The translations under genes were made by a program, and so were the position numbers. From Mesohalobacter halotolerans (GTDB lineage Bacteria > Bacteroidota > Bacteroidia > Flavobacteriales > Flavobacteriaceae), in assembly GCF_006120725.1 (NCBI RefSeq), contig NZ_SWMU01000002.1, positions 186,001 to 250,000 of the forward strand: 64,000 nt of DNA, written 5' to 3'. Below are positions 1 through 64,000 of this stretch, in pieces (the first letter of the stretch is position 1; every line of letters begins with the position of its first letter). The notes under the pieces are model-generated. The model ran no database searches. It worked only from the letters and a program-made list of their open reading frames with translations, and was not told where the DNA came from.

Positions 1-88
1 AGACGAGGTAACAACATTTTTTAAAGCGAAAGGCATTGATTTTTTTGTTTTAATAAGTTTTAATTTTATTTTCGCATACTACAAATTT

Positions 89-163
89 CGGGATGTAGCT
101 TAGTCCGGTTAAAGTGCGCGTCTGGGGGGCGCGAGATCGGAGGTTCGAATCCTCTCATCCCGA
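89..163 (+). tRNA. tRNA-Pro (anticodon GGG)
   Basis: A full cloverleaf can be drawn. The acceptor stem pairs CGGGATG with CATCCCG and leaves discriminator A. The anticodon stem pairs CGCGT with GCGCG around the loop CTGGGGG, which puts GGG at positions 34-36 after U33. The T arm contains GGTTCGAATCC. G37 is usual for proline tRNAs. No 3' CCA is encoded. Two damaged copies of its 3' end follow directly downstream. Confidence 0.93.
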
Positions 164-173
164 CTTTTTTTTC

Positions 174-266
174 AGATCGGAGGTTCTCCCGACACTTCGG
201 GACGCTCATCCCGACTTTTTCTTTTAGATCGGAGGTTCTCCCGACACTTCGGGACGCTCATCCCGA
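174..266 (+). repeat. Two tandem tRNA-Pro 3'-end fragments carrying a palindrome
   Basis: Copies at 174-215 and 226-266 each begin with agatcggaggttc, identical to the variable/T-arm side of the tRNA-Pro just upstream. Each ends with tcatcccga, identical to the last bases of that tRNA. Between these parts, 8 bases of the T loop and stem are replaced by a 19-base insert built on TCCCGA-CACT-TCGGGA. T-rich spacers separate the copies. They cannot fold as tRNAs because the 5' half is missing. The layout resembles the repeats beside tRNA-Arg(ACG) at 7072-7554. Confidence 0.85.
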
Positions 267-427
267 TTTTTTTAATCTTTCAATCATAGCTATAAATTTC
301 GGTCACCTATAAATAATGCTGAGTAGGCGTAATACCTAAAATGTTAATTATTTTTTTAATAACTTTTCAATTTAGTCATTTGACCTCAAATTGTAATCAG
401 TAATTTTATTCAAACTAAACCAGGGTT

Positions 428-1378
428 ATGAAATTCAATTATGTTATTATTATATTGGTAATAATTTTAGTTTCTTGTGTGTCTAAAAAGAAACTCAACC
501 AAGCTGAAACTGAAAAAAGTGAATTAGAACATCAAATCGCTGAACTTAAATCAGAAAAAGAAGCGTGTGAGATGAACTATAAAGCTATTGAAGAAGAAGT
601 CAAATCTTATAAAGACATTATTTCAGAACTGCAGGGGAACGCCAAAAATAAAGTTGAACTTACGGCTGGCGGTCAGTTGTTGTCAGAGCAATCAAAATCT
701 AACGTCAATCAGATTTTGTCTCAAATGTCAGCAGATCAGGTTGCACAAGCTCAAACCCTTGAAGACTCAATCAATCTCGCCGTAGGCTATAATATTAAAA
801 AAGATTTATCTAATCAGATTGGTGAAGAAGGTATATCTATTGATGAAGCTATAGATGTAAAAGTACACGAACCCGTTGTTTTAATTACACTTATAGATAA
901 GGTCTTATTTAAAAGCGGAAGCTATTGGGTTGATAAAAAGGCCTACAGACTATTAGCGAAAATATCTGATGTGATTAATTCAGAGCCCAATATTGATGTT
1001 CGTGTAGATGGCCATACCGATAATATGCCGTTGGCTGAAAGCTCTTACATTGTTGACAACTGGGATTTAAGCATACGACGTGCAGCGTCTGTTGTGAGAA
1101 CCTTAGAAAATAAGTTTGGTGTTGAAGGAGAACGTTTAATTGCTTCAGGTCGTTCAAAATATGCTCCCGTAGCTGATAATTCTACAAAAGAAGGTAGAGC
1201 TTTAAACAGAAGAACCACAATTCTTTTGATGCCTGATGTAGAACATTACATGGCTCTTATAAACGGTGATATGAACAGTCAATCATACGAATCTCCAACA
1301 GGTGCCAAAACCAACCAAGACAAGTCTCAAGCACCAAAGAATACTATAATAGAGCCCAAAACTCCACAAGAAGAATAG
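428..1378 (+). CDS. OmpA-family peptidoglycan-binding lipoprotein
   Basis: The protein has 316 residues. It starts with a lipoprotein signal peptide (lipobox LVSC, Cys at about residue 17). A coiled-coil, lysine/glutamate-rich segment covers about residues 25-70. An OmpA C-terminal domain follows at about 150-275, with the peptidoglycan-binding signature DGHTDN and the later RRAASV and GRSKYAP segments. It probably anchors the outer membrane to the cell wall. The TAG at 1376-1378 is in frame with a further 94-codon open frame whose composition continues the charged tail, so the original protein was probably longer. The OmpA domain itself is complete and the product is likely functional. Confidence 0.85.
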   Translation: MKFNYVIIILVIILVSCVSKKKLNQAETEKSELEHQIAELKSEKEACEMNYKAIEEEVKSYKDIISELQGNAKNKVELTAGGQLLSEQSKSNVNQILSQMSADQVAQAQTLEDSINLAVGYNIKKDLSNQIGEEGISIDEAIDVKVHEPVVLITLIDKVLFKSGSYWVDKKAYRLLAKISDVINSEPNIDVRVDGHTDNMPLAESSYIVDNWDLSIRRAASVVRTLENKFGVEGERLIASGRSKYAPVADNSTKEGRALNRRTTILLMPDVEHYMALINGDMNSQSYESPTGAKTNQDKSQAPKNTIIEPKTPQEE

Positions 1379-1663
1379 GAACAAAAAGAGGAAGTATTTG
1401 TGATACAAGATCAAGATAACAACACTGAAAGTAAAACCGATCAAAGTAAAGCACAAACTAACATTACAAAACCCTCAGATTCTACTCAAACTAAAGCAAA
1501 AGAAGAAACCTTTAACAGACAAAACAGGAAAATGTCTCTAAGGGAAAAAAGAGCAGCTGAACAGAGAAAAAGAGCAGAAGCGGCCAAAAAAAGAAGAGAA
1601 GAAAGACAACGCCAAAAAGACTCTATAAGAGAGGCTATAAAAAATAGAGGTAGAGACCAATAG
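1379..1663 (+). pseudogene. Charged C-terminal tail of the OmpA-like protein, cut off by an amber codon
   Basis: The reading frame of the preceding OmpA gene continues without interruption after TAG 1376-1378, as EQKEEVF and then VIQDQDNN, to TAG at 1661-1663. The segment is rich in K, R, E and Q, including a run like AAEQRKRAEAAKKRREERQR, which suggests a helical basic tail. A GTG at 1400 could start a separate 87-residue protein, but I see no good ribosome binding site. The same composition and frame on both sides of the stop favour a single gene split by a nonsense codon. A weak hairpin (TTCAC/GTGAA) follows the second stop. Confidence 0.6.
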
Positions 1664-1829
1664 TTTTTCACCTTAAAAAGTGAATTATTGTTCAAGTTCA
1701 CACATCTATCTTTTGTTTTTATACTAAAATGAAATAAAAATAGCTAATATTATACAAGGTTAATCCTTTAATAAGCAATCAAAATATTTAGTCTTAAATA
1801 TTAAATAATTGATATTTAAAGCATTTAGG

Positions 1830-1859
1830 TTTGTAAACTTAGATTTATCTGTACCTTTG
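1830..1859 (+). promoter_or_regulatory. Bacteroidota-type promoter of the FKBP gene
   Basis: TTTG at 1830-1833 is followed after 18 bases by TACCTTTG at 1852-1859. This fits the Bacteroidota sigma-A consensus (TTTG at -33, TAnnTTTG at -7). Transcription would begin only about 10 bases before ATG 1878, which rules out the longer upstream start of the frame at 1809. Confidence 0.75.
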
Positions 1860-1877
1860 CAAAAAAATACAATTTTT

Positions 1878-2309
1878 ATGAGTCAAGTAAAAGACAAAGA
1901 CACTGTAAAAGTGCATTACACTGGAAAATTATCTTCAAACGATCAAGTTTTTGACAGTTCTTTAGAACGTGAACCTCTTGAGTTTACCCTAGGACAAGGA
2001 ATGTTAATTCCAGGATTCGAAAAAGGAATTATTGATATGAAAGTTAATGAAAAGAAAACTATAGATATTCCTAAAGACGAAGCTTATGGTGATGTTCGTG
2101 ACGATTTGTTCCACAAAGTGAGTAAAGAGCAACTACCAGAAGAAATCAAACCGGAAGTAGGTATGGGTCTCGTTTCTAAAAATCCTGATGGAAGTGAACA
2201 ACAATTAAGAGTTTCTGCAGTAAATGACGATCATATTATAGTTGATGCTAATCACCCATTAGCGGGGCATGATTTAACTTTTGATATCGAAGTTTTAGAA
2301 ATTAAGTAA
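1878..2309 (+). CDS. FKBP-type peptidyl-prolyl isomerase, SlyD-like
   Basis: A cytoplasmic prolyl cis-trans isomerase and chaperone of 143 residues. The FKBP core is recognisable from VKVHYTGKL, VFDSS, the insert-in-flap region AYGDVRDDLF and the closing AGHDLTFDIEVLEI. Length and domain order (FKBP strand, IF domain, FKBP end) match SlyD. It lacks SlyD's histidine-rich metal-binding tail, as is common in this phylum. ATG 1878 was chosen because the promoter -7 element lies just upstream. A strong terminator follows. Confidence 0.9.
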   Translation: MSQVKDKDTVKVHYTGKLSSNDQVFDSSLEREPLEFTLGQGMLIPGFEKGIIDMKVNEKKTIDIPKDEAYGDVRDDLFHKVSKEQLPEEIKPEVGMGLVSKNPDGSEQQLRVSAVNDDHIIVDANHPLAGHDLTFDIEVLEIK

Positions 2310-2333
2310 TATAAATATTGCTAAATTGATTTA

Positions 2334-2363
2334 AAAAAACCGCTTATACGAGCGGTTTTTTTT
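2334..2363 (+). terminator. Rho-independent terminator after the FKBP gene
   Basis: The hairpin CCGCT-tatacg-AGCGG (2340-2355) is extended by an A run before it and a run of eight T after it, about 30 bases past the FKBP stop. Confidence 0.9.
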
Positions 2364-2394
2364 GTAGCAGATTTGAGTTAATTTTATATTTTTT

Positions 2395-2466
2395 GGCTCT
2401 GTAGTTCAACGGATAGAACAAAAGTTTCCTAAACTTTAGATCTAGGTTCGATTCATAGCGGAGCTA
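2395..2466 (+). tRNA. tRNA-Arg (anticodon CCT)
   Basis: The acceptor pairs GGCTCTG with CGGAGCT (G-U pairs allowed), discriminator A. The anticodon stem pairs AAAGT with ACTTT around the loop TTCCTAA, giving CCT. The T loop reads GGTTCGATTC. The T stem has one mismatch. CCA is not encoded. Confidence 0.88.
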
Positions 2467-2542
2467 CTGATTAATCAATCTAATATATTTAGTTTATTTT
2501 GCTAAAAACTATGCGCTAAATATATTTTTCATTTAATAACGT

Positions 2543-3370
2543 ATGGATATTAAAAATATAGATATAGATTTTTCAACTATAAAACTTGTTGTATCCGATA
2601 TGGATGGAACGCTATTGAATGACAACCATGAAGTTAGTCCTCGTTTTTTTAAACAATTTAAAAAACTTAAGGCTTTAAATATTCATTTTGTAGCTGCAAG
2701 TGGTCGACAATATCATAGCCTGATTGAAAAACTTGAACCGATCAAAAATCAAATTAGCATTATTGCTGAAAATGGTGGAATGCTTCAACATGACAATGAG
2801 CTTCAAGCTTTACTCAAACTGTCAAACACTGATGTCAATCGCTGTATCAAAACTCTGAGAACACTTGAAAATGCTTTTATCGTTTTATGTAGTAAGCACT
2901 CAGCATATATAGAAAGTGATGATATTGATTTTACATCGCGGCTAAAAGAATACTACACGGCTGTAAAGTCTGTTGACGATTTAACTCAGTTAAAATCCGA
3001 TGAATTTTTAAAAATAGCTGTTTTTCATTCAGAGTCTTCAGAAAAGCATGTTTATCCACATGTTAAACCTCTAGAAAATGATTTTCAAGTCATTGTATCC
3101 GGACAAAATTGGCTTGATATATCGCATTTACATTCCAACAAAGCCTACGCCTTGAAAAAACTCTTGGATAAAATGGGGATTTCATCAGATCAAACTTTAG
3201 TTTTTGGTGATTATAACAATGACATTGACATGATGAAATTAGCCAAATACAGTGTTGCCATGAAAAATGCTCATCCTAACGTTAAACGTATCGCTAAGTT
3301 TGAGACTCATAGCAATACAAATGAAGGCGTAGAACATATCCTTGAACAGCTTATAGGTTCAAAATATTAA
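2543..3370 (+). CDS. HAD-superfamily hydrolase, Cof type
   Basis: A cytoplasmic phosphatase of 275 residues, probably acting on a sugar phosphate or similar small phosphoester. HAD motif I is VVSDMDGTLL (nucleophile Asp at about residue 19). Motif II is the VAASGR segment near residue 50. Motif III is a lysine near residue 200 (HSNKAYAL), and motif IV is FGDYNNDIDM near 222. The large type IIB cap between motifs II and III is typical of Cof/YbiV proteins. The substrate cannot be read from the sequence. It stands as a single gene between tRNA-Arg and the broken S9 peptidase gene. Confidence 0.85.
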   Translation: MDIKNIDIDFSTIKLVVSDMDGTLLNDNHEVSPRFFKQFKKLKALNIHFVAASGRQYHSLIEKLEPIKNQISIIAENGGMLQHDNELQALLKLSNTDVNRCIKTLRTLENAFIVLCSKHSAYIESDDIDFTSRLKEYYTAVKSVDDLTQLKSDEFLKIAVFHSESSEKHVYPHVKPLENDFQVIVSGQNWLDISHLHSNKAYALKKLLDKMGISSDQTLVFGDYNNDIDMMKLAKYSVAMKNAHPNVKRIAKFETHSNTNEGVEHILEQLIGSKY

Positions 3371-3469
3371 AAGTGTAGTCACCGGTTTATCTTTCATCAT
3401 TTATATTCATTTTTTTATGTATATTTAAGTCATGCAGTTATGACTGTTCACTTAAAAAAATGAAATACG

Positions 3470-5372
3470 ATGAAATTAAAAATTTTAGGATTAGCGATGA
3501 TAATCATAGTGTTTTCTTGCAAAACGGACAAAGCAAACACAAAAGCAGACGTTGAGCAATATACTATCCAGCAGTTTATGGATAATGAATCTGTTCGTGG
3601 AGGTAGTTTTTCTCCAGACAATTCCCAATTACTCGTCACCAGTAACCGTACCGGGATATACAATGTTTATACTATACCTGTTGATGGCGGAGAGATGAAA
3701 CCTGTTACCCAATCAGACACTACCTCGATGTATGCGGTAAGTTATTTCCCTAATGATGAACGTATGCTGATGAGCGCAGATGGCAATGGCGATGAAATCA
3801 ATCACATTTTTGTAAGAGAGCTTGACGGAACAATAAAAGATCTTACTCCAACAGAAGGTGCTAAAGCATCATTTTATGGTTGGTCTAAAGATGAAAACTA
3901 TTTTTACTTTCGGTCTAACAAAAGAGATGCACGTTTTTTTGATGTCTACAAACTGTCGATTGATGACTATTCTTCTGAAATGATTTATCAAAATGATGAT
4001 GGACTTGAATTAAGTGGAATTTCAGATGATGAAAATTACTTTGCTTTAACCAAAAGTATCAATACAAATGATACTGATTTATTCATCTATAATGTCCAGA
4101 CAGAAGAGATGACTAAAATCAACGACAATCAAAGTAAAAATTCATCACAAGATTTTTCAGCTGACAATTCTATATTTTATTATACTACAGATGATGATAG
4201 TGAATTTTCTTATTTGATGTCTTATGAATTAGAAACCGGAGAAAAAACAAAAAGTCCTAGAGAAATCTTGGGATATTGTGAGCGCAATTTTTTCTCCTGA
4301 ATATTCCTACATGACTGTATTTGTAAATGAAGATGCAAAAAATACCATCGAAGTTTTAGATACAGACTCTAAGCAACCCATTAACCTTCCAGATTTTAAA
4401 AATCAAAGTATTACAAATGTAGGTTTCAGTCAAGATGAAAAATGCATGAGAATGTATGTTGGCGGATCAGATATGCCATCTAATTTGTATTCCTACACGC
4501 TTGAAAGTAAAACTTTAAATAAATTGACAGATGTGCTAAATGAAGAGATTAACGCAGAAGATTTAGTAGAAGCCCAAGTGATTAGATATCCATCTTTTGA
4601 TGGTGTTGAAATACCGGCTATCTATTATTTACCTAAACAAGCTTCCGAAACCCAAAATGTTCCGGCTATGGTCTGGGTTCATGGCGGACCCGGTGGGCAA
4701 AGCAGACAAAACTTCAGTCCACTTATCCAGTATATGGTCAATCACGGCTATGCTGTTTAGGCCGTAAACAACAGAGGCAGCAGTGGTTACGGTAAAACCT
4801 TCTTTCAAATGGATGATAAAAATCACGGCGAAAAAGATTTGCAAGACTGTGTTGAAGGTAAAAAATGGCTTGCTAAACAACCAGAAATTGACAGTGAAAA
4901 CATTGGCATAATTGGCGGGTCTTACGGTGGTTATATGACAATGGCAGCTTTGACTTACACTCCGGAAGAATTTGATGTTGGTGTCAATTTATTTGGAGTA
5001 ACCAATTGGTTAAGAACATTAAAAAGTATTCCACCGTATTGGGAATCATTTAGAGAGTCATTATACAAAGAACTTGGAGATCCCTATACCAAAGATTCTA
5101 TCAGGTTAAAAAAGATTTCTCCACTGTTTCACACTGAAAAAGTGACTAAACCCTTAATAGTCTTACAGGGCGCTCAAGATCCAAGGGTTCTTCAAGTAGA
5201 ATCTGATGAAATCGTTAAAGCTGTAAAAGCCAATGGTGTTCCAGTTGAATATGTTTTATTTGAAGATGAAGGTCACGGATTTGTTAAGAAAAAAAATCAA
5301 ATTGAAGCTTATAGCCAAATTTTAAAATTTTTAGATGAACATCTTAAAAAAGAAAAATTGTCACAAAAGTAA
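3470..5372 (+). pseudogene. S9-family (prolyl oligopeptidase/DPP-like) peptidase, broken by a frameshift and an amber codon
   Basis: Three open pieces add up to one S9 peptidase: a lipoprotein signal (IIVFSC) and beta-propeller at 3470-4250, the rest of the propeller to the hydrolase domain at about 4255-4757, and the catalytic domain from 4761 to 5372. The first break is in an A-rich tract (4241-4254), where the frame shifts from the one reading GEKTK to the one reading WDIVSAIFSPEYSY. The second is TAG 4758-4760, within a segment normally reading NHGYAVxAVNNRG. The catalytic parts GGSYGGYM, GAQDPRV and GHGF remain readable. An intact paralogue of the family lies at 27249. It could be a real pseudogene or carry assembly errors. 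Confidence 0.8.
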
Positions 5373-5534
5373 AAGCAAAAAAGACACCGTATGCAGGTCT
5401 ATGACTTTAAATTTTCAAAACACCTTTATGCCAAACTTTATTAAACATAGATTGTGGTGTATGTGTTATCGATACTCCTATTGTGTTGGTGTTGATATTT
5501 TTTAAAATTTAAACTTCAAAAAAAGACTAGATTT

Positions 5535-5696
5535 ATGCGCGTAAAGTATTGCAATATTTGTGGTAAAGATTTTTCTACCATGTATCGTATTCAATACAAA
5601 CAGCCAAAATCATGGGTTTTTGTCTGTAAAGACTGTTTACTTAGGGTCAAAAAAGACAACCCATTTTACAAGTATGGTGGAACTTGGAAAAAATAA
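5535..5696 (+). CDS. Small CxxC-CxxC zinc-ribbon-like protein
   Basis: A 53-residue frame starting MRVKYCNICGKDF and ending YKYGGTWKK. Two cysteine pairs (C6/C9 and C31/C34) are spaced as in a small zinc ribbon. The same type of protein, with the ending GGTWK, is known as a conserved hypothetical in several bacterial groups. The function is unknown; a nucleic-acid or protein contact is possible. It is basic and aromatic, and stands alone downstream of the broken peptidase gene. Confidence 0.75.
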   Translation: MRVKYCNICGKDFSTMYRIQYKQPKSWVFVCKDCLLRVKKDNPFYKYGGTWKK

Positions 5697-6004
5697 AATT
5701 TACTTTAATAAAAATACAAATACTTGCTTAACTTCAATATTTATTTCATTTAAACCGTAGCTTGGTTTTTTGAAATGGAATAAGGCTGTAAATCCTTGTA
5801 TAAAATTAATCCTACAATTTATTTATTATTTTATTTCTATTTATTCAAATTAGACAACATTATTTAGGGATACATTTAAATTTTAACAATTAATGAGGAA
5901 AAACCTCAACCAACTTTAATTTATATTTTTGATATTTGGTTTATATATGTATTGATTTATAATATTCAATAAAAAAACATAAATACTAACCAAAACCAAA
6001 AGTT
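5697..6004. other. Intergenic AT-rich stretch, nothing recognised
   Basis: About 300 bases of very AT-rich DNA with scattered stops in all frames. I see no gene, tRNA or clear terminator. Confidence 0.5.
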
Positions 6005-6384
6005 ATGTTATACCCTAAAAGAAAACTAGCGCATAGGACACGCGTTACATCGCAAACCATTGCAAATAGCAGATATGTTACGATTAAAAATCTAAAATTT
6101 TTGTTCTTTTTTTTAATTCTCACGTTTTCATCGTGTAAAGTGAATAACGTTGAATTGGTCAAAAATATGAATTGAAATATAAAATTGTATATCCGCAAAT
6201 AGACCAAACAATTGAAACTTAAATGATCATGCAAAACCTACCGGGTGTTGCTGGCATCTTGGAGTCAAGTACCGATCAAGAAAAACACCGTACCTATAAC
6301 GACTTTTGTACTATGATGGACTTCCACGACAGTTTTAGTAATTCAGGTTACGAATTGCTAGACTGGGAGCGAATTGCACGATAA
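6005..6384 (+). pseudogene. Decayed lipoprotein-like ORF
   Basis: A first frame (6005-6175) contains a membrane/lipobox-like stretch, FLILTFSSC, then stops. The adjoining frame continues as YELKYKIVYPQIDQ, is stopped by TAA 6220-6222, and goes on as MIMQNLPGVAGILESS to GYELLDWERIAR and TAA at 6382-6384. Protein-like composition on both sides of the stop suggests one former gene with a frameshift near 6150-6170 and a nonsense codon. I do not recognise the family. A good terminator lies about 110 bases downstream. Confidence 0.45.
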
Positions 6385-6491
6385 AATCTATCTGCAAAAC
6401 AATGTTAATTCTCTTTTAGCCGATACGATTAACTTTTTCATGTTGATAGTTCATACAAATAAGGGTTAAATATGTTTGTATGAAAGTAGGA

Positions 6492-6526
6492 GCTGCTCTG
6501 ACATTATTGTCAGAGTGGCTTTTTTA
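6492..6526 (+). terminator. Rho-independent terminator
   Basis: The perfect stem CTCTGACA-ttat-TGTCAGAG (6496-6515) is extended by GC pairs and followed by GGCTTTTTTAT. It would end transcription of the decayed ORF upstream. Confidence 0.85.
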
Positions 6527-6603
6527 TCTTGTGCTTACAATAGTTTATGGTTTTAGATTAGGATTTGCGGATTTATAGATCCTGATTGATTTCAATGCTG
6601 GAA

Positions 6604-6627
6604 ACCTGCCCTGCCGATCAGGCGGGT
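6604..6627. repeat. GC-rich hairpin (ACCTGCC/GGCGGGT)
   Basis: ACCTGCC at 6604-6610 pairs with GGCGGGT at 6621-6627 in otherwise AT-rich DNA. The arms resemble those of the hairpins in the repeats at 7072-7165 and 7461-7554 (cctgcc ... gggcggg), so it may be a further member of the same palindromic family. The rest of 6385-6749 holds only the two terminators listed. Confidence 0.5.
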
Positions 6628-6711
6628 ACAAAACCACTGCTACCGCAGTTAATGTATTTACTTAGCCTGATTTACAAAAGTTTCACTTTTGACATTGGTC
6701 TAAATAAATAC

Positions 6712-6740
6712 ACCCTGACAGAGTAGTCAGGGTGGTTTTG
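6712..6740 (-). terminator. Hairpin terminator downstream of tRNA-Arg(ACG)
   Basis: ACCCTGAC at 6712-6719 pairs with GTCAGGGT at 6726-6733. On the minus strand it lies just past the 3' end of tRNA-Arg and is followed by TATTTATTT, so it can end tRNA transcription. Confidence 0.7.
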
Positions 6741-6749
6741 TACTTATTG

Positions 6750-6823
6750 TGACCTCGGCAGGATTCAAACCTGCAACCTTCTGAGCCGTAATCAGATGCG
6801 CTATTCAGTTGCGCCACGAGGCC
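6750..6823 (-). tRNA. tRNA-Arg (anticodon ACG)
   Basis: On the minus strand the acceptor pairs GGCCTCG with CGAGGTC, discriminator A. The D arm reads TGGCGCAACTGAATAGCGCA. The anticodon stem pairs CTGA with TCAG around TTACGGC, giving ACG (inosine-modified in most bacteria, needing TadA). The T loop is GGTTTGAATCC. Its first 24 bases recur, interrupted by hairpins, in the two repeats upstream. Confidence 0.93.
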
Positions 6824-7061
6824 TTATTTTGCTCTTTAGAAATTCTCTTCCAGAGCCTGTTTTAAAATATTTTTCTCTTTCAACTGCCTCTTTTTTAGTG
6901 AAAAATATTTCGCAATATACTAATTCCTAAGGTCTAAAACCTTTTGTTGATTTAGTTTTTCGATTATTATGTTCATTTATTCTTTCTTGTATTATAGTTG
7001 TGAATCCCTTATAAAGACTTCCATCCTTTTTACTTTTAAGAACATAAACATAATATTTCAT
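6824..7061 (-). pseudogene. GIY-YIG nuclease gene with an in-frame amber codon
   Basis: The minus-strand frame begins MKYYVYVLKSKKDGSLYKGF (YVY and YKG stand for the GIY and YIG motifs) and continues ERINEHN to KGFRP. TAG at 6929-6927 falls where the intact neighbour at 7182-7445 has Trp (KPW). The frame then continues ELVYCEIFFTKKEAVEREKY, with the conserved Glu of the EKY segment, to GREFLKSK. After that it reads on into the 5' end of tRNA-Arg and stops only inside it (6803-6801). The product would lack the C-terminal half with the catalytic Glu. It is clearly homologous to, but strongly diverged from, the intact copy next door. Confidence 0.8.
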
Positions 7062-7071
7062 AACTCTTATA

Positions 7072-7165
7072 CGCCCTGCCAGAACGTGCCTAACGTCAGT
7101 TCGGCTCGGGCGGGTATTCAGTTGCGCCCACCTGAATGTAATTCATTCGGGCAAGCCACGAGGCC
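7072..7165 (-). repeat. 94-bp repeat R1: tRNA-Arg 5' fragment with two hairpins
   Basis: It is identical to R2 (7461-7554) at 91 of 94 positions. On the minus strand it opens with GGCCTCGTGG, the first ten bases of tRNA-Arg(ACG). A hairpin follows with arms GCCCGAATG/CATTCAGGT. Then comes GGCGCAACTGAATA, the next tRNA bases, and a second larger hairpin with GGGC-rich arms. It lies between the two GIY-YIG genes. Confidence 0.88.
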
Positions 7166-7181
7166 TTATTTTTTTGATATC

Positions 7182-7445
7182 TTAATTAACTTTATCATCG
7201 ATATCAATTTTGATATTTTGCTTTCTCCACCTTCGTCCAGCTGAAGACTTCAGATATTTTTCTCTTTTTCTTGCTTCTTTACGAGTATTTAAAACTTCAA
7301 AATGAGCTATAATCCAAGGTTTGTAGGCTTTAGTAGAAATCATTTTACCTGAGTTGTGTTCAGACAAACGTCTTTCTATATCTACTGTCATCCCTACATA
7401 ATATCTATCAAACTTTTTACTATAAAGAACGTATACGTAAAACAT
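7182..7445 (-). CDS. GIY-YIG nuclease domain protein
   Basis: A complete small single-domain GIY-YIG protein of 87 residues. The GIY motif is YVY in MFYVYVLYSKK, and the YIG motif is YVG in RYYVGMT. The conserved Arg of the ERRLSEHN helix and the Glu in KREKYLK are both present. The tail is basic (AGRRWRKQN). The family (UPF0213-like) is widespread and usually of unknown role; nuclease activity is inferred. It is bracketed by two 94-bp repeats made from the 5' end of tRNA-Arg, and a second, amber-interrupted homologue lies beyond R1. This context looks like a small mobile or tRNA-targeting unit rather than a housekeeping gene. Confidence 0.88.
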   Translation of the reverse strand: MFYVYVLYSKKFDRYYVGMTVDIERRLSEHNSGKMISTKAYKPWIIAHFEVLNTRKEARKREKYLKSSAGRRWRKQNIKIDIDDKVN

Positions 7446-7460
7446 AACCTTTATTTTATG

Positions 7461-7554
7461 CGCCCTGCCCGAAAGTGCCTAACGTCAGTTCGGCTCGGGC
7501 GGGTATTCAGTTGCGCCCGCCTGAATGTAATTCATTCGGGCAAGCCACGAGGCC
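7461..7554 (-). repeat. 94-bp repeat R2: tRNA-Arg 5' fragment with two hairpins
   Basis: Same structure as R1 (three mismatches). Its outer hairpin is perfect apart from a G-T pair (CCTGCCCGA against TCGGGCGGG). The inner hairpin arms are GCCTGAATG and CATTCGGGC. The tRNA-derived parts are tattcagttgcgcc and ccacgaggcc on the plus strand, with the insert exactly between them. Confidence 0.88.
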
Positions 7555-7609
7555 TTTTTGGGGTTGCAAATATATTTCTTTTATACCTTATCACAAAATT
7601 TAGAGAAAT

Positions 7610-8380
7610 TTATATTCGATTCATTTTGAAAAGTTGTGCCTTTTCATCAAACTTAATTAAATCTTGAGGGAAAAGTTCGTGTAAAATACCACTATGAATT
7701 AAATTTTGTGGTGTATCATGTATCACTTGTTTATCTTTTATAAGGATGATAGAATCACAAAGCTGTAAGGCTAAATTGATCTCATGTGTAGCAAAAATCA
7801 CAGACTTATCGTGGTTAGTGCTGATGCTTTTTAATAAATTTAATACCATGGCTTTATGGTACATGTCTAAGTGTGAAGTCGGCTCATCTAGTAATATCAA
7901 TGGTGTATTTTGAGCAATAGCTCTAGCAATAAGTACTTTTTGAAGTTGCCCGTCGCTTAACCTCGAACACGCTTTATCTTTTGCCTCGTACATTTTTACT
8001 TGCTTTAGGGCTTTTATGATGTGGTTTTTATCTTGATACTCATGTATCCCTATCCAATTGGTATAAGGTTGTCGACCCAAGGCAACGAAATCAATCACTT
8101 TCAAATGCTGTGGAAGGCGCTGTTTGGTTAGTACCAAGCTTATTTTTTGAGCAATTTCCTTCACAGTATATGTGTTCAAAGGACGATTGTACAATTTGAT
8201 GTCTCCTTGAAGTGGATTTATAAGTCCTGATAAACTTTTAATTAAGGTAGATTTACCGGAACCGTTCACACCTATAACAGCAGTTAAGCCAGCATTTTTA
8301 ATGCTTATATTAATACCACTGGCCACTTCTACTTTTGGCTTGTTGTATCCTACACTCAACTGTTTTGTTTCTAATCGCAT
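7610..8380 (-). CDS. btuD: ABC transporter ATPase, BtuD/FecE type
   Basis: The 256-residue ATP-binding subunit of a class II (cobalamin/siderophore type) importer. Walker A is GVNGSGKST at about residue 37, the signature is RLSDGQLQK (variant of LSGGQ), and Walker B is LILLDEPTSHLD. The switch His lies in FATHEIN. It is last in the minus-strand order binding protein, permease, ATPase, two bases behind the permease. B12 as the substrate is inferred, because this gene trio usually accompanies riboswitch-controlled BtuB receptors in Flavobacteriia, like the one at 24.2 kb. A siderophore or haem substrate cannot be excluded from this gene alone. Confidence 0.82.
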   Translation of the reverse strand: MRLETKQLSVGYNKPKVEVASGINISIKNAGLTAVIGVNGSGKSTLIKSLSGLINPLQGDIKLYNRPLNTYTVKEIAQKISLVLTKQRLPQHLKVIDFVALGRQPYTNWIGIHEYQDKNHIIKALKQVKMYEAKDKACSRLSDGQLQKVLIARAIAQNTPLILLDEPTSHLDMYHKAMVLNLLKSISTNHDKSVIFATHEINLALQLCDSIILIKDKQVIHDTPQNLIHSGILHELFPQDLIKFDEKAQLFKMNRI

Positions 8381-8382
8381 GC

Positions 8383-9405
8383 TTAAAAGTTAAGTTGTCT
8401 TGAACGGAGAATAAGCCATATCACAATTGGTGCTCCAAAGAGTGAAGTGACAGCATTTATAGGTAAAGTATAATCAACACCGGGCAATTGCGAAATACTA
8501 TCGCAAATCAGCATCACCACAGCGCCACCCATACAAACCGTAGGTAACAGAATGAGATGCTTGTTTGTTTTTAAAATTAGACGCATAAGATGAGGTATAG
8601 CCAATCCAACAAACGCTATTGGACCAGCAAAGGCCGTAATACTTCCGGTTAAAACACATGTCGCAATAATTGTCATAAAACGCAACAACTTGATGTGAAC
8701 CCCTAAACTTTTAGCATAAGACTCACCGATAAGTAGGGCGTCTAAAGGTTTAATGAGAAACAAACAAAGAATTAAGCCTAAAAACCAAAACACCCCTAAA
8801 ATGGAAACTTCACTCCAGGATAAATCCCCCAAACTACCTAAAGACCAAAACACAAATTGTTGCAGTTCATCTGAAGCACTAAAGTAGGAGAGAAGGTTGA
8901 CTACTGCACCAGTAAGACTCGCAAACATTAACCCGATGATTAACAACGCCATACTGTCTTTTATCTTTACGGAGGTAATAAGCACTGCGCCCATAACCAT
9001 CAGGCTACCAAGACTAGAGGCGAGAATGACAGCTGTTTTGGAAAACCACAAGTAGTTTGTAAAACTTAATCCTAAAATCCCACTACCCATGAGTAGCAAA
9101 GCTACACCAAGACTTGCACCGCTGCTCAGTCCTAATACATATGGTCCGGCCAAGGGGTTTCTAAAAAAAGTTTGCATCAATAATCCACTGACTCCTAAAC
9201 CTGAACCCACAATAATGGCCGTCATAGCTTTCGGAAGTCTGTAGTCGAGGATAATGTACGTCCAAGTATCGACTGAACTTTCTCCTGTGAATATCACTCG
9301 TGTGATGTCTTGTAAAGGAATAGAAACTGAACCCAAACTGATATTTAACAGTAAGACCAAAATTAGGATCAAAATGCTTATTAAGCTAAGTTTAAGCGTT
9401 TTCAC
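8383..9405 (-). CDS. btuC: FecCD/BtuC-family ABC permease
   Basis: A hydrophobic protein of 340 residues with about ten membrane helices, the normal length for FecCD permeases. Typical segments are LPKAMTAIIVGSGLGVSG near residue 60, the RNPLAGPYVLGLSSGASLG region (the BtuC/FhuB signature), and FVGLAIPHLMRLI near 265, the cytoplasmic coupling loop. It would form a homodimeric channel in the inner membrane. Its start overlaps the stop of the binding-protein gene by one base, so the two are probably translated together. Confidence 0.88.
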   Translation of the reverse strand: MKTLKLSLISILILILVLLLNISLGSVSIPLQDITRVIFTGESSVDTWTYIILDYRLPKAMTAIIVGSGLGVSGLLMQTFFRNPLAGPYVLGLSSGASLGVALLLMGSGILGLSFTNYLWFSKTAVILASSLGSLMVMGAVLITSVKIKDSMALLIIGLMFASLTGAVVNLLSYFSASDELQQFVFWSLGSLGDLSWSEVSILGVFWFLGLILCLFLIKPLDALLIGESYAKSLGVHIKLLRFMTIIATCVLTGSITAFAGPIAFVGLAIPHLMRLILKTNKHLILLPTVCMGGAVVMLICDSISQLPGVDYTLPINAVTSLFGAPIVIWLILRSRQLNF

Positions 9406-10553
9406 TAATCTAAAGGTTTGAAAAATTGAGGTTCATAAGTATTTAAGAGCTTAGGATGAAATATATGAATTAAATCCTTAAGCACCCAATCCGGACGTTG
9501 TGGAGCTAACTCATAATACAGTACTCCACCGGTTTGCCCTTTAGTCTTAGCAAATGTATAAATATTTTTATTTTGAAAGGCTTTAAACTTTTTATAGTGT
9601 TTTTGCTGATCCAACATTTGTTGATATGAGGTATATTGCGCTGGTGCAATCCAATACTCAGCGTCTTGACTGTCGTTTAAAACACGTTCAAATGAAAGTG
9701 ATAGACTCCCGCTGGTGTTTGTGTCAGCATATAGATATTCTGCATGAGCGTCTGCTATTAATTGGGCTTGCCAACTTTCACCACCGGGTAAATACCATTG
9801 GTCTTTCCACAATGCTCCGGATATCACACTAGGTTTGGTTTGACTCTTTGAGGCTAGGGCTTTTGCTTTTTCATATTCATCTTTAATGGTATTAAATATT
9901 TGTTGAGCTTTATCGTTTTTATCAAAAAGCAACCCAAAAAATTTGATCCATTCTGCTTTGCCTAAAGGATGAGACTCCACCCAATCGGCATTATACAAGA
10001 CTGGAATATTAGCATTTTTAATACTCTCTACAGATTTATTTTGCCCTTTTACGGCAAAACTCACCACGACATCAGGTTTTAGCGATAACAAAACTTCGGT
10101 ATTTAAATTTTGATCTTGGCCTACATTTTTGATTTGTCCTTGTTCAATAAGAGCTCTGGCTTGATTTGAAGAAATATAATTAGTATTTGGAAACCCGACC
10201 AAATGATCTAAGATACCTAAGGCTTCAAGTGCCGGGATATGCGTTGTTGATGTCACCACAAGGCGCTCAATTGGTACTTTAATTTTATAATCATAACCCA
10301 TTCCAGATATGTCAATATCCTCAGACTCTTGGAGTAAATACGTAAAAGTCTTGTCGGCATTTGGCCAAGCTTCTGTAATGCTAAGTATTTTGTAACCCTC
10401 AAAATTTTGAACCTCAAAGCCTTGTGCGTAATCTATTTTAAATGTGCGAGGTGCTTGTTTTTTCTCAGACGCTGATGGTTTCGGCTTTTCGAGTGTATCG
10501 GCACAAGACCACATTAACATTATAAACCCAAGAATTGACAAGCTTCTCAACAT
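9405..10553 (-). CDS. btuF: Lipoprotein periplasmic binding protein, BtuF-like
   Basis: About 382 residues from ATG 10553; a TTG six codons upstream is possible but gives a poorer signal peptide. The lipobox is MLMWSC. A periplasmic-binding-protein type III fold with two lobes is indicated by VVTSTTHIPALEALG, the LSLKPDVVVSFA segment and the later NKNIYTF. The protein captures the substrate and delivers it to the permease encoded just downstream. Cobalamin is the most likely ligand from gene-neighbourhood knowledge of the phylum; no B12 riboswitch is visible in front of this operon. Confidence 0.78.
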   Translation of the reverse strand: MLRSLSILGFIMLMWSCADTLEKPKPSASEKKQAPRTFKIDYAQGFEVQNFEGYKILSITEAWPNADKTFTYLLQESEDIDISGMGYDYKIKVPIERLVVTSTTHIPALEALGILDHLVGFPNTNYISSNQARALIEQGQIKNVGQDQNLNTEVLLSLKPDVVVSFAVKGQNKSVESIKNANIPVLYNADWVESHPLGKAEWIKFFGLLFDKNDKAQQIFNTIKDEYEKAKALASKSQTKPSVISGALWKDQWYLPGGESWQAQLIADAHAEYLYADTNTSGSLSLSFERVLNDSQDAEYWIAPAQYTSYQQMLDQQKHYKKFKAFQNKNIYTFAKTKGQTGGVLYYELAPQRPDWVLKDLIHIFHPKLLNTYEPQFFKPLD

Positions 10554-10761
10554 AACTTTTTTTATGAGCAAAAATAAGATTATTGATTTAGCTGCACACT
10601 ATATGCAAATGATATTTATATGAGCTAACTAAAGGTTTAACTGGTTGAGGTCAATTGTTTTTTCTAGAACTTAAGAAAAAACTTGATGTGATAGGAATTT
10701 GATCTGATTTTTAAAACCTCTATATTTATTGTCCTTTTATCAGTTTAAATTTAGCATAAAA

Positions 10762-11127
10762 ATGACTAGGTTTCTAAGGCGTTTATTGATTGGGTTCTAC
10801 CTCGTTGCCGGTAGCTATCACTTTATAAACCCGCCATTCTATAAGGGATTAATCCCGACGTATTTGCCTTTTCCGGAGGTGATTAATTATACCAGTGGAG
10901 TTTTGGAAATTCTGCTTGCCATTGGTGTGGCTTTACCCCAACTGAGACGCTATGCGGTATATGGAATCATTACATTACTAATCCTCTTTATTCCTTCACA
11001 TATCTATTTTATTCAAATTGGCTCTTGTGTGGAGCATGGCTTATGTGTCTCACCTTGGATTTCATGGACGCGTCTGCTGCTCATTCATCCGCTGCTCATC
11101 TACTGGGCTTGGAAAGTAAGAACCTAA
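10762..11127 (+). CDS. DoxX/MauE-like small membrane protein
   Basis: About 121 residues from ATG 10762 (MTRFLRRLLIGFYLVAGSYH); the frame is open further upstream but has no good start. Four membrane helices are visible, with the GSYHFINPPFY segment after the first helix and an ILEILLAIG-like second helix, as in DoxX-family proteins. A pair of cysteines (IGSCVEHGLCV) lies between helices 3 and 4 and could form a disulfide. The role is unknown; some relatives take part in quinone or redox chemistry. Confidence 0.72.
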   Translation: MTRFLRRLLIGFYLVAGSYHFINPPFYKGLIPTYLPFPEVINYTSGVLEILLAIGVALPQLRRYAVYGIITLLILFIPSHIYFIQIGSCVEHGLCVSPWISWTRLLLIHPLLIYWAWKVRT

Positions 11128-11159
11128 AGCAAATAGCTTGAGTTGCTAAAACTCATTAT

Positions 11160-12296
11160 TTATAACAACTTGATGCCAAGTGTTCTAAATATATTTTCTA
11201 CTGTAGATTCGATTAAAATACCTGTGTTTTCAATAGCTTCTCCTAAATGCATAGGTTGATTAACAATTGCAAAAGCAGCAGTAAGACCACACTTGTAAAC
11301 TGCCTTGAGATCCGTTTCAACCTGACCGGCAATAGCAATCACCGGAATCCGATGGTGCTTTGCTTTTTTTGTAACACCTATCAGGGTTTTACCATATAGG
11401 GTCTGCTGATCGATTCGGCCCTCTCCGGTAATGATTAAATCAGTCTTTTTGATGTGGTTTTCCATTTGTAGTTCATCCATAATCAACTCAATTCCCGGTT
11501 TTAATTCTGCATTTGTAAAGGTTAACAATCCCATCGCAGTTCCTCCGGCTGCACCAGTCCCTTTAATGGTCTGAACAGACTTGCCGAGTTGTGTTTGGAT
11601 GATTGTTGCCAAATGCGATAAATTGCTATCTAGTTGTTCCAAATCCTGAGATTGTCCACCTTTTTGACGCCCAAACACATGAGAAGCGCCTTGTGGACCG
11701 GTTAAAGGATTGGTTACATCACAGGCCGCAATGACCTTGCAATCAGCTAAACGGTTATCTAATTGACTCAGATCGATACAATCTAGATCAGCTAAAGCAC
11801 CGCCGCCTTGTCCGATGGGTTTACCCTGTGAATTCAGAAATTGTCCCCCTAATGCCTTAACGAGTCCCATCCCGGCATCGTTGGTGGCACTGCCACCTAA
11901 ACCGATAATGAGTTTTTTACAGCCACGGTCAAGTGCGTGCTGAACAAGCTGACCGGTTCCATAAGTTGAGGTGACAAGGGGATTTCTTTCATTAGGATGC
12001 AAACGTTCCAGACCAGACGCTGCGGCAAGCTCAATGACCGCAGTTTGACCATCTCCCAAAATACCATAAGACGCCTCAATCGGTCGCATTAAAGGATCGT
12101 TGACCTTGACGGTGATCAATTCACCCTTTAAAGGAGTGACTAAAGCTTCTAACAAGCCTTCTCCACCATCGGACAGTGGGATTTGAGTCAGCTTTGCATC
12201 TGGTAATACTTTTTTAATTCCTTTAGCGATATGACTGGCCACCGCCTTTGCCGAAAGGCTGTCTTTAAAAGCATCGGGAGCGATGAGAATGTTCAT
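11160..12296 (-). CDS. glxK: Glycerate kinase
   Basis: A 378-residue member of the GlxK/GarK glycerate kinase family, phosphorylating glycerate to 2-phosphoglycerate (or 3-phosphoglycerate in some members). It starts MNILIAPDAFKDSLSA, the family signature, with IPLSDGGEG near residue 42. The GLGGSATNDAGMG phosphate-binding loop lies near 130 and TGEGRIDQQT near 290. It lies 22 bases downstream of hsdR on the same strand, so it may share that transcript, but its function is unrelated to restriction. Confidence 0.9.
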   Translation of the reverse strand: MNILIAPDAFKDSLSAKAVASHIAKGIKKVLPDAKLTQIPLSDGGEGLLEALVTPLKGELITVKVNDPLMRPIEASYGILGDGQTAVIELAAASGLERLHPNERNPLVTSTYGTGQLVQHALDRGCKKLIIGLGGSATNDAGMGLVKALGGQFLNSQGKPIGQGGGALADLDCIDLSQLDNRLADCKVIAACDVTNPLTGPQGASHVFGRQKGGQSQDLEQLDSNLSHLATIIQTQLGKSVQTIKGTGAAGGTAMGLLTFTNAELKPGIELIMDELQMENHIKKTDLIITGEGRIDQQTLYGKTLIGVTKKAKHHRIPVIAIAGQVETDLKAVYKCGLTAAFAIVNQPMHLGEAIENTGILIESTVENIFRTLGIKLL

Positions 12297-12317
12297 GGGT
12301 TGAGATGGTTTTACTTT

Positions 12318-15170
12318 TTAAGCTGCCATTCCTTCGATAAAGGTCTGAATAAAGTTATTAATTTTACTGATGATTCTAGGTATACTTTTTCTACGGACGA
12401 GTATAGATTGTTCCTGTTCCATAGATTTTCGTACTTTTTCTCTCAGTTCGGGCACTTCGTTGGTGTATATTTTTTCTTCGATAATACTTTCGACCTTTGT
12501 TGGATTTAAGTTTTCTTCTTCGCAAATGGCTTGGAATGCTTTTTTCTGTTGCTCACTCCAATACAGTTCAAACGCATCCTGAACACTGGTTATATCGCCG
12601 TTTATGAGGTGTTGGTCTATGAATTTTTCAATCAATTCTTTTTTACTTCTCAACTCCAGGTCACCAGACAGTAAGTCTGAAATTTTTTTACGTTTTTGTT
12701 CTTGTTCTTCTTCAGTGCTATCGGTAAACTGTTCCAACAAGTTCAAAATATAAGCCACATTAATGTTGTCTTTGTGTATCAATTCGACCTCAAAATCAAC
12801 ATCGTTCAAAATAGAAGCTTTTTCAGTTTCGCTATCCTGTCTTGTTTTTTCGTATAGATCCAGGTACTTACTTTTGTAATCTTCAAAATCCTGTTTGTCC
12901 ATTTCCAGATCGTCAAAACTGAAATCGGAAAACGTACTTAAGGCATTGATTATTCGCATTAGCGCTCTAAATCGTTTTACAAATTGTTCTTCTTCTATTT
13001 CAGACGCTAATCCGTTGACACTGTCAACTGTTGGCGTAATTTCCTTTAAATTTTTATAGGCTTCAACAAAGGCATCTAGATAGTCCTCATAAGGTTCCAT
13101 TAAAATCGTTTCCCTGGCGTCTTTGTTTGAAAATAAGGCAATAGCGTCATCGGTAGCCTCTTTTAAATTTCTGAATACGATAATGTTACCATGTGATTTT
13201 TTGGAATTTAGAATACGGTTTGTCCGTGAAAACGCCTGTATTAAGCCGTGATGACGTAAGTTTTTGTCAACATAAAGCGTGTTTAATGGCTTACTATCAA
13301 ACCCAGTGAGAAACATATTTACAACAATCAAGAGGTCTATTTCTTTGTTTTTTACCCGTTTGGATACATCGTTGTAATAATTGTAGAAATCCTGACTTGA
13401 TTTGGTAGAATATTGGGTTTTAAACTCTGCATTATAATCGTCAAGATATGCGTCTAAGGCTTTTCTATTGTTAGAGTTGTAGGAGGCTGGTTCCTCGGCT
13501 GCCATATTATACTCTAAGGTCGTAATACCATCGGCTTCATCGACTTCCTGGTTGCTGTCGTAGGAAAATATGGTAGCGATACGTAAATCATGCAACCCCG
13601 CTTCTTTTTTCTGCTTAAAGATCTCGTAGTACTTTTTTACAGCGTCGATACTGGATACACATAGCATGGCAGTAAACTCCTCGTTGTGTGTTTTTACGGG
13701 GTGCGAAGCAATAATGTAATTGACAATTTTTTCAAGCCGATCTTCGGATTCCAGGACTTCTTTGGTATCGATGTCTTCGACTTCAATGTCTACAAAATTT
13801 AAACTGCTTTCTGCTTTTCGTTTGTATCGACCAATGTACTCCACAGAAAACTTCAATACGTTTTCATCCCGAATGGCATCAGTAATGACGTATTTATGTA
13901 AACACTCTCCAAATAATTCTTTTGTGGTTCGTCTACCCAATTGATTTTTAACCGCATTTTCAGCAAAAATAGGCGTGCCCGTAAACCCAAACATTTGTAC
14001 GTTCTTGAAATACGCCTTAATGCGTTTATGGGTTTCGCCAAATTGAGAACGGTGGCACTCGTCAAAAATAAAAACCATTTTTTTCTCTTGCAAAGGCGCC
14101 ATAACCTTCGCATAACGCTTATTGCTAATGGCATTATTGAGTTTTTGTATGGTAGTGACTATAAGCTTCGTGTCGTCGCCAAACTGCCTTACAAGCGCTT
14201 TGGTGTTGTCTGTACCATCGACACTGCCGTCTGAGAAGTTATTAAACTCTTTGGTGGTTTGGTAGTCCAGATCCCGCCGATCGACTACAAACACAACCTT
14301 ATTAACTTCAGGTAAATCTTTTATAAGCTGACTGGCTTTAAACGAGGTCAGTGTTTTCCCTGAACCCGTGGTATGCCAGATGTATCCGTTTTTATTGGAT
14401 TCTTCGACACGTTTGATGATCTTTTCTGTGGCGTAGTACTGGTAAGGGCGCAACACCATGAGCAATCGGTCTGTTTCTGCCAGAACAATGTATTTGCTGA
14501 TCATTTTTGACAAATGGCAAGGCTCTAAAAACGTCTCTGCAAACGCTGTAAGCTGACTGATTTTGGTATTATCTTCCTTCGCCCAAAAAAAGGTCTGTTT
14601 AAAGTTGAGTGCCCTTAATCGGTTGTTGGCAAAGTATTTTGTGTTTACACCATTGCTGATGACAAACAGTTGAACCAACTGAAACAAGCCAGAACCCGAT
14701 GCAAAGGAATGGCTTTTATAGCGCAAAATCTGTCGGTGGGCTTCAGCCATTTCGCAACCACGGCGTTTTAGCTCGATTTGTGTTATGGGTAAGCCATTGA
14801 TAAGGATGGTAACATCGTAACGGTTTTGGTATTTGCCGTCTATGGTGATCTGGTTAGTGACCTGGAATTGGTTTTTGCACCAAGCAGTCGTGTTTAGAAA
14901 ATCGAAATACAAAATATCGCCATTGTCCTGCTCGATAAAATGCTTTTGGCGTAAAAGCTTTGCTCGCTCAAATACTGAACCTTTGTTGAGAATGTTTAAG
15001 ACTCTTTTAAACTCCTGGTCGGACAATTTGACCTCGTTATGAACTTCAAATTGTTGCTTGAGGTTATCCAGCAAGTCACTTTCAGAACGAATCTCGACAC
15101 GTTTATAGCCTAAACCATTAAGCTGGTCAATGAGTTTTTTTTCTAAGGTGGCTTCACTTTGGTGGGTCAT
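12318..15170 (-). CDS. hsdR: Type I restriction enzyme R subunit
   Basis: A 950-residue DNA translocase and nuclease subunit. The N-terminal PD-(D/E)xK nuclease is visible as D119 ... E133-L-K135 (TQIELKRRG). The helicase motor has Walker A GSGKT at 269-273, motif II DECH at 370-373, the GFTGTP segment and later helicase motifs (LLIVVNMFLTGFDSK, HGLIQAFSRTNR). The C-terminal helical region would bind HsdM. It overlaps the end of the Fic gene by four bases, so the two are translationally coupled. It is separated from hsdM/hsdS by the Fic gene and the accessory genes. Confidence 0.95.
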   Translation of the reverse strand: MTHQSEATLEKKLIDQLNGLGYKRVEIRSESDLLDNLKQQFEVHNEVKLSDQEFKRVLNILNKGSVFERAKLLRQKHFIEQDNGDILYFDFLNTTAWCKNQFQVTNQITIDGKYQNRYDVTILINGLPITQIELKRRGCEMAEAHRQILRYKSHSFASGSGLFQLVQLFVISNGVNTKYFANNRLRALNFKQTFFWAKEDNTKISQLTAFAETFLEPCHLSKMISKYIVLAETDRLLMVLRPYQYYATEKIIKRVEESNKNGYIWHTTGSGKTLTSFKASQLIKDLPEVNKVVFVVDRRDLDYQTTKEFNNFSDGSVDGTDNTKALVRQFGDDTKLIVTTIQKLNNAISNKRYAKVMAPLQEKKMVFIFDECHRSQFGETHKRIKAYFKNVQMFGFTGTPIFAENAVKNQLGRRTTKELFGECLHKYVITDAIRDENVLKFSVEYIGRYKRKAESSLNFVDIEVEDIDTKEVLESEDRLEKIVNYIIASHPVKTHNEEFTAMLCVSSIDAVKKYYEIFKQKKEAGLHDLRIATIFSYDSNQEVDEADGITTLEYNMAAEEPASYNSNNRKALDAYLDDYNAEFKTQYSTKSSQDFYNYYNDVSKRVKNKEIDLLIVVNMFLTGFDSKPLNTLYVDKNLRHHGLIQAFSRTNRILNSKKSHGNIIVFRNLKEATDDAIALFSNKDARETILMEPYEDYLDAFVEAYKNLKEITPTVDSVNGLASEIEEEQFVKRFRALMRIINALSTFSDFSFDDLEMDKQDFEDYKSKYLDLYEKTRQDSETEKASILNDVDFEVELIHKDNINVAYILNLLEQFTDSTEEEQEQKRKKISDLLSGDLELRSKKELIEKFIDQHLINGDITSVQDAFELYWSEQQKKAFQAICEEENLNPTKVESIIEEKIYTNEVPELREKVRKSMEQEQSILVRRKSIPRIISKINNFIQTFIEGMAA

Positions 15171-16708
15171 GGTTTGTTTGAAAAAATGTTATTATAACTT
15201 TCTTGTATCCATTCTACTTCATGGTCTTTCAGAACTGAAAATTCTTTGTTTAGGACACGTTTTGACAGGATGCCATTATTTTGTTCTAAAAATCGAACCA
15301 ATGTGGCAATCATGTTGTCCGGCATTTCAAATTTATCACTTATACTGCGTTTAAATTCATCGTAATTCAATAAATAATTAACTTCCTGTGGTATAATCCG
15401 TTTTAGGGTGTCCAAAACACAATCATACAAAAATTCGGCTTGTTTGGTCGCATCGAAATAGCGGTAAAAATCAACAGTATCATTAAATACCTTTACATTA
15501 TTGTTCTCGGTTGCTTTCCAATCCACAAAATCCAATAAGGGATGGGAGTAGCTTTGTAACACCATTCGGTAATCCTCAATATGGTCTAGAATTGAAGCGG
15601 ATATCGGAAAAATTAATCCCTGAGACGTCAATCGCTTTTTGGCCAAGATGTGATGAATGAGGTAACGGTGTAAACGTCCGTTTCCGTCTTGAAATGGATG
15701 TATAAACACAAAACCAAAGGCTATGGATGCGGCTGCCAACACAGCATCGTAGCTGTCATCCTGCATCAATGTGTTGGCTTCGACGAGTCCATTTAACAAT
15801 GAGGATAAATCCTCTGGCTTGGCGGAGATATGTTCGGGAATGGGGTCTCCGGTGAGCCGATCGTGTTCTCCAACAAATCCGCCTTCTGCTCTTAAACCCA
15901 GCTTGACAAAACGAGCATTTTCGATGACGATTTGCTGTAAACGCTCTATTTCTTCTATGCTCAAGGCTTTGGCTCCAGCTTGACCGATGGCTTTGCCCCA
16001 ACGCATCGCTCTATTGGTTCCCGGATTTTCCTGTTCTATCGTAAATGAAGCTTTGGAGTCCTTTAAAAGTAAAAAGGAAGAGGCGCGTTGTAAAACATCT
16101 TTGTGAATGCCATTTAAATACGTGTTTTTTTGGTCTGATAATCTGGCATTGATATAGCCTTCTAATTTATCGGTTTTATAGATTAACGGACAAAACTCCG
16201 GAGTACCCGGAAGATTATTAATGATCCTATGCCGTGAAGAATTTTTGCCCGGGATAGCGTATTGCAATTTCTCGTCTATTAATGGCACATAGTTTTTAAT
16301 ACTTAAATCTTCTACAGGTAAATATTTGTCTAAAAGCCATTCATACAAGAACCAAATTTTACGGCTGTACTGACCAGTTGGCTCTACTTGAAGTAACTCA
16401 ATAATAGCTTTTTCGTTTAATTTTCCAAATAGTTTTTTAAAGAATAAAAGGTTAATGCCTTCATATTTGAGTGCAAAGACCAAATGTTTATAGAGATTAT
16501 CCTCAAAAGCTGTCCTTGAAGAAAATACCTTCCACTTATCTGTGTTGTAACTCCGTCTTTTATCACTTATGAGTGCCAACTTATCAGGCAATGGCATGTT
16601 TAATTTTAAGACTTCTATTATAGCCCCATAACCTACAAGCGTGGCGACTTCAGGAGCTTTTAATCCGTGAAAAACACTTATTTTACGTGAATAACAGGTA
16701 TTATTCAT
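15167..16708 (-). CDS. Fic-domain protein (probable AMP transferase)
   Basis: A 513-residue protein with a complete Fic active site, HPFQDGNGRLHR (H337). An upstream helix contains SFTIEQEN (residues 221-228), resembling the autoinhibitory S/TxxxE(G/N) motif of class II Fic enzymes. Such proteins transfer AMP or another nucleotide onto target proteins. A helical N-terminal region precedes the core and a probable winged-helix region follows it. It is immediately upstream of, and overlaps, hsdR, a gene order often seen in bacterial type I restriction loci. Whether it regulates the restriction enzyme or guards the locus is not known from sequence. Confidence 0.88.
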   Translation of the reverse strand: MNNTCYSRKISVFHGLKAPEVATLVGYGAIIEVLKLNMPLPDKLALISDKRRSYNTDKWKVFSSRTAFEDNLYKHLVFALKYEGINLLFFKKLFGKLNEKAIIELLQVEPTGQYSRKIWFLYEWLLDKYLPVEDLSIKNYVPLIDEKLQYAIPGKNSSRHRIINNLPGTPEFCPLIYKTDKLEGYINARLSDQKNTYLNGIHKDVLQRASSFLLLKDSKASFTIEQENPGTNRAMRWGKAIGQAGAKALSIEEIERLQQIVIENARFVKLGLRAEGGFVGEHDRLTGDPIPEHISAKPEDLSSLLNGLVEANTLMQDDSYDAVLAAASIAFGFVFIHPFQDGNGRLHRYLIHHILAKKRLTSQGLIFPISASILDHIEDYRMVLQSYSHPLLDFVDWKATENNNVKVFNDTVDFYRYFDATKQAEFLYDCVLDTLKRIIPQEVNYLLNYDEFKRSISDKFEMPDNMIATLVRFLEQNNGILSKRVLNKEFSVLKDHEVEWIQESYNNIFSNKP

Positions 16709-16751
16709 GGTTTATGGTGAAAAACGTTTAATGCTCAAATATATGGATAAA

Positions 16752-16884
16752 TAGGTATACTTTCGGAAAAATAGGTATAATTTAGTTATGTATCGGAAAA
16801 ATAGGTTGCTATTTCTACTGTCAAAAACAGGTATTTTAATGGCTTTTCAGGTATATTACAATAATTATGTGACAAAACAGGTAT
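16752..16884 (-). promoter_or_regulatory. Array of six phased AGGTA motifs upstream of fic-hsdR
   Basis: Six copies of A-rich/AGGT(A/T) motifs start at 16753, 16773, 16803, 16829, 16849 and 16879. Their spacings are 20, 30, 26, 20 and 30 bases. Two have the fuller form GGAAAAATAGGT and two the form CAAAACAGGTAT or close to it. The array lies 45-175 bases upstream of the Fic start codon. Near-integral helical spacing suggests repeated binding of a regulator. No regulator gene was identified. Confidence 0.5.
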
Positions 16885-16936
16885 TTATAAATTATAAAAA
16901 GTTAAGCGCTTTTCAACAAAGTGCTCAAAACAACAC

Positions 16937-16990
16937 CACACAAACATTTTCTGCAACAACCCCTTTTTAAACGTTTTGGTCTGGTCTAAT
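16937..16990 (-). pseudogene. Fragment of a second hsdS 3' end
   Basis: Positions 16938-16972 are identical to 20308-20342, the last bases of the intact hsdS; similarity then fades to about 16990. On the minus strand it reads LDQTKTFKKGLLQKMFV, against LDQTKMFKKGLLQKMFV in the intact gene. The stop codon has been lost (TGG in place of TAG). No further hsdS sequence is visible on either side. Confidence 0.85.
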
Positions 16991-17176
16991 CATGGGGAAT
17001 CTCTTTAATTAAAAAACTTATTGAGTTACTTTAAAATTTTTAAAAGATAATCTACTCATTTACAAATATTTAATTAAAAACTTGTTTTAAGTAGTATAAT
17101 ATATTAAATTTGTATTACATTAAATAATAAGTCGACTCGATTAAGACCGTTTGTCTTAATAGGGCCGCAACAAAAT
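16991..17176. other. Intergenic AT-rich DNA with a small inverted repeat
   Basis: No gene seen. ATTAAGAC at 17139-17146 and GTCTTAAT at 17153-17160 form a perfect inverted repeat just before the terminator. The phrase ttaattaaaaa occurs twice. Confidence 0.4.
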
Positions 17177-17202
17177 CCTCGGTTTTTGAACCGAGGTTTT
17201 TT
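17177..17202. terminator. Bidirectional terminator at the end of the accessory operon
   Basis: The perfect 8-bp stem CCTCGGTT-tttg-AACCGAGG (17177-17196) has TTTTTT on the plus-strand side and ATTTTG on the minus-strand side. It directly follows the stop of the DUF3800 gene and closes the six-gene minus-strand operon. Confidence 0.85.
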
Positions 17203-17947
17203 ATGCTCTTACGATACCTAAATTATCAGATTTACTTGCTTTTTTCAATAATACTGGTTCTAACCTATTGAATAAATGCTCCATGCCATATTTTTTTAAA
17301 CTTCCTTTAGGATATTCTTTTCTATAAAGCAAATGAGCAATAATATCAACAGTTTGTATAAAATAAGATTGAGCCGAATTTCTTGAAAATGGGTCTTCCA
17401 AAATATTGTTTATGGGCGCATTATATGAACCTTCTCCATAATGCGTTGGTGTTGGGTTATAAATTCTCATCTTACGTTGCAAGTTTTGAAGTTTAATACT
17501 GTCAGTATCATCAACAACCACAATACCTTTATCCTTGGCCTGTCTTTTTAAGAAAGTATCAAAACGTTGAATGAGTCTTGACCAAGCGAGTTCAAATATG
17601 TCTCTATCCTCAAAGTTTTCTATGTGCAGACAAACATTGATTACTTTGGAATTATTAAAAATTATAGGTATTTGATTCGCATAATCTTTTAAAATTTTTA
17701 TTCTGTTAATCTTTTTTATTTTTTGATATGTTTTTAGTTTATTAATTCTAATAAGCTCTGAGGCATGTATTTCTGTTCTTTGATTTAAACCATATACTTT
17801 ATACAAAGATTTCCTAAACTTTTTAAGATTACTCAAACAAGACGACCAGTCATTTTGATCTATTATTAGACCAGATAAAATGAAATGCGGTGAACTGAAT
17901 TTATGAACACCGGGATCGCCACTTTCGTCTACATATAATATATGCAT
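17201..17947 (-). CDS. DUF3800 protein
   Basis: A 248-residue protein beginning MHILYVDESGDPG, the hallmark of DUF3800, whose acidic residues (D7, E8, D11) resemble an RNase H-like metal site. Further acidic residues lie in VVVDDTDS near the middle and in DIIAHLLYRKEY near the end. The biochemical function is not established. The family is frequently found in defence islands and beside mobile elements. It is the last gene of the hsdM-hsdS accessory operon, ten bases behind the DUF91/DUF4268 gene, and is followed at once by a terminator. Confidence 0.8.
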   Translation of the reverse strand: MHILYVDESGDPGVHKFSSPHFILSGLIIDQNDWSSCLSNLKKFRKSLYKVYGLNQRTEIHASELIRINKLKTYQKIKKINRIKILKDYANQIPIIFNNSKVINVCLHIENFEDRDIFELAWSRLIQRFDTFLKRQAKDKGIVVVDDTDSIKLQNLQRKMRIYNPTPTHYGEGSYNAPINNILEDPFSRNSAQSYFIQTVDIIAHLLYRKEYPKGSLKKYGMEHLFNRLEPVLLKKASKSDNLGIVRA

Positions 17948-17957
17948 ATTACCTGCT

Positions 17958-19082
17958 TTAAGCCTTTAACTCTTGTTGTACTTTTCCCCAAACAGGATAT
18001 ATCACTTTATAAAAATTTTCCATTGTATCGCAATACCATTTAATGATTCCCTCCCAATTTTGCTTGTCATCAAATTTATAATCAAAACTATGTTCTCCAG
18101 TATTTTTAGTTTCAATTTTTATACGTGATGCCTTTTTATTGTCTAATCTTTGCCATTGTAATTCAGGTATTTTTTTCTCTAATTGTTCCCTGTAAGCATA
18201 CATTTTATCAAAATAGATCTTGTCTGAATCGTTCATAAAGTATAATTCTACCCTGAAACTTTTTCGACCTACACAGAACGCAAATTTACCGGCACTTTTC
18301 CAAAAGCCAATTGAGTAATGGGGCTTTGCACTCACTCTATCCAAATAATCCAAGTTTCGTATTTTAAGTTGTTGTTTAAGTTGACTCCAAAATTCTAACA
18401 ACAACGCGTTTGTCTCTTGCACTTTTTTACTCACGCCTTTATTTTCTTTTTCTTTTTGTTTGGCATCTATCATAAACTCTGTGGTTTCTGGAATAGGTAT
18501 AATCTGCTCAATTTGCAAAAACTCATCTCCATCAAATAGATATGGTGAAACCCTAAAACACTGTATATTTACTTCATGATTGAGTAACCATAAGACTGTT
18601 GAAGTTACTTCTTTTCTGAATTGATTAGCTATAAAAATGATACGTTGGTCGTTGGCGTTAAGTAACAAATCTGTATCGTCCTCACGTTCTAAAAATTCTA
18701 AAATATTTTCTTTAGCGTTGCTTTCGGTTTGTTCTTGATCTAAATATTCTTGGTATATTCTGATAATTTGAGATGTGGTTAAGGTTGAGCAATATGAAGC
18801 ATATTTGAGCGCTTGCCAAACTACATTTCTGCCCGTGTCGTCTAATTTGTTTTCAATGATAACCAAATCACCACTTTTGTCAATAGCTAATAGGTCTAAG
18901 CGTTCATTGGTGTCATTAAAACCTTGATATTCTTTTTGAATAATCAACAAATCTTCGCCTAAGACTTCTGGATTTTTAGCTATCCATTCTTGTAGATGTT
19001 CTCGTTCACGATATCCTAAATCTTTAAACAAAGATTCTTCTAAGCGCTGTATATCGTTTTTCACTCTGTTAATTTTATACAT
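17958..19082 (-). CDS. NucS/DUF91-like PD-(D/E)xK nuclease with DUF4268-like C-terminus
   Basis: A 374-residue protein. The N-terminal half has a PD-(D/E)xK-like site, RLDLLAIDKSG then IIENK: D63, E77, K79, with Q90 in WQALKYASY, as in DUF91/NucS-related nucleases. The C-terminal part (about 230-370), ending in WYCDTMENFYKVIYPVW, resembles the DUF4268 domain. DNA cleavage is inferred from these residues only. It sits between the pentapeptide membrane protein and the DUF3800 gene with 6- and 10-base gaps, so all three are very likely co-transcribed with hsdS. Confidence 0.75.
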   Translation of the reverse strand: MYKINRVKNDIQRLEESLFKDLGYREREHLQEWIAKNPEVLGEDLLIIQKEYQGFNDTNERLDLLAIDKSGDLVIIENKLDDTGRNVVWQALKYASYCSTLTTSQIIRIYQEYLDQEQTESNAKENILEFLEREDDTDLLLNANDQRIIFIANQFRKEVTSTVLWLLNHEVNIQCFRVSPYLFDGDEFLQIEQIIPIPETTEFMIDAKQKEKENKGVSKKVQETNALLLEFWSQLKQQLKIRNLDYLDRVSAKPHYSIGFWKSAGKFAFCVGRKSFRVELYFMNDSDKIYFDKMYAYREQLEKKIPELQWQRLDNKKASRIKIETKNTGEHSFDYKFDDKQNWEGIIKWYCDTMENFYKVIYPVWGKVQQELKA

Positions 19083-19088
19083 GGATTT

Positions 19089-20303
19089 CTATTTAAATTT
19101 TCTAAAGGCTTGGACTAATTGATATATACCAAAACCAATAGACAGCTTTGCAAAAAATACTGTCACATAAAATTTGGTGTTCTGTTCATTTTTTAATAAC
19201 TCGAAGTCTGTTAAGTTAATCAAACTAACATAATTCTTTAAGTTTTCGAAGTCATACGATTTTGAGATACTCAGTACACAATGGAATATGAAGGTGACTA
19301 CCAATATAAAAACAAGACCCGTAAGCCAGCTGGTTTTAAAATAATTGGAATATTTATTGAGTTTAAGGATCAAATAATCACTTAATAACAATTTTATCTT
19401 TTTGAAATCATTGTACTCATATATGACCTCAAGGTGTTTTTCTTCTAAAAAAGTTTGCTTTTCAAATTTTAAATACTTTTCAGCTTCAATTAAATTGTTT
19501 TGACCTATTAGTTGATTTTTTATTATTCTAAATGTCTCTCGTTTATTTTCAATAGGAATATAAGAACCATGTTTTAGCACATTATCATATGTATCAGAGT
19601 ATATGTTTATTGATATAGATGGATATGAATATAATTCAACCATAAAAAAAGATATGGTACCATTTATTATTGATTGAGATAAATCCAATCCAACTGGCCT
19701 TTCTTTATTGCCAAATTTAGTTCTTGTAAAAATCAATTGCTTTTCAAAAGAAGAGTGTGTGAAAAATGTATTGTGCAAAAAAACTGATTTTGTAAAGGAT
19801 ATGTTTTTATAAAAATAACATTTCAAGAAAACAGTGTGATTAATAAACCTGCAATTAAAAAACTCTACATACTCTTTAAAATCTACATTATTATTTGTTA
19901 AGGTGTTGAATTCGCAATTATCAAATTTAATTTTAATTTCATATGCTGATCCATATATAAAAGGTGAAATATTGAAACTACAATTTTCAAATTTCACATC
20001 AATTCTTAACGAATTATTTATTTGAAGTTGTTTTGAGAACTTAAAATTTTTAAAAACGATATAATTATAAGAGTTTATGTCAAATTCATCTTCTCTCGAA
20101 CACTCATAATAAACATTACTTGTGTATGTTATAAAATCTTCAATTGTAATCAGTATATCAATATCAATTAACTCTCCCTCATCTGCTCCATAGAATAGGA
20201 GTTTTCTGCCTTCACTTAGACTATGAATATCATTACCTTTGAAAATCTTATCATCATCGATAATTTCTTTAAGTCTATTTTGTCTTGACATTCTAGTGCT
20301 CAT
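19089..20303 (-). CDS. Pentapeptide-repeat-like protein with two C-terminal membrane helices
   Basis: A 404-residue protein. Residues of about 70-235 contain irregular F/C/N-rich repeats (VKFENCSFN, IKFDNCEFN, VEFFNCRFIN, FLKCYFYKN, SFEKQLIFTRTKF) that fit a right-handed beta-helix of the pentapeptide class. A charged helical linker follows. Two hydrophobic helices lie near the end (LTGLVFILVVTFIFHCVLSI and the YVTVFFAKLSIGFGIYQLV segment). It would sit in the inner membrane with the repeat domain in the cytoplasm. It starts three bases after hsdS. Membrane effectors with sensor domains are common in defence loci; that role is only an inference here. Confidence 0.72.
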   Translation of the reverse strand: MSTRMSRQNRLKEIIDDDKIFKGNDIHSLSEGRKLLFYGADEGELIDIDILITIEDFITYTSNVYYECSREDEFDINSYNYIVFKNFKFSKQLQINNSLRIDVKFENCSFNISPFIYGSAYEIKIKFDNCEFNTLTNNNVDFKEYVEFFNCRFINHTVFLKCYFYKNISFTKSVFLHNTFFTHSSFEKQLIFTRTKFGNKERPVGLDLSQSIINGTISFFMVELYSYPSISINIYSDTYDNVLKHGSYIPIENKRETFRIIKNQLIGQNNLIEAEKYLKFEKQTFLEEKHLEVIYEYNDFKKIKLLLSDYLILKLNKYSNYFKTSWLTGLVFILVVTFIFHCVLSISKSYDFENLKNYVSLINLTDFELLKNEQNTKFYVTVFFAKLSIGFGIYQLVQAFRKFK

Positions 20304-20305
20304 AT

Positions 20306-21550
20306 CTACACAAACATTTTCTGCAACAACCCCTTTTTAAACATCTTAGTCTGATCTAACTGCTGTTGTGTATAGTCTATTTTTTGATCGATTGCCGATA
20401 AACAATTGGCGATTTTACTTTGTTCGTTGAGGTTGGGTATTTTAATCTTTAACTTAATAAAGCTTGACTTTGAAATATTAAACCTAGTACTTCCCTGAGC
20501 CAACGGCATAATTTTTCGTCTGAAAATCGAATTACGAAATAAATAACGAGCAAAAAATGGGTTGATAATGTTTTGGTTCACTCTAAATCCAAAACAAAAA
20601 CTGTTAAGGTATAAAGGTTCAGTTGTTTCCCCCAAATATACAGATGCAGTAGCTATTTCATCAGGTGTTTCTGAAGAAACCGTAAAGAAAACGTCACCAA
20701 ATTTAACTTCATTTTGTTTTTCATTTTCCTTTAGCTCTACTTTTCCACAGTCTTTAATATCAATCTTTGAGTTATCAAAAATTTGCTTGTATTGAATGTA
20801 ATTATCACCATCACCAAAATCATCCTTTGTTTTTCCCGATAAACCGCTATAGGTTTCTCCAATTAAGCCTAACCTTTTCTCCTCCCACTCCGGAAACGCT
20901 TCCCCATTATCCTCACCTTCGTCTCCGCTCAGGTCAGGCTTAAACCGAATCTCCTGACTAAACAACTTTTGCATCACCCCTTTTTTATACAACTCCAGCT
21001 GTTCAACTTTTTGGGTGAGCAGGTCGATCTTTTTATCTACCTGGCTTAAAAAGGAAGCGATTTTTTGTTGTTCGAGAACTGTAGGATAATTTACTTTTAT
21101 TTTAACCAACTCTGATGGACTAATTGCGGGGTAACTTGTACCTGTTGAACGCCTATTTACAATATTTACAAAGTTTTGATTATGCAAAAATTGAAATAAA
21201 TATTCAGAATCATATTTGGCCTTTATTTGAGCGTAGCCGGTTGAAGCCACATAATCTCCATCTTTATCGAAAAAGTAGTTATTTTTTTGATAGGGTCTTA
21301 CGGTTTGATACAAAATGTCTCCCTTTTCTAAAACTCTTTGAGCTCTACTAGGTGCTTCTTGTGCAGATATTGTTTCTTCTTTGACTAATATACCTTTTGT
21401 AACACTTTCTAAATCAATGTATATAAACTTATCAGGCAATTCTTTATTTCTAGGATTAACTTTGGCTAATTTATTTAGTGGGTCTTGTTTCCATTTTCCA
21501 TCAAATTCAGGAAACCGTAATTCTGGAACAAGTTTCGTTAATTGATTCAT
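20306..21550 (-). CDS. hsdS: Type I restriction specificity subunit S
   Basis: A 414-residue protein with the usual two target-recognition domains (about 10-150 and 215-365) and two conserved helical regions: IASFLSQVDKKIDLLTQKV in the middle and IANCLSAIDQKIDYTQQQL at the end. The two conserved regions resemble each other, ending YKKGVMQKLFSQ and FKKGLLQKMFV. It decides the DNA sequence recognised. It lies two bases behind hsdM. Its last 35 bases are duplicated at 16938, beyond the three accessory genes that follow it. Confidence 0.95.
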   Translation of the reverse strand: MNQLTKLVPELRFPEFDGKWKQDPLNKLAKVNPRNKELPDKFIYIDLESVTKGILVKEETISAQEAPSRAQRVLEKGDILYQTVRPYQKNNYFFDKDGDYVASTGYAQIKAKYDSEYLFQFLHNQNFVNIVNRRSTGTSYPAISPSELVKIKVNYPTVLEQQKIASFLSQVDKKIDLLTQKVEQLELYKKGVMQKLFSQEIRFKPDLSGDEGEDNGEAFPEWEEKRLGLIGETYSGLSGKTKDDFGDGDNYIQYKQIFDNSKIDIKDCGKVELKENEKQNEVKFGDVFFTVSSETPDEIATASVYLGETTEPLYLNSFCFGFRVNQNIINPFFARYLFRNSIFRRKIMPLAQGSTRFNISKSSFIKLKIKIPNLNEQSKIANCLSAIDQKIDYTQQQLDQTKMFKKGLLQKMFV

Positions 21551-21551
21551 C

Positions 21552-23120
21552 TTAAAACGGCGTTTTAATATTCAACTCCTGGCAATAGCCGGAAATCGCT
21601 TTATCGGTTTCTGCTATGTCCGTTTCAAGATTTTTTAGATCTTCGCTTACCTGATCCAAGTTCACAGGTTCCTCTTCTTCAAAGGTATCGACATATCTTG
21701 GAATATTCAGGTTATAGTCGTTTTCTGCCACTTCGTCCAGCGATGCCACATAGGCGTATTTATCGACGTCTTGTCGTTCTCGATAGGTGTCAATGATCTT
21801 TAGGACGTGTTCTTCGGTCAAATAATTCTGGGTTTTTATTTTTTCGTAGTGTTCCGAGGCATCGATAAATAAGATGTCCTTATCGTGTACACGGCATTTT
21901 TTATACACCAGGATACAGGTCGGGATACTCGTGCCGTAAAAGATGTTAGCCGGTAAGCCGATCACCGCATCCAGATAATTTTTCTCTTTAATGATAAACT
22001 CACGAATATGTCCTTCGGCGCCACCTCTAAACAAGGCGCCATGAGGTAAGACCACTGCCATTGTGCCTTGGTCGTCCAAATGGTACAGCATGTGTTGTAC
22101 AAAGGCATAATCGGCTTTAGATTTTGGTGCCAGTTTGCCGTAATGGCTAAAGCGTTCATCCCCTAAAAATAGATCGTTAGCCGACCATTTTGCCGAAAAT
22201 GGCGGATTGGCAACTATCGCTTCAAATGTTTGGTCAAAGTGTTGTGGCTTTTCCAAAGTATTCTCCTGGCGGATGTCAAAACGCTTGTAATGCACATCGT
22301 GCAGGATCATGTTCATCCGTGCCAGGTTGTAAGTGGTTCGGTTGAGTTCCTGTCCGTAGAAATAGGCCACATTGGCTTCTTTGGAAACACGCAGCAATAA
22401 GGAGCTACTCCCGCAAGTTGGGTCGTAGACCGATTTAATTTTGGTTTTATCCAGGGTCACCAATTTGGCTAAGACTTTAGAGACTTGTTGAGGCGTATAA
22501 AATTCACCTGCCTTCTTCCCTGCGCCACTGGCAAATTGCGCAATCAGGTATTCGTAAGCATCACCTAACACGTCGCTTTCAGAATTCTGAAGGTTAAAGT
22601 CAATTTTATCCAAATGGGCGAGGACTTTAGCGATCAAGGTGTTTCGTGCATCAACCGACTTACCGAGTTTGGTCGAGTTTAAATTCAAATCTTCAAATAA
22701 GTTTCCAAAATCATCTTCGGCTTCGGTACCCATGGTACTTTTCTCGATGTTGTTGAGGATAGCGGTCAAATCTTCTATGATAAAATTGCTTGAGTCTACC
22801 GATTGGCTGTTGCCACGTTTCGCAATTTGTGAAAACAACTCGTTAGGATACAAAAAATAGCCCAATTTGCTAATGCTTTCTTCTTTTACGGCTTCGAGAA
22901 GTTCAACATGTTTAGCATTGTCGGCATCGAGGTCAGTAAAGCTAATGTTATCGTGCTTTAGGATCTCGTCTGCATACAGGTGCAACTTTTCTGACAGGTA
23001 TTTAAAAAAAATAAAGCCGAGAATATAGTCTCTAAATTCATCGGCGTCCATTTTGCCACGCAGTTCGTTGGCAATATTCCAAAGATGGGTTTCGAGCTGT
23101 TTTTTGTGGTCTTCAGACAT
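21552..23120 (-). CDS. hsdM: Type I restriction methyltransferase subunit M
   Basis: A 522-residue N6-adenine DNA methyltransferase. The N-terminal helical HsdM domain starts LWNIANELRGKMDADEFRDY. The SAM-binding motif DPTCGSSSLLL is at 233-243 and the catalytic motif NPPF at 305-308. With HsdS it forms the modification enzyme, and with HsdR the restriction complex. Its first about 73 bases resemble a fragment at 23622-23694 (roughly three quarters identical), separated by the nuclease-like gene at 23174. Confidence 0.95.
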   Translation of the reverse strand: MSEDHKKQLETHLWNIANELRGKMDADEFRDYILGFIFFKYLSEKLHLYADEILKHDNISFTDLDADNAKHVELLEAVKEESISKLGYFLYPNELFSQIAKRGNSQSVDSSNFIIEDLTAILNNIEKSTMGTEAEDDFGNLFEDLNLNSTKLGKSVDARNTLIAKVLAHLDKIDFNLQNSESDVLGDAYEYLIAQFASGAGKKAGEFYTPQQVSKVLAKLVTLDKTKIKSVYDPTCGSSSLLLRVSKEANVAYFYGQELNRTTYNLARMNMILHDVHYKRFDIRQENTLEKPQHFDQTFEAIVANPPFSAKWSANDLFLGDERFSHYGKLAPKSKADYAFVQHMLYHLDDQGTMAVVLPHGALFRGGAEGHIREFIIKEKNYLDAVIGLPANIFYGTSIPTCILVYKKCRVHDKDILFIDASEHYEKIKTQNYLTEEHVLKIIDTYRERQDVDKYAYVASLDEVAENDYNLNIPRYVDTFEEEEPVNLDQVSEDLKNLETDIAETDKAISGYCQELNIKTPF

Positions 23121-23173
23121 GGGGTCGATTTGATTAGTGCTTTAAAATTACTACTTAGCGAAAAATCTGGCAA

Positions 23174-23596
23174 CTAATCCACTTTATATTTTTCAACATC
23201 ATGTTTTTGGTCATAGTCATTGTCACTAATGACGACTATTTCTACATTGTGAGTATTTGCGATTTGTGAAATAACTTCATCGTTTTTACTACATATAGCT
23301 ACACTTTTAATAGATTTAGGTTTATGATTTTTGATCAAATATTGGCTAAAGTAAGCTTGACCGAGAAGATACATCCCAATACGGTATGCTTTTGTCTGAA
23401 CAATAATAACATCTTTACCCTCAATATCATATGTCTTACCTTCATAAATTTTATGTTCTTCACCTAATATAATCAGACCGTCAATTAGTCTTTTTCCTGA
23501 AGCTTTGGAACCCTTTACTGCTATAAATTCTTCAATTAGCATACCACCTACTTCAGACCAGTATTTTCTGGTTCTCCATGTTTCTTTTTTGCTCAT
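23174..23596 (-). CDS. Putative PD-(D/E)xK-like nuclease, small
   Basis: A 140-residue protein of no family I can name with certainty. E15, D39 (RLIDGLII) and Q67-T-K69 (DVIIVQTKAYR) are spaced like the E-D-(E/Q)xK core of restriction-type nucleases, followed by the helix MYLLGQAYFSQYL. It has a compact alpha/beta composition and no signal peptide. It is the first accessory gene of the hsdMS operon. Its ATG overlaps the TGA of a 33-codon mini-ORF derived from an hsdM 5' end, so translation is probably coupled. Nuclease function is inferred from residue pattern and location. Confidence 0.6.
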   Translation of the reverse strand: MSKKETWRTRKYWSEVGGMLIEEFIAVKGSKASGKRLIDGLIILGEEHKIYEGKTYDIEGKDVIIVQTKAYRIGMYLLGQAYFSQYLIKNHKPKSIKSVAICSKNDEVISQIANTHNVEIVVISDNDYDQKHDVEKYKVD

Positions 23597-23694
23597 AGTT
23601 TTTTTCTAGATTTGTTGTGGCCCATTTTGTTATGGAGTTCGTTGGCGATATTCCAGATTTGGGGGTCGTATTGTTTTTTGTGGTCTTCAGACAT
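23593..23694 (-). pseudogene. hsdM 5'-end remnant forming a 33-codon mini-ORF
   Basis: The minus strand reads MSEDHKKQYDPQIWNIANEL and then HNKMG, against MSEDHKKQLETHLWNIANEL and RGKMD in the intact hsdM 570 bases away. Similarity ends at Met/Gly codons 24-25. The frame continues HNKSRKKL and stops at TGA 23595-23593, which overlaps the ATG of the next gene as ATGA. It therefore may act as a short leader ORF for that gene. Confidence 0.8.
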
Positions 23695-23974
23695 AGATAG
23701 TGTTTTAATCCCTAAAAATATAAATCTTTTTGGGAACCTTAGGGGCATTCTGCAATTTCTCTGGAATTCTTTTGGGGTTAACCTGCAAGGGTACTATTTT
23801 ATATTGTAATTAGTCTTTTGACCGGCATAGCATAAAGTTATTAGCCTTGGTTGCCTACAGACGAGTTCTTCAAAACCACCAACAACTCCTGATTCTTCGC
23901 TCTTCACAATTCACTCATCACAGCTAACTGCTCACTAACAACCAACAACCAACAACAAATCCAAACAAAATCCC
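23695..23974. other. Intergenic region between the restriction island and the B12 riboswitch
   Basis: No gene seen. Positions 23870-23960 are a low-complexity C/A/T-rich stretch with repeated aacaaccaac-type words and few G, directly in front of the riboswitch promoter. The left part presumably contains the promoter of the restriction operon. Confidence 0.4.
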
Positions 23975-23982
23975 TACCTTTG
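23975..23982 (+). promoter_or_regulatory. Promoter -7 element of the B12 riboswitch transcript
   Basis: TACCTTTG matches the Bacteroidota TAnnTTTG -7 element and is identical to that of the FKBP gene. It ends a few bases before the riboswitch. No clear -33 TTTG was seen. Confidence 0.6.
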
Positions 23983-23988
23983 CAGTGC

Positions 23989-24217
23989 ATTTGGTTTTAC
24001 GAGACCATTTTAGGCTCGTAGATTAAAAGGGAATGTCGTTAAAATCGACAGCTGTTCCCGCAACTGTAAGCTTATTCCAATTTGATGTGGAAGCTTCTTA
24101 ACCAACTTCATGCCACTGTTTCGGAGACAACGACACGGGAAGGTTTTTAAGAAGACGCCAGCCAGGAGACCTGCCTCATGCTTTAATCAATTCGACAATC
24201 TTCGGGATAAAGATTGA
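23989..24217 (+). ncRNA. Cobalamin riboswitch
   Basis: A typical B12-sensing leader. It contains AAAAGGGAA and TCGACAGCTGTTCCCGCAACTGTAA in order, then a variable stem, then the B12 box GCCAGCCAGGAGACCTGCC near 24158-24176. A terminal hairpin, CAATCTT-cgggata-AAGATTG (24196-24216), lies directly in front of the start codon and could mask the ribosome binding site. Cobalamin binding is expected to switch off the receptor gene that follows. Quoted segments are summarised; the B12 box is the decisive motif. Confidence 0.93.
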
Positions 24218-24219
24218 GA

Positions 24220-26058
24220 ATGTGTATGAAGTATACCATTGTTTTAATGCTATTGCTGTGCCTATGTGTAAATGCCGGGGCACAGACTGAACCGATCCAG
24301 ATGCTGGATACGGTATACCTGTCTGATGCTAACCTCAAGCTGTTCAACACTGGTCAGAAACAACACCACATTTCAGAAAAGGCCATTGCCCGGCACAATT
24401 TTGCACTGACCGACCTCTTGCAACGTCAGACCCCAATTTATTTTAGGCAAAACGGGTACGGTATGGTATCTTCAGCGGCCTTCCGTGGAACTACAGCTGC
24501 TCAAACTGCCGTGTTGTGGAACGGCATCAATATCAATTCCGCACTGACCGGGCAAACCGACTTCAACACATTGCTCACGGCCAACTTATCCAGTATCGAT
24601 GTCAAATTTGGGGGCGGCAGCAACATTTACGGCACCGGCGCTATCGGCGGAAGTATTCACCTCAATCAAAATCTTAGCAAGCATGTTGAAGAACAACATC
24701 AATTCCAAACCGCTTACGGCAGCTTTAATACGTTTGAAACCCAATATGCTTATCAAAACCAATGGAAGGATTTGAAGTTTAAATTGGCCCTGGTCAGTCG
24801 ACAATCGGATAACGATTATGAGATTCCTGAACAAGACCGACAAAATCAAAACGGACAATTTGAAATGAACAGCCTTGATGCTGTAATTAGATATGACCTG
24901 TCTGATGACAACATACTGAGCTATTTCAGCAACTTCACCTTTGGCAAGCGTCATTTTTCATTGATCAGACCCACCGAACCACGGACTCGCTACGATAATA
25001 TCGATACCCGAAACATGATCGAGTGGCAGAGTTCATCAAAACATATTCAATCGAAATTAAAATTGGCTTACCTGACCGAGCAATTCACCTTTTTTGATAA
25101 CCTTTTACGAAATACCTCTTCAACTTCAGAAGTCGCCACTCAGGTTATGCAATACGAATTGCTTTACAGTCTGGATGACATCAAATTGAAAACCATCCTT
25201 AATTATCAAAATGCTCAGGGTAAAGGTAATCAACTCGATAGTGCTGAACGTGATGTGGCGGGAATTTCGCTGGTGTTTCAGCAACAACTAACCGAGCAGT
25301 GGAATTACGAATTTACACTCCGCCAGGATGTAAATGATGATTTTGAAAACCCATTTTTGTTCAGCTTTGGGAGTCAATACCATTTAACAGATCGATGGAG
25401 TTTACGTGTACATGCCTCCAGAAATTACCGTCTGCCAACCTTCAACGACATGTTTTGGGTTAATGGCGGGAACCCCGATCTGGTGCCCGAAACTGCTATT
25501 CAAACCGAAGCCGGTGTAAATTTTGAGGCTAAGGGGCTTCACTTATCGCTCACCGGGTTTTACAATGATATTAACGACATGATCCGTTGGCTTCCCGACG
25601 AATTCGGAATTTGGCGACCCCAAAATACCGACGAAGTTGTAACCTACGGCCTTGAACCCTCATTGCGTTATGATTATCAAATATCAGACGATCAATCAGC
25701 CCGGTTTCAGGCCAATTATGGCTATACGGTATCAGAAGATCAATCTACCGACAATCAACTCATTTACGTGCCTTTTCACACGGCGAATGCCAAACTGATC
25801 TACAACATCAACCAATGGGATTTTGGCTTATCCTGGCTGTATAACGGCGAAGTCTTTACCCAAACCGACAACAATCCCAACCGAATTGTTGAGGATTATG
25901 CCCTGCTGGACCTGCAAATCGGAAAGCGATTTCCAATACTGTTAAATTCTAGACTCAGCCTGAGGGCACAAAATATTTTTGACCTGGCCTACGAAGCTGT
26001 AGACAACAGACCCATGCCGGGACGTGCATTGACCATTCAACTATTAACCTCGTTTTAA
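24220..26058 (+). CDS. btuB: TonB-dependent cobalamin receptor, BtuB-like
   Basis: An outer-membrane receptor of about 612 residues. ATG 24220 or 24226 both precede the signal peptide (MKYTIVLMLLLCLCVNAGAQ); a TTG at 24214 is less likely. The plug domain covers about 25-150 (DLLQRQTPIYFRQNG, GFRGTTAA-like AAFRGTTAAQT, NGININS). A 22-strand barrel follows, and the chain ends with a C-terminal aromatic beta signal (LTIQLLTSF). The riboswitch upstream strongly supports B12 or a corrinoid as substrate. It is short for the SusC class and has no N-terminal carboxypeptidase-like domain, as expected for BtuB. Confidence 0.9.
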   Translation: MCMKYTIVLMLLLCLCVNAGAQTEPIQMLDTVYLSDANLKLFNTGQKQHHISEKAIARHNFALTDLLQRQTPIYFRQNGYGMVSSAAFRGTTAAQTAVLWNGININSALTGQTDFNTLLTANLSSIDVKFGGGSNIYGTGAIGGSIHLNQNLSKHVEEQHQFQTAYGSFNTFETQYAYQNQWKDLKFKLALVSRQSDNDYEIPEQDRQNQNGQFEMNSLDAVIRYDLSDDNILSYFSNFTFGKRHFSLIRPTEPRTRYDNIDTRNMIEWQSSSKHIQSKLKLAYLTEQFTFFDNLLRNTSSTSEVATQVMQYELLYSLDDIKLKTILNYQNAQGKGNQLDSAERDVAGISLVFQQQLTEQWNYEFTLRQDVNDDFENPFLFSFGSQYHLTDRWSLRVHASRNYRLPTFNDMFWVNGGNPDLVPETAIQTEAGVNFEAKGLHLSLTGFYNDINDMIRWLPDEFGIWRPQNTDEVVTYGLEPSLRYDYQISDDQSARFQANYGYTVSEDQSTDNQLIYVPFHTANAKLIYNINQWDFGLSWLYNGEVFTQTDNNPNRIVEDYALLDLQIGKRFPILLNSRLSLRAQNIFDLAYEAVDNRPMPGRALTIQLLTSF

Positions 26059-26069
26059 AACCATACAAG

Positions 26070-27101
26070 ATGAAAACTTTTTTTAGAATTTACCTGTTAT
26101 TTGCTTTATTAATCCTTACAGCGTGCAGCAATGATGATGATGTGAACATGCCGGCACCAAAAGGGGAGTTTGACTCCGGCACACTCGTCCTTAATGAAGG
26201 CGGAATAGGAAGTGTCACATTCATTTCTAACGATTACAGTCGCGTAGACCAACAGATCTACAATAGCGTCAATTCCGGTGAAGATTTGGGGCAATTTGTA
26301 CAAAGCATATTTTTTGACGACAATAACCGAGCTTACATCATCAGCAATGGGTCTAACCTCATCACCATCGTCAAGCGATTTACTTTTGAAAAAGTAGGGG
26401 AGATCACTGCAAATTTGGACGTACCCCGTTACGGAACTGTGGTAGACGGTAAGGCTTATGTAACCAATCAAGCTTCGTTTACGACCAACGCAGACGATTT
26501 TGTATCAGTCATAGATCTTGATACCTTAGAAACTGAAACCATCATCGCTTTTGATGTGGTTGTCGAACACATCATATCTGATGGGACTAAACTCTATGTA
26601 CAAAACTCAGCTTTTGGGTTTGGAAGTGGCATTTCTGTGATTGATCCCAGCACCAATACTATTGAAGCAGAACTTGACACCGGTGAGGCGTTGCAAAGCA
26701 TTTCAATCAATGCCAATACGCTCTATGCCCTTCATGCAACAGGAATAGATGCGATTGATCTCGTTTCGCAAGAGCTAATCACCACCAAAAGCCTTCCTTC
26801 AGAAATATCTGGGGCAAAAAATTTGAGGATTTCAAATGGTGTACTTTATTATACATTTGCCAATTCGGTTTATCAAACCCCTTTATCAGAAACGGTATTA
26901 AGTAGCGATCCTTTCATTTCTTATGATTCCGACTCTGAGTTTGGAACTATGTACGGGTTTGAGGTCAATGAAAGTTTGATCTATCTTGCCGATGCCACCG
27001 ACTTTGCCTCTAATGGTTTTGTGGAAATTTACGATTTGGATGGCAATTTGGTGTTTGAAACCGATGTCGGCTTAGGGCCAAATGGGTTTTACTTTAATTA
27101 A
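26070..27101 (+). CDS. YncE/DUF5074-like beta-propeller lipoprotein
   Basis: A 343-residue lipoprotein (lipobox LILTACS at about residue 19). Repeated blades of the YncE type are seen, with phrases such as VSVIDLDTLE, ISVIDPSTNTIEAELDTG and VEIYDLDGNLVFETDVG. It lies 11 bases behind the receptor and is under the same riboswitch. In Flavobacteriia such proteins regularly follow B12-riboswitch BtuB receptors; a surface role in corrinoid capture is inferred, not proven. Confidence 0.8.
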   Translation: MKTFFRIYLLFALLILTACSNDDDVNMPAPKGEFDSGTLVLNEGGIGSVTFISNDYSRVDQQIYNSVNSGEDLGQFVQSIFFDDNNRAYIISNGSNLITIVKRFTFEKVGEITANLDVPRYGTVVDGKAYVTNQASFTTNADDFVSVIDLDTLETETIIAFDVVVEHIISDGTKLYVQNSAFGFGSGISVIDPSTNTIEAELDTGEALQSISINANTLYALHATGIDAIDLVSQELITTKSLPSEISGAKNLRISNGVLYYTFANSVYQTPLSETVLSSDPFISYDSDSEFGTMYGFEVNESLIYLADATDFASNGFVEIYDLDGNLVFETDVGLGPNGFYFN

Positions 27102-27248
27102 ATAAAATTGATTATATCTATTGAATAGTTTCTAACGCTTAAGCTCATAATACATTATCACTTTCTAAATACTTTAAGAATTTAAAGCAGAGACTGTAAC
27201 AATTTTCCAAAAATCTTACTAATACTATATAATCAACAACTTATAACT

Positions 27249-29534
27249 ATGCAATACTACAAAACCACGTGGGTTGTCTTATTTTTGCTGTTTTTAAATG
27301 TAACTATGGGACAAACGATAAATGGTGATTGGAGCGGTAAGCTCAACGCCATGGGACAAGAATTACCACTTATTTTTCATTTTTCTGGTGAAGATGACAA
27401 CCTCACCGCTACGATGGACAGCCCCGCTCAGGGCGCTACAGGAATTCCATTAGACGAAGTGTCATTTAATGACAATACCATCACCCTGTCAGCTATGGGT
27501 GGCCAGCTTACTTACGAGGCTAAAGTTGATGGTGACGCGATGAACGGGACCCTTAAGCAAGCCGGAATGGAGTTTCCGCTAACACTCACTAAAGGCGAAT
27601 TAGAAAAACCGGGCGATGTGAGTTTACCCAGCTCAGAAGAAGATTTGAAAGCTCTGGCAGAGCAAGATACCGGTAATTACAAATATTCGGTCAAAGATTA
27701 TTTTGCTAAACCAGCATCTTCCAGCTTTCAGTTATCTCCCGACGGAACTTACATGAGCTATCGTGAAAAAGACGAAAATCTTAAAAATCACGTCTATGTG
27801 AAGAATACCAAAACCAACGCTGTCAAAAGGGTTATCACCGAAGGTGAAGAGCTCGTAAGGGGTTACGGCTGGGCCAATGAAAACCGTTTGATTTACGTGA
27901 TGGATAAAGGTGGAAACGAGGATTACCATATGTTTGCCGTAGACGTTGATGGTAGCAACCAGAAAGAATTAACGCCTTACGAAGGCGTGAAAGTAGAGAT
28001 ACTTGCCATGCTTAAAGACGATAAAGACCATATGGTTATCTCTATGAATAAGAACAATCCTCAAGTATTTGATCCGTATAAGATCAACATCAAAACCGGT
28101 GAACTGGAACAATTGTACGAGAACAAAGATCTGGAGAATCCAATTATGGGTTACGAATTTGATAAAGACGGAAATCTAAGAGGATTTATGCGTTTAAAGG
28201 ACGGTGTGAATACCCAATTTTATTATGCAGTTGAACCCGGAGACTACCAACTAATGCAGACGACCAAATGGTATGAAAGTTTTGGCATCATCAGCTTTGA
28301 TTATGCATCAGACAATCCGCATGATGCCTACGTGATCTCTAATCTGGAGTCCGATAAAGCTAAGATCTATAAATACGACCTGGCTAAAAAAGAAATTATT
28401 GAGGAGCTGTTTTCCAACGATCAGTACGATGCGGGTGGAGCTTCAATTTCCAGACACCGTAACTGGGAGCTCGATTATTTCAGTTATAATGGTGAAAAAA
28501 ATAAGATCATTCCCGTCAGTAAGTATTATAAGAAACTGCACAAGAAGTTATCCAAAGAATTTGGCGACTACAATTTTTACCTTTCAGATAAAACGGATGA
28601 TGAAAGCCAATATTTGATATACGTGACCAGTGATAAACTTTACGGCAGATATTATGCTTATGATGTGAAAAATGATGAGATCAAGCTGTTATACGATCTT
28701 ATGCCGCAATTAAAAGAAGAAGATATGGCCGATATGATCCCAATCTCCTTCAAAAGTCGAGACGGCTTAGATTTGCACGGTTACATCACCTTACCTAAAG
28801 AAGCTGCTGATGGCCCGGTACCGGTTGTGGTCAATCCACACGGTGGTCCGCAGGGGATTCGAGATTCTTGGGGTTTTAATCCCGAAGCACAACTGTTTGC
28901 CAGCCGTGGTTACGCCACGCTGCAAGTCAACTTTAGAGTCAGCGGTGGCTATGGAAAAGAATTTTTAAGAGCCGGTTTTAAAGAAATTGGTCGTAAAGCT
29001 ATGGACGATGTTGAAGACGGTTTACAATACGTGATCGACAAAGGCTGGGTAGACAAAGACAGAGCAGCCATCTACGGTGGAAGCCACGGTGGCTATGCCG
29101 TGTTACGTGGTTTGACTAAAACTCCGGACCTTTATGCCTGTGGTGTAGATTACGTAGGAGTTTCTAACCTGTTTACGTTTATGGAAACTATTCCGGCCTA
29201 CTGGAAGCCCTATTTAGATATTCTAAAAGCCGTATGGTACGACCCCGATGTGCCAGAAGAAAAAGCCATTATGAATGAAGTTTCGCCGGCATTCCATGTG
29301 GATAAGATCAAAAAACCATTATTTGTGGTTCAGGGAGCAAACGATCCTCGGGTTAATATAGACGAAAGCGATCAAATTGTTAGACAGCTTCGAGCAAAAG
29401 GTGTAAATGTACCGTATATGGTGAAATACGATGAAGGTCATGGTTTTGCGAAAGAGGAAAACCGAATGGATTTGTATGAAGCGATGATGGGCTTTCTGGC
29501 TCAGCAATTAAAGTATGGCAAAGTCAAAGGCTAG
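27249..29534 (+). CDS. Secreted S9-family peptidase (prolyl oligopeptidase/DPP-like)
   Basis: A 761-residue protein with signal peptide (VLFLLFLNVTMGQ). An extra N-terminal beta-domain of about 100 residues (INGDWSGKLNAMGQELPLIF) is of a kind often attached to secreted hydrolases in this phylum. A beta-propeller covers about 130-490 and the alpha/beta-hydrolase domain 500-755. The catalytic Ser is S612 in GGSHGGY, the Asp lies in GANDPRVN and the His in EGHGFAKEEN. It likely cleaves short peptides in the periplasm. It is intact, unlike the shorter homologue at 3470-5372. A terminator follows. Confidence 0.9.
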   Translation: MQYYKTTWVVLFLLFLNVTMGQTINGDWSGKLNAMGQELPLIFHFSGEDDNLTATMDSPAQGATGIPLDEVSFNDNTITLSAMGGQLTYEAKVDGDAMNGTLKQAGMEFPLTLTKGELEKPGDVSLPSSEEDLKALAEQDTGNYKYSVKDYFAKPASSSFQLSPDGTYMSYREKDENLKNHVYVKNTKTNAVKRVITEGEELVRGYGWANENRLIYVMDKGGNEDYHMFAVDVDGSNQKELTPYEGVKVEILAMLKDDKDHMVISMNKNNPQVFDPYKINIKTGELEQLYENKDLENPIMGYEFDKDGNLRGFMRLKDGVNTQFYYAVEPGDYQLMQTTKWYESFGIISFDYASDNPHDAYVISNLESDKAKIYKYDLAKKEIIEELFSNDQYDAGGASISRHRNWELDYFSYNGEKNKIIPVSKYYKKLHKKLSKEFGDYNFYLSDKTDDESQYLIYVTSDKLYGRYYAYDVKNDEIKLLYDLMPQLKEEDMADMIPISFKSRDGLDLHGYITLPKEAADGPVPVVVNPHGGPQGIRDSWGFNPEAQLFASRGYATLQVNFRVSGGYGKEFLRAGFKEIGRKAMDDVEDGLQYVIDKGWVDKDRAAIYGGSHGGYAVLRGLTKTPDLYACGVDYVGVSNLFTFMETIPAYWKPYLDILKAVWYDPDVPEEKAIMNEVSPAFHVDKIKKPLFVVQGANDPRVNIDESDQIVRQLRAKGVNVPYMVKYDEGHGFAKEENRMDLYEAMMGFLAQQLKYGKVKG

Positions 29535-29560
29535 TTTTGATTCTGAAATTCACAAATGAA

Positions 29561-29590
29561 AAGCGAACCTTACTGGGGTTCGCTTTTTTT
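29561..29590 (+). terminator. Rho-independent terminator after the S9 peptidase gene
   Basis: The perfect 9-bp stem AAGCGAACC-ttactgg-GGTTCGCTT is followed by a T run (29584 onward), about 27 bases past the stop. Confidence 0.92.
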
Positions 29591-29642
29591 CGTTTCCACG
29601 AGTAAAATTAATGGAGATATAATTGGTCTTCCTTAAAAGAGG

Positions 29643-30680
29643 TTATAAGCTCCAACCAAAAGTAGTCTGAAAAACATAGTCAGTTTCTTCACCGCCTTGA
29701 GCGGGCTGGTTATCGTAATTTAAACTCAGTCCTAGATTGATAAAAAAGTCTAAAGGTAAATCGTAATTGAGGTCCATATTAAAATCGGTACGCCAACGAC
29801 CAGATTCTGTTAAACTGGGATAAACCATCACGCGGCTTAATAAACTAAAGTCACCAATATCATAAAGATTGACTTCGGTGCCTAAGAAACCTTCTGCACT
29901 GTTGTTGCTAACGCCACCCATATCAGTATTAAAACTTTCGTTATTAAAAGAAACACCTGCTTGTAAACCCCAGTATGAACTGTTGGTTTGTATGATATAT
30001 TTCCCTAAACCGACTTTGCTGACTGTACGTAAATCTAAATTTTGAGCAGTGTTGGATAGCCAATTTACCTCACCTAGGATAAACCAATTTTTCCTTAAAA
30101 ACCGATTGTAAATCAAATTGGCATCTAACCTCTGGGTCTCTGGTGTATCGGATTGTGAAGAAATGATTTGATTATAGCGTGTGGAAGCTAGCCAGCGTTT
30201 TTCCCTATACCCAAAATAACTTCTTACGCTATACTGAGAAAGGTCATTAGCTTTTGTAAAGTTGTAACCCACACTCAAAGAAGCATCAAATTTACTCCAA
30301 AAATCACTGTCAATTTTTCTCAAATAGACAATGTCTTCGATTGGTGTTTCAACCATTATTGAATCATTTTCAATAACGTGCACTTGATTTTCTGAACTAC
30401 TCTCTAAATGTCCGGAAAACCTACGACCTGAACTTAGTGTCAAAAGATATTCAGTTTGTGTTTTGACCTTGAGTACTTCATCCCAGTCTATTTTAAAATC
30501 GCTATCGCTATAGTCTGTTTCAAAAACTGCAACACTTTTATTTAAAGATTTAAGTTCGCCGACAATAACATCATTATTTTTTAGATATAAGGAATCGGTT
30601 TGTGCAAATAAAGATGAAGTCGTTATAAAAAATGTAATTAATCCGAAAATGAATGTTAAACTTCGGTGGTTTAAAACCAT
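29643..30680 (-). CDS. DUF481-family outer-membrane protein
   Basis: A 345-residue protein with a signal peptide (ITTSSLFAQ). An N-terminal SH3-like part (LYLKNNDVIVGELKSLNKSV, then KVKTQTEYLLTLSSGRRFSG) is followed by a barrel-like region with alternating strands and a final aromatic residue (VFQTTFGWSL), as in DUF481 (salt-induced outer membrane, YdiY-like) proteins. The function is unknown. It is eight bases behind the NlpE/META lipoprotein gene on the same strand, so the two are likely co-transcribed. Confidence 0.85.
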   Translation of the reverse strand: MVLNHRSLTFIFGLITFFITTSSLFAQTDSLYLKNNDVIVGELKSLNKSVAVFETDYSDSDFKIDWDEVLKVKTQTEYLLTLSSGRRFSGHLESSSENQVHVIENDSIMVETPIEDIVYLRKIDSDFWSKFDASLSVGYNFTKANDLSQYSVRSYFGYREKRWLASTRYNQIISSQSDTPETQRLDANLIYNRFLRKNWFILGEVNWLSNTAQNLDLRTVSKVGLGKYIIQTNSSYWGLQAGVSFNNESFNTDMGGVSNNSAEGFLGTEVNLYDIGDFSLLSRVMVYPSLTESGRWRTDFNMDLNYDLPLDFFINLGLSLNYDNQPAQGGEETDYVFQTTFGWSL

Positions 30681-30688
30681 AATTATAG

Positions 30689-31489
30689 TTATTTAATAAA
30701 TTCTAATATGACTTGACTGTCTTGATTTAAAAATTTAAGGCTATTGTCTTGAAGCTTATATTGTGTAACCTTTTGGAGACTTTTGTTGAGTTCTTGTTCA
30801 ACACTCATATTTTCACAAGCCATCATCGTACTGCGCATTTGTGAAAACCCAATACCTTGATTAGGTTTTAAAGTATAACTACCACTTAATCTGTTGCAAC
30901 CCCCTGAGCCAGCTACGAGGCTATCATTGACTCTAAATATCAAATGCGCTTCGTTTTGTAGGCTAGCGGGATCAATGGCTTGGCCATTTATTGCTGTAAG
31001 AGACCAGTAAGTTTCAAGCCATCGAAGATCCTCAGATAGTTTGTTTAAAATATACAAGTCTTCTAAATCTCCAGATATTTTTTTGCCTTCCAAGTCTAGA
31101 GCAAAAAGTTTGTTTTCTCCAACTTGATAAGCCTGTTTTTCATTTTTATCAAGGTATATTTTGCTCCCTGCTTCATTCCATTTAAACTGACCTTTGGATG
31201 AAAAAGTAGAATCACTTTTACCTAAATATTTTTGAGTTTTGGTGTAGGTCAGATCGTTGTTTAGCGTGATTTGGGTTTCTATTCCCATACAATCAGCACA
31301 AGGTAAAACACCTTGATAAGTACCATCCCAATCTAATGCATTTTGACTGTTGTCTGTGGTAGGAAGCTTTTTTTGAGTTTCGGTATTTTCAGGTGTATTC
31401 TGTTTTTGATCTGCAGTGTCTGACTTTTTTTTGCAGGACACGCCAATAAATAGTAGGGCAAGAAAAATAAGACTTAAATTATTCATCAT
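30689..31489 (-). CDS. NlpE-like/META-domain lipoprotein
   Basis: A 266-residue lipoprotein (lipobox FIGVSC). The first domain (about 50-145) resembles the N-terminal domain of NlpE, including the CxxC in YQGVLPCADCMGIET, a feature tied to metal or redox sensing at the envelope. The second domain (about 165-262) is a META domain (WSLTAINGQ, GGCNRLSGSY, MMACENM). In Enterobacteria NlpE signals to Cpx; no Cpx genes are present here, so only an envelope-stress role can be suggested. Confidence 0.85.
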   Translation of the reverse strand: MMNNLSLIFLALLFIGVSCKKKSDTADQKQNTPENTETQKKLPTTDNSQNALDWDGTYQGVLPCADCMGIETQITLNNDLTYTKTQKYLGKSDSTFSSKGQFKWNEAGSKIYLDKNEKQAYQVGENKLFALDLEGKKISGDLEDLYILNKLSEDLRWLETYWSLTAINGQAIDPASLQNEAHLIFRVNDSLVAGSGGCNRLSGSYTLKPNQGIGFSQMRSTMMACENMSVEQELNKSLQKVTQYKLQDNSLKFLNQDSQVILEFIK

Positions 31490-31522
31490 ACTGAGGTTTT
31501 AGTTTGTTGAATTTAAAATATT

Positions 31523-32840
31523 TTATAGTTGATTTTTATAGATTTTACCGTTTTTCATCACCATCAATATATTTTGATCAGCATTTTTCTAAGAGTTCTA
31601 AAGTGTCTTAAAGATTACCATCATTGATAAGCATATCAGCCTAAGCACCTTCTTCTATTACACCTATTTTACCTTTGTAAAGACTTCTGTTTCCAGACAT
31701 GGCTAATAAATCCGCATTATTTGAAGTCGCCATTTTTAAAATTTCATAATTGTTGAACCAGCGTTTCATTTTAATGAGTTGCTTGTTGGGTTCAGCAGCT
31801 TTTTCTTTGTTGAATAGCACATCAGTACCATAGGCAATTTCAATATTGTATTTTTTGGCTAAGGCAAAAGCATTATCGGTTCCACTATACATTTCAAGCT
31901 GTTTGGCTCGGCTTTCCGGAGATAATCCAGCTTTATTACCTTCGTCTGTAAAGGGTTGTAAACTCCAAAAAATATTATTATCGACCATCATTTTAACAGT
32001 TTCTTCATCGACCAGTTGACCGTGATCAATACACTTTACGCCAGCTTCTATGGCTTGTTGGATAGCTCTTGGTGTGTAAGCGTGAACTGTCACATAGGTT
32101 CCCCAGTTTTCTGCAGCATCAACAGCAGCTTTAATTTCTGGAATGGTATATTGGGTAACATCAAGCGGGTCGTAGGCTGAGGAAACTCCACCACCTGCAA
32201 TGAGTTTTATTTGGCTGGCGCCTTGCATGAGTTGCTCTCTTGTTTTTAGTCTTACAGCATCATGACTATCGGCTATAGCTGCAGCATTGATGCGTTCTAC
32301 ATAAGATAAACCTCGCGTTGGATCTGATGGAATTTCATTAGGTAATCTAAAATCGCCATGGCCACCGGTTTGAGAAATAAATGCTCCGCTAGGCCATATT
32401 CGAGGATCTTTTGAAATGCCTTTGTCTATGGCTTGTTTTAGTCCAAAAATAGGCCCACCAAGATCTCTTATACTCGTGTAGCCGTTCATCATAAGATATT
32501 CAATGTTCTTTTCAGCGACAATATTTACAAAACCTAGGTTTGCTGTCAGTAAAACGATTTGGTGTAAACTCGCAAACATGGCATGGTAATGCGCATCAAT
32601 CAATCCGGGCATGAGAAATTTGCCTTGCCCATCGATTATTCTGGTTTTACCGCTTTTGTCAGTTCTTATAGGTTTGTTTGATATTTTTTGAATAATGTTA
32701 TCAACAATTAGCACATTGGCATTATAGGTGTTTTTGTCTTTACCATTAAATATTTCGACATCGTTTATTAATATACTTTGTTGCGCTACAATGAATTGAG
32801 TCGTCAGAGCAGTGAATAGTATGTTTAAGATGAGTTTCAA
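31523..32840 (-). pseudogene. Secreted metal-dependent amidohydrolase, 3' end mutated
   Basis: The open part (32840-31641, 399 codons) has a signal peptide, the metal-binding DAHYHA and most of an imidazolonepropionase/prolidase-like amidohydrolase (GGGVSSAYDP, HAYTPRAIQ, DHGQLVDEE, AYGTDVLF). It is cut by TAG at 31643-31641, where EEGAYADM is expected. Further in-frame TAA and TGA codons and a shift follow before the normal ending KNGKIYKNQL in another frame (to 31523). Only about 35 residues are lost, all in the beta-sandwich that closes the fold. With several lesions this is true decay rather than one base error, although a truncated product may still be made. Confidence 0.78.
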
Positions 32841-32919
32841 AACTAAAATTTTTTTAAAATTAAAATTTTTTAAACTGTTTTAAAGGAAATACGTAAAAAT
32901 TTTTAACAAGTTCAAAATT

Positions 32920-34845
32920 TTAATTTAACCCGTAAATTTCTATATGATCTTTAAAAAATACATAAGCTATTTTCAAAGCTTGATCAATCATGATATCGGT
33001 TGATTTTAAGGGAGTCGATTTTAAATTAACAATTTGTCCTGTTTCTTTATTGAGGGATTTAAAATATAATTTTTCTTCTTCGTATGTTACAAAAACATAA
33101 GTGTTTTTATCGATTTTACCTTTTTTTGAAGTTTTAAAATCATCCTCTAAGTATGAACCAACATCAACTTGTGGAAGACTTGTAAAGTCATCATATAGCG
33201 TGGTATAATTATGATAATTTCCATAAACGAATGCTGATGAACGATTTAAGACGCCAACATTGGTTGATACTAAAACACTTTTGAAGGCATTATCAATTTG
33301 TTTAGGAATAAAACCTAAAGTTGCACTATAAATACGATATCCTTGTTTCCCCAAGGATTGCGTGGTATTAATTAATGAGGGTTTTACAATTTTTGAGGAT
33401 GTTGTATCATATATTTTATGACCTTCCTCATCTAAATACACAAAATGGTTGTTTTGACGAAAAAAATATCCATTTGAGCGTCGCTCAAATTGTGGAACAC
33501 TTTTTTCTTCAAAGGTGAATATGAGTTGAGGTTGTAATTTTTCTTCGACTTTAGTGCGGTATAAACGGCTATTAGAGAAAATCAAAAAGGTATTTTCTAC
33601 GCTGTCAAACCAAACATGATATCGATTATTAAAAAGTTTTAAACCTCTTTCGGCAAAAGAAGAGGTGTTAAGTGTTTTAGGGGATTCTCCAATCAACTCA
33701 CCAGTATTTGAATTAATTTTATGAATAAATGATGGGGTGATACTTAATACGTATTTGCGCTGTTGCTTAATAAAATACAAGCCTCTATCGTCTGATTTAA
33801 ATATTTTGATAGGGTTTTTCCAAGCCTTTTGCCCTGTGCTATCAATTTTAAAAAAAAATTGATCCTGTATTACAAAGTATTGATTATTTACAGTTGGAAT
33901 AACATCTTCTAATAAAGGTAAACTTTCGCTTTTTTCCCATTGCTTTTGGCCTGTTTTGAGAGAAATTACATCAAACCCCGTTTGGGTTATGACAATCAAT
34001 CTGCCATCTACCAAGATAGATTTTTTGATTTTGCCAAAAACCTTAACAGGTTGTTCCCAAAGCAAACTCATATCACCACTAAGGTAAGCTGAAATTAAAG
34101 TCTCTTTATTGGCTTTTGAGACATTAATGTTTTCTTTATATGTAATTAAAATATCACTATTTGGTTCATAATCAATATCTTTAACATTATTAATTTCAGA
34201 GGTTACCTGGCCATTTTTTGCATTAAAAACACGAAGTTGATTATCTAAAACCCAAAAAATATTACCATTTTGATTTGGTATTAAATTGTCATTACCAATA
34301 AGTTGTCGTTTTGCAGCTTTTATAAATTTATTGTCTGCAAGTTTGACTTCCCAATTTTTGGCTTTATCTGTTAACTTTAAATGATATAGAAAGAAAGATT
34401 TATGTTTTATACCCGTAAACAAAATTGATTTATCTTTTGGAAAATATTCTAGATTAAAGATAGATTTATAGTTTAATCGAGTCGAATCGAAAAAAATCTC
34501 ACCTGTGTCGGTGTCGAGGATAATAAAAGATGCACCTTTAGTATTGAAAAGTTTTGACAAAAACTTGGAGTTGATCAATGGCTTTTTTTCAAGTAAAATC
34601 AAAGACGATTCACCTAACTCCATATAAGATTTATAAATGACCTTTTTGAGTTTTTTAGTTGTCCACTTCAAATGTTGAGTTTGTGGGTCTATACCATATG
34701 TAGCTTTTGATGTGGCTACTAAGAGATTGCTATTTTGTTGATTGATGATTTTAGCTTTGACTTTACCCTTAATGTCAATTTTATTTTGAGCAGTAGAAGT
34801 GAAGCTTGATAGAATAAAAATGATAAATATTAAAATCCTATTCAT
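32920..34845 (-). CDS. Secreted PQQ-like beta-propeller protein
   Basis: About 641 residues from ATG 34845, which opens a clean signal peptide (MNRILIFIIFILSSFTSTAQ); the upstream start at 34884 is unlikely. Repeated segments of the type LLWEQPVKVFGK, LKTGQKQWEKSE and DSTGQKAWKNPI are characteristic of PQQ/quinoprotein-like propeller blades. No cofactor-binding or catalytic residues were recognised. The role is unknown. It is a single gene between the amidohydrolase and the flavodoxin-like reductase. Confidence 0.75.
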   Translation of the reverse strand: MNRILIFIIFILSSFTSTAQNKIDIKGKVKAKIINQQNSNLLVATSKATYGIDPQTQHLKWTTKKLKKVIYKSYMELGESSLILLEKKPLINSKFLSKLFNTKGASFIILDTDTGEIFFDSTRLNYKSIFNLEYFPKDKSILFTGIKHKSFFLYHLKLTDKAKNWEVKLADNKFIKAAKRQLIGNDNLIPNQNGNIFWVLDNQLRVFNAKNGQVTSEINNVKDIDYEPNSDILITYKENINVSKANKETLISAYLSGDMSLLWEQPVKVFGKIKKSILVDGRLIVITQTGFDVISLKTGQKQWEKSESLPLLEDVIPTVNNQYFVIQDQFFFKIDSTGQKAWKNPIKIFKSDDRGLYFIKQQRKYVLSITPSFIHKINSNTGELIGESPKTLNTSSFAERGLKLFNNRYHVWFDSVENTFLIFSNSRLYRTKVEEKLQPQLIFTFEEKSVPQFERRSNGYFFRQNNHFVYLDEEGHKIYDTTSSKIVKPSLINTTQSLGKQGYRIYSATLGFIPKQIDNAFKSVLVSTNVGVLNRSSAFVYGNYHNYTTLYDDFTSLPQVDVGSYLEDDFKTSKKGKIDKNTYVFVTYEEEKLYFKSLNKETGQIVNLKSTPLKSTDIMIDQALKIAYVFFKDHIEIYGLN

Positions 34846-34891
34846 TTTGAATCTTCTGAAATATTTTTTATTAAAATTACACATAAAAATT

Positions 34892-34921
34892 AGCCCATCC
34901 TAAAAAATCAAGATGGGCTTT
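34892..34921 (-). terminator. Terminator of the flavodoxin-like gene
   Basis: AGCCCATC (34892-34899) pairs with GATGGGCT (34912-34919). On the minus strand, AATTTTTAT follows. It lies about 30 bases past the reductase stop. Confidence 0.85.
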
Positions 34922-34950
34922 GAATTTTTTTTTAGGAACATTTCGCAGAT

Positions 34951-35652
34951 CTACCGATACTCAGGATTTTGAAAACCCCAACGTTTACCATTATCCCAAT
35001 CTTTTCTAGAGTTACCATAAGCCGGATAGCCGTCTTGTTCTTTGAGCATTTTGGCCAGATGCATAAGGTTGTAACTCATAAATGTAGTATTACGATTGGT
35101 GAAATCGTTGTTTTTAGCATTGGCTTCTTTATCAAGGTGACTTGGTCCAGGACCAACTTCACCAATCCAACCGGCATCGGCTTGTGGTGGAATGCTATAA
35201 CCCAAATGCTGTAAGGCATAAAGCGTATTCATTGCACAGTGTTTGACACCGTCTTCATTTCCGGTAATGATACATCCTCCGGCTTTACCGTAATATAAAT
35301 ATTGACCTTTATCATTTTGATGGCCACTCATAGAATACAGTCGCTCTATCAGTAAAGAAGCTACTGAGGAGCGTTCACCAAGCCAAATTGGGGTGCCAAT
35401 AATTAAAATATCAGCAGCGAAAATGGTTTTAAACAAGTCTGGCCAATCGTCTTTATTAGCACCGTGTTCTGTCATGTTAGGTTGAACGCCAAAAGCTACA
35501 TCATGGTCAACCAGTCTAATGTGTTTGACGTCAACACCTTCTTTTTCCATAATACCAGCAGAAACGTCCATTAATCCACGAGTGTGACTGTCCTCGGGTG
35601 ATTTTTTGAGAGTGCAATTAACAAAAACGGCTTTAAGTCCTCTAAATTCCAT
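34951..35652 (-). CDS. Flavodoxin-fold NAD(P)H-dependent reductase
   Basis: A 233-residue member of the NADPH-dependent FMN reductase family. It starts with KAVFVNCTLKKSPEDSHT, the phosphate-binding loop for FMN. The IIGTPIWLGERSSVASLLIE segment follows, and GGCIITGNEDGVKHCAM contributes the isoalloxazine site. A small quinone or an NAD(P)H oxidoreductase role is typical. It is cytoplasmic; the substrate cannot be told from sequence. Confidence 0.85.
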   Translation of the reverse strand: MEFRGLKAVFVNCTLKKSPEDSHTRGLMDVSAGIMEKEGVDVKHIRLVDHDVAFGVQPNMTEHGANKDDWPDLFKTIFAADILIIGTPIWLGERSSVASLLIERLYSMSGHQNDKGQYLYYGKAGGCIITGNEDGVKHCAMNTLYALQHLGYSIPPQADAGWIGEVGPGPSHLDKEANAKNNDFTNRNTTFMSYNLMHLAKMLKEQDGYPAYGNSRKDWDNGKRWGFQNPEYR

Positions 35653-35694
35653 AGTATTTTAATTTATAAGATAGTCCTATATTATAAATATAAC

Positions 35695-36507
35695 TTACAA
35701 TATTTTGGAACTTTTGATAACATCTTGAATAGAAATTTGATAATTATCCGGTAGTTTGTTGTGTTTGGGTAAAAGTGCGAGATAACGATCTAGATTAGAT
35801 TGATAGTTGTTTCTAAAAATTGGATCTTCTAAAACGTTCACTTCACAAATGTCCTCAATCAGGTCTTTGTGGTGAATGACATCTGTAGAGCCCAAATGAA
35901 ATACCCCTTGTAAACTTTGATTGATGATGTAATGCATTTGTTGACAAATCTTTTTCTCGGTCGTGGCATTGATGATGACCTTTGGAAAGACATCAATAGC
36001 TTCATTAAGTTTATGTAATTTTAAAATTTCTTGAAGTCTTGGCGAGGTTTTGCCAAACACCATGGGTAACCTCAAAATGTTATAATACGCATTTGGTAAA
36101 CGCAACAAGGCGTTTTCAATTTTTATCAAAAACCGACCGTAAATACTTCCAGAAAGGGTTTTATCGTATTCGTAAGATGGGTAATTGGTAAAAGCGTCAA
36201 AAACATTAGAAGTTGAAATAAACATGAGTTTTTTACGATGTCTCACTACATAACTGATAAGTTCCTGATAAGCCTCTACTTGAGCGGGAAAAGCGCCTTT
36301 GAAACTTGTGATGACAATATCAGGTTTGATATCATTGAGAATAGGCGTAAGGGGCTCACTTTCTACATTCCATTGATAGTATCTGCGATTAGAATTGTAG
36401 CTTTTTTGAGAGGTGAAATAAGTTCCAAAGACATCAAAATAGGGATTGAGCTCTTTAAACAGTGCTTGCCCCAAAAACCCACTTGCTCCAATGATAAAAA
36501 TTCTCAA
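35695..36507 (-). CDS. RmlD-like NAD(P)-dependent sugar reductase/epimerase
   Basis: A 270-residue extended short-chain dehydrogenase. Rossmann motif GASGFLGQ at residues 7-14. The Tyr-xxx-Lys pair is probably YEYDKTLSGSIYGRF near 125-135. It resembles RmlD (dTDP-4-dehydrorhamnose reductase), but no other rhamnose genes are nearby, so the substrate is uncertain. It ends 42 bases before flavodoxin-like start and begins about 30 bases behind gcvT on the same strand. Confidence 0.78.
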   Translation of the reverse strand: MRIFIIGASGFLGQALFKELNPYFDVFGTYFTSQKSYNSNRRYYQWNVESEPLTPILNDIKPDIVITSFKGAFPAQVEAYQELISYVVRHRKKLMFISTSNVFDAFTNYPSYEYDKTLSGSIYGRFLIKIENALLRLPNAYYNILRLPMVFGKTSPRLQEILKLHKLNEAIDVFPKVIINATTEKKICQQMHYIINQSLQGVFHLGSTDVIHHKDLIEDICEVNVLEDPIFRNNYQSNLDRYLALLPKHNKLPDNYQISIQDVIKSSKIL

Positions 36508-36540
36508 AATAAGGGTTTTGGGTTGATGATTAGTGAAAAC

Positions 36541-37623
36541 TTATTTTTTGTAAAACGGCAATTTTACAATTTTAGCACGCACTTGTTTTTTTCTGATTTG
36601 AATAAAAAGCTCTTGATTTACTTGATGAAAACCAGTTTTGACATAGCCCAATCCAATAGCTTTCTGTAGACTTGGCGATTGTGTGCCTGATGTAACATAG
36701 CCTATGGGATTATTGTCTTCATCAAGAATAGGATAATCTTTTCGTGGAATCCCTTTGTCTAAAACTTCAAAAGCGATCAGCTTGCGTTCAACGCCTTCTT
36801 CTTTCTGTTTCAAGAGATTATCTTTGTTGATAAAGTCTGTATCAAACTTAGTTATCCACCCTAATTTTGCTTCAAGCGGAGACGTGGTTTCGTCAATGTC
36901 GTTGCCGTAGAGACAAAAGCCCATTTCTAATCTCAAGGTGTCTCGTGCCGCGAGACCGATGGGTTTTATACCAAAATCTTTCCCGGCTTCCAAAACTTTA
37001 TCCCAAACTTGTTTGGCATATTCATTTTTAATGTACAATTCAAACCCACCACTTCCAGTGTAACCGGTAGCTGAAATAATAACATTCTCAGCGTCAGTAA
37101 ATTGGGATTCTGTAAAGTGGTAAAATTTAATTTCAGACAAATCGACATCAGTCAAACTTTGCATGGCTTCAATAGCTTTTGGCCCCTGAACCGCTAGAAG
37201 ACTATATTGACTACTCACATCACTTAATTTAGCATCAAACGTATTATGCGAATTTATCCACTTCCAATCTTTATCAATATTAGACGCATTAACGACCAGA
37301 AGATATTTTTCTTTATGAAAACGATAAATGATTAAATCATCTACGATGCCGTTTTTCAAGTTAGGTAAGCAGGTGTATTGTGCCTTACCATCAATGAGTT
37401 TAGACACATCATTGCTGGTCACGTATTGTAATAAATCTTCGGCTTGAGAACCTTCAACAAAAAATTCCCCCATATGGGACACGTCAAAAACACCTAAGTG
37501 GTTTCTAACATTTTGGTGTTCAACATTAACGCCTTCATAACTCACTGGCATTTCAAAGCCTGCAAAAGGAACCATTTTGGCCCCGAGATCAACGTGCTTT
37601 TGGTATAAAGCTGTTTTGTGCAT
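36541..37623 (-). CDS. gcvT: Aminomethyltransferase (glycine cleavage T protein)
   Basis: About 360 residues from ATG 37623 (MHKTALYQKHVDLGAKMVPF), the family's usual start; an upstream ATG at 37644 would add seven residues. The folate-binding regions are VFDVSHMGE near 50, ARDTLRLEMGFCLYGND near 225 and the GYVTSGTQSPSL segment near 300. It transfers the methylene group from the aminomethyl-lipoyl H protein to tetrahydrofolate in glycine cleavage. The other components (gcvH, gcvP) are not in the window. Confidence 0.95.
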   Translation of the reverse strand: MHKTALYQKHVDLGAKMVPFAGFEMPVSYEGVNVEHQNVRNHLGVFDVSHMGEFFVEGSQAEDLLQYVTSNDVSKLIDGKAQYTCLPNLKNGIVDDLIIYRFHKEKYLLVVNASNIDKDWKWINSHNTFDAKLSDVSSQYSLLAVQGPKAIEAMQSLTDVDLSEIKFYHFTESQFTDAENVIISATGYTGSGGFELYIKNEYAKQVWDKVLEAGKDFGIKPIGLAARDTLRLEMGFCLYGNDIDETTSPLEAKLGWITKFDTDFINKDNLLKQKEEGVERKLIAFEVLDKGIPRKDYPILDEDNNPIGYVTSGTQSPSLQKAIGLGYVKTGFHQVNQELFIQIRKKQVRAKIVKLPFYKK

Positions 37624-37658
37624 TATTATAATTTTGGAGCACAAAAATAAAGCAAATA

Positions 37659-38369
37659 TTAGGATTTAGAGCCAGTAGGAAGGTATAATTTAATAGTTTT
37701 TGGGTTAAAACTTGCAGCGTCGCAATGGCCCATAATTATCCTATCTTCTGTGATAAGATGCACGTGGATATTTGTATCGTGATGGGTATAAACGCCATGA
37801 GCAGAATTGGAATAAAACCCAATCATCTCTACGGCTTTATTATCTATTTCAAAATCAACCTGACCTTGATGAGCTTCTTTTGGAGAAGAGACTTTGGTAT
37901 TTGGTGGTAGATTTTGCACGTGTATCTTACCAGATTCAATTTCGCCTTTTAACTTAAACACATAAGCGTCGTCTCTAACATGATTTTTAGATAAAAATTT
38001 GTTGAGAAGATTAAGGTTGGTTACATACTCTGGTAACTTAATCTCAAAAAATTTTTTAGTATTGGTGTAAACAAAAAATGGCGCCCCAACATGAGCTTGT
38101 TTTTCAACGCGTATTTGATTATTGTCATCTATTGTAGAAATATAAATTTGACCCTCATCAATAGTAATTTCTCCAGCCAAGCCTTCTAAAGGCCCAATAC
38201 CGTAAAGTCCGTTTTTATTTAAAGTGTCTAGCTGTATTTTAGCCCCAAGCTCGCCTTTCCACATCACATTTTTCATCGCGGAAACCGATTGTACTTCGTT
38301 AAGCTTAATTGACTCACGACAGGACACTGCTAAAAACAATAAAGCCAAACTAAAAAATAGTGTTTTCAT
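37659..38369 (-). CDS. budA: Acetolactate decarboxylase, exported lipoprotein form
   Basis: About 236 residues from ATG 38369. The protein begins with a lipoprotein signal (LLFLAVSC) and continues into a BudA domain: LYGIGPLEGLAGEI, then EGQIYISTIDD. The zinc-site histidines appear in HGVYTHHDTNIHVHLI near the end, followed by GHCD. The family converts alpha-acetolactate to acetoin. The N-terminal lipobox places it outside the cytoplasm, unlike the classical intracellular enzyme of acetoin-producing bacteria. It lies 36 bases before gcvT. Confidence 0.85.
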   Translation of the reverse strand: MKTLFFSLALLFLAVSCRESIKLNEVQSVSAMKNVMWKGELGAKIQLDTLNKNGLYGIGPLEGLAGEITIDEGQIYISTIDDNNQIRVEKQAHVGAPFFVYTNTKKFFEIKLPEYVTNLNLLNKFLSKNHVRDDAYVFKLKGEIESGKIHVQNLPPNTKVSSPKEAHQGQVDFEIDNKAVEMIGFYSNSAHGVYTHHDTNIHVHLITEDRIIMGHCDAASFNPKTIKLYLPTGSKS

Positions 38370-38370
38370 C

Positions 38371-38556
38371 TTAATTTTTGATACCAAATTTCTTTAAGAT
38401 ATCTTCCAGTAAACACCATTTGGTCAATGATGATTGAAGTAAATTAGCACCGACAAAAGCGGTAAACCACAACCAATTGATGTTGACATAAATCGCTAAT
38501 AGCAAGCTAATTAACACAAAACTTCCGGCTACGCCTCTTACAATTCTATTTTTCAT
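38371..38556 (-). CDS. DUF2892 small membrane protein
   Basis: A 61-residue protein with two membrane helices (VAGSFVLISLLLAIYV and WLWFTAFVGANLLQSSLT) and the ending WCLLEDILKKFGIK, typical of the DUF2892/YgaP membrane domain. In other proteins this domain accompanies rhodanese domains; here it stands alone. It is one base from the acetolactate decarboxylase start, so probably the same operon. Confidence 0.85.
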   Translation of the reverse strand: MKNRIVRGVAGSFVLISLLLAIYVNINWLWFTAFVGANLLQSSLTKWCLLEDILKKFGIKN

Positions 38557-38639
38557 AATTATTTATTTTTAAATTTAATTTTTTAATGTTTCAAGTTTTC
38601 CATTTCAGGTTTCAAGTTTAAAATTCAAAAATTATTTTT

Positions 38640-38701
38640 CTAACCTCTAACCTCTAACCTCTAACCTCTAACCTCTAACTTCTAACTTCTAACCTCTAAC
38701 T
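38640..38701. repeat. Heptanucleotide tandem repeat (CTAACCT)
   Basis: Nine consecutive 7-base units: five CTAACCT, two CTAACTT, one CTAACCT and a final partial CTAACT. It lies between the DUF2892 gene and the end of the RND operon. The preceding bases contain two copies of a tttcaagttt-like word. It is not a CRISPR array because there are no spacers. Confidence 0.95.
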
Positions 38702-38708
38702 CCATAAC

Positions 38709-41700
38709 TTATCCTTTCTTTTTCTCAATGATGTAATAAATCAAGGGGATAACCAATAAAGTCAATACTGTTGAAGCAATCGATCCGCCCATTAAGGATA
38801 TAGCAAGTCCTTGAAAAATAGGATCAAACAGTATCACAAACGCTCCAATAACAACGGTTCCCGCTGTTAATAAAATTGGGGTTGTTCTTACAGCACCAGC
38901 TTGCAAGATCGCTTCTTTCAGTGGCATGCCTTCTTTTAGTTTAAGATTGACAAAGTCAATTAAAAGCACGGAGTTCCTGACCATAATTCCAGCTAAAGCA
39001 ATCATCCCAATAAATGAAGTTGCTGTAAAGAATGCCCCCATAATCCAATGGCCTAGTATAATTCCAACCAGAGAAAGTGGGATGGCTATCATCATTACAA
39101 TAGGTGCTCTAAAACTTTGAAACCAACCAACAATGAGCATATAAATGATGATAATGACCCCTAAAAAAGCCAAACCTAAATCCCTAAAGACTTCTAGGGT
39201 AATTTGCCACTCGCCATCCCATTTGACTGTAAAATCATCAGTATGTTTTGGTAATCCTATATAGGATTCATTTATTTTATATCCTTTAGGCATATCAATA
39301 GCTTTGAGTTTGTCTTCCATACCGAGAATGGCATAAACGGGGCTTTCGAGTTTACCAGCCATCTCTGCAGTGACATAAACTACCCGACGTTGATTTTTTC
39401 TGTAAATACTTTTATCAATGGTTTTTTGATCTACAGTTATAAAATCAGATAAAGGATAAGCTAAACCTTGTTGGGAAATTACAGGCAAATTTAAAGCCTG
39501 ACTGATATTACTTTTGTCCGCATCCGATAATTTTAAAGAAATACGCGTTGGTAAATTAGACTGTTCTTCATAAAGTTGAGCTATTGGTTTATCTTGCATC
39601 ACAAGGTTTAAATTCTGTATAACTTGTACTGATTGAATGCCTTTGAGCTGTGCTTTTTCTTTATCAATAATCAAGTCATATTCCTGTTGTGGAGCTTCTA
39701 CATGCCAGTCGATATCCACCACATCTGTAGTTTTACCTAAGATAGTTTTGATGCTGTCAGCCAGTTGAATCTGTTTTTGATAATCAGGCCCGTAAACTTC
39801 GGCTACAATTGTCGATAAAACCGGTGGTCCTGGTGGGACTTCTACAATTTTAATTTCTGCACCAAACTGGTCAGCTATGGCTTTTACGCCAGCTCTAAAG
39901 TCTTTGGCTATATCGTGACTTTGTGCTGACCGATCATGTTTATTCGTGATATTAACTTGAATATCAGCGAGGTATTGGTTTTGACGTAAATCATAATGTC
40001 TTACTAGGCCATTAAACGTAATCGGTGAAGCCGTGCCGACATAAGATTGATAATTGATCACTTCAGGGCGCTGACGAACATACTGCGCAATTTCTTGGGT
40101 GACGGCATTAGTTTGTTCTAAAGTGCTGCCTTCAGGTAAGTCGATAACAATTTGAAATTCATTTTTATTATCAAACGGTAACATTTTGACGATGACCGAG
40201 TTAGTAAAAAATAAAATAAAGGACGCAAACAGGATTAAAAAGATAATCCCCAAAAATCCCCAACGTTTAGCTTTATTCTCTAATAAAGGTTGTTGAAGTT
40301 TTTTATAAAATTTATAGATTTTAGAATCTGTAATGTCTTTAGGTTTTTCCTCTTTTGATGCTTTTTCGGTTTTCTTTAAAAATATAAAACCGAGATAAGG
40401 CACAATGGTTAGAGCTACAAACAATGATAAAATCATTGCAATTGAGGCGCCTATCGGCATCGGACTCATATACGGCCCCATTAATCCGCTAACGAAAGCC
40501 ATAGGTAAAACTGATGCAATGACTGTAAAAGTGGCTAAAATTGTAGGATTACCAACTTCATTGATGGCGTAGATCGCTGCTTTTTTAAACGGTAATTGCT
40601 TCATTTTAAAATGCCGGTGCATATTTTCAGCAATAATGATGGAATCGTCAACCACAATACCAGTTACAAATATTAAAGCAAAAAGTGTAATCCGGTTTAA
40701 GGTATAATCCAGAAGGTAATAACTCAATAAAGTTAAGGCAAAGGTTACAGGTACTGATAAAAACACGACAAGACCTCCGCGCCAACCCATGGCTAGCATA
40801 ACTATAATGGTAACAGCAATAATAGCTCCTATAAGATGGAGTAGAAGTTCAGACACTTTTTGTGAAGCGGTTTCTCCATAATTTCGGGTAACTTCAACCT
40901 TGATGTTATCAGGTATAAATTCTTTTTGGTACTGGTCTATGTTAGCAATAACTACGTTGGCCAACTGCATGGCGTCCGCACCTTTGCGTTTTGCAATAGA
41001 CAAACTCACTGCTGGATATTCAGAGGGATATTCGGTCTGTTTAGTAGAGGCTAGACCATATCCAAAACTTACAAAATTCTGAGGACTTGATGCGGCATAT
41101 TCGATTTTGGCTACCTGATCAAGGTAAATGGGTTTTTGGTCCATTTGACCTACAATCAGTTGTTTTAAATCTTCAATGCTGCTAAAAAATTGACCGGTTT
41201 TTAAAGAAATACTTTCGTTAGACTGAATCATTTCCCCAGTTGATAAACGCATATTATTGGCTCTCAGCATTTGTTGAATCTGAGTAACGTTCAATTTAAA
41301 TGTGTTCAGTTTTTCGGGATTTACGATGATGTCAATTTGCTCTCGTCTTCCACCAATATCCTCAACTACTGAAATGTCTTCAATCTGTTCGATGCGATCC
41401 TTTAGTGTTAAGGCCACTTTTTTCATTTGTGTATCATCCACTTCTTCACTCCACAAGGTCAAATTCATAATAGGGACATCGTTGATCGACCGAGTTTTGA
41501 CCAATAGTGGCGTCACACCTTCAGGCATGTGGTTCATATTTTTCATCAATTCGTCGTAAAGTTTGACATACGAACGCTCAATATCTTCGCCGACGACAAA
41601 CTGCACAATCAGCATGGCTTGTCCGCTCATTGAGGTGGAGTAGACATATTCTACACCAGTAATGTTGGAGACAATTTTCTCAAGTGGTTTTGCCACTCGA

Positions 41701-41897
41701 GATTCTACTTCTGTCGGGCTGGCTCCGGGATAACCCACAAAAATATCGGCCATAGGGACATCGATTTGCGGTTCTTCCTCACGAGGAATCAAAAATGAAC
41801 TGTAAACCCCAATGACCATAAATACGATCATTAACAATATGGTGAGCTTAGAGTCTAAAAAGACTTTGGCTATATTTCCTGCTATTCCGTTTTTCAC
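38709..41897 (-). CDS. RND-family efflux transporter, inner-membrane pump
   Basis: A 1062-residue resistance-nodulation-division pump, the usual length, with twelve membrane helices: one near the start (LTILLMIVFMVIGVYSSFLI), a group at about 340-500, one near 550, and a group at about 900-1060. Two large periplasmic loops are present. The charged residue site in helix 4 is FVTGIVVDDSIIIAENM. The proximity to a membrane-fusion gene and a TolC gene shows a complete tripartite pump. The sequence is AcrB/MdtB-like hydrophobe-amphiphile class rather than metal class by general feel; the substrate is not known. Confidence 0.92.
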   Translation of the reverse strand: MKNGIAGNIAKVFLDSKLTILLMIVFMVIGVYSSFLIPREEEPQIDVPMADIFVGYPGASPTEVESRVAKPLEKIVSNITGVEYVYSTSMSGQAMLIVQFVVGEDIERSYVKLYDELMKNMNHMPEGVTPLLVKTRSINDVPIMNLTLWSEEVDDTQMKKVALTLKDRIEQIEDISVVEDIGGRREQIDIIVNPEKLNTFKLNVTQIQQMLRANNMRLSTGEMIQSNESISLKTGQFFSSIEDLKQLIVGQMDQKPIYLDQVAKIEYAASSPQNFVSFGYGLASTKQTEYPSEYPAVSLSIAKRKGADAMQLANVVIANIDQYQKEFIPDNIKVEVTRNYGETASQKVSELLLHLIGAIIAVTIIVMLAMGWRGGLVVFLSVPVTFALTLLSYYLLDYTLNRITLFALIFVTGIVVDDSIIIAENMHRHFKMKQLPFKKAAIYAINEVGNPTILATFTVIASVLPMAFVSGLMGPYMSPMPIGASIAMILSLFVALTIVPYLGFIFLKKTEKASKEEKPKDITDSKIYKFYKKLQQPLLENKAKRWGFLGIIFLILFASFILFFTNSVIVKMLPFDNKNEFQIVIDLPEGSTLEQTNAVTQEIAQYVRQRPEVINYQSYVGTASPITFNGLVRHYDLRQNQYLADIQVNITNKHDRSAQSHDIAKDFRAGVKAIADQFGAEIKIVEVPPGPPVLSTIVAEVYGPDYQKQIQLADSIKTILGKTTDVVDIDWHVEAPQQEYDLIIDKEKAQLKGIQSVQVIQNLNLVMQDKPIAQLYEEQSNLPTRISLKLSDADKSNISQALNLPVISQQGLAYPLSDFITVDQKTIDKSIYRKNQRRVVYVTAEMAGKLESPVYAILGMEDKLKAIDMPKGYKINESYIGLPKHTDDFTVKWDGEWQITLEVFRDLGLAFLGVIIIIYMLIVGWFQSFRAPIVMMIAIPLSLVGIILGHWIMGAFFTATSFIGMIALAGIMVRNSVLLIDFVNLKLKEGMPLKEAILQAGAVRTTPILLTAGTVVIGAFVILFDPIFQGLAISLMGGSIASTVLTLLVIPLIYYIIEKKKG

Positions 41898-41910
41898 GAT
41901 TTAAGTTTTT

Positions 41911-42984
41911 TTATTCTGTTATATTCAATCCGTTATACAGCCTGCTTTCAGCTGAAATTATGATTTTGTCTTGCGGCGTTAAACCTGATAATACTTCAAT
42001 CTGATCGCCTATTTGTCGCCCGGTTTTTATCCATCGAAGTAAAGCGGTATTGCTCTTTCCATACACATAAACACCTTCTAAACCGTTTTGTCTAACTAAC
42101 ACGGATTGTGGAATGCTTACTAAAACTTCCTTTGAATCTCCTTGGGTTCTAGAATCGGTGTATAGTTTAGCAAACATGCCTGAAAGCACCTCTTTTGGTG
42201 TATTTTTAAAAGCAGTCTTGACGAAGTATCGGTTACCATTAGTTTCAGAAGACGAACTGACTTCTGTGATAATGCCCTTAAAAGTTTTTCCGACTGAAGG
42301 CACTTGTATACTCACCTTCTGTCGAGGTTTTACTTTGGTAATTTGTGTTTCACTTAGATTGGACTTTACTTCGAGTTGAGATGAAGATGTTAGACTTAAC
42401 AACGGCATACCCGGCATGGCCATATCGCCTTCTTGAATCATTTTATTGCTTATAGTCCCAGTAAAAGGCGCTTTGATATTAGTATAGTCCATCATAGCTG
42501 CTACCTGATTGTAGCTTTGTTTGGCTTGTTCAAACGCTGATAGACTAGACTGGTATTGTAATTGAATTTGCTCCAGTTCTTTATCAGAAATGCTGTTTGA
42601 TTCCTTAAGTCTTTCATAACGCTTTAGGTCTTTTTGGGCAATCTCAAACTGCTTCTGCGCCTGTTCTTTTCCGGCTTTAGCCTGTTGAAGTTTTGTCTGG
42701 AGATCTGCATTATCAATATTGAGTAGAATTTGATTTTTCTTTACCTTATCTCCCACATTGACTAAAATATTTTTCACGTACCCCGCGTGGCGTGTTTTTA
42801 TAGTTGACATTTGCTTTGCACTGATGGTTCCGCTAAAACTAAATCTATTCTGAGTAGAGCTATTGACTTTCATGGTCTCAACCTTAACAGCCTGATTATC
42901 AGAACTCTTGTCTTTTTTATCAGAACTACCGCAGGATAGAAGTGCTAAAGTTAAAATACCGTATATGAATTTATGTCTTGTCAT
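41911..42984 (-). CDS. RND membrane-fusion (periplasmic adaptor) lipoprotein
   Basis: A 357-residue lipoprotein (lipobox LALLSC). A lipoyl-like half-motif (GYVKNILVNVGDKVKKNQIL) precedes the alpha-hairpin (about 95-165, rich in Q, K and E), then the second lipoyl half (TNIKAPFTGTISNKMIQEGD) and the beta-barrel domain. It links the pump to the outer-membrane channel. It sits 13 bases before the pump gene and 5 bases after the TolC gene. Confidence 0.93.
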   Translation of the reverse strand: MTRHKFIYGILTLALLSCGSSDKKDKSSDNQAVKVETMKVNSSTQNRFSFSGTISAKQMSTIKTRHAGYVKNILVNVGDKVKKNQILLNIDNADLQTKLQQAKAGKEQAQKQFEIAQKDLKRYERLKESNSISDKELEQIQLQYQSSLSAFEQAKQSYNQVAAMMDYTNIKAPFTGTISNKMIQEGDMAMPGMPLLSLTSSSQLEVKSNLSETQITKVKPRQKVSIQVPSVGKTFKGIITEVSSSSETNGNRYFVKTAFKNTPKEVLSGMFAKLYTDSRTQGDSKEVLVSIPQSVLVRQNGLEGVYVYGKSNTALLRWIKTGRQIGDQIEVLSGLTPQDKIIISAESRLYNGLNITE

Positions 42985-42989
42985 GTTTA

Positions 42990-44303
42990 TTATTTTTCAG
43001 TTAAAAATTGATAGTATAAAAGGTTGTAATTATAGTTAAACACCGATTGAAGATATGCCAGCTGTGTGTTGGCATACTTGGTTTCTGCAGCCAAGACATC
43101 CGTGGTTTTTTCGAGACCTTCATCGTATCGGTTTTTGAGAATACGAAAAGCTTCTTGTGATTGTTGTACTGCAATTTTGTGGCTATTCATATTTTGTTCA
43201 GCCATTTCAATATTTCTGATGCTTTGCTTGACATCATTTTGTTTTTGTTGTAGATAATTTTGTTGCTCTAATTCTACTTTTTCAGCTTCAGCTTTAGTTT
43301 TTTGAAGTTTGGCAATTCGGGAATACCCTTTAAATAAATCCCATTTGAGTTCTGCCCCAAAGAAATAGTTATCACTAGAGGTGCCAAAAATTTCATCATC
43401 AAAAAATTGTAATTGGCCAAAGGCGTTTAAAGTTGGTAAAAAACTGTATCTCTGTGCTTTATATAATTCTGAAAACGACTGCGCTTTGAGCTCAAAAGCT
43501 TTAATGTCTGATGTGTTTTCAATATTGGTGCTTTCTATTCTCGAATCTGACCACATATCAATCATTTGAAGAGAATCTGTTGGTTTCAAAATCGCTTCAG
43601 CCTCATCTTGTATGAGCTGTTTGATTTGATCTGAAAGATTTTGTATTTGATTTTGAACAGCAATGCTTTGTGTCTCCACCTCAGAATGTCTCATTTGAGC
43701 TGCCAGCAAATCTGCTTTTTGAATTAAGCCTTCCTCGTAAAGATTTTGGGTTTGCGTTTTATTTAGATTTGCAGTTTTTAAGGCTTTTTCTATGACTTTT
43801 TCAGAACCGTAAGCTAACTGCAATTGCATATAAAGCGTTTTTGATTTTAAAATTAAAGCTGAGGTCCTATAATTATTTTGAAATTCTTGAGCTCTTGAGG
43901 CATATTTTAAAGCTTTTCGTTGGATAAGTTTGTCAATATTTAAAACAGGCTGCGCTACCTCAAGAGTAGTGGTGAAGTTAGATAAAGCCTCAGGGTTATT
44001 AAGCGCATTAACATCAAAATCACTTTGATTAAAAACACCTTGGTTAAGCTTAGACCCAAAAGCCATCACTGGATTGTTGGTTCTAAAACCTTGATGGCTA
44101 ATTGATAATTGTGGCAAAATAGCCGCATTGGATTCACGATATTGTGCTTGAGTCATATTCAAACTTTCTGTGTTTATTTTGATAGATAAGTTTTTGGATT
44201 GAATCGCTGAACTCAAACTATCCATAGAAATAGATTTATAGTCTTGAGACCAACTTATTTGAGTAAGCATCACAATCAATCCACCAAACCAAATTGCTTT
44301 CAT
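42990..44303 (-). CDS. TolC-family outer-membrane efflux protein
   Basis: A 437-residue protein with a signal peptide (GGLIVMLTQISWSQ) and long alpha-helical coiled segments arranged as two related halves: AAQMRHSEVETQSI in the first, RYDEGLEKTTDVLAAETKYA in the second. It forms the trimeric outer-membrane exit of the RND pump encoded downstream. It is the first gene of the operon; a promoter with overlapping palindrome is at 44320-44364. Confidence 0.92.
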   Translation of the reverse strand: MKAIWFGGLIVMLTQISWSQDYKSISMDSLSSAIQSKNLSIKINTESLNMTQAQYRESNAAILPQLSISHQGFRTNNPVMAFGSKLNQGVFNQSDFDVNALNNPEALSNFTTTLEVAQPVLNIDKLIQRKALKYASRAQEFQNNYRTSALILKSKTLYMQLQLAYGSEKVIEKALKTANLNKTQTQNLYEEGLIQKADLLAAQMRHSEVETQSIAVQNQIQNLSDQIKQLIQDEAEAILKPTDSLQMIDMWSDSRIESTNIENTSDIKAFELKAQSFSELYKAQRYSFLPTLNAFGQLQFFDDEIFGTSSDNYFFGAELKWDLFKGYSRIAKLQKTKAEAEKVELEQQNYLQQKQNDVKQSIRNIEMAEQNMNSHKIAVQQSQEAFRILKNRYDEGLEKTTDVLAAETKYANTQLAYLQSVFNYNYNLLYYQFLTEK

Positions 44304-44319
44304 AATTCAAATTTTAGTG

Positions 44320-44364
44320 CAAAAGTAGTTGATGAGGTACGCTCTATCAGTAACTTTTGTTACT
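44320..44364 (-). promoter_or_regulatory. Promoter and probable operator of the RND efflux operon
   Basis: On the minus strand TACTTTTG (44327-44320) fits the TAnnTTTG -7 element, about 17 bases before the TolC start codon. The perfect inverted repeat AGTAAC-tttt-GTTACT (44349-44364) lies where the -33 element is expected. This is the normal arrangement for repression by a TetR/MarR-type regulator. No such gene is in the window. Confidence 0.65.
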
Positions 44365-44403
44365 TACAAGAATATGTTTGCCTTTACATTAAAATATGAT
44401 GAT

Positions 44404-44439
44404 GGTCATTTTTTAAACTTTATGACCACTCTATTTTTG
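44404..44439 (+). promoter_or_regulatory. Promoter of the cbb3 oxidase operon with an inverted repeat
   Basis: TATTTTTG at 44432-44439 fits TAnnTTTG and is 15 bases before the ccoS start. The inverted repeat GGTCAT (44404-44409) / ATGACC (44422-44427) covers the expected -33 region. It does not fit the FNR box TTGATnnnnATCAA, so the regulator is unknown. Confidence 0.55.
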
Positions 44440-44453
44440 ACCAAAATTCTTTT

Positions 44454-44645
44454 ATGAGTGTCATTTACATCCTCTTAGCCATCAGCACCATAGTCGCTAT
44501 TTTCTTCTTTGTGCTTTTTATCTTCTCGGTAAAAAAAGGACAATACGACGATAGCTATACTCCATCTGTGCGGATGCTCTTTGACGACGAGCTTGTGGAT
44601 GAAGACTCAGAAAGGGATGAAAAACCTGTTAACGAAACACAATAA
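44454..44645 (+). CDS. ccoS: cbb3 oxidase maturation protein CcoS
   Basis: A 63-residue single-span membrane protein (MSVIYILLAISTIVAIFFFV) with a short charged tail containing PSVRMLFDDE, characteristic of CcoS. It is needed for insertion of copper and haem into cbb3 oxidase. It is first in the operon, three bases before ccoNO. The copper ATPase gene ccoI, which usually precedes it, is absent here. Confidence 0.88.
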   Translation: MSVIYILLAISTIVAIFFFVLFIFSVKKGQYDDSYTPSVRMLFDDELVDEDSERDEKPVNETQ

Positions 44646-44648
44646 ATT

Positions 44649-46844
44649 ATGGAATTAGAACGGTTTCACTACGATAACAAGATCGTAAAAAACTTCATTT
44701 ACGCTACAATTGTATGGGGCGTCGTAGGCATGTCAGTAGGTTTACTGGTGGCCTTTTTGTATTTATTTCCTAACTTAACTGAAGGCATTCCTTGGTTAAG
44801 TTATGGGCGTTTAAGACCACTACATACTAATGCAGTGATTTTTGCATTTGTGGGTAATGCGATTTTTGCGGGCGTCTATTATTCTACACAACGCTTATTA
44901 AAGGCAAGAATGGCAAGTGACTTTTTGAGTAAATTAAATTTTTGGGGCTGGCAAGCTATTATTGTGGCTGCAGCAATTACACTTCCATTGGGGTATACTA
45001 CGTCTAAAGAATATGCTGAATTAGAGTGGCCAATTGATATCATGATTGCCTTGGTTTGGGTAGCTTTTGGTGTAAATTTAATCTGGACCATGATCAAGCG
45101 AAGACAGCGTCACTTATATGTTGCCATTTGGTTTTATATCGCCACATTTGTGACTGTTGCAGTGCTTCATATCTTTAACAGTTTAGCCTTACCAGCAGAT
45201 TTTCTTAAAAGTTATTCTGCTTATGCTGGTGTGCAAGATGCACTTGTGCAATGGTGGTATGGTCATAATGCGGTGGCGTTTTTCCTCACTACGCCGTTTC
45301 TGGGTCTAATGTATTATTTTGTACCTAAAGCTGCTAATCGACCTGTATATTCTTATAAATTATCTATCATACACTTTTGGTCGTTAATTTTTATTTATAT
45401 CTGGGCCGGACCTCACCATTTGTTATATTCTGCTTTGCCCGATTGGGCGCAGAACCTCGGTGTGGTCTTTTCGGTGATGTTAATTATGCCGTCTTGGGGT
45501 GGTATGATAAACGGTCTTTTAACTTTACGTGGCGCTTGGGACAAAGTCCGGCAAGATCCTATTTTGAAATTTATGGTGGTCGCCATTACAGGTTATGGTA
45601 TGGCTACCTTTGAAGGGCCGATGTTATCACTTAAAAACGTCAACGCGATTGCGCATTTTACCGACTGGATTATCGCTCACGTTCACGTTGGCGCGCTAGC
45701 ATGGAATGGCTTTTTGACTTTTGGGATGTTGTACTGGCTCATTCCAAGATTGTATAAAACTAAATTACACTCTATAGGTTTAGCTAATGTTCATTTTTGG
45801 CTTGGAACTCTTGGTATCGTGCTTTATGCCTTACCAATGTATGTTGCTGGATTTGTTCAGGCTTTTATGTGGAAACAATTTAACCCAAGTGGCACTTTAG
45901 TATACGGTAACTTTTTAGAAACGGTCAACGAAATCATGCCAATGTATTGGATGCGTGCTATCGGTGGTAGCTTATATATTGTAGGAGTATTTGTAATGGT
46001 CTATAACGTATGGCGAACGGTAGCTTCTGGTTCTAAAGTTGAAGATGAACTGGCAGAGGCTGCAGCCTTAGTAAAAGTGACTAAACGTCAAAAAACCGAA
46101 GCTTTTCACACTTGGTTAGAACGTAAGCCAGTTAAACTTACTATTCTAGCAACTATTGCGATATTAATTGGTGGTGCGGTGCAAATTATTCCGACCATTA
46201 TGGTAGATTCTAATGTACCTACTATAAGCTCCGTAAAACCCTATACGCCACTTGAGTTAGAAGGACGTGATATCTATATCCGTGAAGGCTGTGTAGGTTG
46301 TCACTCGCAAATGGTTAGGCCATTTAGAAGTGAAGTGGAACGCTATGGCGAATACTCTAAAGGTGGCGAATACGTCTATGACAGACCATTTTTATGGGGA
46401 AGTAAAAGAACAGGACCAGACTTACTTCGTGTAGGGGGTAAGTATAATGACAGCTGGCATTTTAATCACATGTATAATCCGAGTAGCACATCGCCAGGCT
46501 CAATTATGCCAAAATATCCATGGCTAATCACAGATGAATTAGATAAATCTGAAACAGAAGCTAAAATGAAAACTCTCGTCAAACTTGGCGTGCCTTACTC
46601 AGACGAGGAAATCGCCAATGCGCAAGCGGCAATGGACAAGCAAGGACAAAGGATTGAGGAAAGCCTGTATACCGATCCAGATTTTGTCAAAACTTATGAA
46701 GCTGATAAAAAAGCAGCTAAAGCTAGTGGAGAAGAGTTTGTAGAAATGAAAGACCGTGAAATTGTAGCCTTAATTGCTTATTTACAACGTCTTGGTACAG
46801 ATATTAAAAAAGCATCAGACAACGCATCTACTGCTTCTAATTAA
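44649..46844 (+). CDS. ccoNO: Fused cbb3 cytochrome oxidase subunits I and II
   Basis: A 731-residue fusion. The first about 480 residues are the twelve-helix catalytic CcoN subunit: haem b and copper ligands in RPLHTNAVIFAFVGNA, WYGHNAVAFFLTTP and HVHVGALAWNG. After a linker and a further membrane helix near 490 comes the CcoO mono-haem cytochrome c domain with CVGCH at 548-552 and later IMPKYPWL giving the Met ligand. Together they reduce oxygen at low oxygen tension in the inner membrane. The ccoNO fusion is the normal state in Bacteroidota. Confidence 0.96.
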   Translation: MELERFHYDNKIVKNFIYATIVWGVVGMSVGLLVAFLYLFPNLTEGIPWLSYGRLRPLHTNAVIFAFVGNAIFAGVYYSTQRLLKARMASDFLSKLNFWGWQAIIVAAAITLPLGYTTSKEYAELEWPIDIMIALVWVAFGVNLIWTMIKRRQRHLYVAIWFYIATFVTVAVLHIFNSLALPADFLKSYSAYAGVQDALVQWWYGHNAVAFFLTTPFLGLMYYFVPKAANRPVYSYKLSIIHFWSLIFIYIWAGPHHLLYSALPDWAQNLGVVFSVMLIMPSWGGMINGLLTLRGAWDKVRQDPILKFMVVAITGYGMATFEGPMLSLKNVNAIAHFTDWIIAHVHVGALAWNGFLTFGMLYWLIPRLYKTKLHSIGLANVHFWLGTLGIVLYALPMYVAGFVQAFMWKQFNPSGTLVYGNFLETVNEIMPMYWMRAIGGSLYIVGVFVMVYNVWRTVASGSKVEDELAEAAALVKVTKRQKTEAFHTWLERKPVKLTILATIAILIGGAVQIIPTIMVDSNVPTISSVKPYTPLELEGRDIYIREGCVGCHSQMVRPFRSEVERYGEYSKGGEYVYDRPFLWGSKRTGPDLLRVGGKYNDSWHFNHMYNPSSTSPGSIMPKYPWLITDELDKSETEAKMKTLVKLGVPYSDEEIANAQAAMDKQGQRIEESLYTDPDFVKTYEADKKAAKASGEEFVEMKDREIVALIAYLQRLGTDIKKASDNASTASN

Positions 46845-46861
46845 CATAAAATCTTGTAAAA

Positions 46862-47047
46862 ATGAAATTTGCTAAACAATATTTAGAAAGTATAGACGGG
46901 GTTGAAATTTACCCTATCATCACCTTGCTCATTTTCTTTAGCTTCTTTGTAGTGTTGTTTTGGTGGGTGTTTACCACATCCAAACAACAAAGTAAAGCCA
47001 TGAGCGAGATGCCTTTAGAAACCAATCCAAAAGACAACAACCAATGA
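46862..47047 (+). CDS. ccoQ: cbb3 oxidase small subunit CcoQ
   Basis: A 61-residue protein with one membrane helix (IITLLIFFSFFVVLFWWVF) and a hydrophilic tail, in the expected place between ccoNO and ccoP. Its stop overlaps the ccoP start by four bases. It is named from size and position. Confidence 0.82.
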   Translation: MKFAKQYLESIDGVEIYPIITLLIFFSFFVVLFWWVFTTSKQQSKAMSEMPLETNPKDNNQ

Positions 47048-47934
47048 GAACAACTGCATCATATTTAAGAGTTATAGCACTTGTAGTTATAGCTATCATC
47101 GGAACCGAGTATTTTACCGATTTACCAAAAGGGGAATACGCTATTTTTGAAAAGCCATTTGCTGCACTATTTGTATTTATGGTTTTAATTGTCGCAATTG
47201 CTATTGAAGTTACTGTGGCTGCATTACATAAGATTTTGTATTTGTCTTTATCTGAAGACAAAAAAGAAGCTTTTGATAAAGCTCAAGCTAAAAAGTCAAC
47301 GTATTTCTCAAGACAAGTAGAACGCTTAATGCAAGCGATGACAAAAAGTAAAAAGATTGAAGAAGAGCACGAAATAGAACTTGACCATAACTATGACGGG
47401 ATTCGTGAGTTAGACAACCGCTTACCGCCATGGTGGGTTTACAGTTTTTATCTCACCATTATTTTTGCCGCAGTTTATTTAGTCCGCTTTCACATTTTTA
47501 ATGATTACGATCAAGAAGAAGAATACTTAACAGAAGTAGCAGAGGCTGAAGTTGCTATTGAAGAATGGAAAGAAAATGCCAAAGATTTTGTCAATGCTGA
47601 AAATGTCACCATGCTTGAAGATGAAGCGCGACTTCAAAATGGAGAACAAATTTATGTTCAAAACTGTGTGGCTTGTCACAAAGTTGATGGCGGTGGCGGA
47701 ATAGGTCCAAACCTTACAGATGAACACTGGATACTTGGTGGAGGAATAAAAAATGTATTCAGAACTATTAGTGAAGGTGGTCGATCTGGTAAAGGGATGG
47801 TGGCGTGGAAGAATAACCTTTCACCTGCAGAAATGCATGAAGTGGCAAGTTATGTGATGACCTTTCAAGGAACCACGCCATCAGACCCTAAAGAACCACA
47901 AGGCGAAATTTGGAAACCAGAAAATGAAGAATAA
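47044..47934 (+). CDS. ccoP: cbb3 oxidase cytochrome c subunit CcoP
   Basis: A 296-residue protein. Two membrane helices near the N-terminus (about 10-65) and one near 125-145 (WWVYSFYLTIIFAAVYLV) anchor a cytochrome c domain with CVACH at 208-212 and the later GMVAWKNNLS Met ligand. Only one CxxCH motif is visible, while proteobacterial CcoP carries two. It passes electrons to the CcoO haem. Confidence 0.93.
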   Translation: MRTTASYLRVIALVVIAIIGTEYFTDLPKGEYAIFEKPFAALFVFMVLIVAIAIEVTVAALHKILYLSLSEDKKEAFDKAQAKKSTYFSRQVERLMQAMTKSKKIEEEHEIELDHNYDGIRELDNRLPPWWVYSFYLTIIFAAVYLVRFHIFNDYDQEEEYLTEVAEAEVAIEEWKENAKDFVNAENVTMLEDEARLQNGEQIYVQNCVACHKVDGGGGIGPNLTDEHWILGGGIKNVFRTISEGGRSGKGMVAWKNNLSPAEMHEVASYVMTFQGTTPSDPKEPQGEIWKPENEE

Positions 47935-47952
47935 TTGAATTAGAGATTTATC

Positions 47953-49362
47953 ATGGCTGAGAAGAATTTTAGAGATAGTATAGGCACGATTAATGAAGAA
48001 GGAAAGCGCGAATGGGTTTACCCCAAAAAACCTAATGGCCTATTTTATAAATATCGCAAATGGGTAAGTTATGCCTTATTACTTTTTTTGTTTGCCTCAC
48101 CATTTATTAAAATTAATGGCAATCAGTTTTTACTTTTTAATGTTTTAGAGCGTAAGTTTAATATTTTTGGTTTTCCGTTTTGGCCTCAAGATTTTTATTT
48201 AGTGGTCATCTCAATGATCATTGGAGTGGTCTTTATCACTTTATTTACAGTGGCCTTTGGACGTATATTTTGTGGTTGGATTTGTCCTCAGACTATTTTT
48301 TTAGAAATGGTGTTCAGACGTATCGAATACGCTATTGAAGGCGATCGCGGTAAACAAATCCGCTTAGACAAAATGCCATGGAACAAAGAAAAAATCATTA
48401 AAAAGAGCAGCAAGTGGTTGATTTTTTATGTCATTTCATTTTTAATAGCCAATATTTTTCTGGCTTATCTTATTGGGAGCGATGAATTATTAAAATATGT
48501 TTCAGAAGGTCCGCAAGCACACCTGGGAACTTTTATTCCTTTAATCATTTTCTCATTTGTGTTTTACTTTATTTTTGCATGGTTTCGCGAACAAGTTTGT
48601 GTCATCGCTTGTCCTTACGGACGATTGCAAGGCGTTTTGCTCGACAATAAGTCTATCGTTGTGGCTTATGACCACAAACGTGGAGAATCTAAAAATGGAC
48701 GTAAAAAATTTAGAAAAAATGAAGATAGAGCAGCTCTAGGTTATGGAGATTGTATTGATTGCCATCAATGCGTGCATGTATGTCCAACAGGAATTGACAT
48801 TAGAAATGGTACTCAACTGGAATGTGTCAACTGCACTGCTTGTATTGACGCCTGTGATGAAATTATGGAAAAGGTAGATTTGCCTAAAGGCTTGATACGC
48901 TATGCCAGTGAAGATAACATTACAAAAAAAGCAAAATTTCAATTTACACCAAGATTAAAAGCTTATACGGGAGTGCTCACTATCCTTGTGGGGTTATTAA
49001 TTGGTTTATTGTTTATCAGAAGTAATATTGAAGCCGATATTTTAAGACTACCTGGTCAACTCTACGAAACGACTGCTGATGGTAATTTGAGTAATGTTTA
49101 CACGTATAAATTAGTCAATAAAACGACAAATTCTATGGATAGCATAAACTTTAAATTGCTTTCCCATCAAGGCAAAATCAAGTTGGTCAAAGGTGAATAC
49201 TTTAAAGTTCAAGAAGCGGGCTTATCTGAAGGTACCTTGTTTATTGAAATTCCACAAGCAGAAATTAAAGGTGAAGAAAACACATTAAAAATAGGCGTTT
49301 ACAAGGGAAATGAATTGCTTGAAAAAACCAGCACAAACTTTATGGGACCACGGTCTTTTTAA
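47953..49362 (+). CDS. ccoG: Cytochrome c oxidase accessory protein CcoG
   Basis: A 469-residue membrane protein. Several helices alternate with iron-sulfur binding cysteines: CGWICPQTIF near 100, CVIACPYGRL near 218, and a ferredoxin-like pair of clusters in CIDCHQCVHVCPTG and CVNCTACIDAC near 270-300. A C-terminal immunoglobulin-like domain follows the last helix. CcoG (FixG/RdxA) is thought to reduce copper for cbb3 assembly. It is in the normal position after ccoP. Confidence 0.94.
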   Translation: MAEKNFRDSIGTINEEGKREWVYPKKPNGLFYKYRKWVSYALLLFLFASPFIKINGNQFLLFNVLERKFNIFGFPFWPQDFYLVVISMIIGVVFITLFTVAFGRIFCGWICPQTIFLEMVFRRIEYAIEGDRGKQIRLDKMPWNKEKIIKKSSKWLIFYVISFLIANIFLAYLIGSDELLKYVSEGPQAHLGTFIPLIIFSFVFYFIFAWFREQVCVIACPYGRLQGVLLDNKSIVVAYDHKRGESKNGRKKFRKNEDRAALGYGDCIDCHQCVHVCPTGIDIRNGTQLECVNCTACIDACDEIMEKVDLPKGLIRYASEDNITKKAKFQFTPRLKAYTGVLTILVGLLIGLLFIRSNIEADILRLPGQLYETTADGNLSNVYTYKLVNKTTNSMDSINFKLLSHQGKIKLVKGEYFKVQEAGLSEGTLFIEIPQAEIKGEENTLKIGVYKGNELLEKTSTNFMGPRSF

Positions 49363-49377
49363 TAAAAAACAAAAAAT

Positions 49378-49824
49378 ATGAAACTGAATTGGGGAACATC
49401 TATCGTTATTGCAATGACGTTATTTATAGGCTTTATCATGTATATGGTGATTACCATGACCACGCAAAAAGCCTATGACCATGACTTAGTTGTCGAAGAA
49501 TACTACAAAAAAGAGATGACGCTTAACGACAAGCTACAAAAGATTGAAAATGGCAAGTTATATGCTACAGATATTAAATTTAATGCGAATCCTAATGGGT
49601 TATTATTGAGTTTTCCTGAGGAATTAAAAAGTTTAAGTGAAGCCAACATTTTTGCTTATCGCGCTTCTGATAAAGCATTAGATTTTAATAGTTCAATCAC
49701 ATTAAACAGTCAAGGTGAAGCTTTGGTCAATAGGCCATTAGCAAGAGGTTTGTGGGAGTTTACGTTGGCTTTTACTTATCAAGATAAAGATTATCTGATC
49801 ACAAAATCTGCAAATATTCAATAA
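49378..49824 (+). CDS. ccoH: FixH/CcoH-family protein
   Basis: A 148-residue protein with one N-terminal membrane helix (SIVIAMTLFIGFIMYMVITM), the QKAYDHDLVVEEYYKKE segment typical of FixH, and a small beta-rich extracytoplasmic domain. It supports cbb3 oxidase assembly. Its stop codon overlaps the next start (TAATG). Confidence 0.9.
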   Translation: MKLNWGTSIVIAMTLFIGFIMYMVITMTTQKAYDHDLVVEEYYKKEMTLNDKLQKIENGKLYATDIKFNANPNGLLLSFPEELKSLSEANIFAYRASDKALDFNSSITLNSQGEALVNRPLARGLWEFTLAFTYQDKDYLITKSANIQ

Positions 49825-50531
49825 TGTTGTGGTCAGCATTCATATTAGGATTGGTTGGGAGTTTGCATTGCGTAGGCATGTGTGGACCAATTGCCTTTAT
49901 GTTGCCTGTAAGCCATCATCAACCTTTAAAAAAAGGCGTTCAAATCAGTTTATACCACCTTGGTCGAATTTTAGCTTATGCTATTATTGGGTTAGTCTTT
50001 GGACTTGTTGGTCAGGGCTTTATGGCATTTGGTTACCAACAGCATATCTCCATAGCAGTTGGCATTTTGATGATAATTTTAGTTTTAATACCACAATCCT
50101 ATATTAAACCTTTAGGGGTTTTTAGACCATTTTTTAGATTTATCAATGGCATTAAATCCGAGTTGGGTAAAGCCCTTCATAAAAAATCATACGATACTTT
50201 TTTCAGTCTGGGTTTTCTCAATGGTTTTCTGCCCTGCGGCTTGGTTTATATGGCTGTTGTAGGTGCTTTTGCTACACAAGGTTTTAGTGGAAGTATAATG
50301 TATATGGTGTTGTTTGGACTCGGAACCGTGCCTATGATGACTACAGTGGTTTATGCGCAGTCTTTTATTAAAAAACATTTTAAATTCAACTACAAAAAAC
50401 TTATCCCCGTTGCTGTGATTATTGTCGGTTTATTATTTATACTTCGCGGCATGGGTTTAGGTATCAAATATATATCGCCTAAGCTTTCCCCACCAACAGA
50501 ACAGGTTGAAGCTGCAATACAGTGCCACTAA
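49824..50531 (+). CDS. SafE/TauE-like membrane protein of the cbb3 operon
   Basis: A 235-residue protein with about six membrane helices. It contains GLVGSLHCVGMCGPIAFMLP, the N-terminal signature of the urease-accessory UreH/SafE branch, with a CxxxC pair, and a later repeat GFLNGFLPCGLVYMAV. Proteins of this type next to ccoH are thought to take part in copper supply to cbb3 oxidase. It is the last gene of the operon. Confidence 0.85.
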   Translation: MLWSAFILGLVGSLHCVGMCGPIAFMLPVSHHQPLKKGVQISLYHLGRILAYAIIGLVFGLVGQGFMAFGYQQHISIAVGILMIILVLIPQSYIKPLGVFRPFFRFINGIKSELGKALHKKSYDTFFSLGFLNGFLPCGLVYMAVVGAFATQGFSGSIMYMVLFGLGTVPMMTTVVYAQSFIKKHFKFNYKKLIPVAVIIVGLLFILRGMGLGIKYISPKLSPPTEQVEAAIQCH

Positions 50532-50816
50532 CTATTGCCCCAAAACCGTTTCAATGGCTTCAGCCAATTCAAAGTCCTTTTCTGTAACACCGTCAGCATC
50601 ATGAGTTGACAATGAAACATTGACGGTGTTGTAGGTGTTTGACCATGTGGGGTGATGTTGAAGGCGTTCTGCTTCAAAAGCAATGCGTGTCATGGCTGTA
50701 AATGCATTTTTAAAATCTTCAAACTCAAAACTAATATGTATGGCATTGTCATCATAAGACCAGTTTGGGAAATGTTTTAATTGTTTTTCGATTTGTTCTT
50801 TGTTTAATTTTTTCAT
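50532..50816 (-). CDS. phhB: Pterin-4a-carbinolamine dehydratase
   Basis: A 94-residue protein, the full length of the PCD/DCoH family. The catalytic motif is present as LQHHPTWSNTYNTVNVSL, the histidines being H53-H54 or close to it, with SFEFEDFKNAFTAMTRIAF before it. It recycles the tetrahydrobiopterin-like cofactor of phenylalanine hydroxylase; a hydroxylase gene is not in the window. It is convergent with the cbb3 operon; the stop codons are adjacent. Confidence 0.92.
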   Translation of the reverse strand: MKKLNKEQIEKQLKHFPNWSYDDNAIHISFEFEDFKNAFTAMTRIAFEAERLQHHPTWSNTYNTVNVSLSTHDADGVTEKDFELAEAIETVLGQ

Positions 50817-50858
50817 GATATTTTTATTAGATTATTAAATTGACTTGAAATATTAAAT

Positions 50859-50910
50859 AGACCTCACAAGTCTTCCTCCTAAGGCGGACAGGCTGAGACC
50901 TGTAAGGTCT
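50859..50910. repeat. Palindromic repeat with a second hairpin inside it
   Basis: Outer arms AGACCT (50859-50864) and AGGTCT (50905-50910), extended by CACAAGTCTT-like and GAGACCTGTA-like flanks, enclose CCTCCTAAGGCGGACAGG. The inner part can itself pair (CCTcCT/AGGcGG type). It lies between phhB and the aldehyde dehydrogenase gene, downstream of the latter, and could act as a terminator. Confidence 0.6.
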
Positions 50911-50919
50911 TGATTAGAT

Positions 50920-52275
50920 TTATTGAATATACACTGTTTTAATATTAGCAAATTCTAAAATGCCCTCTCGTCCTAATTCGCGACCGTATCCTGAATGTTT
51001 TGTGCCGCCAAAAGGCAAACGCGGGTCACTTTTAACTAAAGAATTAACAAATACAGCACCGTCTTCAATTTGTGAAATAAGGCGTTGATATTTGGACTTA
51101 TTTTCTGTAAACAGACTCACACCGAGTCCATATTTGGACGTATTGATCAATTTAACGGCTTCTTCTTCATCTTTAAATGCTGTGACAGCCAACACCGGAC
51201 CGAAGGTTTCTTCTTTAAAAATCGGCATATCAGGTGTTACATTTTCAACTAAAGTTGGTTCAAAATAGGTTTTGTCTTGTTGTCCGCCATGGCTGATTGT
51301 TGCCCCCATCTTAACGGATTTATCCAATTGAGACTTGAGTGCTTCAGCTAAATCTTCACGCGCCATAACGCTGATATCGGAATTATTATCAAATGGATTA
51401 CCAATGTTAAGCTGTTGTATTTCAGCTTTTATTTTTTCCATAAATTCATCGTAAACAGAATTGTGAACCAAAAGCCGTTTACCGGCAATACAACTTTGTC
51501 CGGTGTTTTGAAAACGCGCTTTAACACATATTTCAGCTGTTTTTTCTAAATCGGCATCCTCAAAAACTACTAAAGCATTACTACCACCGAGTTCTAAAAC
51601 TGATTTTTTAATCGCCTTCCCGGCTTGGCTGGCGACAATACTGCCGGCTTTAGTGCTGCCGGTAAGCGTTACAGCTTTAATCAATTTGTGGTTGATGATT
51701 GATTCAATTTGTTCAACTTTAACGATAATATGCCCAACAGAATGCGGTTTAAAACCAGCGTCTTCAACCAAACCTTGAATCATTTCACCACAACCGAGTG
51801 TATTAGGAGCGTGTTTAATTAAAATGCTGTTACCTAACATCAAGTTTGGTGCAATAACCCTAAAGACCTGCCAAAACGGATAATTCCACGGCATGATGGC
51901 CAGAATTACACCAAGCGGTTCATAGTTGATATAAGATGATTTGTCATCGGTTTTGACAATTTTGGATTCTAAAAATTGAGGGGCATTATCTGCATAAAAC
52001 GCACAAACCCAGGCGCATTTTTCAATTTCTCCCTTAGCTTGTGAAAAGGGTTTGCCCATTTCTAAGCTGATTTGTTTGGCGTATTTTGAAGAGTTGTCTC
52101 TTAATAATTTGGCGAGACGTTGCATTTTTTCAACACGCGAAGAAGGCTTAAAGGTTTTAAACTTCTGAAAAACTTTATCAGCAGCTGAAATTTTTTCCTC
52201 AAGCTCAGTTGAACCCGAGGTTTTGTAAAGCTTTAAATCTTGATGAGTATATGGATTTCGGGTTTGCAATCCCAT
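50920..52275 (-). CDS. NAD(P)-dependent aldehyde dehydrogenase, succinate-semialdehyde type
   Basis: A 451-residue aldehyde dehydrogenase. NAD-binding and catalytic parts are ILAIMPWNYPFWQ near 125, the GSTKAGSIVA turn near 203, the general base Glu in VLELGGSNALVV near 225 and the catalytic Cys in RFQNTGQSCIAGKR near 260. The C-terminal segment PFGGTKHSGYGRELG is typical of succinate-semialdehyde dehydrogenases of the Sad/GabD group. It is somewhat short, lacking the usual N-terminal extension, as is normal for that group. The true substrate is not proven. Confidence 0.88.
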   Translation of the reverse strand: MGLQTRNPYTHQDLKLYKTSGSTELEEKISAADKVFQKFKTFKPSSRVEKMQRLAKLLRDNSSKYAKQISLEMGKPFSQAKGEIEKCAWVCAFYADNAPQFLESKIVKTDDKSSYINYEPLGVILAIMPWNYPFWQVFRVIAPNLMLGNSILIKHAPNTLGCGEMIQGLVEDAGFKPHSVGHIIVKVEQIESIINHKLIKAVTLTGSTKAGSIVASQAGKAIKKSVLELGGSNALVVFEDADLEKTAEICVKARFQNTGQSCIAGKRLLVHNSVYDEFMEKIKAEIQQLNIGNPFDNNSDISVMAREDLAEALKSQLDKSVKMGATISHGGQQDKTYFEPTLVENVTPDMPIFKEETFGPVLAVTAFKDEEEAVKLINTSKYGLGVSLFTENKSKYQRLISQIEDGAVFVNSLVKSDPRLPFGGTKHSGYGRELGREGILEFANIKTVYIQ

Positions 52276-52324
52276 TTTATTTTTAATTCAAATATAAATG
52301 TTTTCACTGCCAAAACTTATAAAA

Positions 52325-52789
52325 TTATGTCAAAGAAATTGCTGTGCTGTATTTTACAGTATTGATGTTAAAAGCACTTTGAGTGCTACTGATAAAAGGA
52401 ATAGAGGTGAGTTTTTCTACCATAAATTGCCGGTATGCCTTGATGTTTTTAACATTGATTTTGAGTAAATAATCATATTCACCGCTAATGTGATAGCATT
52501 CGGTGATTTCATCCAGGGTTAAGATGTCTTTTTCAAAATGTTCCAAACTTTTTCTGGTATGGTTGACCAACTTGACCATACAAAAGGCTGTGAAAGCTTT
52601 ATCGACTTTTTCTAAATCGCATAGGGCGACATAAGACGTAATGAGTTTTTCGCGTTCTAATCGTTTTATCCGCTCATAAACAGCGGTTTGGGAGAGTTTG
52701 ATTTTAGCAGCAATCTGCTTTGTGGTTTGGCTGGCATCTTCTTGTAAGAGCTTTAATATCTGTTTGTCTCTCTCATCTATTTTTATCAT
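52325..52789 (-). CDS. Lrp/AsnC-family transcription regulator
   Basis: A 154-residue protein with an N-terminal helix-turn-helix (ILKLLQEDASQTTKQIAAKI, then LSQTAVYERIKRLE) and a C-terminal RAM domain with the ligand-binding loop ECYHISGEYDYLLKI. It is divergent from the methionine gamma-lyase-like gene at 52936, so it likely regulates that gene in response to an amino acid such as methionine or leucine. Binding at the 147-bp intergenic region is expected but no clear operator was seen. Confidence 0.93.
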   Translation of the reverse strand: MIKIDERDKQILKLLQEDASQTTKQIAAKIKLSQTAVYERIKRLEREKLITSYVALCDLEKVDKAFTAFCMVKLVNHTRKSLEHFEKDILTLDEITECYHISGEYDYLLKINVKNIKAYRQFMVEKLTSIPFISSTQSAFNINTVKYSTAISLT

Positions 52790-52888
52790 GATAAATTATT
52801 CGAAAAATGTCTTTTCGTGCTAAATTATAAATATATATTCTATATAAAATAAAAATATAGATAAAAGATCTAAATTTAAAGTAATAGG

Positions 52889-52919
52889 TTGTAAATATAT
52901 TTAAAGTAATATAAATTTG
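52889..52919 (+). promoter_or_regulatory. Promoter of the methionine gamma-lyase-like gene
   Basis: TTG at 52889-52891 and TAAATTTG at 52912-52919 (20-base gap) match the Bacteroidota consensus, 17 bases before ATG 52936. Confidence 0.55.
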
Positions 52920-52935
52920 ATGTAAAATACAAATC

Positions 52936-54153
52936 ATGTCAAAACATCCGGCTTCATCTTTACAAGATTTGCAATACTTTGGAGAGTTTGGGGGCGTCAA
53001 CCCGTCCATTTCAGACAGTTCTACGTATACTTTTATGACCGCAAAAGGTATGCGTGATACCTTTGAAGGTAATGGTAAAGGCTGTTTTTTATACAGTCGA
53101 CATACCTCGCCGAGCAACCTATATTTAAGCTCAGCTTTAGCCAAAATGGAAAACACCGAAGATGCTACCGTTTTTGCCTCTGGTATGGGCGCTATCACAT
53201 CTACCATATTGCAAATCTGCCAGCAAAGCGACCATATTGTGGCTAGTAGAACGATTTATGGCGGCACCTATGCCTTTCTTAAAAATGTCTTACCCAAATT
53301 TGGAATAGACACTACTTTTGTAGATTTTACCAATTGCCAAGCTGTAGAACACGCCATACAGCCTCATACCAAATTGTTGTATTGCGAATCGATAAGTAAT
53401 CCTCTACTTGAAATCGTTGATTTAAAGAGAATCTCAGAAATTTCAATAAAACACAACACAAAATTTGTGGTGGATAACACCTTTTCACCTTAGATGTTAC
53501 AGCCGGCTATTCACGGTGCAGATGTGGTAGTTCACAGTTTAACCAAATTCATAAACGGCAGTTCAGACACCGTTGCCGGTGCGGTTTGTGCACCTGCTGA
53601 ATTTATAGATGATTTAAAAGATGTCAATTCCGGATTGGCGATGTTGTTGGGACAAACTTTAGACAGCCTGAGAGCAGCTTCAATTCTAAAAAATTTAAAA
53701 ACGCTTCCTATTAGAATGCAAAAACACTCTGAAAACGCCTATTATTTAGCCGAACAATTTGAAAAAGCTGGTTATAATGTTACTTATCCGGGATTAAAAT
53801 CCCATCTTCAACATGACCTGATTTCAAACTATCTTACCGATGTAATAGGCTATGGTGGCATCATGACTGTAGATTTTGGCAGCCTGGACAATGCCAATGC
53901 CATTATGGAAATGATGCAACATCAAAATATTGGATATTTAGCGGTGAGCTTAGGGTTTTATAAAACTTTGTTTAGCGCTTCAGGGACTTCAACCTCAAGT
54001 GAAATCTCAGAAGACGAACAAAAAGAAATGGGGTTATCTGAAGGCTTAGTGCGATTTTCAGTGGGTTTAGATTACGATATTAAACAGACTTTCGAACAAA
54101 TACAAAAAGCTATTGAACTCGTAGAACAACACAAACAACCTTTTTCTTTTTAA
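52936..54153 (+). pseudogene. Methionine gamma-lyase-like PLP enzyme with an in-frame amber codon
   Basis: The frame is open from 52936 to 54153 except for TAG 53491-53493. It reads VVDNTFSP, stop, MLQPAIHGADVVVHS, where the family has one hydrophobic residue. The PLP lysine lies in SLTKFINGSSDT downstream of the stop, and SGMGAITST and YCESISNP upstream. Thus neither piece is active alone. Composition and length (405 codons) are otherwise intact. The best match by general features is methionine gamma-lyase/cystathionine gamma-lyase. One base change or a sequencing error would explain it; suppression cannot be excluded. Confidence 0.82.
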
Positions 54154-54218
54154 TTTTATCCTTAAAGCATATTAAAATTAACATTTGGATTAGTATTTTA
54201 GTCTTCAAAATCAAATTC

Positions 54219-55223
54219 ATGAAAAATTTTGTTGTTCTATTAAGTATTTTTATTGTTTTAGGGTGCAAAGCACAAAAGGATATTAATGACGTTAATCCAG
54301 AAATTTATGCTAAAACCATCAGTTCACAGACGCTTAAAAACAAGCTCTATACTTTTGCATCAGATGAATTTGAAGGTCGGGAAACTGGAGAGCCTGGACA
54401 GAAGAAAGCTGCGGAATACCTTAAAAATTTTTATCAATCTATAGGCGTTAAATCACCTTTGGGTAAAGATAATTATTACCAAGATATTCCATCTTCTTTT
54501 TTTAATAATCGTCTACCGGATTCTGAAAATGTCGTGGCTTTTATAGAGGGTGATGGTTCTACTGACGAAATTTTAGTGCTTTCGGCTCATTATGACCATA
54601 TTGGTGTGAATGGCGATCAAATATACAATGGTGCCGATGATGATGGTTCAGGCACTGTAGCTATGATGGAAATTGCCAAAGCTTTTAAAGAAGCAGAGAA
54701 CGATGGCTATCAACCCAAGCGAGGTATTTTGTTTTTGCATGTAACTGCAGAAGAGAAAGGGCTTCTCGGTTCGCTGTATTATTCTAAAAACCCTATTTTT
54801 CCCATAGAAAATACCGTTGCTAACTTAAATACTGACATGATTGGTAGAGTAGATGAGCCCCATAAAAATAACCCTAATTATATCTATCTGATAGGCAGTG
54901 ATCGATTAAGTACTGAGCTTCATGAAATATCTGAAGCCACCAATGAAAAGTATGTGCAATTGGATTTAGATTACAAATTCAACGCTGAAGACGATCCTAA
55001 TCGCTTTTATTACCGTAGTGACCATTACAATTTTGCTAAGTTTGATATACCTGTGATATTTTATTTTAACGGCACACATGAAGATTACCACCAACCTACA
55101 GATACGCCTGATAAAATTAATTACGAGCTATTAGCTAAACGTGCCAAATTGATTTTTTACACCGCTTGGGAGGTTGCAAACCGTGAGAAACGACCATTTG
55201 TAGATAAACCCACAAAAAAATAA
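54219..55223 (+). CDS. M28-family aminopeptidase lipoprotein
   Basis: A 334-residue lipoprotein (lipobox FIVLGC). The M28 zinc peptidase domain has metal ligands in VLSAHYDHIG (His), GADDDGSGT (Asp), TAEEKGLLGS (general-base and ligand Glu) and NTDMIGR (Asp); the final His is in HEDYHQPTDT. All five are present. It likely trims peptides in the periplasm or at the surface. Its stop codon is five bases before the PepSY-like gene. Confidence 0.93.
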   Translation: MKNFVVLLSIFIVLGCKAQKDINDVNPEIYAKTISSQTLKNKLYTFASDEFEGRETGEPGQKKAAEYLKNFYQSIGVKSPLGKDNYYQDIPSSFFNNRLPDSENVVAFIEGDGSTDEILVLSAHYDHIGVNGDQIYNGADDDGSGTVAMMEIAKAFKEAENDGYQPKRGILFLHVTAEEKGLLGSLYYSKNPIFPIENTVANLNTDMIGRVDEPHKNNPNYIYLIGSDRLSTELHEISEATNEKYVQLDLDYKFNAEDDPNRFYYRSDHYNFAKFDIPVIFYFNGTHEDYHQPTDTPDKINYELLAKRAKLIFYTAWEVANREKRPFVDKPTKK

Positions 55224-55228
55224 GTATT

Positions 55229-55804
55229 TTGAAGCCGTTCAGTTTATTGTTGTTGACACTTTTCATTTTTCATCCTACTTGGAGCCAGACCAAAATTGAA
55301 ATTGAAAAACATGTCAAAACACATGAAGTCCCAACCGAAGCTCTGGAAGATTTAGGGGAACATTTAAAAAATCCCAAAAAGGTAAAATGGTATTATCAAG
55401 AAGACGGTGATAAAAAAGTGTTTGAAGCTAAGTTTAAACAGAATTCAAATCAATACAGTGTTGAATTTTCTAGACAAGGTGAAGTTTTAAATGTTGAAGT
55501 TATTACCAAATCAAATCAGATAGAAACTGATACTTTTAAACAAATCAAATCTGAACTTAAATCTACATTTAGCGATTTTAAAATCAGAAAGATTCAACGA
55601 GAATATCTTGGAGAAAGAGAGGATTTGTTTGAAATTATTTCAGAAAATGAGATTGATGATGATTTAAACCTACGCTACGAAATAGAAGTCAACGCCAAAA
55701 AAGATAAAAAACGTCACCTTTACGAATTGTTATTCAATAAAACCGGCAATCTTATTAGTCAACGACAAGTTAAGCTCAAATCCACTGATATTTTAGATTA
55801 TTAA
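55229..55804 (+). CDS. PepSY-like secreted protein
   Basis: A 191-residue protein starting at a TTG codon (no in-frame ATG nearby) with a signal peptide MKPFSLLLLTLFIFHPTWSQ. Two PepSY-like modules are suggested by KKVKWYYQEDGDKKVFEAKF and the later RKIQREYLGEREDLFEI. Such domains may inhibit proteases or sense envelope stress. It overlaps the start of the DUF2490 gene by one base, so the genes M28, PepSY and DUF2490 appear to form an operon. Confidence 0.7.
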   Translation: MKPFSLLLLTLFIFHPTWSQTKIEIEKHVKTHEVPTEALEDLGEHLKNPKKVKWYYQEDGDKKVFEAKFKQNSNQYSVEFSRQGEVLNVEVITKSNQIETDTFKQIKSELKSTFSDFKIRKIQREYLGEREDLFEIISENEIDDDLNLRYEIEVNAKKDKKRHLYELLFNKTGNLISQRQVKLKSTDILDY

Positions 55805-56472
55805 TGCGACAATTTTTAATTATTATTTTTTGTCTTATAGGACTTTTATGTTCTGCTCAAAATGTTGTTGCGGGTTTTTTACCAGATTTTACATTGTCAT
55901 ACAAGGCTTCAGAACAATATAAAATAGTTCATAAGCTTGAAAGTCGCTTTCCGTCCTATAACGATACATCTGAAGATATTAATGTTCAGTTTGAACGTTT
56001 GGATATGCAGAACTTTATCGAGCGTAAAATAGGCTTGTTTTCAAAATTGTCCCTAGGTTATCAATACCGTATTAAAGACAGTGCAGCAGATGAGCATCGC
56101 TTTATCCAGCAATTTTCCTGGACAGATAATTTAACAGCCTTTAGAATAGGGCATAGGTTGAGAAGTGACCAGACGTATTCTAGAGCTAGAAAACCGGAAA
56201 TACGCTTTAGATATCGCTCTGGCTTTCAGTTTCCTCTTCAAGGTCAACAACTTGATGCGGGCGAATATTACTTGTCCATTTCAGATGAGCTGGTTTGGTC
56301 TTATCGTTCGCCAAACGCCGATTTAGAAAATAGGGTATTGGCAAAACTAGGACTCTACATTAACGATAAAAATAAAATTGAATGGGGTTTAGAATGGCGA
56401 CTTGAAGAACTGTTTTTAGAAAAGGTCAATCATCAACTATGGGTCGGATTGAGTTGGTATAAGGCATTGTAG
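55804..56472 (+). CDS. DUF2490-family outer-membrane protein
   Basis: A 222-residue protein with a signal peptide (FCLIGLLCSAQ) and alternating aromatic strands (FRIGHRLRSDQTYSRARKPE, then FRYRSGFQFPLQG) that suggest a small beta barrel; the last residues (LWVGLSWYKAL) are aromatic. It matches the general features of DUF2490. The function is unknown. Confidence 0.78.
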   Translation: MRQFLIIIFCLIGLLCSAQNVVAGFLPDFTLSYKASEQYKIVHKLESRFPSYNDTSEDINVQFERLDMQNFIERKIGLFSKLSLGYQYRIKDSAADEHRFIQQFSWTDNLTAFRIGHRLRSDQTYSRARKPEIRFRYRSGFQFPLQGQQLDAGEYYLSISDELVWSYRSPNADLENRVLAKLGLYINDKNKIEWGLEWRLEELFLEKVNHQLWVGLSWYKAL

Positions 56473-56549
56473 GTTTAGGCCTTTCATTTCATTTATTTTT
56501 AATTAGAAAACAAAGCGACAAACTCTATTTAAATACATAAATTTACAAC

Positions 56550-57353
56550 ATGATGGTTTTCAAATTTATTAGGTTTGTTTCGGTGTTTTGCTTGTTATTT
56601 ATAAGTTTGTTCTGCTTTAGCCAAAATGCAACGCTAAAACCTGTTGATAGCATCCCTTTAAAAGCCGATAAGTTTGTCGGCATCGACAAATTTCAAAACT
56701 TGTATTATGTCAAGGATAATACCTTATTTAAAAAACCTGATAATGGTTTAGAAACTCTTGCATTTCAAGATGTTTTACTAGGCGAACTTACAAGAGTAGA
56801 TATTTTAAATCCCAACAAAGTTATTTTGTTTTATCAATCGGCTAATACCGTTGTGGTTTTAGATAACCGCATGACAGAAATTGATCGGCAAGATTTTAAT
56901 AGTGTTTTTCCTTTTAAAAATGTTGCTTTTGCTGGCACATCAAAAGATCAAAGCCTTTGGATATACAATATTGACCTAAACCAACTAGAGCTTTACGACT
57001 ATCGTTTTGATAAAACCACAGCTAAATCTTTACCAATTAGTGTCGATATTTTATCTATGCACAACAACTTCAATCAATGTTATCTGCTCAGTAAAGAAGG
57101 GGTTTTGGTGTATAATATTTATGGAAGTCTCGTCAAAGAAATTCCAATAAAACAAATTAATGGCTTAGATTTATACAAAAACCAACTGCTTATCTATGCA
57201 AATGAGATGTTGACAATCTTCAATAAAAATTTTGAAATTACACAATCCATAGAATTCAATAGTCTTGAGCTTAAAAATCTTTTTTTTGCTGGCGAAAACT
57301 TCTATATTTACGACGGAAAAAAAGTAATTCAATATACCATTCTTTCAAAATAA
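56550..57353 (+). CDS. Secreted protein, probable beta-propeller-like repeats
   Basis: A 267-residue protein with a signal peptide (LLFISLFCFSQ). Repeated short strands (FVGIDKFQNLYYVKDNTLFK, NVAFAGTSKDQSLWIYNID) suggest propeller blades. I recall proteins of this type immediately upstream of deoxynucleoside kinase genes in other flavobacteria. The function is unknown. It is six bases before that gene. Confidence 0.65.
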   Translation: MMVFKFIRFVSVFCLLFISLFCFSQNATLKPVDSIPLKADKFVGIDKFQNLYYVKDNTLFKKPDNGLETLAFQDVLLGELTRVDILNPNKVILFYQSANTVVVLDNRMTEIDRQDFNSVFPFKNVAFAGTSKDQSLWIYNIDLNQLELYDYRFDKTTAKSLPISVDILSMHNNFNQCYLLSKEGVLVYNIYGSLVKEIPIKQINGLDLYKNQLLIYANEMLTIFNKNFEITQSIEFNSLELKNLFFAGENFYIYDGKKVIQYTILSK

Positions 57354-57359
57354 AACTAC

Positions 57360-57980
57360 ATGCACGTTGCTATTGCCGGGAATATCGGTGCTGGAAAAAC
57401 CACGCTTACTGCACTGTTGGCTAAACATTTTAAATGGGAAGCCCAATACGAAGATGTTTTAGAAAATCCATATCTAGAAGATTTTTATAACGAAATGTCT
57501 CGCTGGTCCTTTAATCTTCAGGTCTATTTTCTCAACTCGCGTTTTAGACAGATATTAGATATTAGGCAAAGTGGTAAGGATATTATTCAAGATAGAACCA
57601 TTTACGAGGATGCTTTTATTTTTGCGCCAAACTTGCATGCTATGGGATTAATGACAAATCGCGACTATAAAAATTACCGCTCTTTGTTTGACTTAATGGA
57701 GTCGGTAACTAAGCCGCCAGATTTACTCATTTATTTGAGAAGTACTGTGCCCAATTTGGTCAATCAGATTCAAAAACGCGGTCGTGAATATGAAAATTCG
57801 ATTTCTATAGATTACCTGAACCGCCTCAATGAACGCTATGAAGCTTGGATTCACGATTATAACAAAGGTAACTTGTTAATCATAGATGTCGATAAATTTA
57901 ACTTTGTTGATAGCCCGGAAGACTTGGGAGATATTATAAACAAAATAGATGCTGAACTCAACGGTCTTTTCAAATCTTAG
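57360..57980 (+). CDS. Deoxynucleoside kinase
   Basis: A 206-residue member of the dNK family. P-loop GNIGAGKTT at residues 7-15, the EDVLENPYL segment binding the nucleoside, the DRTIYEDAFIF motif near 80 and a lid arginine-rich segment in KRGREYENSI near 140. It phosphorylates deoxynucleosides in salvage; specificity cannot be read. It converges with, and overlaps by four bases, the membrane protein gene on the other strand. Confidence 0.9.
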   Translation: MHVAIAGNIGAGKTTLTALLAKHFKWEAQYEDVLENPYLEDFYNEMSRWSFNLQVYFLNSRFRQILDIRQSGKDIIQDRTIYEDAFIFAPNLHAMGLMTNRDYKNYRSLFDLMESVTKPPDLLIYLRSTVPNLVNQIQKRGREYENSISIDYLNRLNERYEAWIHDYNKGNLLIIDVDKFNFVDSPEDLGDIINKIDAELNGLFKS

Positions 57981-58591
57981 TCGTTACGGTCAATCTTTTT
58001 CAATACTTTATAGTTTTTATAAAGCCTACGTGTCAAGATGCCGTAAAGCAGTCTATAGAAACCAACTATTAATAACAGAAAAACCAAAAAAACGATAAAC
58101 AAAAATCCTAAACTGAGAAGTTTAACTTTAATGGGTTCGGAACCTGTAAATTTATCTATTGTAATATAACCTGTAACCATAAAAGAGATTGTAAAGAAAA
58201 CAATATTAAACCACACGTAAGCCTTAACAGTTTTACGTGTGATGATAATGTTTCTCATCAATCCTTTTACACTATCGTCCGTGCTTATTTTCTTGTAATT
58301 CCTAAAAAACAGGGCAATAAATATAACAATCATCGTATAATTGACCACCAATGATATTCTGTAAAAAGTACCCAAGCCCATGTCTTGAGTAAGATTGTGA
58401 CCAGTTTCGAAAAAGCTTAAAGATTCTATTCCAAGCCAAAACACAAATTCGGCTATACTGATGATAAAAATCCACTTCACAATAGACGTCGATTTTTTAT
58501 GCATCATTGTATATATTTCTTCTGCTTTGAGACGCGGCAGGTTTTTTTCCTGTCGTTTCCAGTCTTGTTTTAATAAATCAAGTTCATCCAT
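57977..58591 (-). CDS. Membrane protein paired with the ECF sigma factor
   Basis: A 204-residue protein. The N-terminal cytoplasmic segment (MDELDLLKQDWKRQEKNLPR) is followed by four membrane helices at about 40-60, 80-105, 125-150 and 160-190. It begins one base after the stop of the sigma factor gene. The location suggests an anti-sigma or partner role. No canonical anti-sigma (ZAS) motif was seen, so this is inferred only from gene order. Confidence 0.65.
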   Translation of the reverse strand: MDELDLLKQDWKRQEKNLPRLKAEEIYTMMHKKSTSIVKWIFIISIAEFVFWLGIESLSFFETGHNLTQDMGLGTFYRISLVVNYTMIVIFIALFFRNYKKISTDDSVKGLMRNIIITRKTVKAYVWFNIVFFTISFMVTGYITIDKFTGSEPIKVKLLSLGFLFIVFLVFLLLIVGFYRLLYGILTRRLYKNYKVLKKIDRND

Positions 58592-58592
58592 A

Positions 58593-59087
58593 TCAAGGAT
58601 TTATAATCGTTCTTAATTTCTTTTTTATTCTGTTCATTTTTACTCTGGCATTGACTTCAGAAATACCAAGGGTTTCAGAAATTTCTGCGTAGTTCTTATC
58701 TTCTAAATACAAAAATACCAGCGCTTTATCAATATCATTTAACTCTTTTACCGCGGCATACATCAATTTTAAGTGTTGTTCAGTTGTGTCATCGTAATAA
58801 TCGGCTTCAATTTTAAAGCTGATATCAGCTATATCTTGCGTTTTGACACGTCGTTTTTGCTTCCTGTACAATGTAATGGCCGTATTTAAAGCCACGCGAT
58901 ACATCCAAGTCGAAAACTTTGCATCACCCCTAAATTTAGGGTATGCTTTCCATAATTGTACAGTAATGTCTTGAAACAAATCTTTGTGTTGTGCTTCAGT
59001 ATCAGCATACATACGGCAAATTTTATGCACGATGTTTTGGTGCTTTTCTAAAAGATTAACAAATTTTTGCTCTAGTTCAGATTTCAC
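58593..59087 (-). CDS. ECF-type RNA polymerase sigma factor
   Basis: A 164-residue sigma-70 family ECF factor. Region 2 is KICRMYADTEAQHKDLFQDI and FRGDAKFSTWMYRVALNTAI at about 20-75. Region 4 is DKALVFLYLEDKNYAEISET and LGISEVNARVKMNRIKKKL at about 115-160. It is the first gene of a two-gene unit with a membrane protein. Confidence 0.93.
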   Translation of the reverse strand: MKSELEQKFVNLLEKHQNIVHKICRMYADTEAQHKDLFQDITVQLWKAYPKFRGDAKFSTWMYRVALNTAITLYRKQKRRVKTQDIADISFKIEADYYDDTTEQHLKLMYAAVKELNDIDKALVFLYLEDKNYAEISETLGISEVNARVKMNRIKKKLRTIINP

Positions 59088-59146
59088 AAAGTCGGTTATT
59101 ACCTTATAAGTAGTAAAGTTTTCTTAATGTTACAGAATATACGAAT

Positions 59147-59154
59147 CAAATGTA
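59147..59154 (-). promoter_or_regulatory. Possible -7 element of the ECF sigma gene
   Basis: On the minus strand TACATTTG fits TAnnTTTG, 60 bases before the sigma factor start codon. No clear -33 element. Confidence 0.35.
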
Positions 59155-59181
59155 TTAAAATAAGAAATATTAATTTGTATT

Positions 59182-60480
59182 ATGAATATACCTGATTCAA
59201 AAGATCCTAGAGTAGTCGTCATTGGTGGTGGATTTGGCGGGATGTCTGTCACGCGAAAGTTATTAAACAAGCCCGTTCAATTAGTATTAATAGACAAGCG
59301 TAATTACCATACTTTTCAACCGCTGTTGTACCAAGTGTCTACTTCGGGCTTAGAGCCAGATTCTATAGCTTTTCCACTTAGAAAGTTCTTAAACCGCAGT
59401 AAAAATGGCTATTTTAGAATGGCTGAAGTCAATCAAATTCATGCAGAAAAGCATTTGATTGAAACTAATATTGGAACGCTCAATTACGATTATTTAGTTA
59501 TAGCAACAGGTTCAAAAACAAACTTCTTTGGCAATGAAAATGTAGAAAAAAATGCCGTATGGATGAAAACGGTCCCTCAAGCACTGAATTTAAGAAGTTT
59601 GATTTTTGAAAGTTTGGAACAAGCAGCAATTACAGAAGAAAAAGAAAAACGAAAAGCCTTGCTCACATTTGTCATTGCCGGTGCTGGGCCAACAGGTGTT
59701 GAGTTAAGCGGAGCGATCGCAGAGTTGAGGAATCATATTATCAAGAAAGATTATAAAGATTTTGATGCTAGTGAATTGGAGATACATCTTATTGAAGGTG
59801 CTAATCGTGTTTTACCACCCATGAGCGAAGAATCTTCTGCCGATGCTCATAAATACTTGACCGAAATGGGTGTACAGATTCACTTAGAAACCATGGTTAA
59901 AGATTATAAAAACTGTGAAGTTACTACCAATAATGGTGAAACCATCTCATCAGAAAATTTTATATGGAGTGCTGGTGTTCATGGCGCGCCTGTTCAAGGT
60001 TTAAAAGCTGAAAGTTTGATAAATTGTGCTAACCGCTATAAAGTTAATACGTTCAATCAAGTTGAGGGTTATGAAAATGTGTTTGCTATAGGTGATATTG
60101 CATTAATGCATAGTGTTGATTATCCTAAAGGTCATCCTATGGTCGCACAGCCTGCTATTCAACAAGGAAGACAATTAGCAAAAAATATCCTCAACATTAT
60201 AAAAGGTGAAAAGATGCAACCATTTGAATATAATGATAAAGGTTCTATGGCAACCATCGGACGAAATAAAGCGGTAGTTGATATTGGTAAATTTCAACTC
60301 GGTGGCTTTATAGCTTGGTATATTTGGATGTTTGTGCATTTGTGGTTCTTAATTGGAATCAAAAACAGGTTAGTGACCTTTTTAAATTGGGTTTACAATT
60401 ACATCAATTACGATCGTTCTGAACGTTTGATTATAAGACCGTTTAAAAGAAACAGGGCTAAAATGGAAGATGTGGAGTAG
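59182..60480 (+). CDS. ndh: Type II NADH dehydrogenase (NDH-2)
   Basis: A 432-residue flavoprotein. FAD-binding GGGFGGMS at about 14-21, the quinone-site segment FQPLLYQVSTSGLEPDSIAFP near 55, NADH-binding GAGPTGVELSGA near 170 and the second FAD contact YENVFAIGDIA near 300. The C-terminus has an amphipathic or membrane helix (FIAWYIWMFVHLWFLIGI) as in membrane-bound NDH-2. It passes electrons from NADH to quinone without pumping protons. Confidence 0.93.
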   Translation: MNIPDSKDPRVVVIGGGFGGMSVTRKLLNKPVQLVLIDKRNYHTFQPLLYQVSTSGLEPDSIAFPLRKFLNRSKNGYFRMAEVNQIHAEKHLIETNIGTLNYDYLVIATGSKTNFFGNENVEKNAVWMKTVPQALNLRSLIFESLEQAAITEEKEKRKALLTFVIAGAGPTGVELSGAIAELRNHIIKKDYKDFDASELEIHLIEGANRVLPPMSEESSADAHKYLTEMGVQIHLETMVKDYKNCEVTTNNGETISSENFIWSAGVHGAPVQGLKAESLINCANRYKVNTFNQVEGYENVFAIGDIALMHSVDYPKGHPMVAQPAIQQGRQLAKNILNIIKGEKMQPFEYNDKGSMATIGRNKAVVDIGKFQLGGFIAWYIWMFVHLWFLIGIKNRLVTFLNWVYNYINYDRSERLIIRPFKRNRAKMEDVE

Positions 60481-60671
60481 CACATCTCGTTACTTTTTAT
60501 ACTATTTTCCTACTCTAAAAAATTATAAAACACCTGCCTCGCCCTCAAGGCTGGCTCGATGTGACGCCTCTAGTTGTATCAAGAACTGATTGTTAATAAC
60601 CTGTTTACAACATCTAAAATCACAGATTAAACTGCATTTACATAATCTTTAATTTTATAAAAATTCACATC

Positions 60672-61079
60672 ATGGAAAACAGAAGTCAACAATTATCTGA
60701 ATTAAGACCTGTGATTTCCGGTGCCAAAGTGACCGCATTGACATCTGAAGAAGAAAGTTTTCAAAACAAAACTTTAAGACCCATCGCTAAACTGCAAAAC
60801 GATTTGCTGCTAGAAATTTTTAAACACTACATTAAAAAACGTAAAAATGTTTACTTCACCTTGAGTTTACAAAAACAAGTCGACTACATTGAGCATGCTG
60901 TAAAACAAGATACCAAATTACGAAATACCATAAAAGGAGTTTTTATAGGCTTGTTTACCTATGATGAATACCTCATTTATGCTGAAAATAATCGCGCACT
61001 CAATAAGCGAATAACAAACTTGACTATAGAGCGACTCAAAAATCACATGCAATATTTTGAAGAAGCTTATGCGAGTTAG
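60672..61079 (+). CDS. Conserved flavobacterial hypothetical protein
   Basis: A 135-residue cytoplasmic protein (MENRSQQLSELRPVISGAKV and on). The middle part TLRPIAKLQNDLLLEIFKHY, then SLQKQVDYIEHAVKQD, looks all-helical. Homologues are widespread in Flavobacteriaceae and are often labelled glyoxalase, which I cannot support because no metal-binding residue pattern is visible. No enzymatic motif seen. It is a single gene. Confidence 0.6.
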   Translation: MENRSQQLSELRPVISGAKVTALTSEEESFQNKTLRPIAKLQNDLLLEIFKHYIKKRKNVYFTLSLQKQVDYIEHAVKQDTKLRNTIKGVFIGLFTYDEYLIYAENNRALNKRITNLTIERLKNHMQYFEEAYAS

Positions 61080-61109
61080 CATTGGTTTAAATTTAAGACT
61101 TTATCAAAA

Positions 61110-61298
61110 ATGAAAAAGCTTAGACTTGGAGTAAGTGTTGTAGCTATAGTTTTAATCGCAATTGAGTTGTATTTGATTGATTATAAAAATTTAAGTTTGG
61201 CTGATAATACAAATCATTATCTTGTAATTTTTGCTATGATTTGTTTAATACTCTCAATGGTTTTTTCTCAACGCCATGATGATAGACTTAAGAAATAG
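61110..61298 (+). CDS. Small membrane protein, two helices
   Basis: A 62-residue protein with two membrane helices (LGVSVVAIVLIAIELYLI and YLVIFAMICLILSMVFS). It is about 30 bases behind the preceding hypothetical. No family recognised. Confidence 0.55.
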   Translation: MKKLRLGVSVVAIVLIAIELYLIDYKNLSLADNTNHYLVIFAMICLILSMVFSQRHDDRLKK

Positions 61299-61430
61299 TT
61301 GTCATAAATTTTAATTTAACAGTCTATTTAAATCAGGTTTGTTTAAGCTTCAACACATCTATTTGCATATTTTAACTTTAGTTAAAAATGAAGAATAAGT
61401 TAATAACTTATGTTTATAAAAATCATCAAA

Positions 61431-62072
61431 ATGGAAAACATATTAGTTATAGGAGCTAATGGAAAAACAGGTAAAATTATTTGCAAGGTCTTAAATAATG
61501 CTTCTGGTTATAAACCTTTTGCTATGATAAGACAAGAAAAACAAAAATCTTACTTTGAAAACCAAGGTATCCATACCAGAATTGGCGATTTGGAAAATGA
61601 TTTTCCAGATGCTTTTAAAGATATCCATAAAGTAATTTTTGCTGCTGGTTCTGGTGGTCATACCAGTGATAAAAAGACTACTGCTATTGATCAAGATGGC
61701 GCCATAAAATCTATAGTTATTGCAGAAAACCAGAGGTTGCAGAAATTTGTGATGTTAAGCTCTATGGGAACAGATAAGCCAGAACAAATCAAAAGTCTTA
61801 AGCATTACCTCGAAGCAAAGAAAAAGGCTGATGACTTTTTAAAGGCCTCTAATCTGTCTTATACTATTGTGCAACCTGGTGCATTAACTAATGATGAAGG
61901 TCATGAAAAGGTTAAGATAGCTAGTCGCCTAAACTCAGTAGGTCAAATATCCCGTGAGGATGTCGCACAGGCATTAATTTATGCTTTAGAAGAGAGTATT
62001 GCAAAAGATACCTCATTTGAAATGCTTTCGGGCCAAGACGATCTTAAATATGCCATAGAAAATTACAAGTAG
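61431..62072 (+). CDS. NAD(P)-binding short-chain (NmrA/SDR) protein
   Basis: About 213 residues from ATG 61431 (MENILVIGANGKTGKIICKV), which opens the Rossmann fold; an upstream start adds seven non-conserved residues. Nucleotide-binding GANGKTG, SSMG near 112, YTIVQPGALTNDEG near 145. This is the atypical SDR5/YwnB-like group without the classical YxxxK pair. Substrate unknown. Confidence 0.85.
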   Translation: MENILVIGANGKTGKIICKVLNNASGYKPFAMIRQEKQKSYFENQGIHTRIGDLENDFPDAFKDIHKVIFAAGSGGHTSDKKTTAIDQDGAIKSIVIAENQRLQKFVMLSSMGTDKPEQIKSLKHYLEAKKKADDFLKASNLSYTIVQPGALTNDEGHEKVKIASRLNSVGQISREDVAQALIYALEESIAKDTSFEMLSGQDDLKYAIENYK

Positions 62073-62075
62073 TAG

Positions 62076-62894
62076 TTAATACTGCTCGTCTTGATTGGGA
62101 AAATCACCAGTTTTAACATCGCTGTTGTAAGTCTCTATGGCATTGCTCATAATATCGTGTAAATCTGCATAACGTCTTAAAAATCTTGGACTAAAAGACT
62201 TATCCATACCTAACATATCAGTAATAACCAGAACCTGTCCATCAACACCATTGCCAGCTCCAATACCAATTACGGGTATTGATATGCTCTTAGCGACTTC
62301 CTTAGCTAGATGTGCGGGCACTTTTTCTAATACTAAAGCGAAACACCCAAGTTTTTCAAGCATCAAAGCATCTTTTTTAAGCTTTTCGGCTTCAGCTTCT
62401 TCTTTGGCTCTTACGGTGTAAGTGCCAAATTTGTAAATAGATTGCGGCGTTAATCCCAAATGTCCCATCACAGGAATGCCTGCTTTTAAAATGCGTTTTA
62501 TAGAATCTTTAACTTCGCTGCCTCCTTCAAGCTTTACAGCGTGGCCACCACTTTCTTTCATAATTCTTATAGCAGATCGCAAAGCTTCCTTAGCGTCACT
62601 TTGGTAGCTCCCAAAAGGTAAATCTACCACGACCAGTGAGCGTTTTATAGCACGGACTACACTTGAGGCGTGATAAATCATCTGATCTAAAGTAATAGGC
62701 AAAGTCGTTTCGTGACCGGCCATAACATTTGAGGCTGAGTCGCCAACTAGAATTACATCTGTGCCTGCACCGTCTACAATTTTTGCAGTTGTAAAATCAT
62801 AGGCAGTTAACATACTGATTTTTTCACCCTGGCGCTTCATATCGACCAAGCTTTTTACTGTAACTCTTTTATACTCTTTTTTGGCAACAGACAT
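62076..62894 (-). CDS. panB: 3-methyl-2-oxobutanoate hydroxymethyltransferase
   Basis: A 272-residue enzyme of pantothenate synthesis, transferring a hydroxymethyl group from methylene-tetrahydrofolate to ketoisovalerate. Family signatures are [20 protein letters not shown] (start), [46 protein letters not shown] and [20 protein letters not shown]. The conserved catalytic Glu is in LVLEKVP. Other pan genes are not in the window. Confidence 0.97.
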
Positions 62895-62976
62895 AATATT
62901 AATTGTTTAAAAATTTTAAAAACAAATATAAGGTTTTCGTAATGATGCTTAAGACGCGAAATTTATTTTTGTTAAT

Positions 62977-63855
62977 TTACTCTAATTCAATCGTCCAAGT
63001 TTCAGTTTTTATTTCATTGGGTTTTAAAATCTGAATCCCTTTTTTGTGATTAAAACTATCTGAAATGCCCGTCATAGGTTCAATGGCTAATCGGTTTTCG
63101 CCAGGTGGCGCATAGATTTGCAGGAAGTCAGATTTTGGATGACCTGTAATTCTGGCTTTATAATAATCTGTATAAAATTCAACGACCTTGTTTGATAATA
63201 CAAAACAATCATCAAGGGCTTTGTTTTTTAAAGCATAGGGGTTTGGTATTAAGGTTTTGGCTGTGCCTAAGGCAATCATTTGGTCATTAAAAATGACTTG
63301 TTTATGGCTCTCAAAACCTAGAAAATCAGTGTCAAAATTACTAATACAAAAATATGGATGCCATCCTAAGTTAAATAAAAATGGGGTTTTATCTATATTT
63401 TTTATGTCTATCTTTAGACTAAGTGAAGCTTCAGTTAGCCTGTAAATCAATTGGATTTTATATTGAAATGGAAACCCCAGAGGTGGATGTTGTTCGGTAT
63501 AAGATAATTTGACTTCAGCAAAATCAGGCTTTTCTTCAGTGTCTTCAATATCAAAAGTTTTGTCAAAAATCAATCCGTGTATGGCATTATTGCTGCCGGG
63601 TTCATTGCACTCTAATTGATAGTGTTCTCCTGCAAAATCATATTGTCCGTCTTTTATCCGATTTACAAATGGAAAGAGAATAGCACCGGCGTGGCTTTTG
63701 TCGTAAGTCTTGTTTTCTAAATCTTCTACAATGGGTTTATCTTTAAAAATTAAGGATTTAAGTCTGCCGCCTTGATGTGTTAAACCAATTTTGGCTTGTA
63801 TTTGATGGGCTTTTTTCAGCACAAGCTCATCATTAAAATGTTGAATCTTAAACAT
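62977..63855 (-). CDS. Aldose 1-epimerase family protein
   Basis: A 292-residue galactose-mutarotase-fold protein (beta sandwich). Catalytic-type residues appear in NNAIHGLIFDKTF (His near 94), LGWHPYFCI (His near 165) and YAPPGENRLAIEPMTG (the Glu). It interconverts alpha and beta anomers of aldoses in the cytoplasm. It is upstream of panB on the same strand but separated by about 80 bases. Confidence 0.88.
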   Translation of the reverse strand: MFKIQHFNDELVLKKAHQIQAKIGLTHQGGRLKSLIFKDKPIVEDLENKTYDKSHAGAILFPFVNRIKDGQYDFAGEHYQLECNEPGSNNAIHGLIFDKTFDIEDTEEKPDFAEVKLSYTEQHPPLGFPFQYKIQLIYRLTEASLSLKIDIKNIDKTPFLFNLGWHPYFCISNFDTDFLGFESHKQVIFNDQMIALGTAKTLIPNPYALKNKALDDCFVLSNKVVEFYTDYYKARITGHPKSDFLQIYAPPGENRLAIEPMTGISDSFNHKKGIQILKPNEIKTETWTIELE

Positions 63856-64000
63856 AAATTAAGGATTTAAGCCAGTTGTGAAATCAAAAAAAATTACGAT
63901 TCTCAAAGTTATTACTTAATTACATTATCTATTATAATTAAATGATAAATGTTGTTTAATTAAAATAAAACTTTGTTTACGATTTTTACGTGCTAGATTT
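63856..64000. other. Window end, AT-rich, no gene seen
   Basis: A very AT-rich stretch containing the inverted word AATTAAAT/GTTTAATT. Nothing else recognised. Confidence 0.4.

Follow-up and report, generated by a model that had tools for sequence, protein, structure and literature searches.

SegB of phages T4 and T6 is a GIY-YIG enzyme with cut sites inside tRNA genes; tandem amplification depends on it and does not occur in a catalytic SegB mutant, and the SegB motif is RAWTSGAAC (PMC13096335). A different arrangement has been described for the mORF gene hybrids of fungal mitochondria (Allomyces atp6; Glomus atp6, atp9, cox2 and nad3), in which the insert carries an endonuclease ORF (GIY-YIG in Glomus atp9) together with a replacement gene end, and the native end is displaced beyond the insert (PMC3630166). 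ICEs and prophages that integrate into tRNA genes likewise leave an intact tRNA and, at the other end of the inserted DNA, a partial copy (PMC9897764). Minimal standalone prokaryotic GIY-YIG proteins were treated as Slx1-like in a 2006 survey (PMC1564403).

The locus analyzed here combines elements of these systems. In the window (the whole stretch of 64,000 nucleotides under study, from Mesohalobacter halotolerans), an array at tRNA-Arg(ACG) is probably a tandem pair of minimal tRNA-targeted homing elements, which would spread by cut-and-repair and leave scarred, displaced tRNA ends. The likeness to SegB, which lies in a tRNA cluster, is that of a free-standing GIY-YIG enzyme next to tRNA genes (PMC13096335, PMC2988022) and in recombination that amplifies enzyme and tRNA in tandem (PMC13096335). 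However, SegB resides in phage and cuts several tRNA genes, whereas the units here are chromosomal and their lineages are tied to one tRNA; furthermore, the accessible part of the SegB report describes neither a replacement tRNA end nor a displaced, hairpin-scarred one (PMC13096335). The mORF hybrids follow the same plan of gene-end replacement, and in the window, too, the insert supplies a replacement end and the native end is displaced; yet they concern mitochondrial protein genes, their replacement end is held to be foreign in several cases, and the text available to us describes no hairpin scar in their displaced end (PMC3630166). In the window, the replacement end is not diverged from the native one. 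In contrast to the kilobases integrated by ICEs and prophages (PMC9897764), the insert here fits a single small gene and hairpins into about 390 bp.

Free-standing GIY-YIG homing enzymes, fungal mitochondrial gene-end replacement and partial tRNAs at integration sites are known already. Our search of the full-text literature, mainly open-access papers, with most subscription papers and all bioRxiv preprints aside, found no description of such units in bacteria. An earlier, sequence-only reading of this locus knew of no system of exactly this plan. What is new, as far as this literature goes, is the union of these parts in bacterial chromosomes, the hairpin-scarred displaced tRNA ends and the tRNA-bound nuclease lineages.

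The genome containing the window comprises 2.65 Mb in 11 contigs. On the minus strand, from 7574 to 6749, the array reads as a promoter-like box, a repeat (R2), an intact GIY-YIG gene, a second repeat (R1), a TAG-interrupted GIY-YIG frame and an intact tRNA-Arg(ACG). Apart from the box, this layout, with its two repeats and its intact and amber-interrupted genes, had been proposed from the letters alone and was confirmed from the sequence and by tRNA and PF01541 searches; the box, the overlap between broken frame and tRNA, and similar scars at other tRNAs of the genome are additions of the present analysis. Its features are as follows (coordinates within the repeats were counted by hand from the sequence):

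7567 to 7574, minus strand: promoter-like TATATTTG box, which we take to be of the Bacteroidota-type -7 kind (from sequence; similar boxes precede the tRNA in empty sites)
7456 to 7559, minus strand: R2, displaced tRNA 5' piece (direct repeat, folding), with tRNA nt 1-11 at 7544-7554, hairpin 1 at 7515-7543, tRNA nt 12-22 at 7504-7514, hairpin 2 at 7464-7503 and tRNA nt 23-28 at 7458-7463
7182 to 7445, minus strand: intact GIY-YIG gene, B-type, 87 aa (PF01541 with 61.1 bits against a cut-off of 22.6; relatives beside tRNA-Arg)
7067 to 7170, minus strand: R1, second displaced tRNA 5' piece (direct repeat, folding), with tRNA nt 1-11 at 7155-7165, hairpin 1 at 7126-7154, tRNA nt 12-22 at 7115-7125, hairpin 2 at 7075-7114 and tRNA nt 23-28 (GCGTAT) at 7069-7074
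6801 to 7061, minus strand: interrupted A-type GIY-YIG frame, with TAG at 6927-6929 as codon 45
6749 to 6823, minus strand: intact tRNA-Arg(ACG) (ARAGORN; Rfam RF00005 with 59.6 bits at 6750-6823)

R1 and R2 form a direct repeat of 104 nt with 95% identity and a spacing of 389 bp. The sequence-only reading had given them 94 bp and three differences, a count that holds within the approximately 94 nt starting at the tRNA piece, but the full repeat differs at 5 of 104 positions. Each repeat does start with the tRNA 5' end broken by hairpins, as had been claimed, but contains 28 tRNA nucleotides rather than the first 24: nt 1-11, 12-22 and 23-28, separated by inserts of 29 and 40 nt in that order. 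The inserts, located at nt 11/12 and at nt 22/23 (in the D-loop), fold as hairpins, and the displaced pieces match the tRNA over nt 1-28 save for one R1 base (GCGTAT for GCGCAT). Single-strand folding of the two repeat stretches gave z-scores of -3.2 and -3.1; of 200 shuffles, 0 and 2, respectively, were as stable. Chance resemblance was rejected on the repeat, folding, tRNA proximity and tree results. A group I intron or other known RNA was also rejected, as the only Rfam match at gathering score in 5800-8800 is the tRNA, and the tRNA is whole.

The TATATTTG box is likely the native tRNA promoter. It is found 5' of R2 only, with none 5' of R1 or of tRNA-Arg(ACG), and we therefore take R2 as the original start of the gene and the tRNA's own 5' end as the replacement. 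An A-type gene follows R1 and a B-type gene follows R2. The hairpins of R1 match those of R2 (B-type), and the bases after R1 (GCGTATAAGAG) match the A-type leader of the related genome G013 (GCGCATAAGAG). R1, with B-type hairpins that continue into an A-type leader, thus seems to be chimeric; the joint, at tRNA nt 23-28, looks as expected from recombination between tRNA-derived stretches. This supports the earlier proposal that the repeats were copied or homogenized separately from the genes. The window array would consist of a B-type unit outside an A-type unit with a decayed gene, the displaced piece of the A unit having been overwritten by that of the B unit.

The interrupted frame contains a single internal stop; its first 44 codons match PF01541 with 34.2 bits, and its last codons lie inside the tRNA (...SKIRPRGATE, then TAG). 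The intact window gene shares 50% identity over 78 aa with the intact gene of G013, which resembles the broken frame. Frames within the 389-bp unit reach at most 103 aa. The nuclease has a weak PHROG match annotated as homing endonuclease (E 0.00015), and B-type proteins appear constrained, with a median pN/pS of 0.29 and a maximum of 0.38 (11 genes, 55 pairs, stop codons skipped), a ratio that is rough because pS is near saturation (0.70). As in free-standing homing endonuclease elements, the homing-type nuclease domain is thus both intact and constrained. UPF0213 proteins (structures 1ywl and 1zg2; 96 and 107 aa) share the domain and are of similar size, but, unlike the units here, such standalone GIY-YIG proteins are not tied to tRNA genes in the accessible part of the 2006 survey (PMC1564403). 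A REP/RAYT system (HUH/Y1 transposase with REP palindromes) was rejected at the level of the unit, since the gene of the unit is a GIY-YIG gene and no room is left for a second enzyme.

At tRNA-Arg, the nuclease frame overlaps the tRNA. In 12 distinct units with an intact gene adjoining the tRNA (L190, L191, L192, L195-L200, L018, unit 3 of L194 and unit 2 of L004), the frame ends at tRNA nt 23, in ...GAATAG, so that the stop is supplied by the D-loop; for unit 2 of L004 this follows from coordinates (tRNA start 2031, frame end 2053), and for the other 11 it was measured. Exceptions are L201, with a frame that stops 4 nt before the tRNA, and L193 and the window, where the tRNA-adjacent frame is broken. 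The displaced pieces of the window, L004, L018, L193, L194, L195 and L199 carry a hairpin at the nt 22/23 junction; the hairpin of L190-L192 and L196-L198 replaces nt 10-22 and ends at the same point, and that of L200 and L201 is located elsewhere in the D-arm. The hairpin removes the D-loop stop from the displaced piece, and the frame of unit 1 of L004 runs on through the palindrome. Among 11 aligned pieces, two of them from the window and with L198, L200 and L201 left out, the 5' arm of the hairpin (CCCGCCCG) never varies and the 3' arm hardly does, in two length forms. The core of hairpin 2, GTTAGGC, invited an attC-like reading, which was rejected: in these pieces the core is restricted to the two from the window and L199, L193-L195 have GTTAGTC, and the core is absent from five.

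To compare occupied and empty sites, 60 related genomes were searched and the junctions at tRNA-Arg(ACG) were read. Units are present in three genomes of the genus: two in that of the window, one in G013 and three in G012. The single G013 unit, with a plain palindrome, CCTGCCTGCCGGCAGGCAGG, in the D-loop, adjoins the same neighbor gene as in the window (82% identical; presumably an ABC-transporter ATPase), and the three G012 units adjoin another neighbor. In 14 genus genomes the site is empty (G003, G004, G005, G008, G009, G011, G015, G018, G019, G020, G021, G022, G024 and G025): a TATATTTG box is followed approximately 12 to 45 nt on by the tRNA, with no unit between. The site is also empty in G010, beside the neighbor gene of the window (71% identical). 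This count covers genomes with such a box at the tRNA and leaves out G014 and G017, where it is lacking; G006, G007 and G016 gave no match for the site, and the remaining genus genomes lie outside the count. The insertion site is thus fixed, with occupied and empty alleles in close relatives, and tRNA-Phe provides a second such site. The comparison supports the earlier suggestion of a minimal element, a small nuclease plus a tRNA end, that inserts at the tRNA, but the plan is broader than was thought, with a mirrored 3' form, many tRNAs and gene-less copies. In P. longus (G001), a B-type unit is found at tRNA-Arg(TCG), while tRNA-Arg(ACG), 97% identical to that of the window, looks empty by match coordinates only; recognition would have to extend past the 5' end that both tRNAs share, which counts against a simple version of homing. 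Tandem units can be nearly identical, as in L004. One large genome-wide REP family was ruled out by the occurrence of CCTGCCTGCCGGCAGGCAGG at just 3 places in the window's genome at up to one mismatch, two of them in the tRNA-Arg(TCG) array.

Two forms of the unit can be distinguished. In one, the 5' form (Arg, Cys, Leu), it is the 5' part of the tRNA that has been displaced, and the unit sits upstream of the tRNA. The other, the 3' form, is seen at Asn, Phe, Ala, Asp, Met, Ser, Arg(TCT) and one Leu and runs from a promoter-like box through the intact tRNA, a terminator-like stretch and the gene to the displaced 3' part, with promoter and terminator read by eye. In both, a tRNA loop is broken or replaced in the displaced piece, and the rebuilt tRNA keeps the target sequence. 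T-loop scars consist of a 16-18 nt hairpin that substitutes for the five bases following GGTTC; at tRNA-Phe (L081), for example, GGTTC(GATTC)C becomes GGTTC(CCCCGAAGCGTCGGGG)C, with similar changes at Cys, Pro and Met. The tRNA-Asn scar lies in the anticodon arm, where it replaces nt 26-35. Scar position mostly tracks tRNA and side, with the exception of Met, scarred in the T-loop (L118) and in the anticodon (L204, L208). An automatic test with a threshold of the best of 60 shuffles plus 3 detected displaced pieces on the same side as the gene for 31 of 60 tRNA-adjacent cases; among the 29 misses, 12 of the 13 at tRNA-Arg have such a piece by eye and several others do not. Because it is too strict for short 5' pieces, we keep this test as a lower bound only.

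The window also contains a gene-less array of the mirrored form:

89 to 164, plus strand: tRNA-Pro(GGG), with a gene-less mirrored scar on its 3' side
174 to 214, plus strand: displaced tRNA-Pro 3' piece 1, with hairpin TCCCGACACTTCGGGA at 187-202 in place of the T-loop
226 to 266, plus strand: displaced tRNA-Pro 3' piece 2, with a hairpin at 239-254

Partial copies within 500 bp, counted if they scored 18 or more and exceeded 200 shuffles, accompany 14 of the 37 tRNA genes of the window's genome. In eleven of these, a loop holds an insert or has been replaced by one: Arg(TCT), Asn, Phe, Ala(TGC), Pro(TGG), Met, Cys, Pro(GGG), Arg(ACG), Arg(TCG) and Tyr, where the Ala(TGC) hairpin is worn and that of Arg(TCG) was seen in a separate reading of its array. 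The other three, at Ile (5' side) and two neighboring tRNA-Glu genes, are doubtful. Further scars, at Lys (two), Ile (3' side) and a second Met, were recognized by eye and missed by the test. At tRNA-Phe, gene-bearing units occur in G015, G008, G020, G004 and G022; the middle of the gene is deleted in G025 (five units in tandem) and in G021 (at a contig end); the genes are worn or cut off in G003, G009, G011 and G019; and G012 has three gene-less copies and G001 and G005 worn remnants. The stretches read of G017 and G000 show no 3' scar at tRNA-Phe, where G000 has a 5' scar.

A genome-wide PF01541 search of the window's genome gave 13 matches; excluding two in long frames, 8 of 11 sit within 600 bp of a tRNA, a zone that covers 1.37% of this genome (37 tRNA genes). 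Extending the survey to 27 genomes of the genus yielded, among the matches listed, 130 small PF01541 matches (frames of at least 238 aa excluded, two added from a genome search), which correspond to 105 loci, as array copies are not independent. Among these listed matches, 48 have a called tRNA within 600 bp, on the same strand in 47 of the 48 cases, and 82 do not. For one of the 48 (L134), the nearest "tRNA" is a displaced piece called by ARAGORN, with the real tRNA just upstream.

Judging from the protein alignments, the phylogeny of the nucleases follows tRNA identity, and lineages are tied to particular tRNAs. On a tree with 132 rows, for the window and each single locus, and 75 columns, with many forks unresolved and two genus loci duplicated, the 60 labeled rows require 16 changes of tRNA identity versus 35.5 after shuffling (0 of 200 as low), a signal that near-copies within the genus boost. 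Arg (6 versus 17.9 changes), Asn (2 versus 7.7), Phe (3 versus 7.6) and Met (1 versus 6.8) all fall below 500 of 500 shuffles, and Leu (1 versus 2.0) was matched by 4 of 500. The clustering of Ser, Ala and Cys is not convincing (44, 17 and 19 of 500 shuffles as low). The Met group also includes loci from other Bacteroidota (L204, L208, L214).

Taken from the sequences, the picture is one of insertion at a tRNA that is preserved, a scarred displaced end, lineage specificity, a constrained protein, and tandem growth with decay. In the homing mechanism that we favor, the nuclease would cut the empty gene, repair would copy the unit, and the hairpin would spoil the recognition site in the displaced end. 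A unit of about 390 bp would consist of a small free-standing GIY-YIG gene and a copy of the tRNA 5' part. Its insertion would leave the native promoter and the old, displaced 5' piece outside and place a fresh 5' end against the tRNA body, so that the essential tRNA would still be made, presumably from a longer transcript trimmed by RNase P. The hairpin sits in a tRNA loop, most likely where the nuclease recognizes the empty gene, and neither junction of an occupied site would therefore be a target. As the rebuilt tRNA equals the target sequence, flanking sequence must be what confers immunity. Mirrored units would lie 3' of the tRNA and displace its 3' part, in which the T-loop, or some of the anticodon arm, is replaced. 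Units would spread into empty tRNA alleles by cut-and-repair copying, and may multiply or lose their gene via recombination between the repeated tRNA pieces. For the cutting step, SegB offers the nearest experimental support, by analogy; its motif reads GTTCSAWTY on the opposite strand and would fit the T-loop replaced in the 3' scars, a reading that is ours and not that of the original report. Several observations count against homing: gene-less displaced pieces, palindromes in stretches that show no tRNA, small GIY-YIG matches with no called tRNA within 600 bp (82 of the 130 listed for the genus and 21 of 28 in a phylum sample), the unconvincing clustering of Ser, Ala and Cys, and tRNA-adjacent genes for which neither the automatic test nor the eye finds a displaced piece.

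Other explanations account for parts of these data. Palindromes of the form TCCCGAN{3,14}TCGGGA occur at 16 places in the window's genome versus 1 for a reversed control; eight are in displaced pieces, one lies directly behind tRNA-Gln and seven are in stretches that show no tRNA. Moreover, CCCCGAAGCGTCGGGG is common to tRNA-Cys and tRNA-Tyr of G000 and tRNA-Phe of G015, and TCCCGACACTTCGGGA to tRNA-Pro of G000 and tRNA-Cys of G024. Such a distribution would suit REP-like mobile palindromes that came first and entered the loops of duplicated, redundant tRNA pieces, with an Slx1-like, structure-specific nuclease acting on palindromes or tRNA-arm cruciforms rather than homing to tRNA sequence; the 2006 survey placed minimal standalone GIY-YIG proteins with Slx1 (PMC1564403), and the window protein would be a candidate member. 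A palindrome-specific enzyme, however, would have no need to track tRNA identity as these lineages do, the same few bases are replaced at T-loops rather than interrupted, and the tRNA-Arg hairpin stem is conserved between genera, which makes this origin rather unlikely. The gene-less arrays at tRNA-Pro (window), tRNA-Asn and tRNA-Phe of G012, and the near-identity that tandem units can show (L004), could also result from passive tandem duplication, by slippage or unequal crossing-over at tRNA arms, with the nuclease genes as passengers near tRNA promoters. We consider this improbable in view of site-bound nuclease lineages, a constrained protein, the same-strand bias (47 of 48 among the matches listed) and tRNA-adjacent relatives in other phyla; the pairing of one nuclease lineage with one tRNA in unrelated hosts, with independent empty alleles, which likewise speaks against passive duplication, is partly shown.

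Gene and tRNA share one strand, and in the 5' form probably one transcript, and the frame overlaps the tRNA, all of which would be compatible with a host regulatory device in which the tRNA transcript is the substrate, processed or regulated by the nuclease or by the hairpin pieces. Such an RNA-level role is very improbable: patchy presence within the genus, decayed copies and variable copy number are unlike a host device, and the characterized GIY-YIG enzymes known to us act on DNA. Finally, the array could be the remnant of an integrase-borne element with the tRNA as attachment site, a partial tRNA copy beside an intact tRNA being a usual mark of integration (PMC9897764). Yet leader and tRNA are contiguous in empty alleles, the accessible text of that source does not mention hairpin scars, and the 389-bp unit, with frames of at most 103 aa, is too short for an integrase gene, so that, judged by size, an integrase in the element was rejected and this origin is scarcely credible.

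Homing, the preferred reading, looks like a strategy by which selfish DNA exploits essential genes and yet leaves them functional; such units would parallel in bacteria the mobile ORFs that replace gene ends in fungal mitochondria, with essential RNA genes as their targets. To our knowledge, small GIY-YIG genes are frequent in Bacteroidota and have no agreed job; homing gives many of them a candidate one. It would also explain scarred partial tRNAs that annotation tools can miscall, and the position and sequence of the hairpin offer a handle on what each nuclease may recognize. A wider generalization, to a class of minimal elements in several phyla that combine a GIY-YIG gene with a tRNA end, keep to one tRNA per lineage, rebuild that tRNA and use the hairpin as a working part, either as immunity mark or as the end of the element, is a possibility that we advance tentatively. 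If it is true, a good share of small Bacteroidota GIY-YIG genes would be such elements and scarred partial tRNAs their fossils.

Distant relatives of the nuclease are found at tRNAs in other phyla, including Patescibacteria. In a phylum sample (61 genomes drawn; 28 new loci, one top match from each of 28 genomes), 7 of the 28 loci have a tRNA within 600 bp, in every case on the same strand, and 21 have none so near. Scanning the B-type alignment against 84,980 species genomes identified 29 loci, of which 22 across all taxa are within 600 bp of a tRNA. All 12 in records titled Flavobacteriaceae or its genera sit at tRNA-Arg (ACG or TCG), with 54-72% identity; two of these (L194 and L195) are G012 and G001, and the ten records not named Psychroflexus carry a displaced piece with a GIY-YIG ORF at tRNA-Arg. 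At 37-53% identity, tRNA-near loci occur in Melioribacter (Ser), Kaiserbacteria (Arg), Roizmanbacteria (Glu; a displaced piece with two hairpins is visible by eye), Microgenomates (Phe) and Paludibacter (Met). The seven loci without a near tRNA include a Flavobacteriia fragment cut by a contig end (L217). A search of 50,697 phage and 72,556 plasmid records with a cut-off of E 1e-5 found no relative, and carriage by phages or plasmids was rejected on this basis. One viral contig carries a relative at 44% identity, and on it a hairpin-bearing piece is called as tRNA-Cys.

Among the small GIY-YIG matches listed in the survey of the window's genus, 82 of 130 have no called tRNA within 600 bp. One tandem array in this genus (locus L079, G012:C34:6991-9748) contains eight GIY-YIG copies at a spacing of about 364 bp, which are separated, among the copies read, by 3' pieces of tRNA-Met. 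No complete tRNA was called anywhere in the fetched 5.3 kb, and the 5' half of the tRNA-Met seems to have been lost or moved. At another locus (L223, G025:C1:2421647-2422750), tRNA-Phe is followed by five repeats of about 165 bp, two of which were read as sequence and the remainder placed by match coordinates, in which the middle of the nuclease gene is deleted. This array is an amplified unit that is unable to make its own enzyme.

At the empty syntenic site of genome G010 (L040, G010:C1:1492103-1492174), the tRNA-Arg(ACG) starts with GTACTCG, whereas the others start with GGCC(T/A)CG. The altered start should weaken the acceptor stem, and is possibly a trace of imprecise unit loss or of a remade 5' end. 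In the window itself, the stretch 3' of tRNA-Arg(ACG) contains the following features:

6223-6384, plus strand: short frame
6586-6726, plus strand: short frame
6626-6637 and 6732-6743: perfect inverted repeat of 12 nt

The window also carries two displaced 3' pieces of tRNA-Pro(GGG) without a gene (174-266), in both of which the T-loop is replaced by the hairpin TCCCGACACTTCGGGA. The same hairpin recurs at a tRNA-Cys in a different species (L163).

On the viral contig IMGVR_UViG_2713897301_000001 (L277), a 3' tRNA piece that contains a hairpin lies downstream of a GIY-YIG gene, and ARAGORN called this piece as tRNA-Cys. Hairpin-scarred pieces such as this one can be miscalled as tRNAs.
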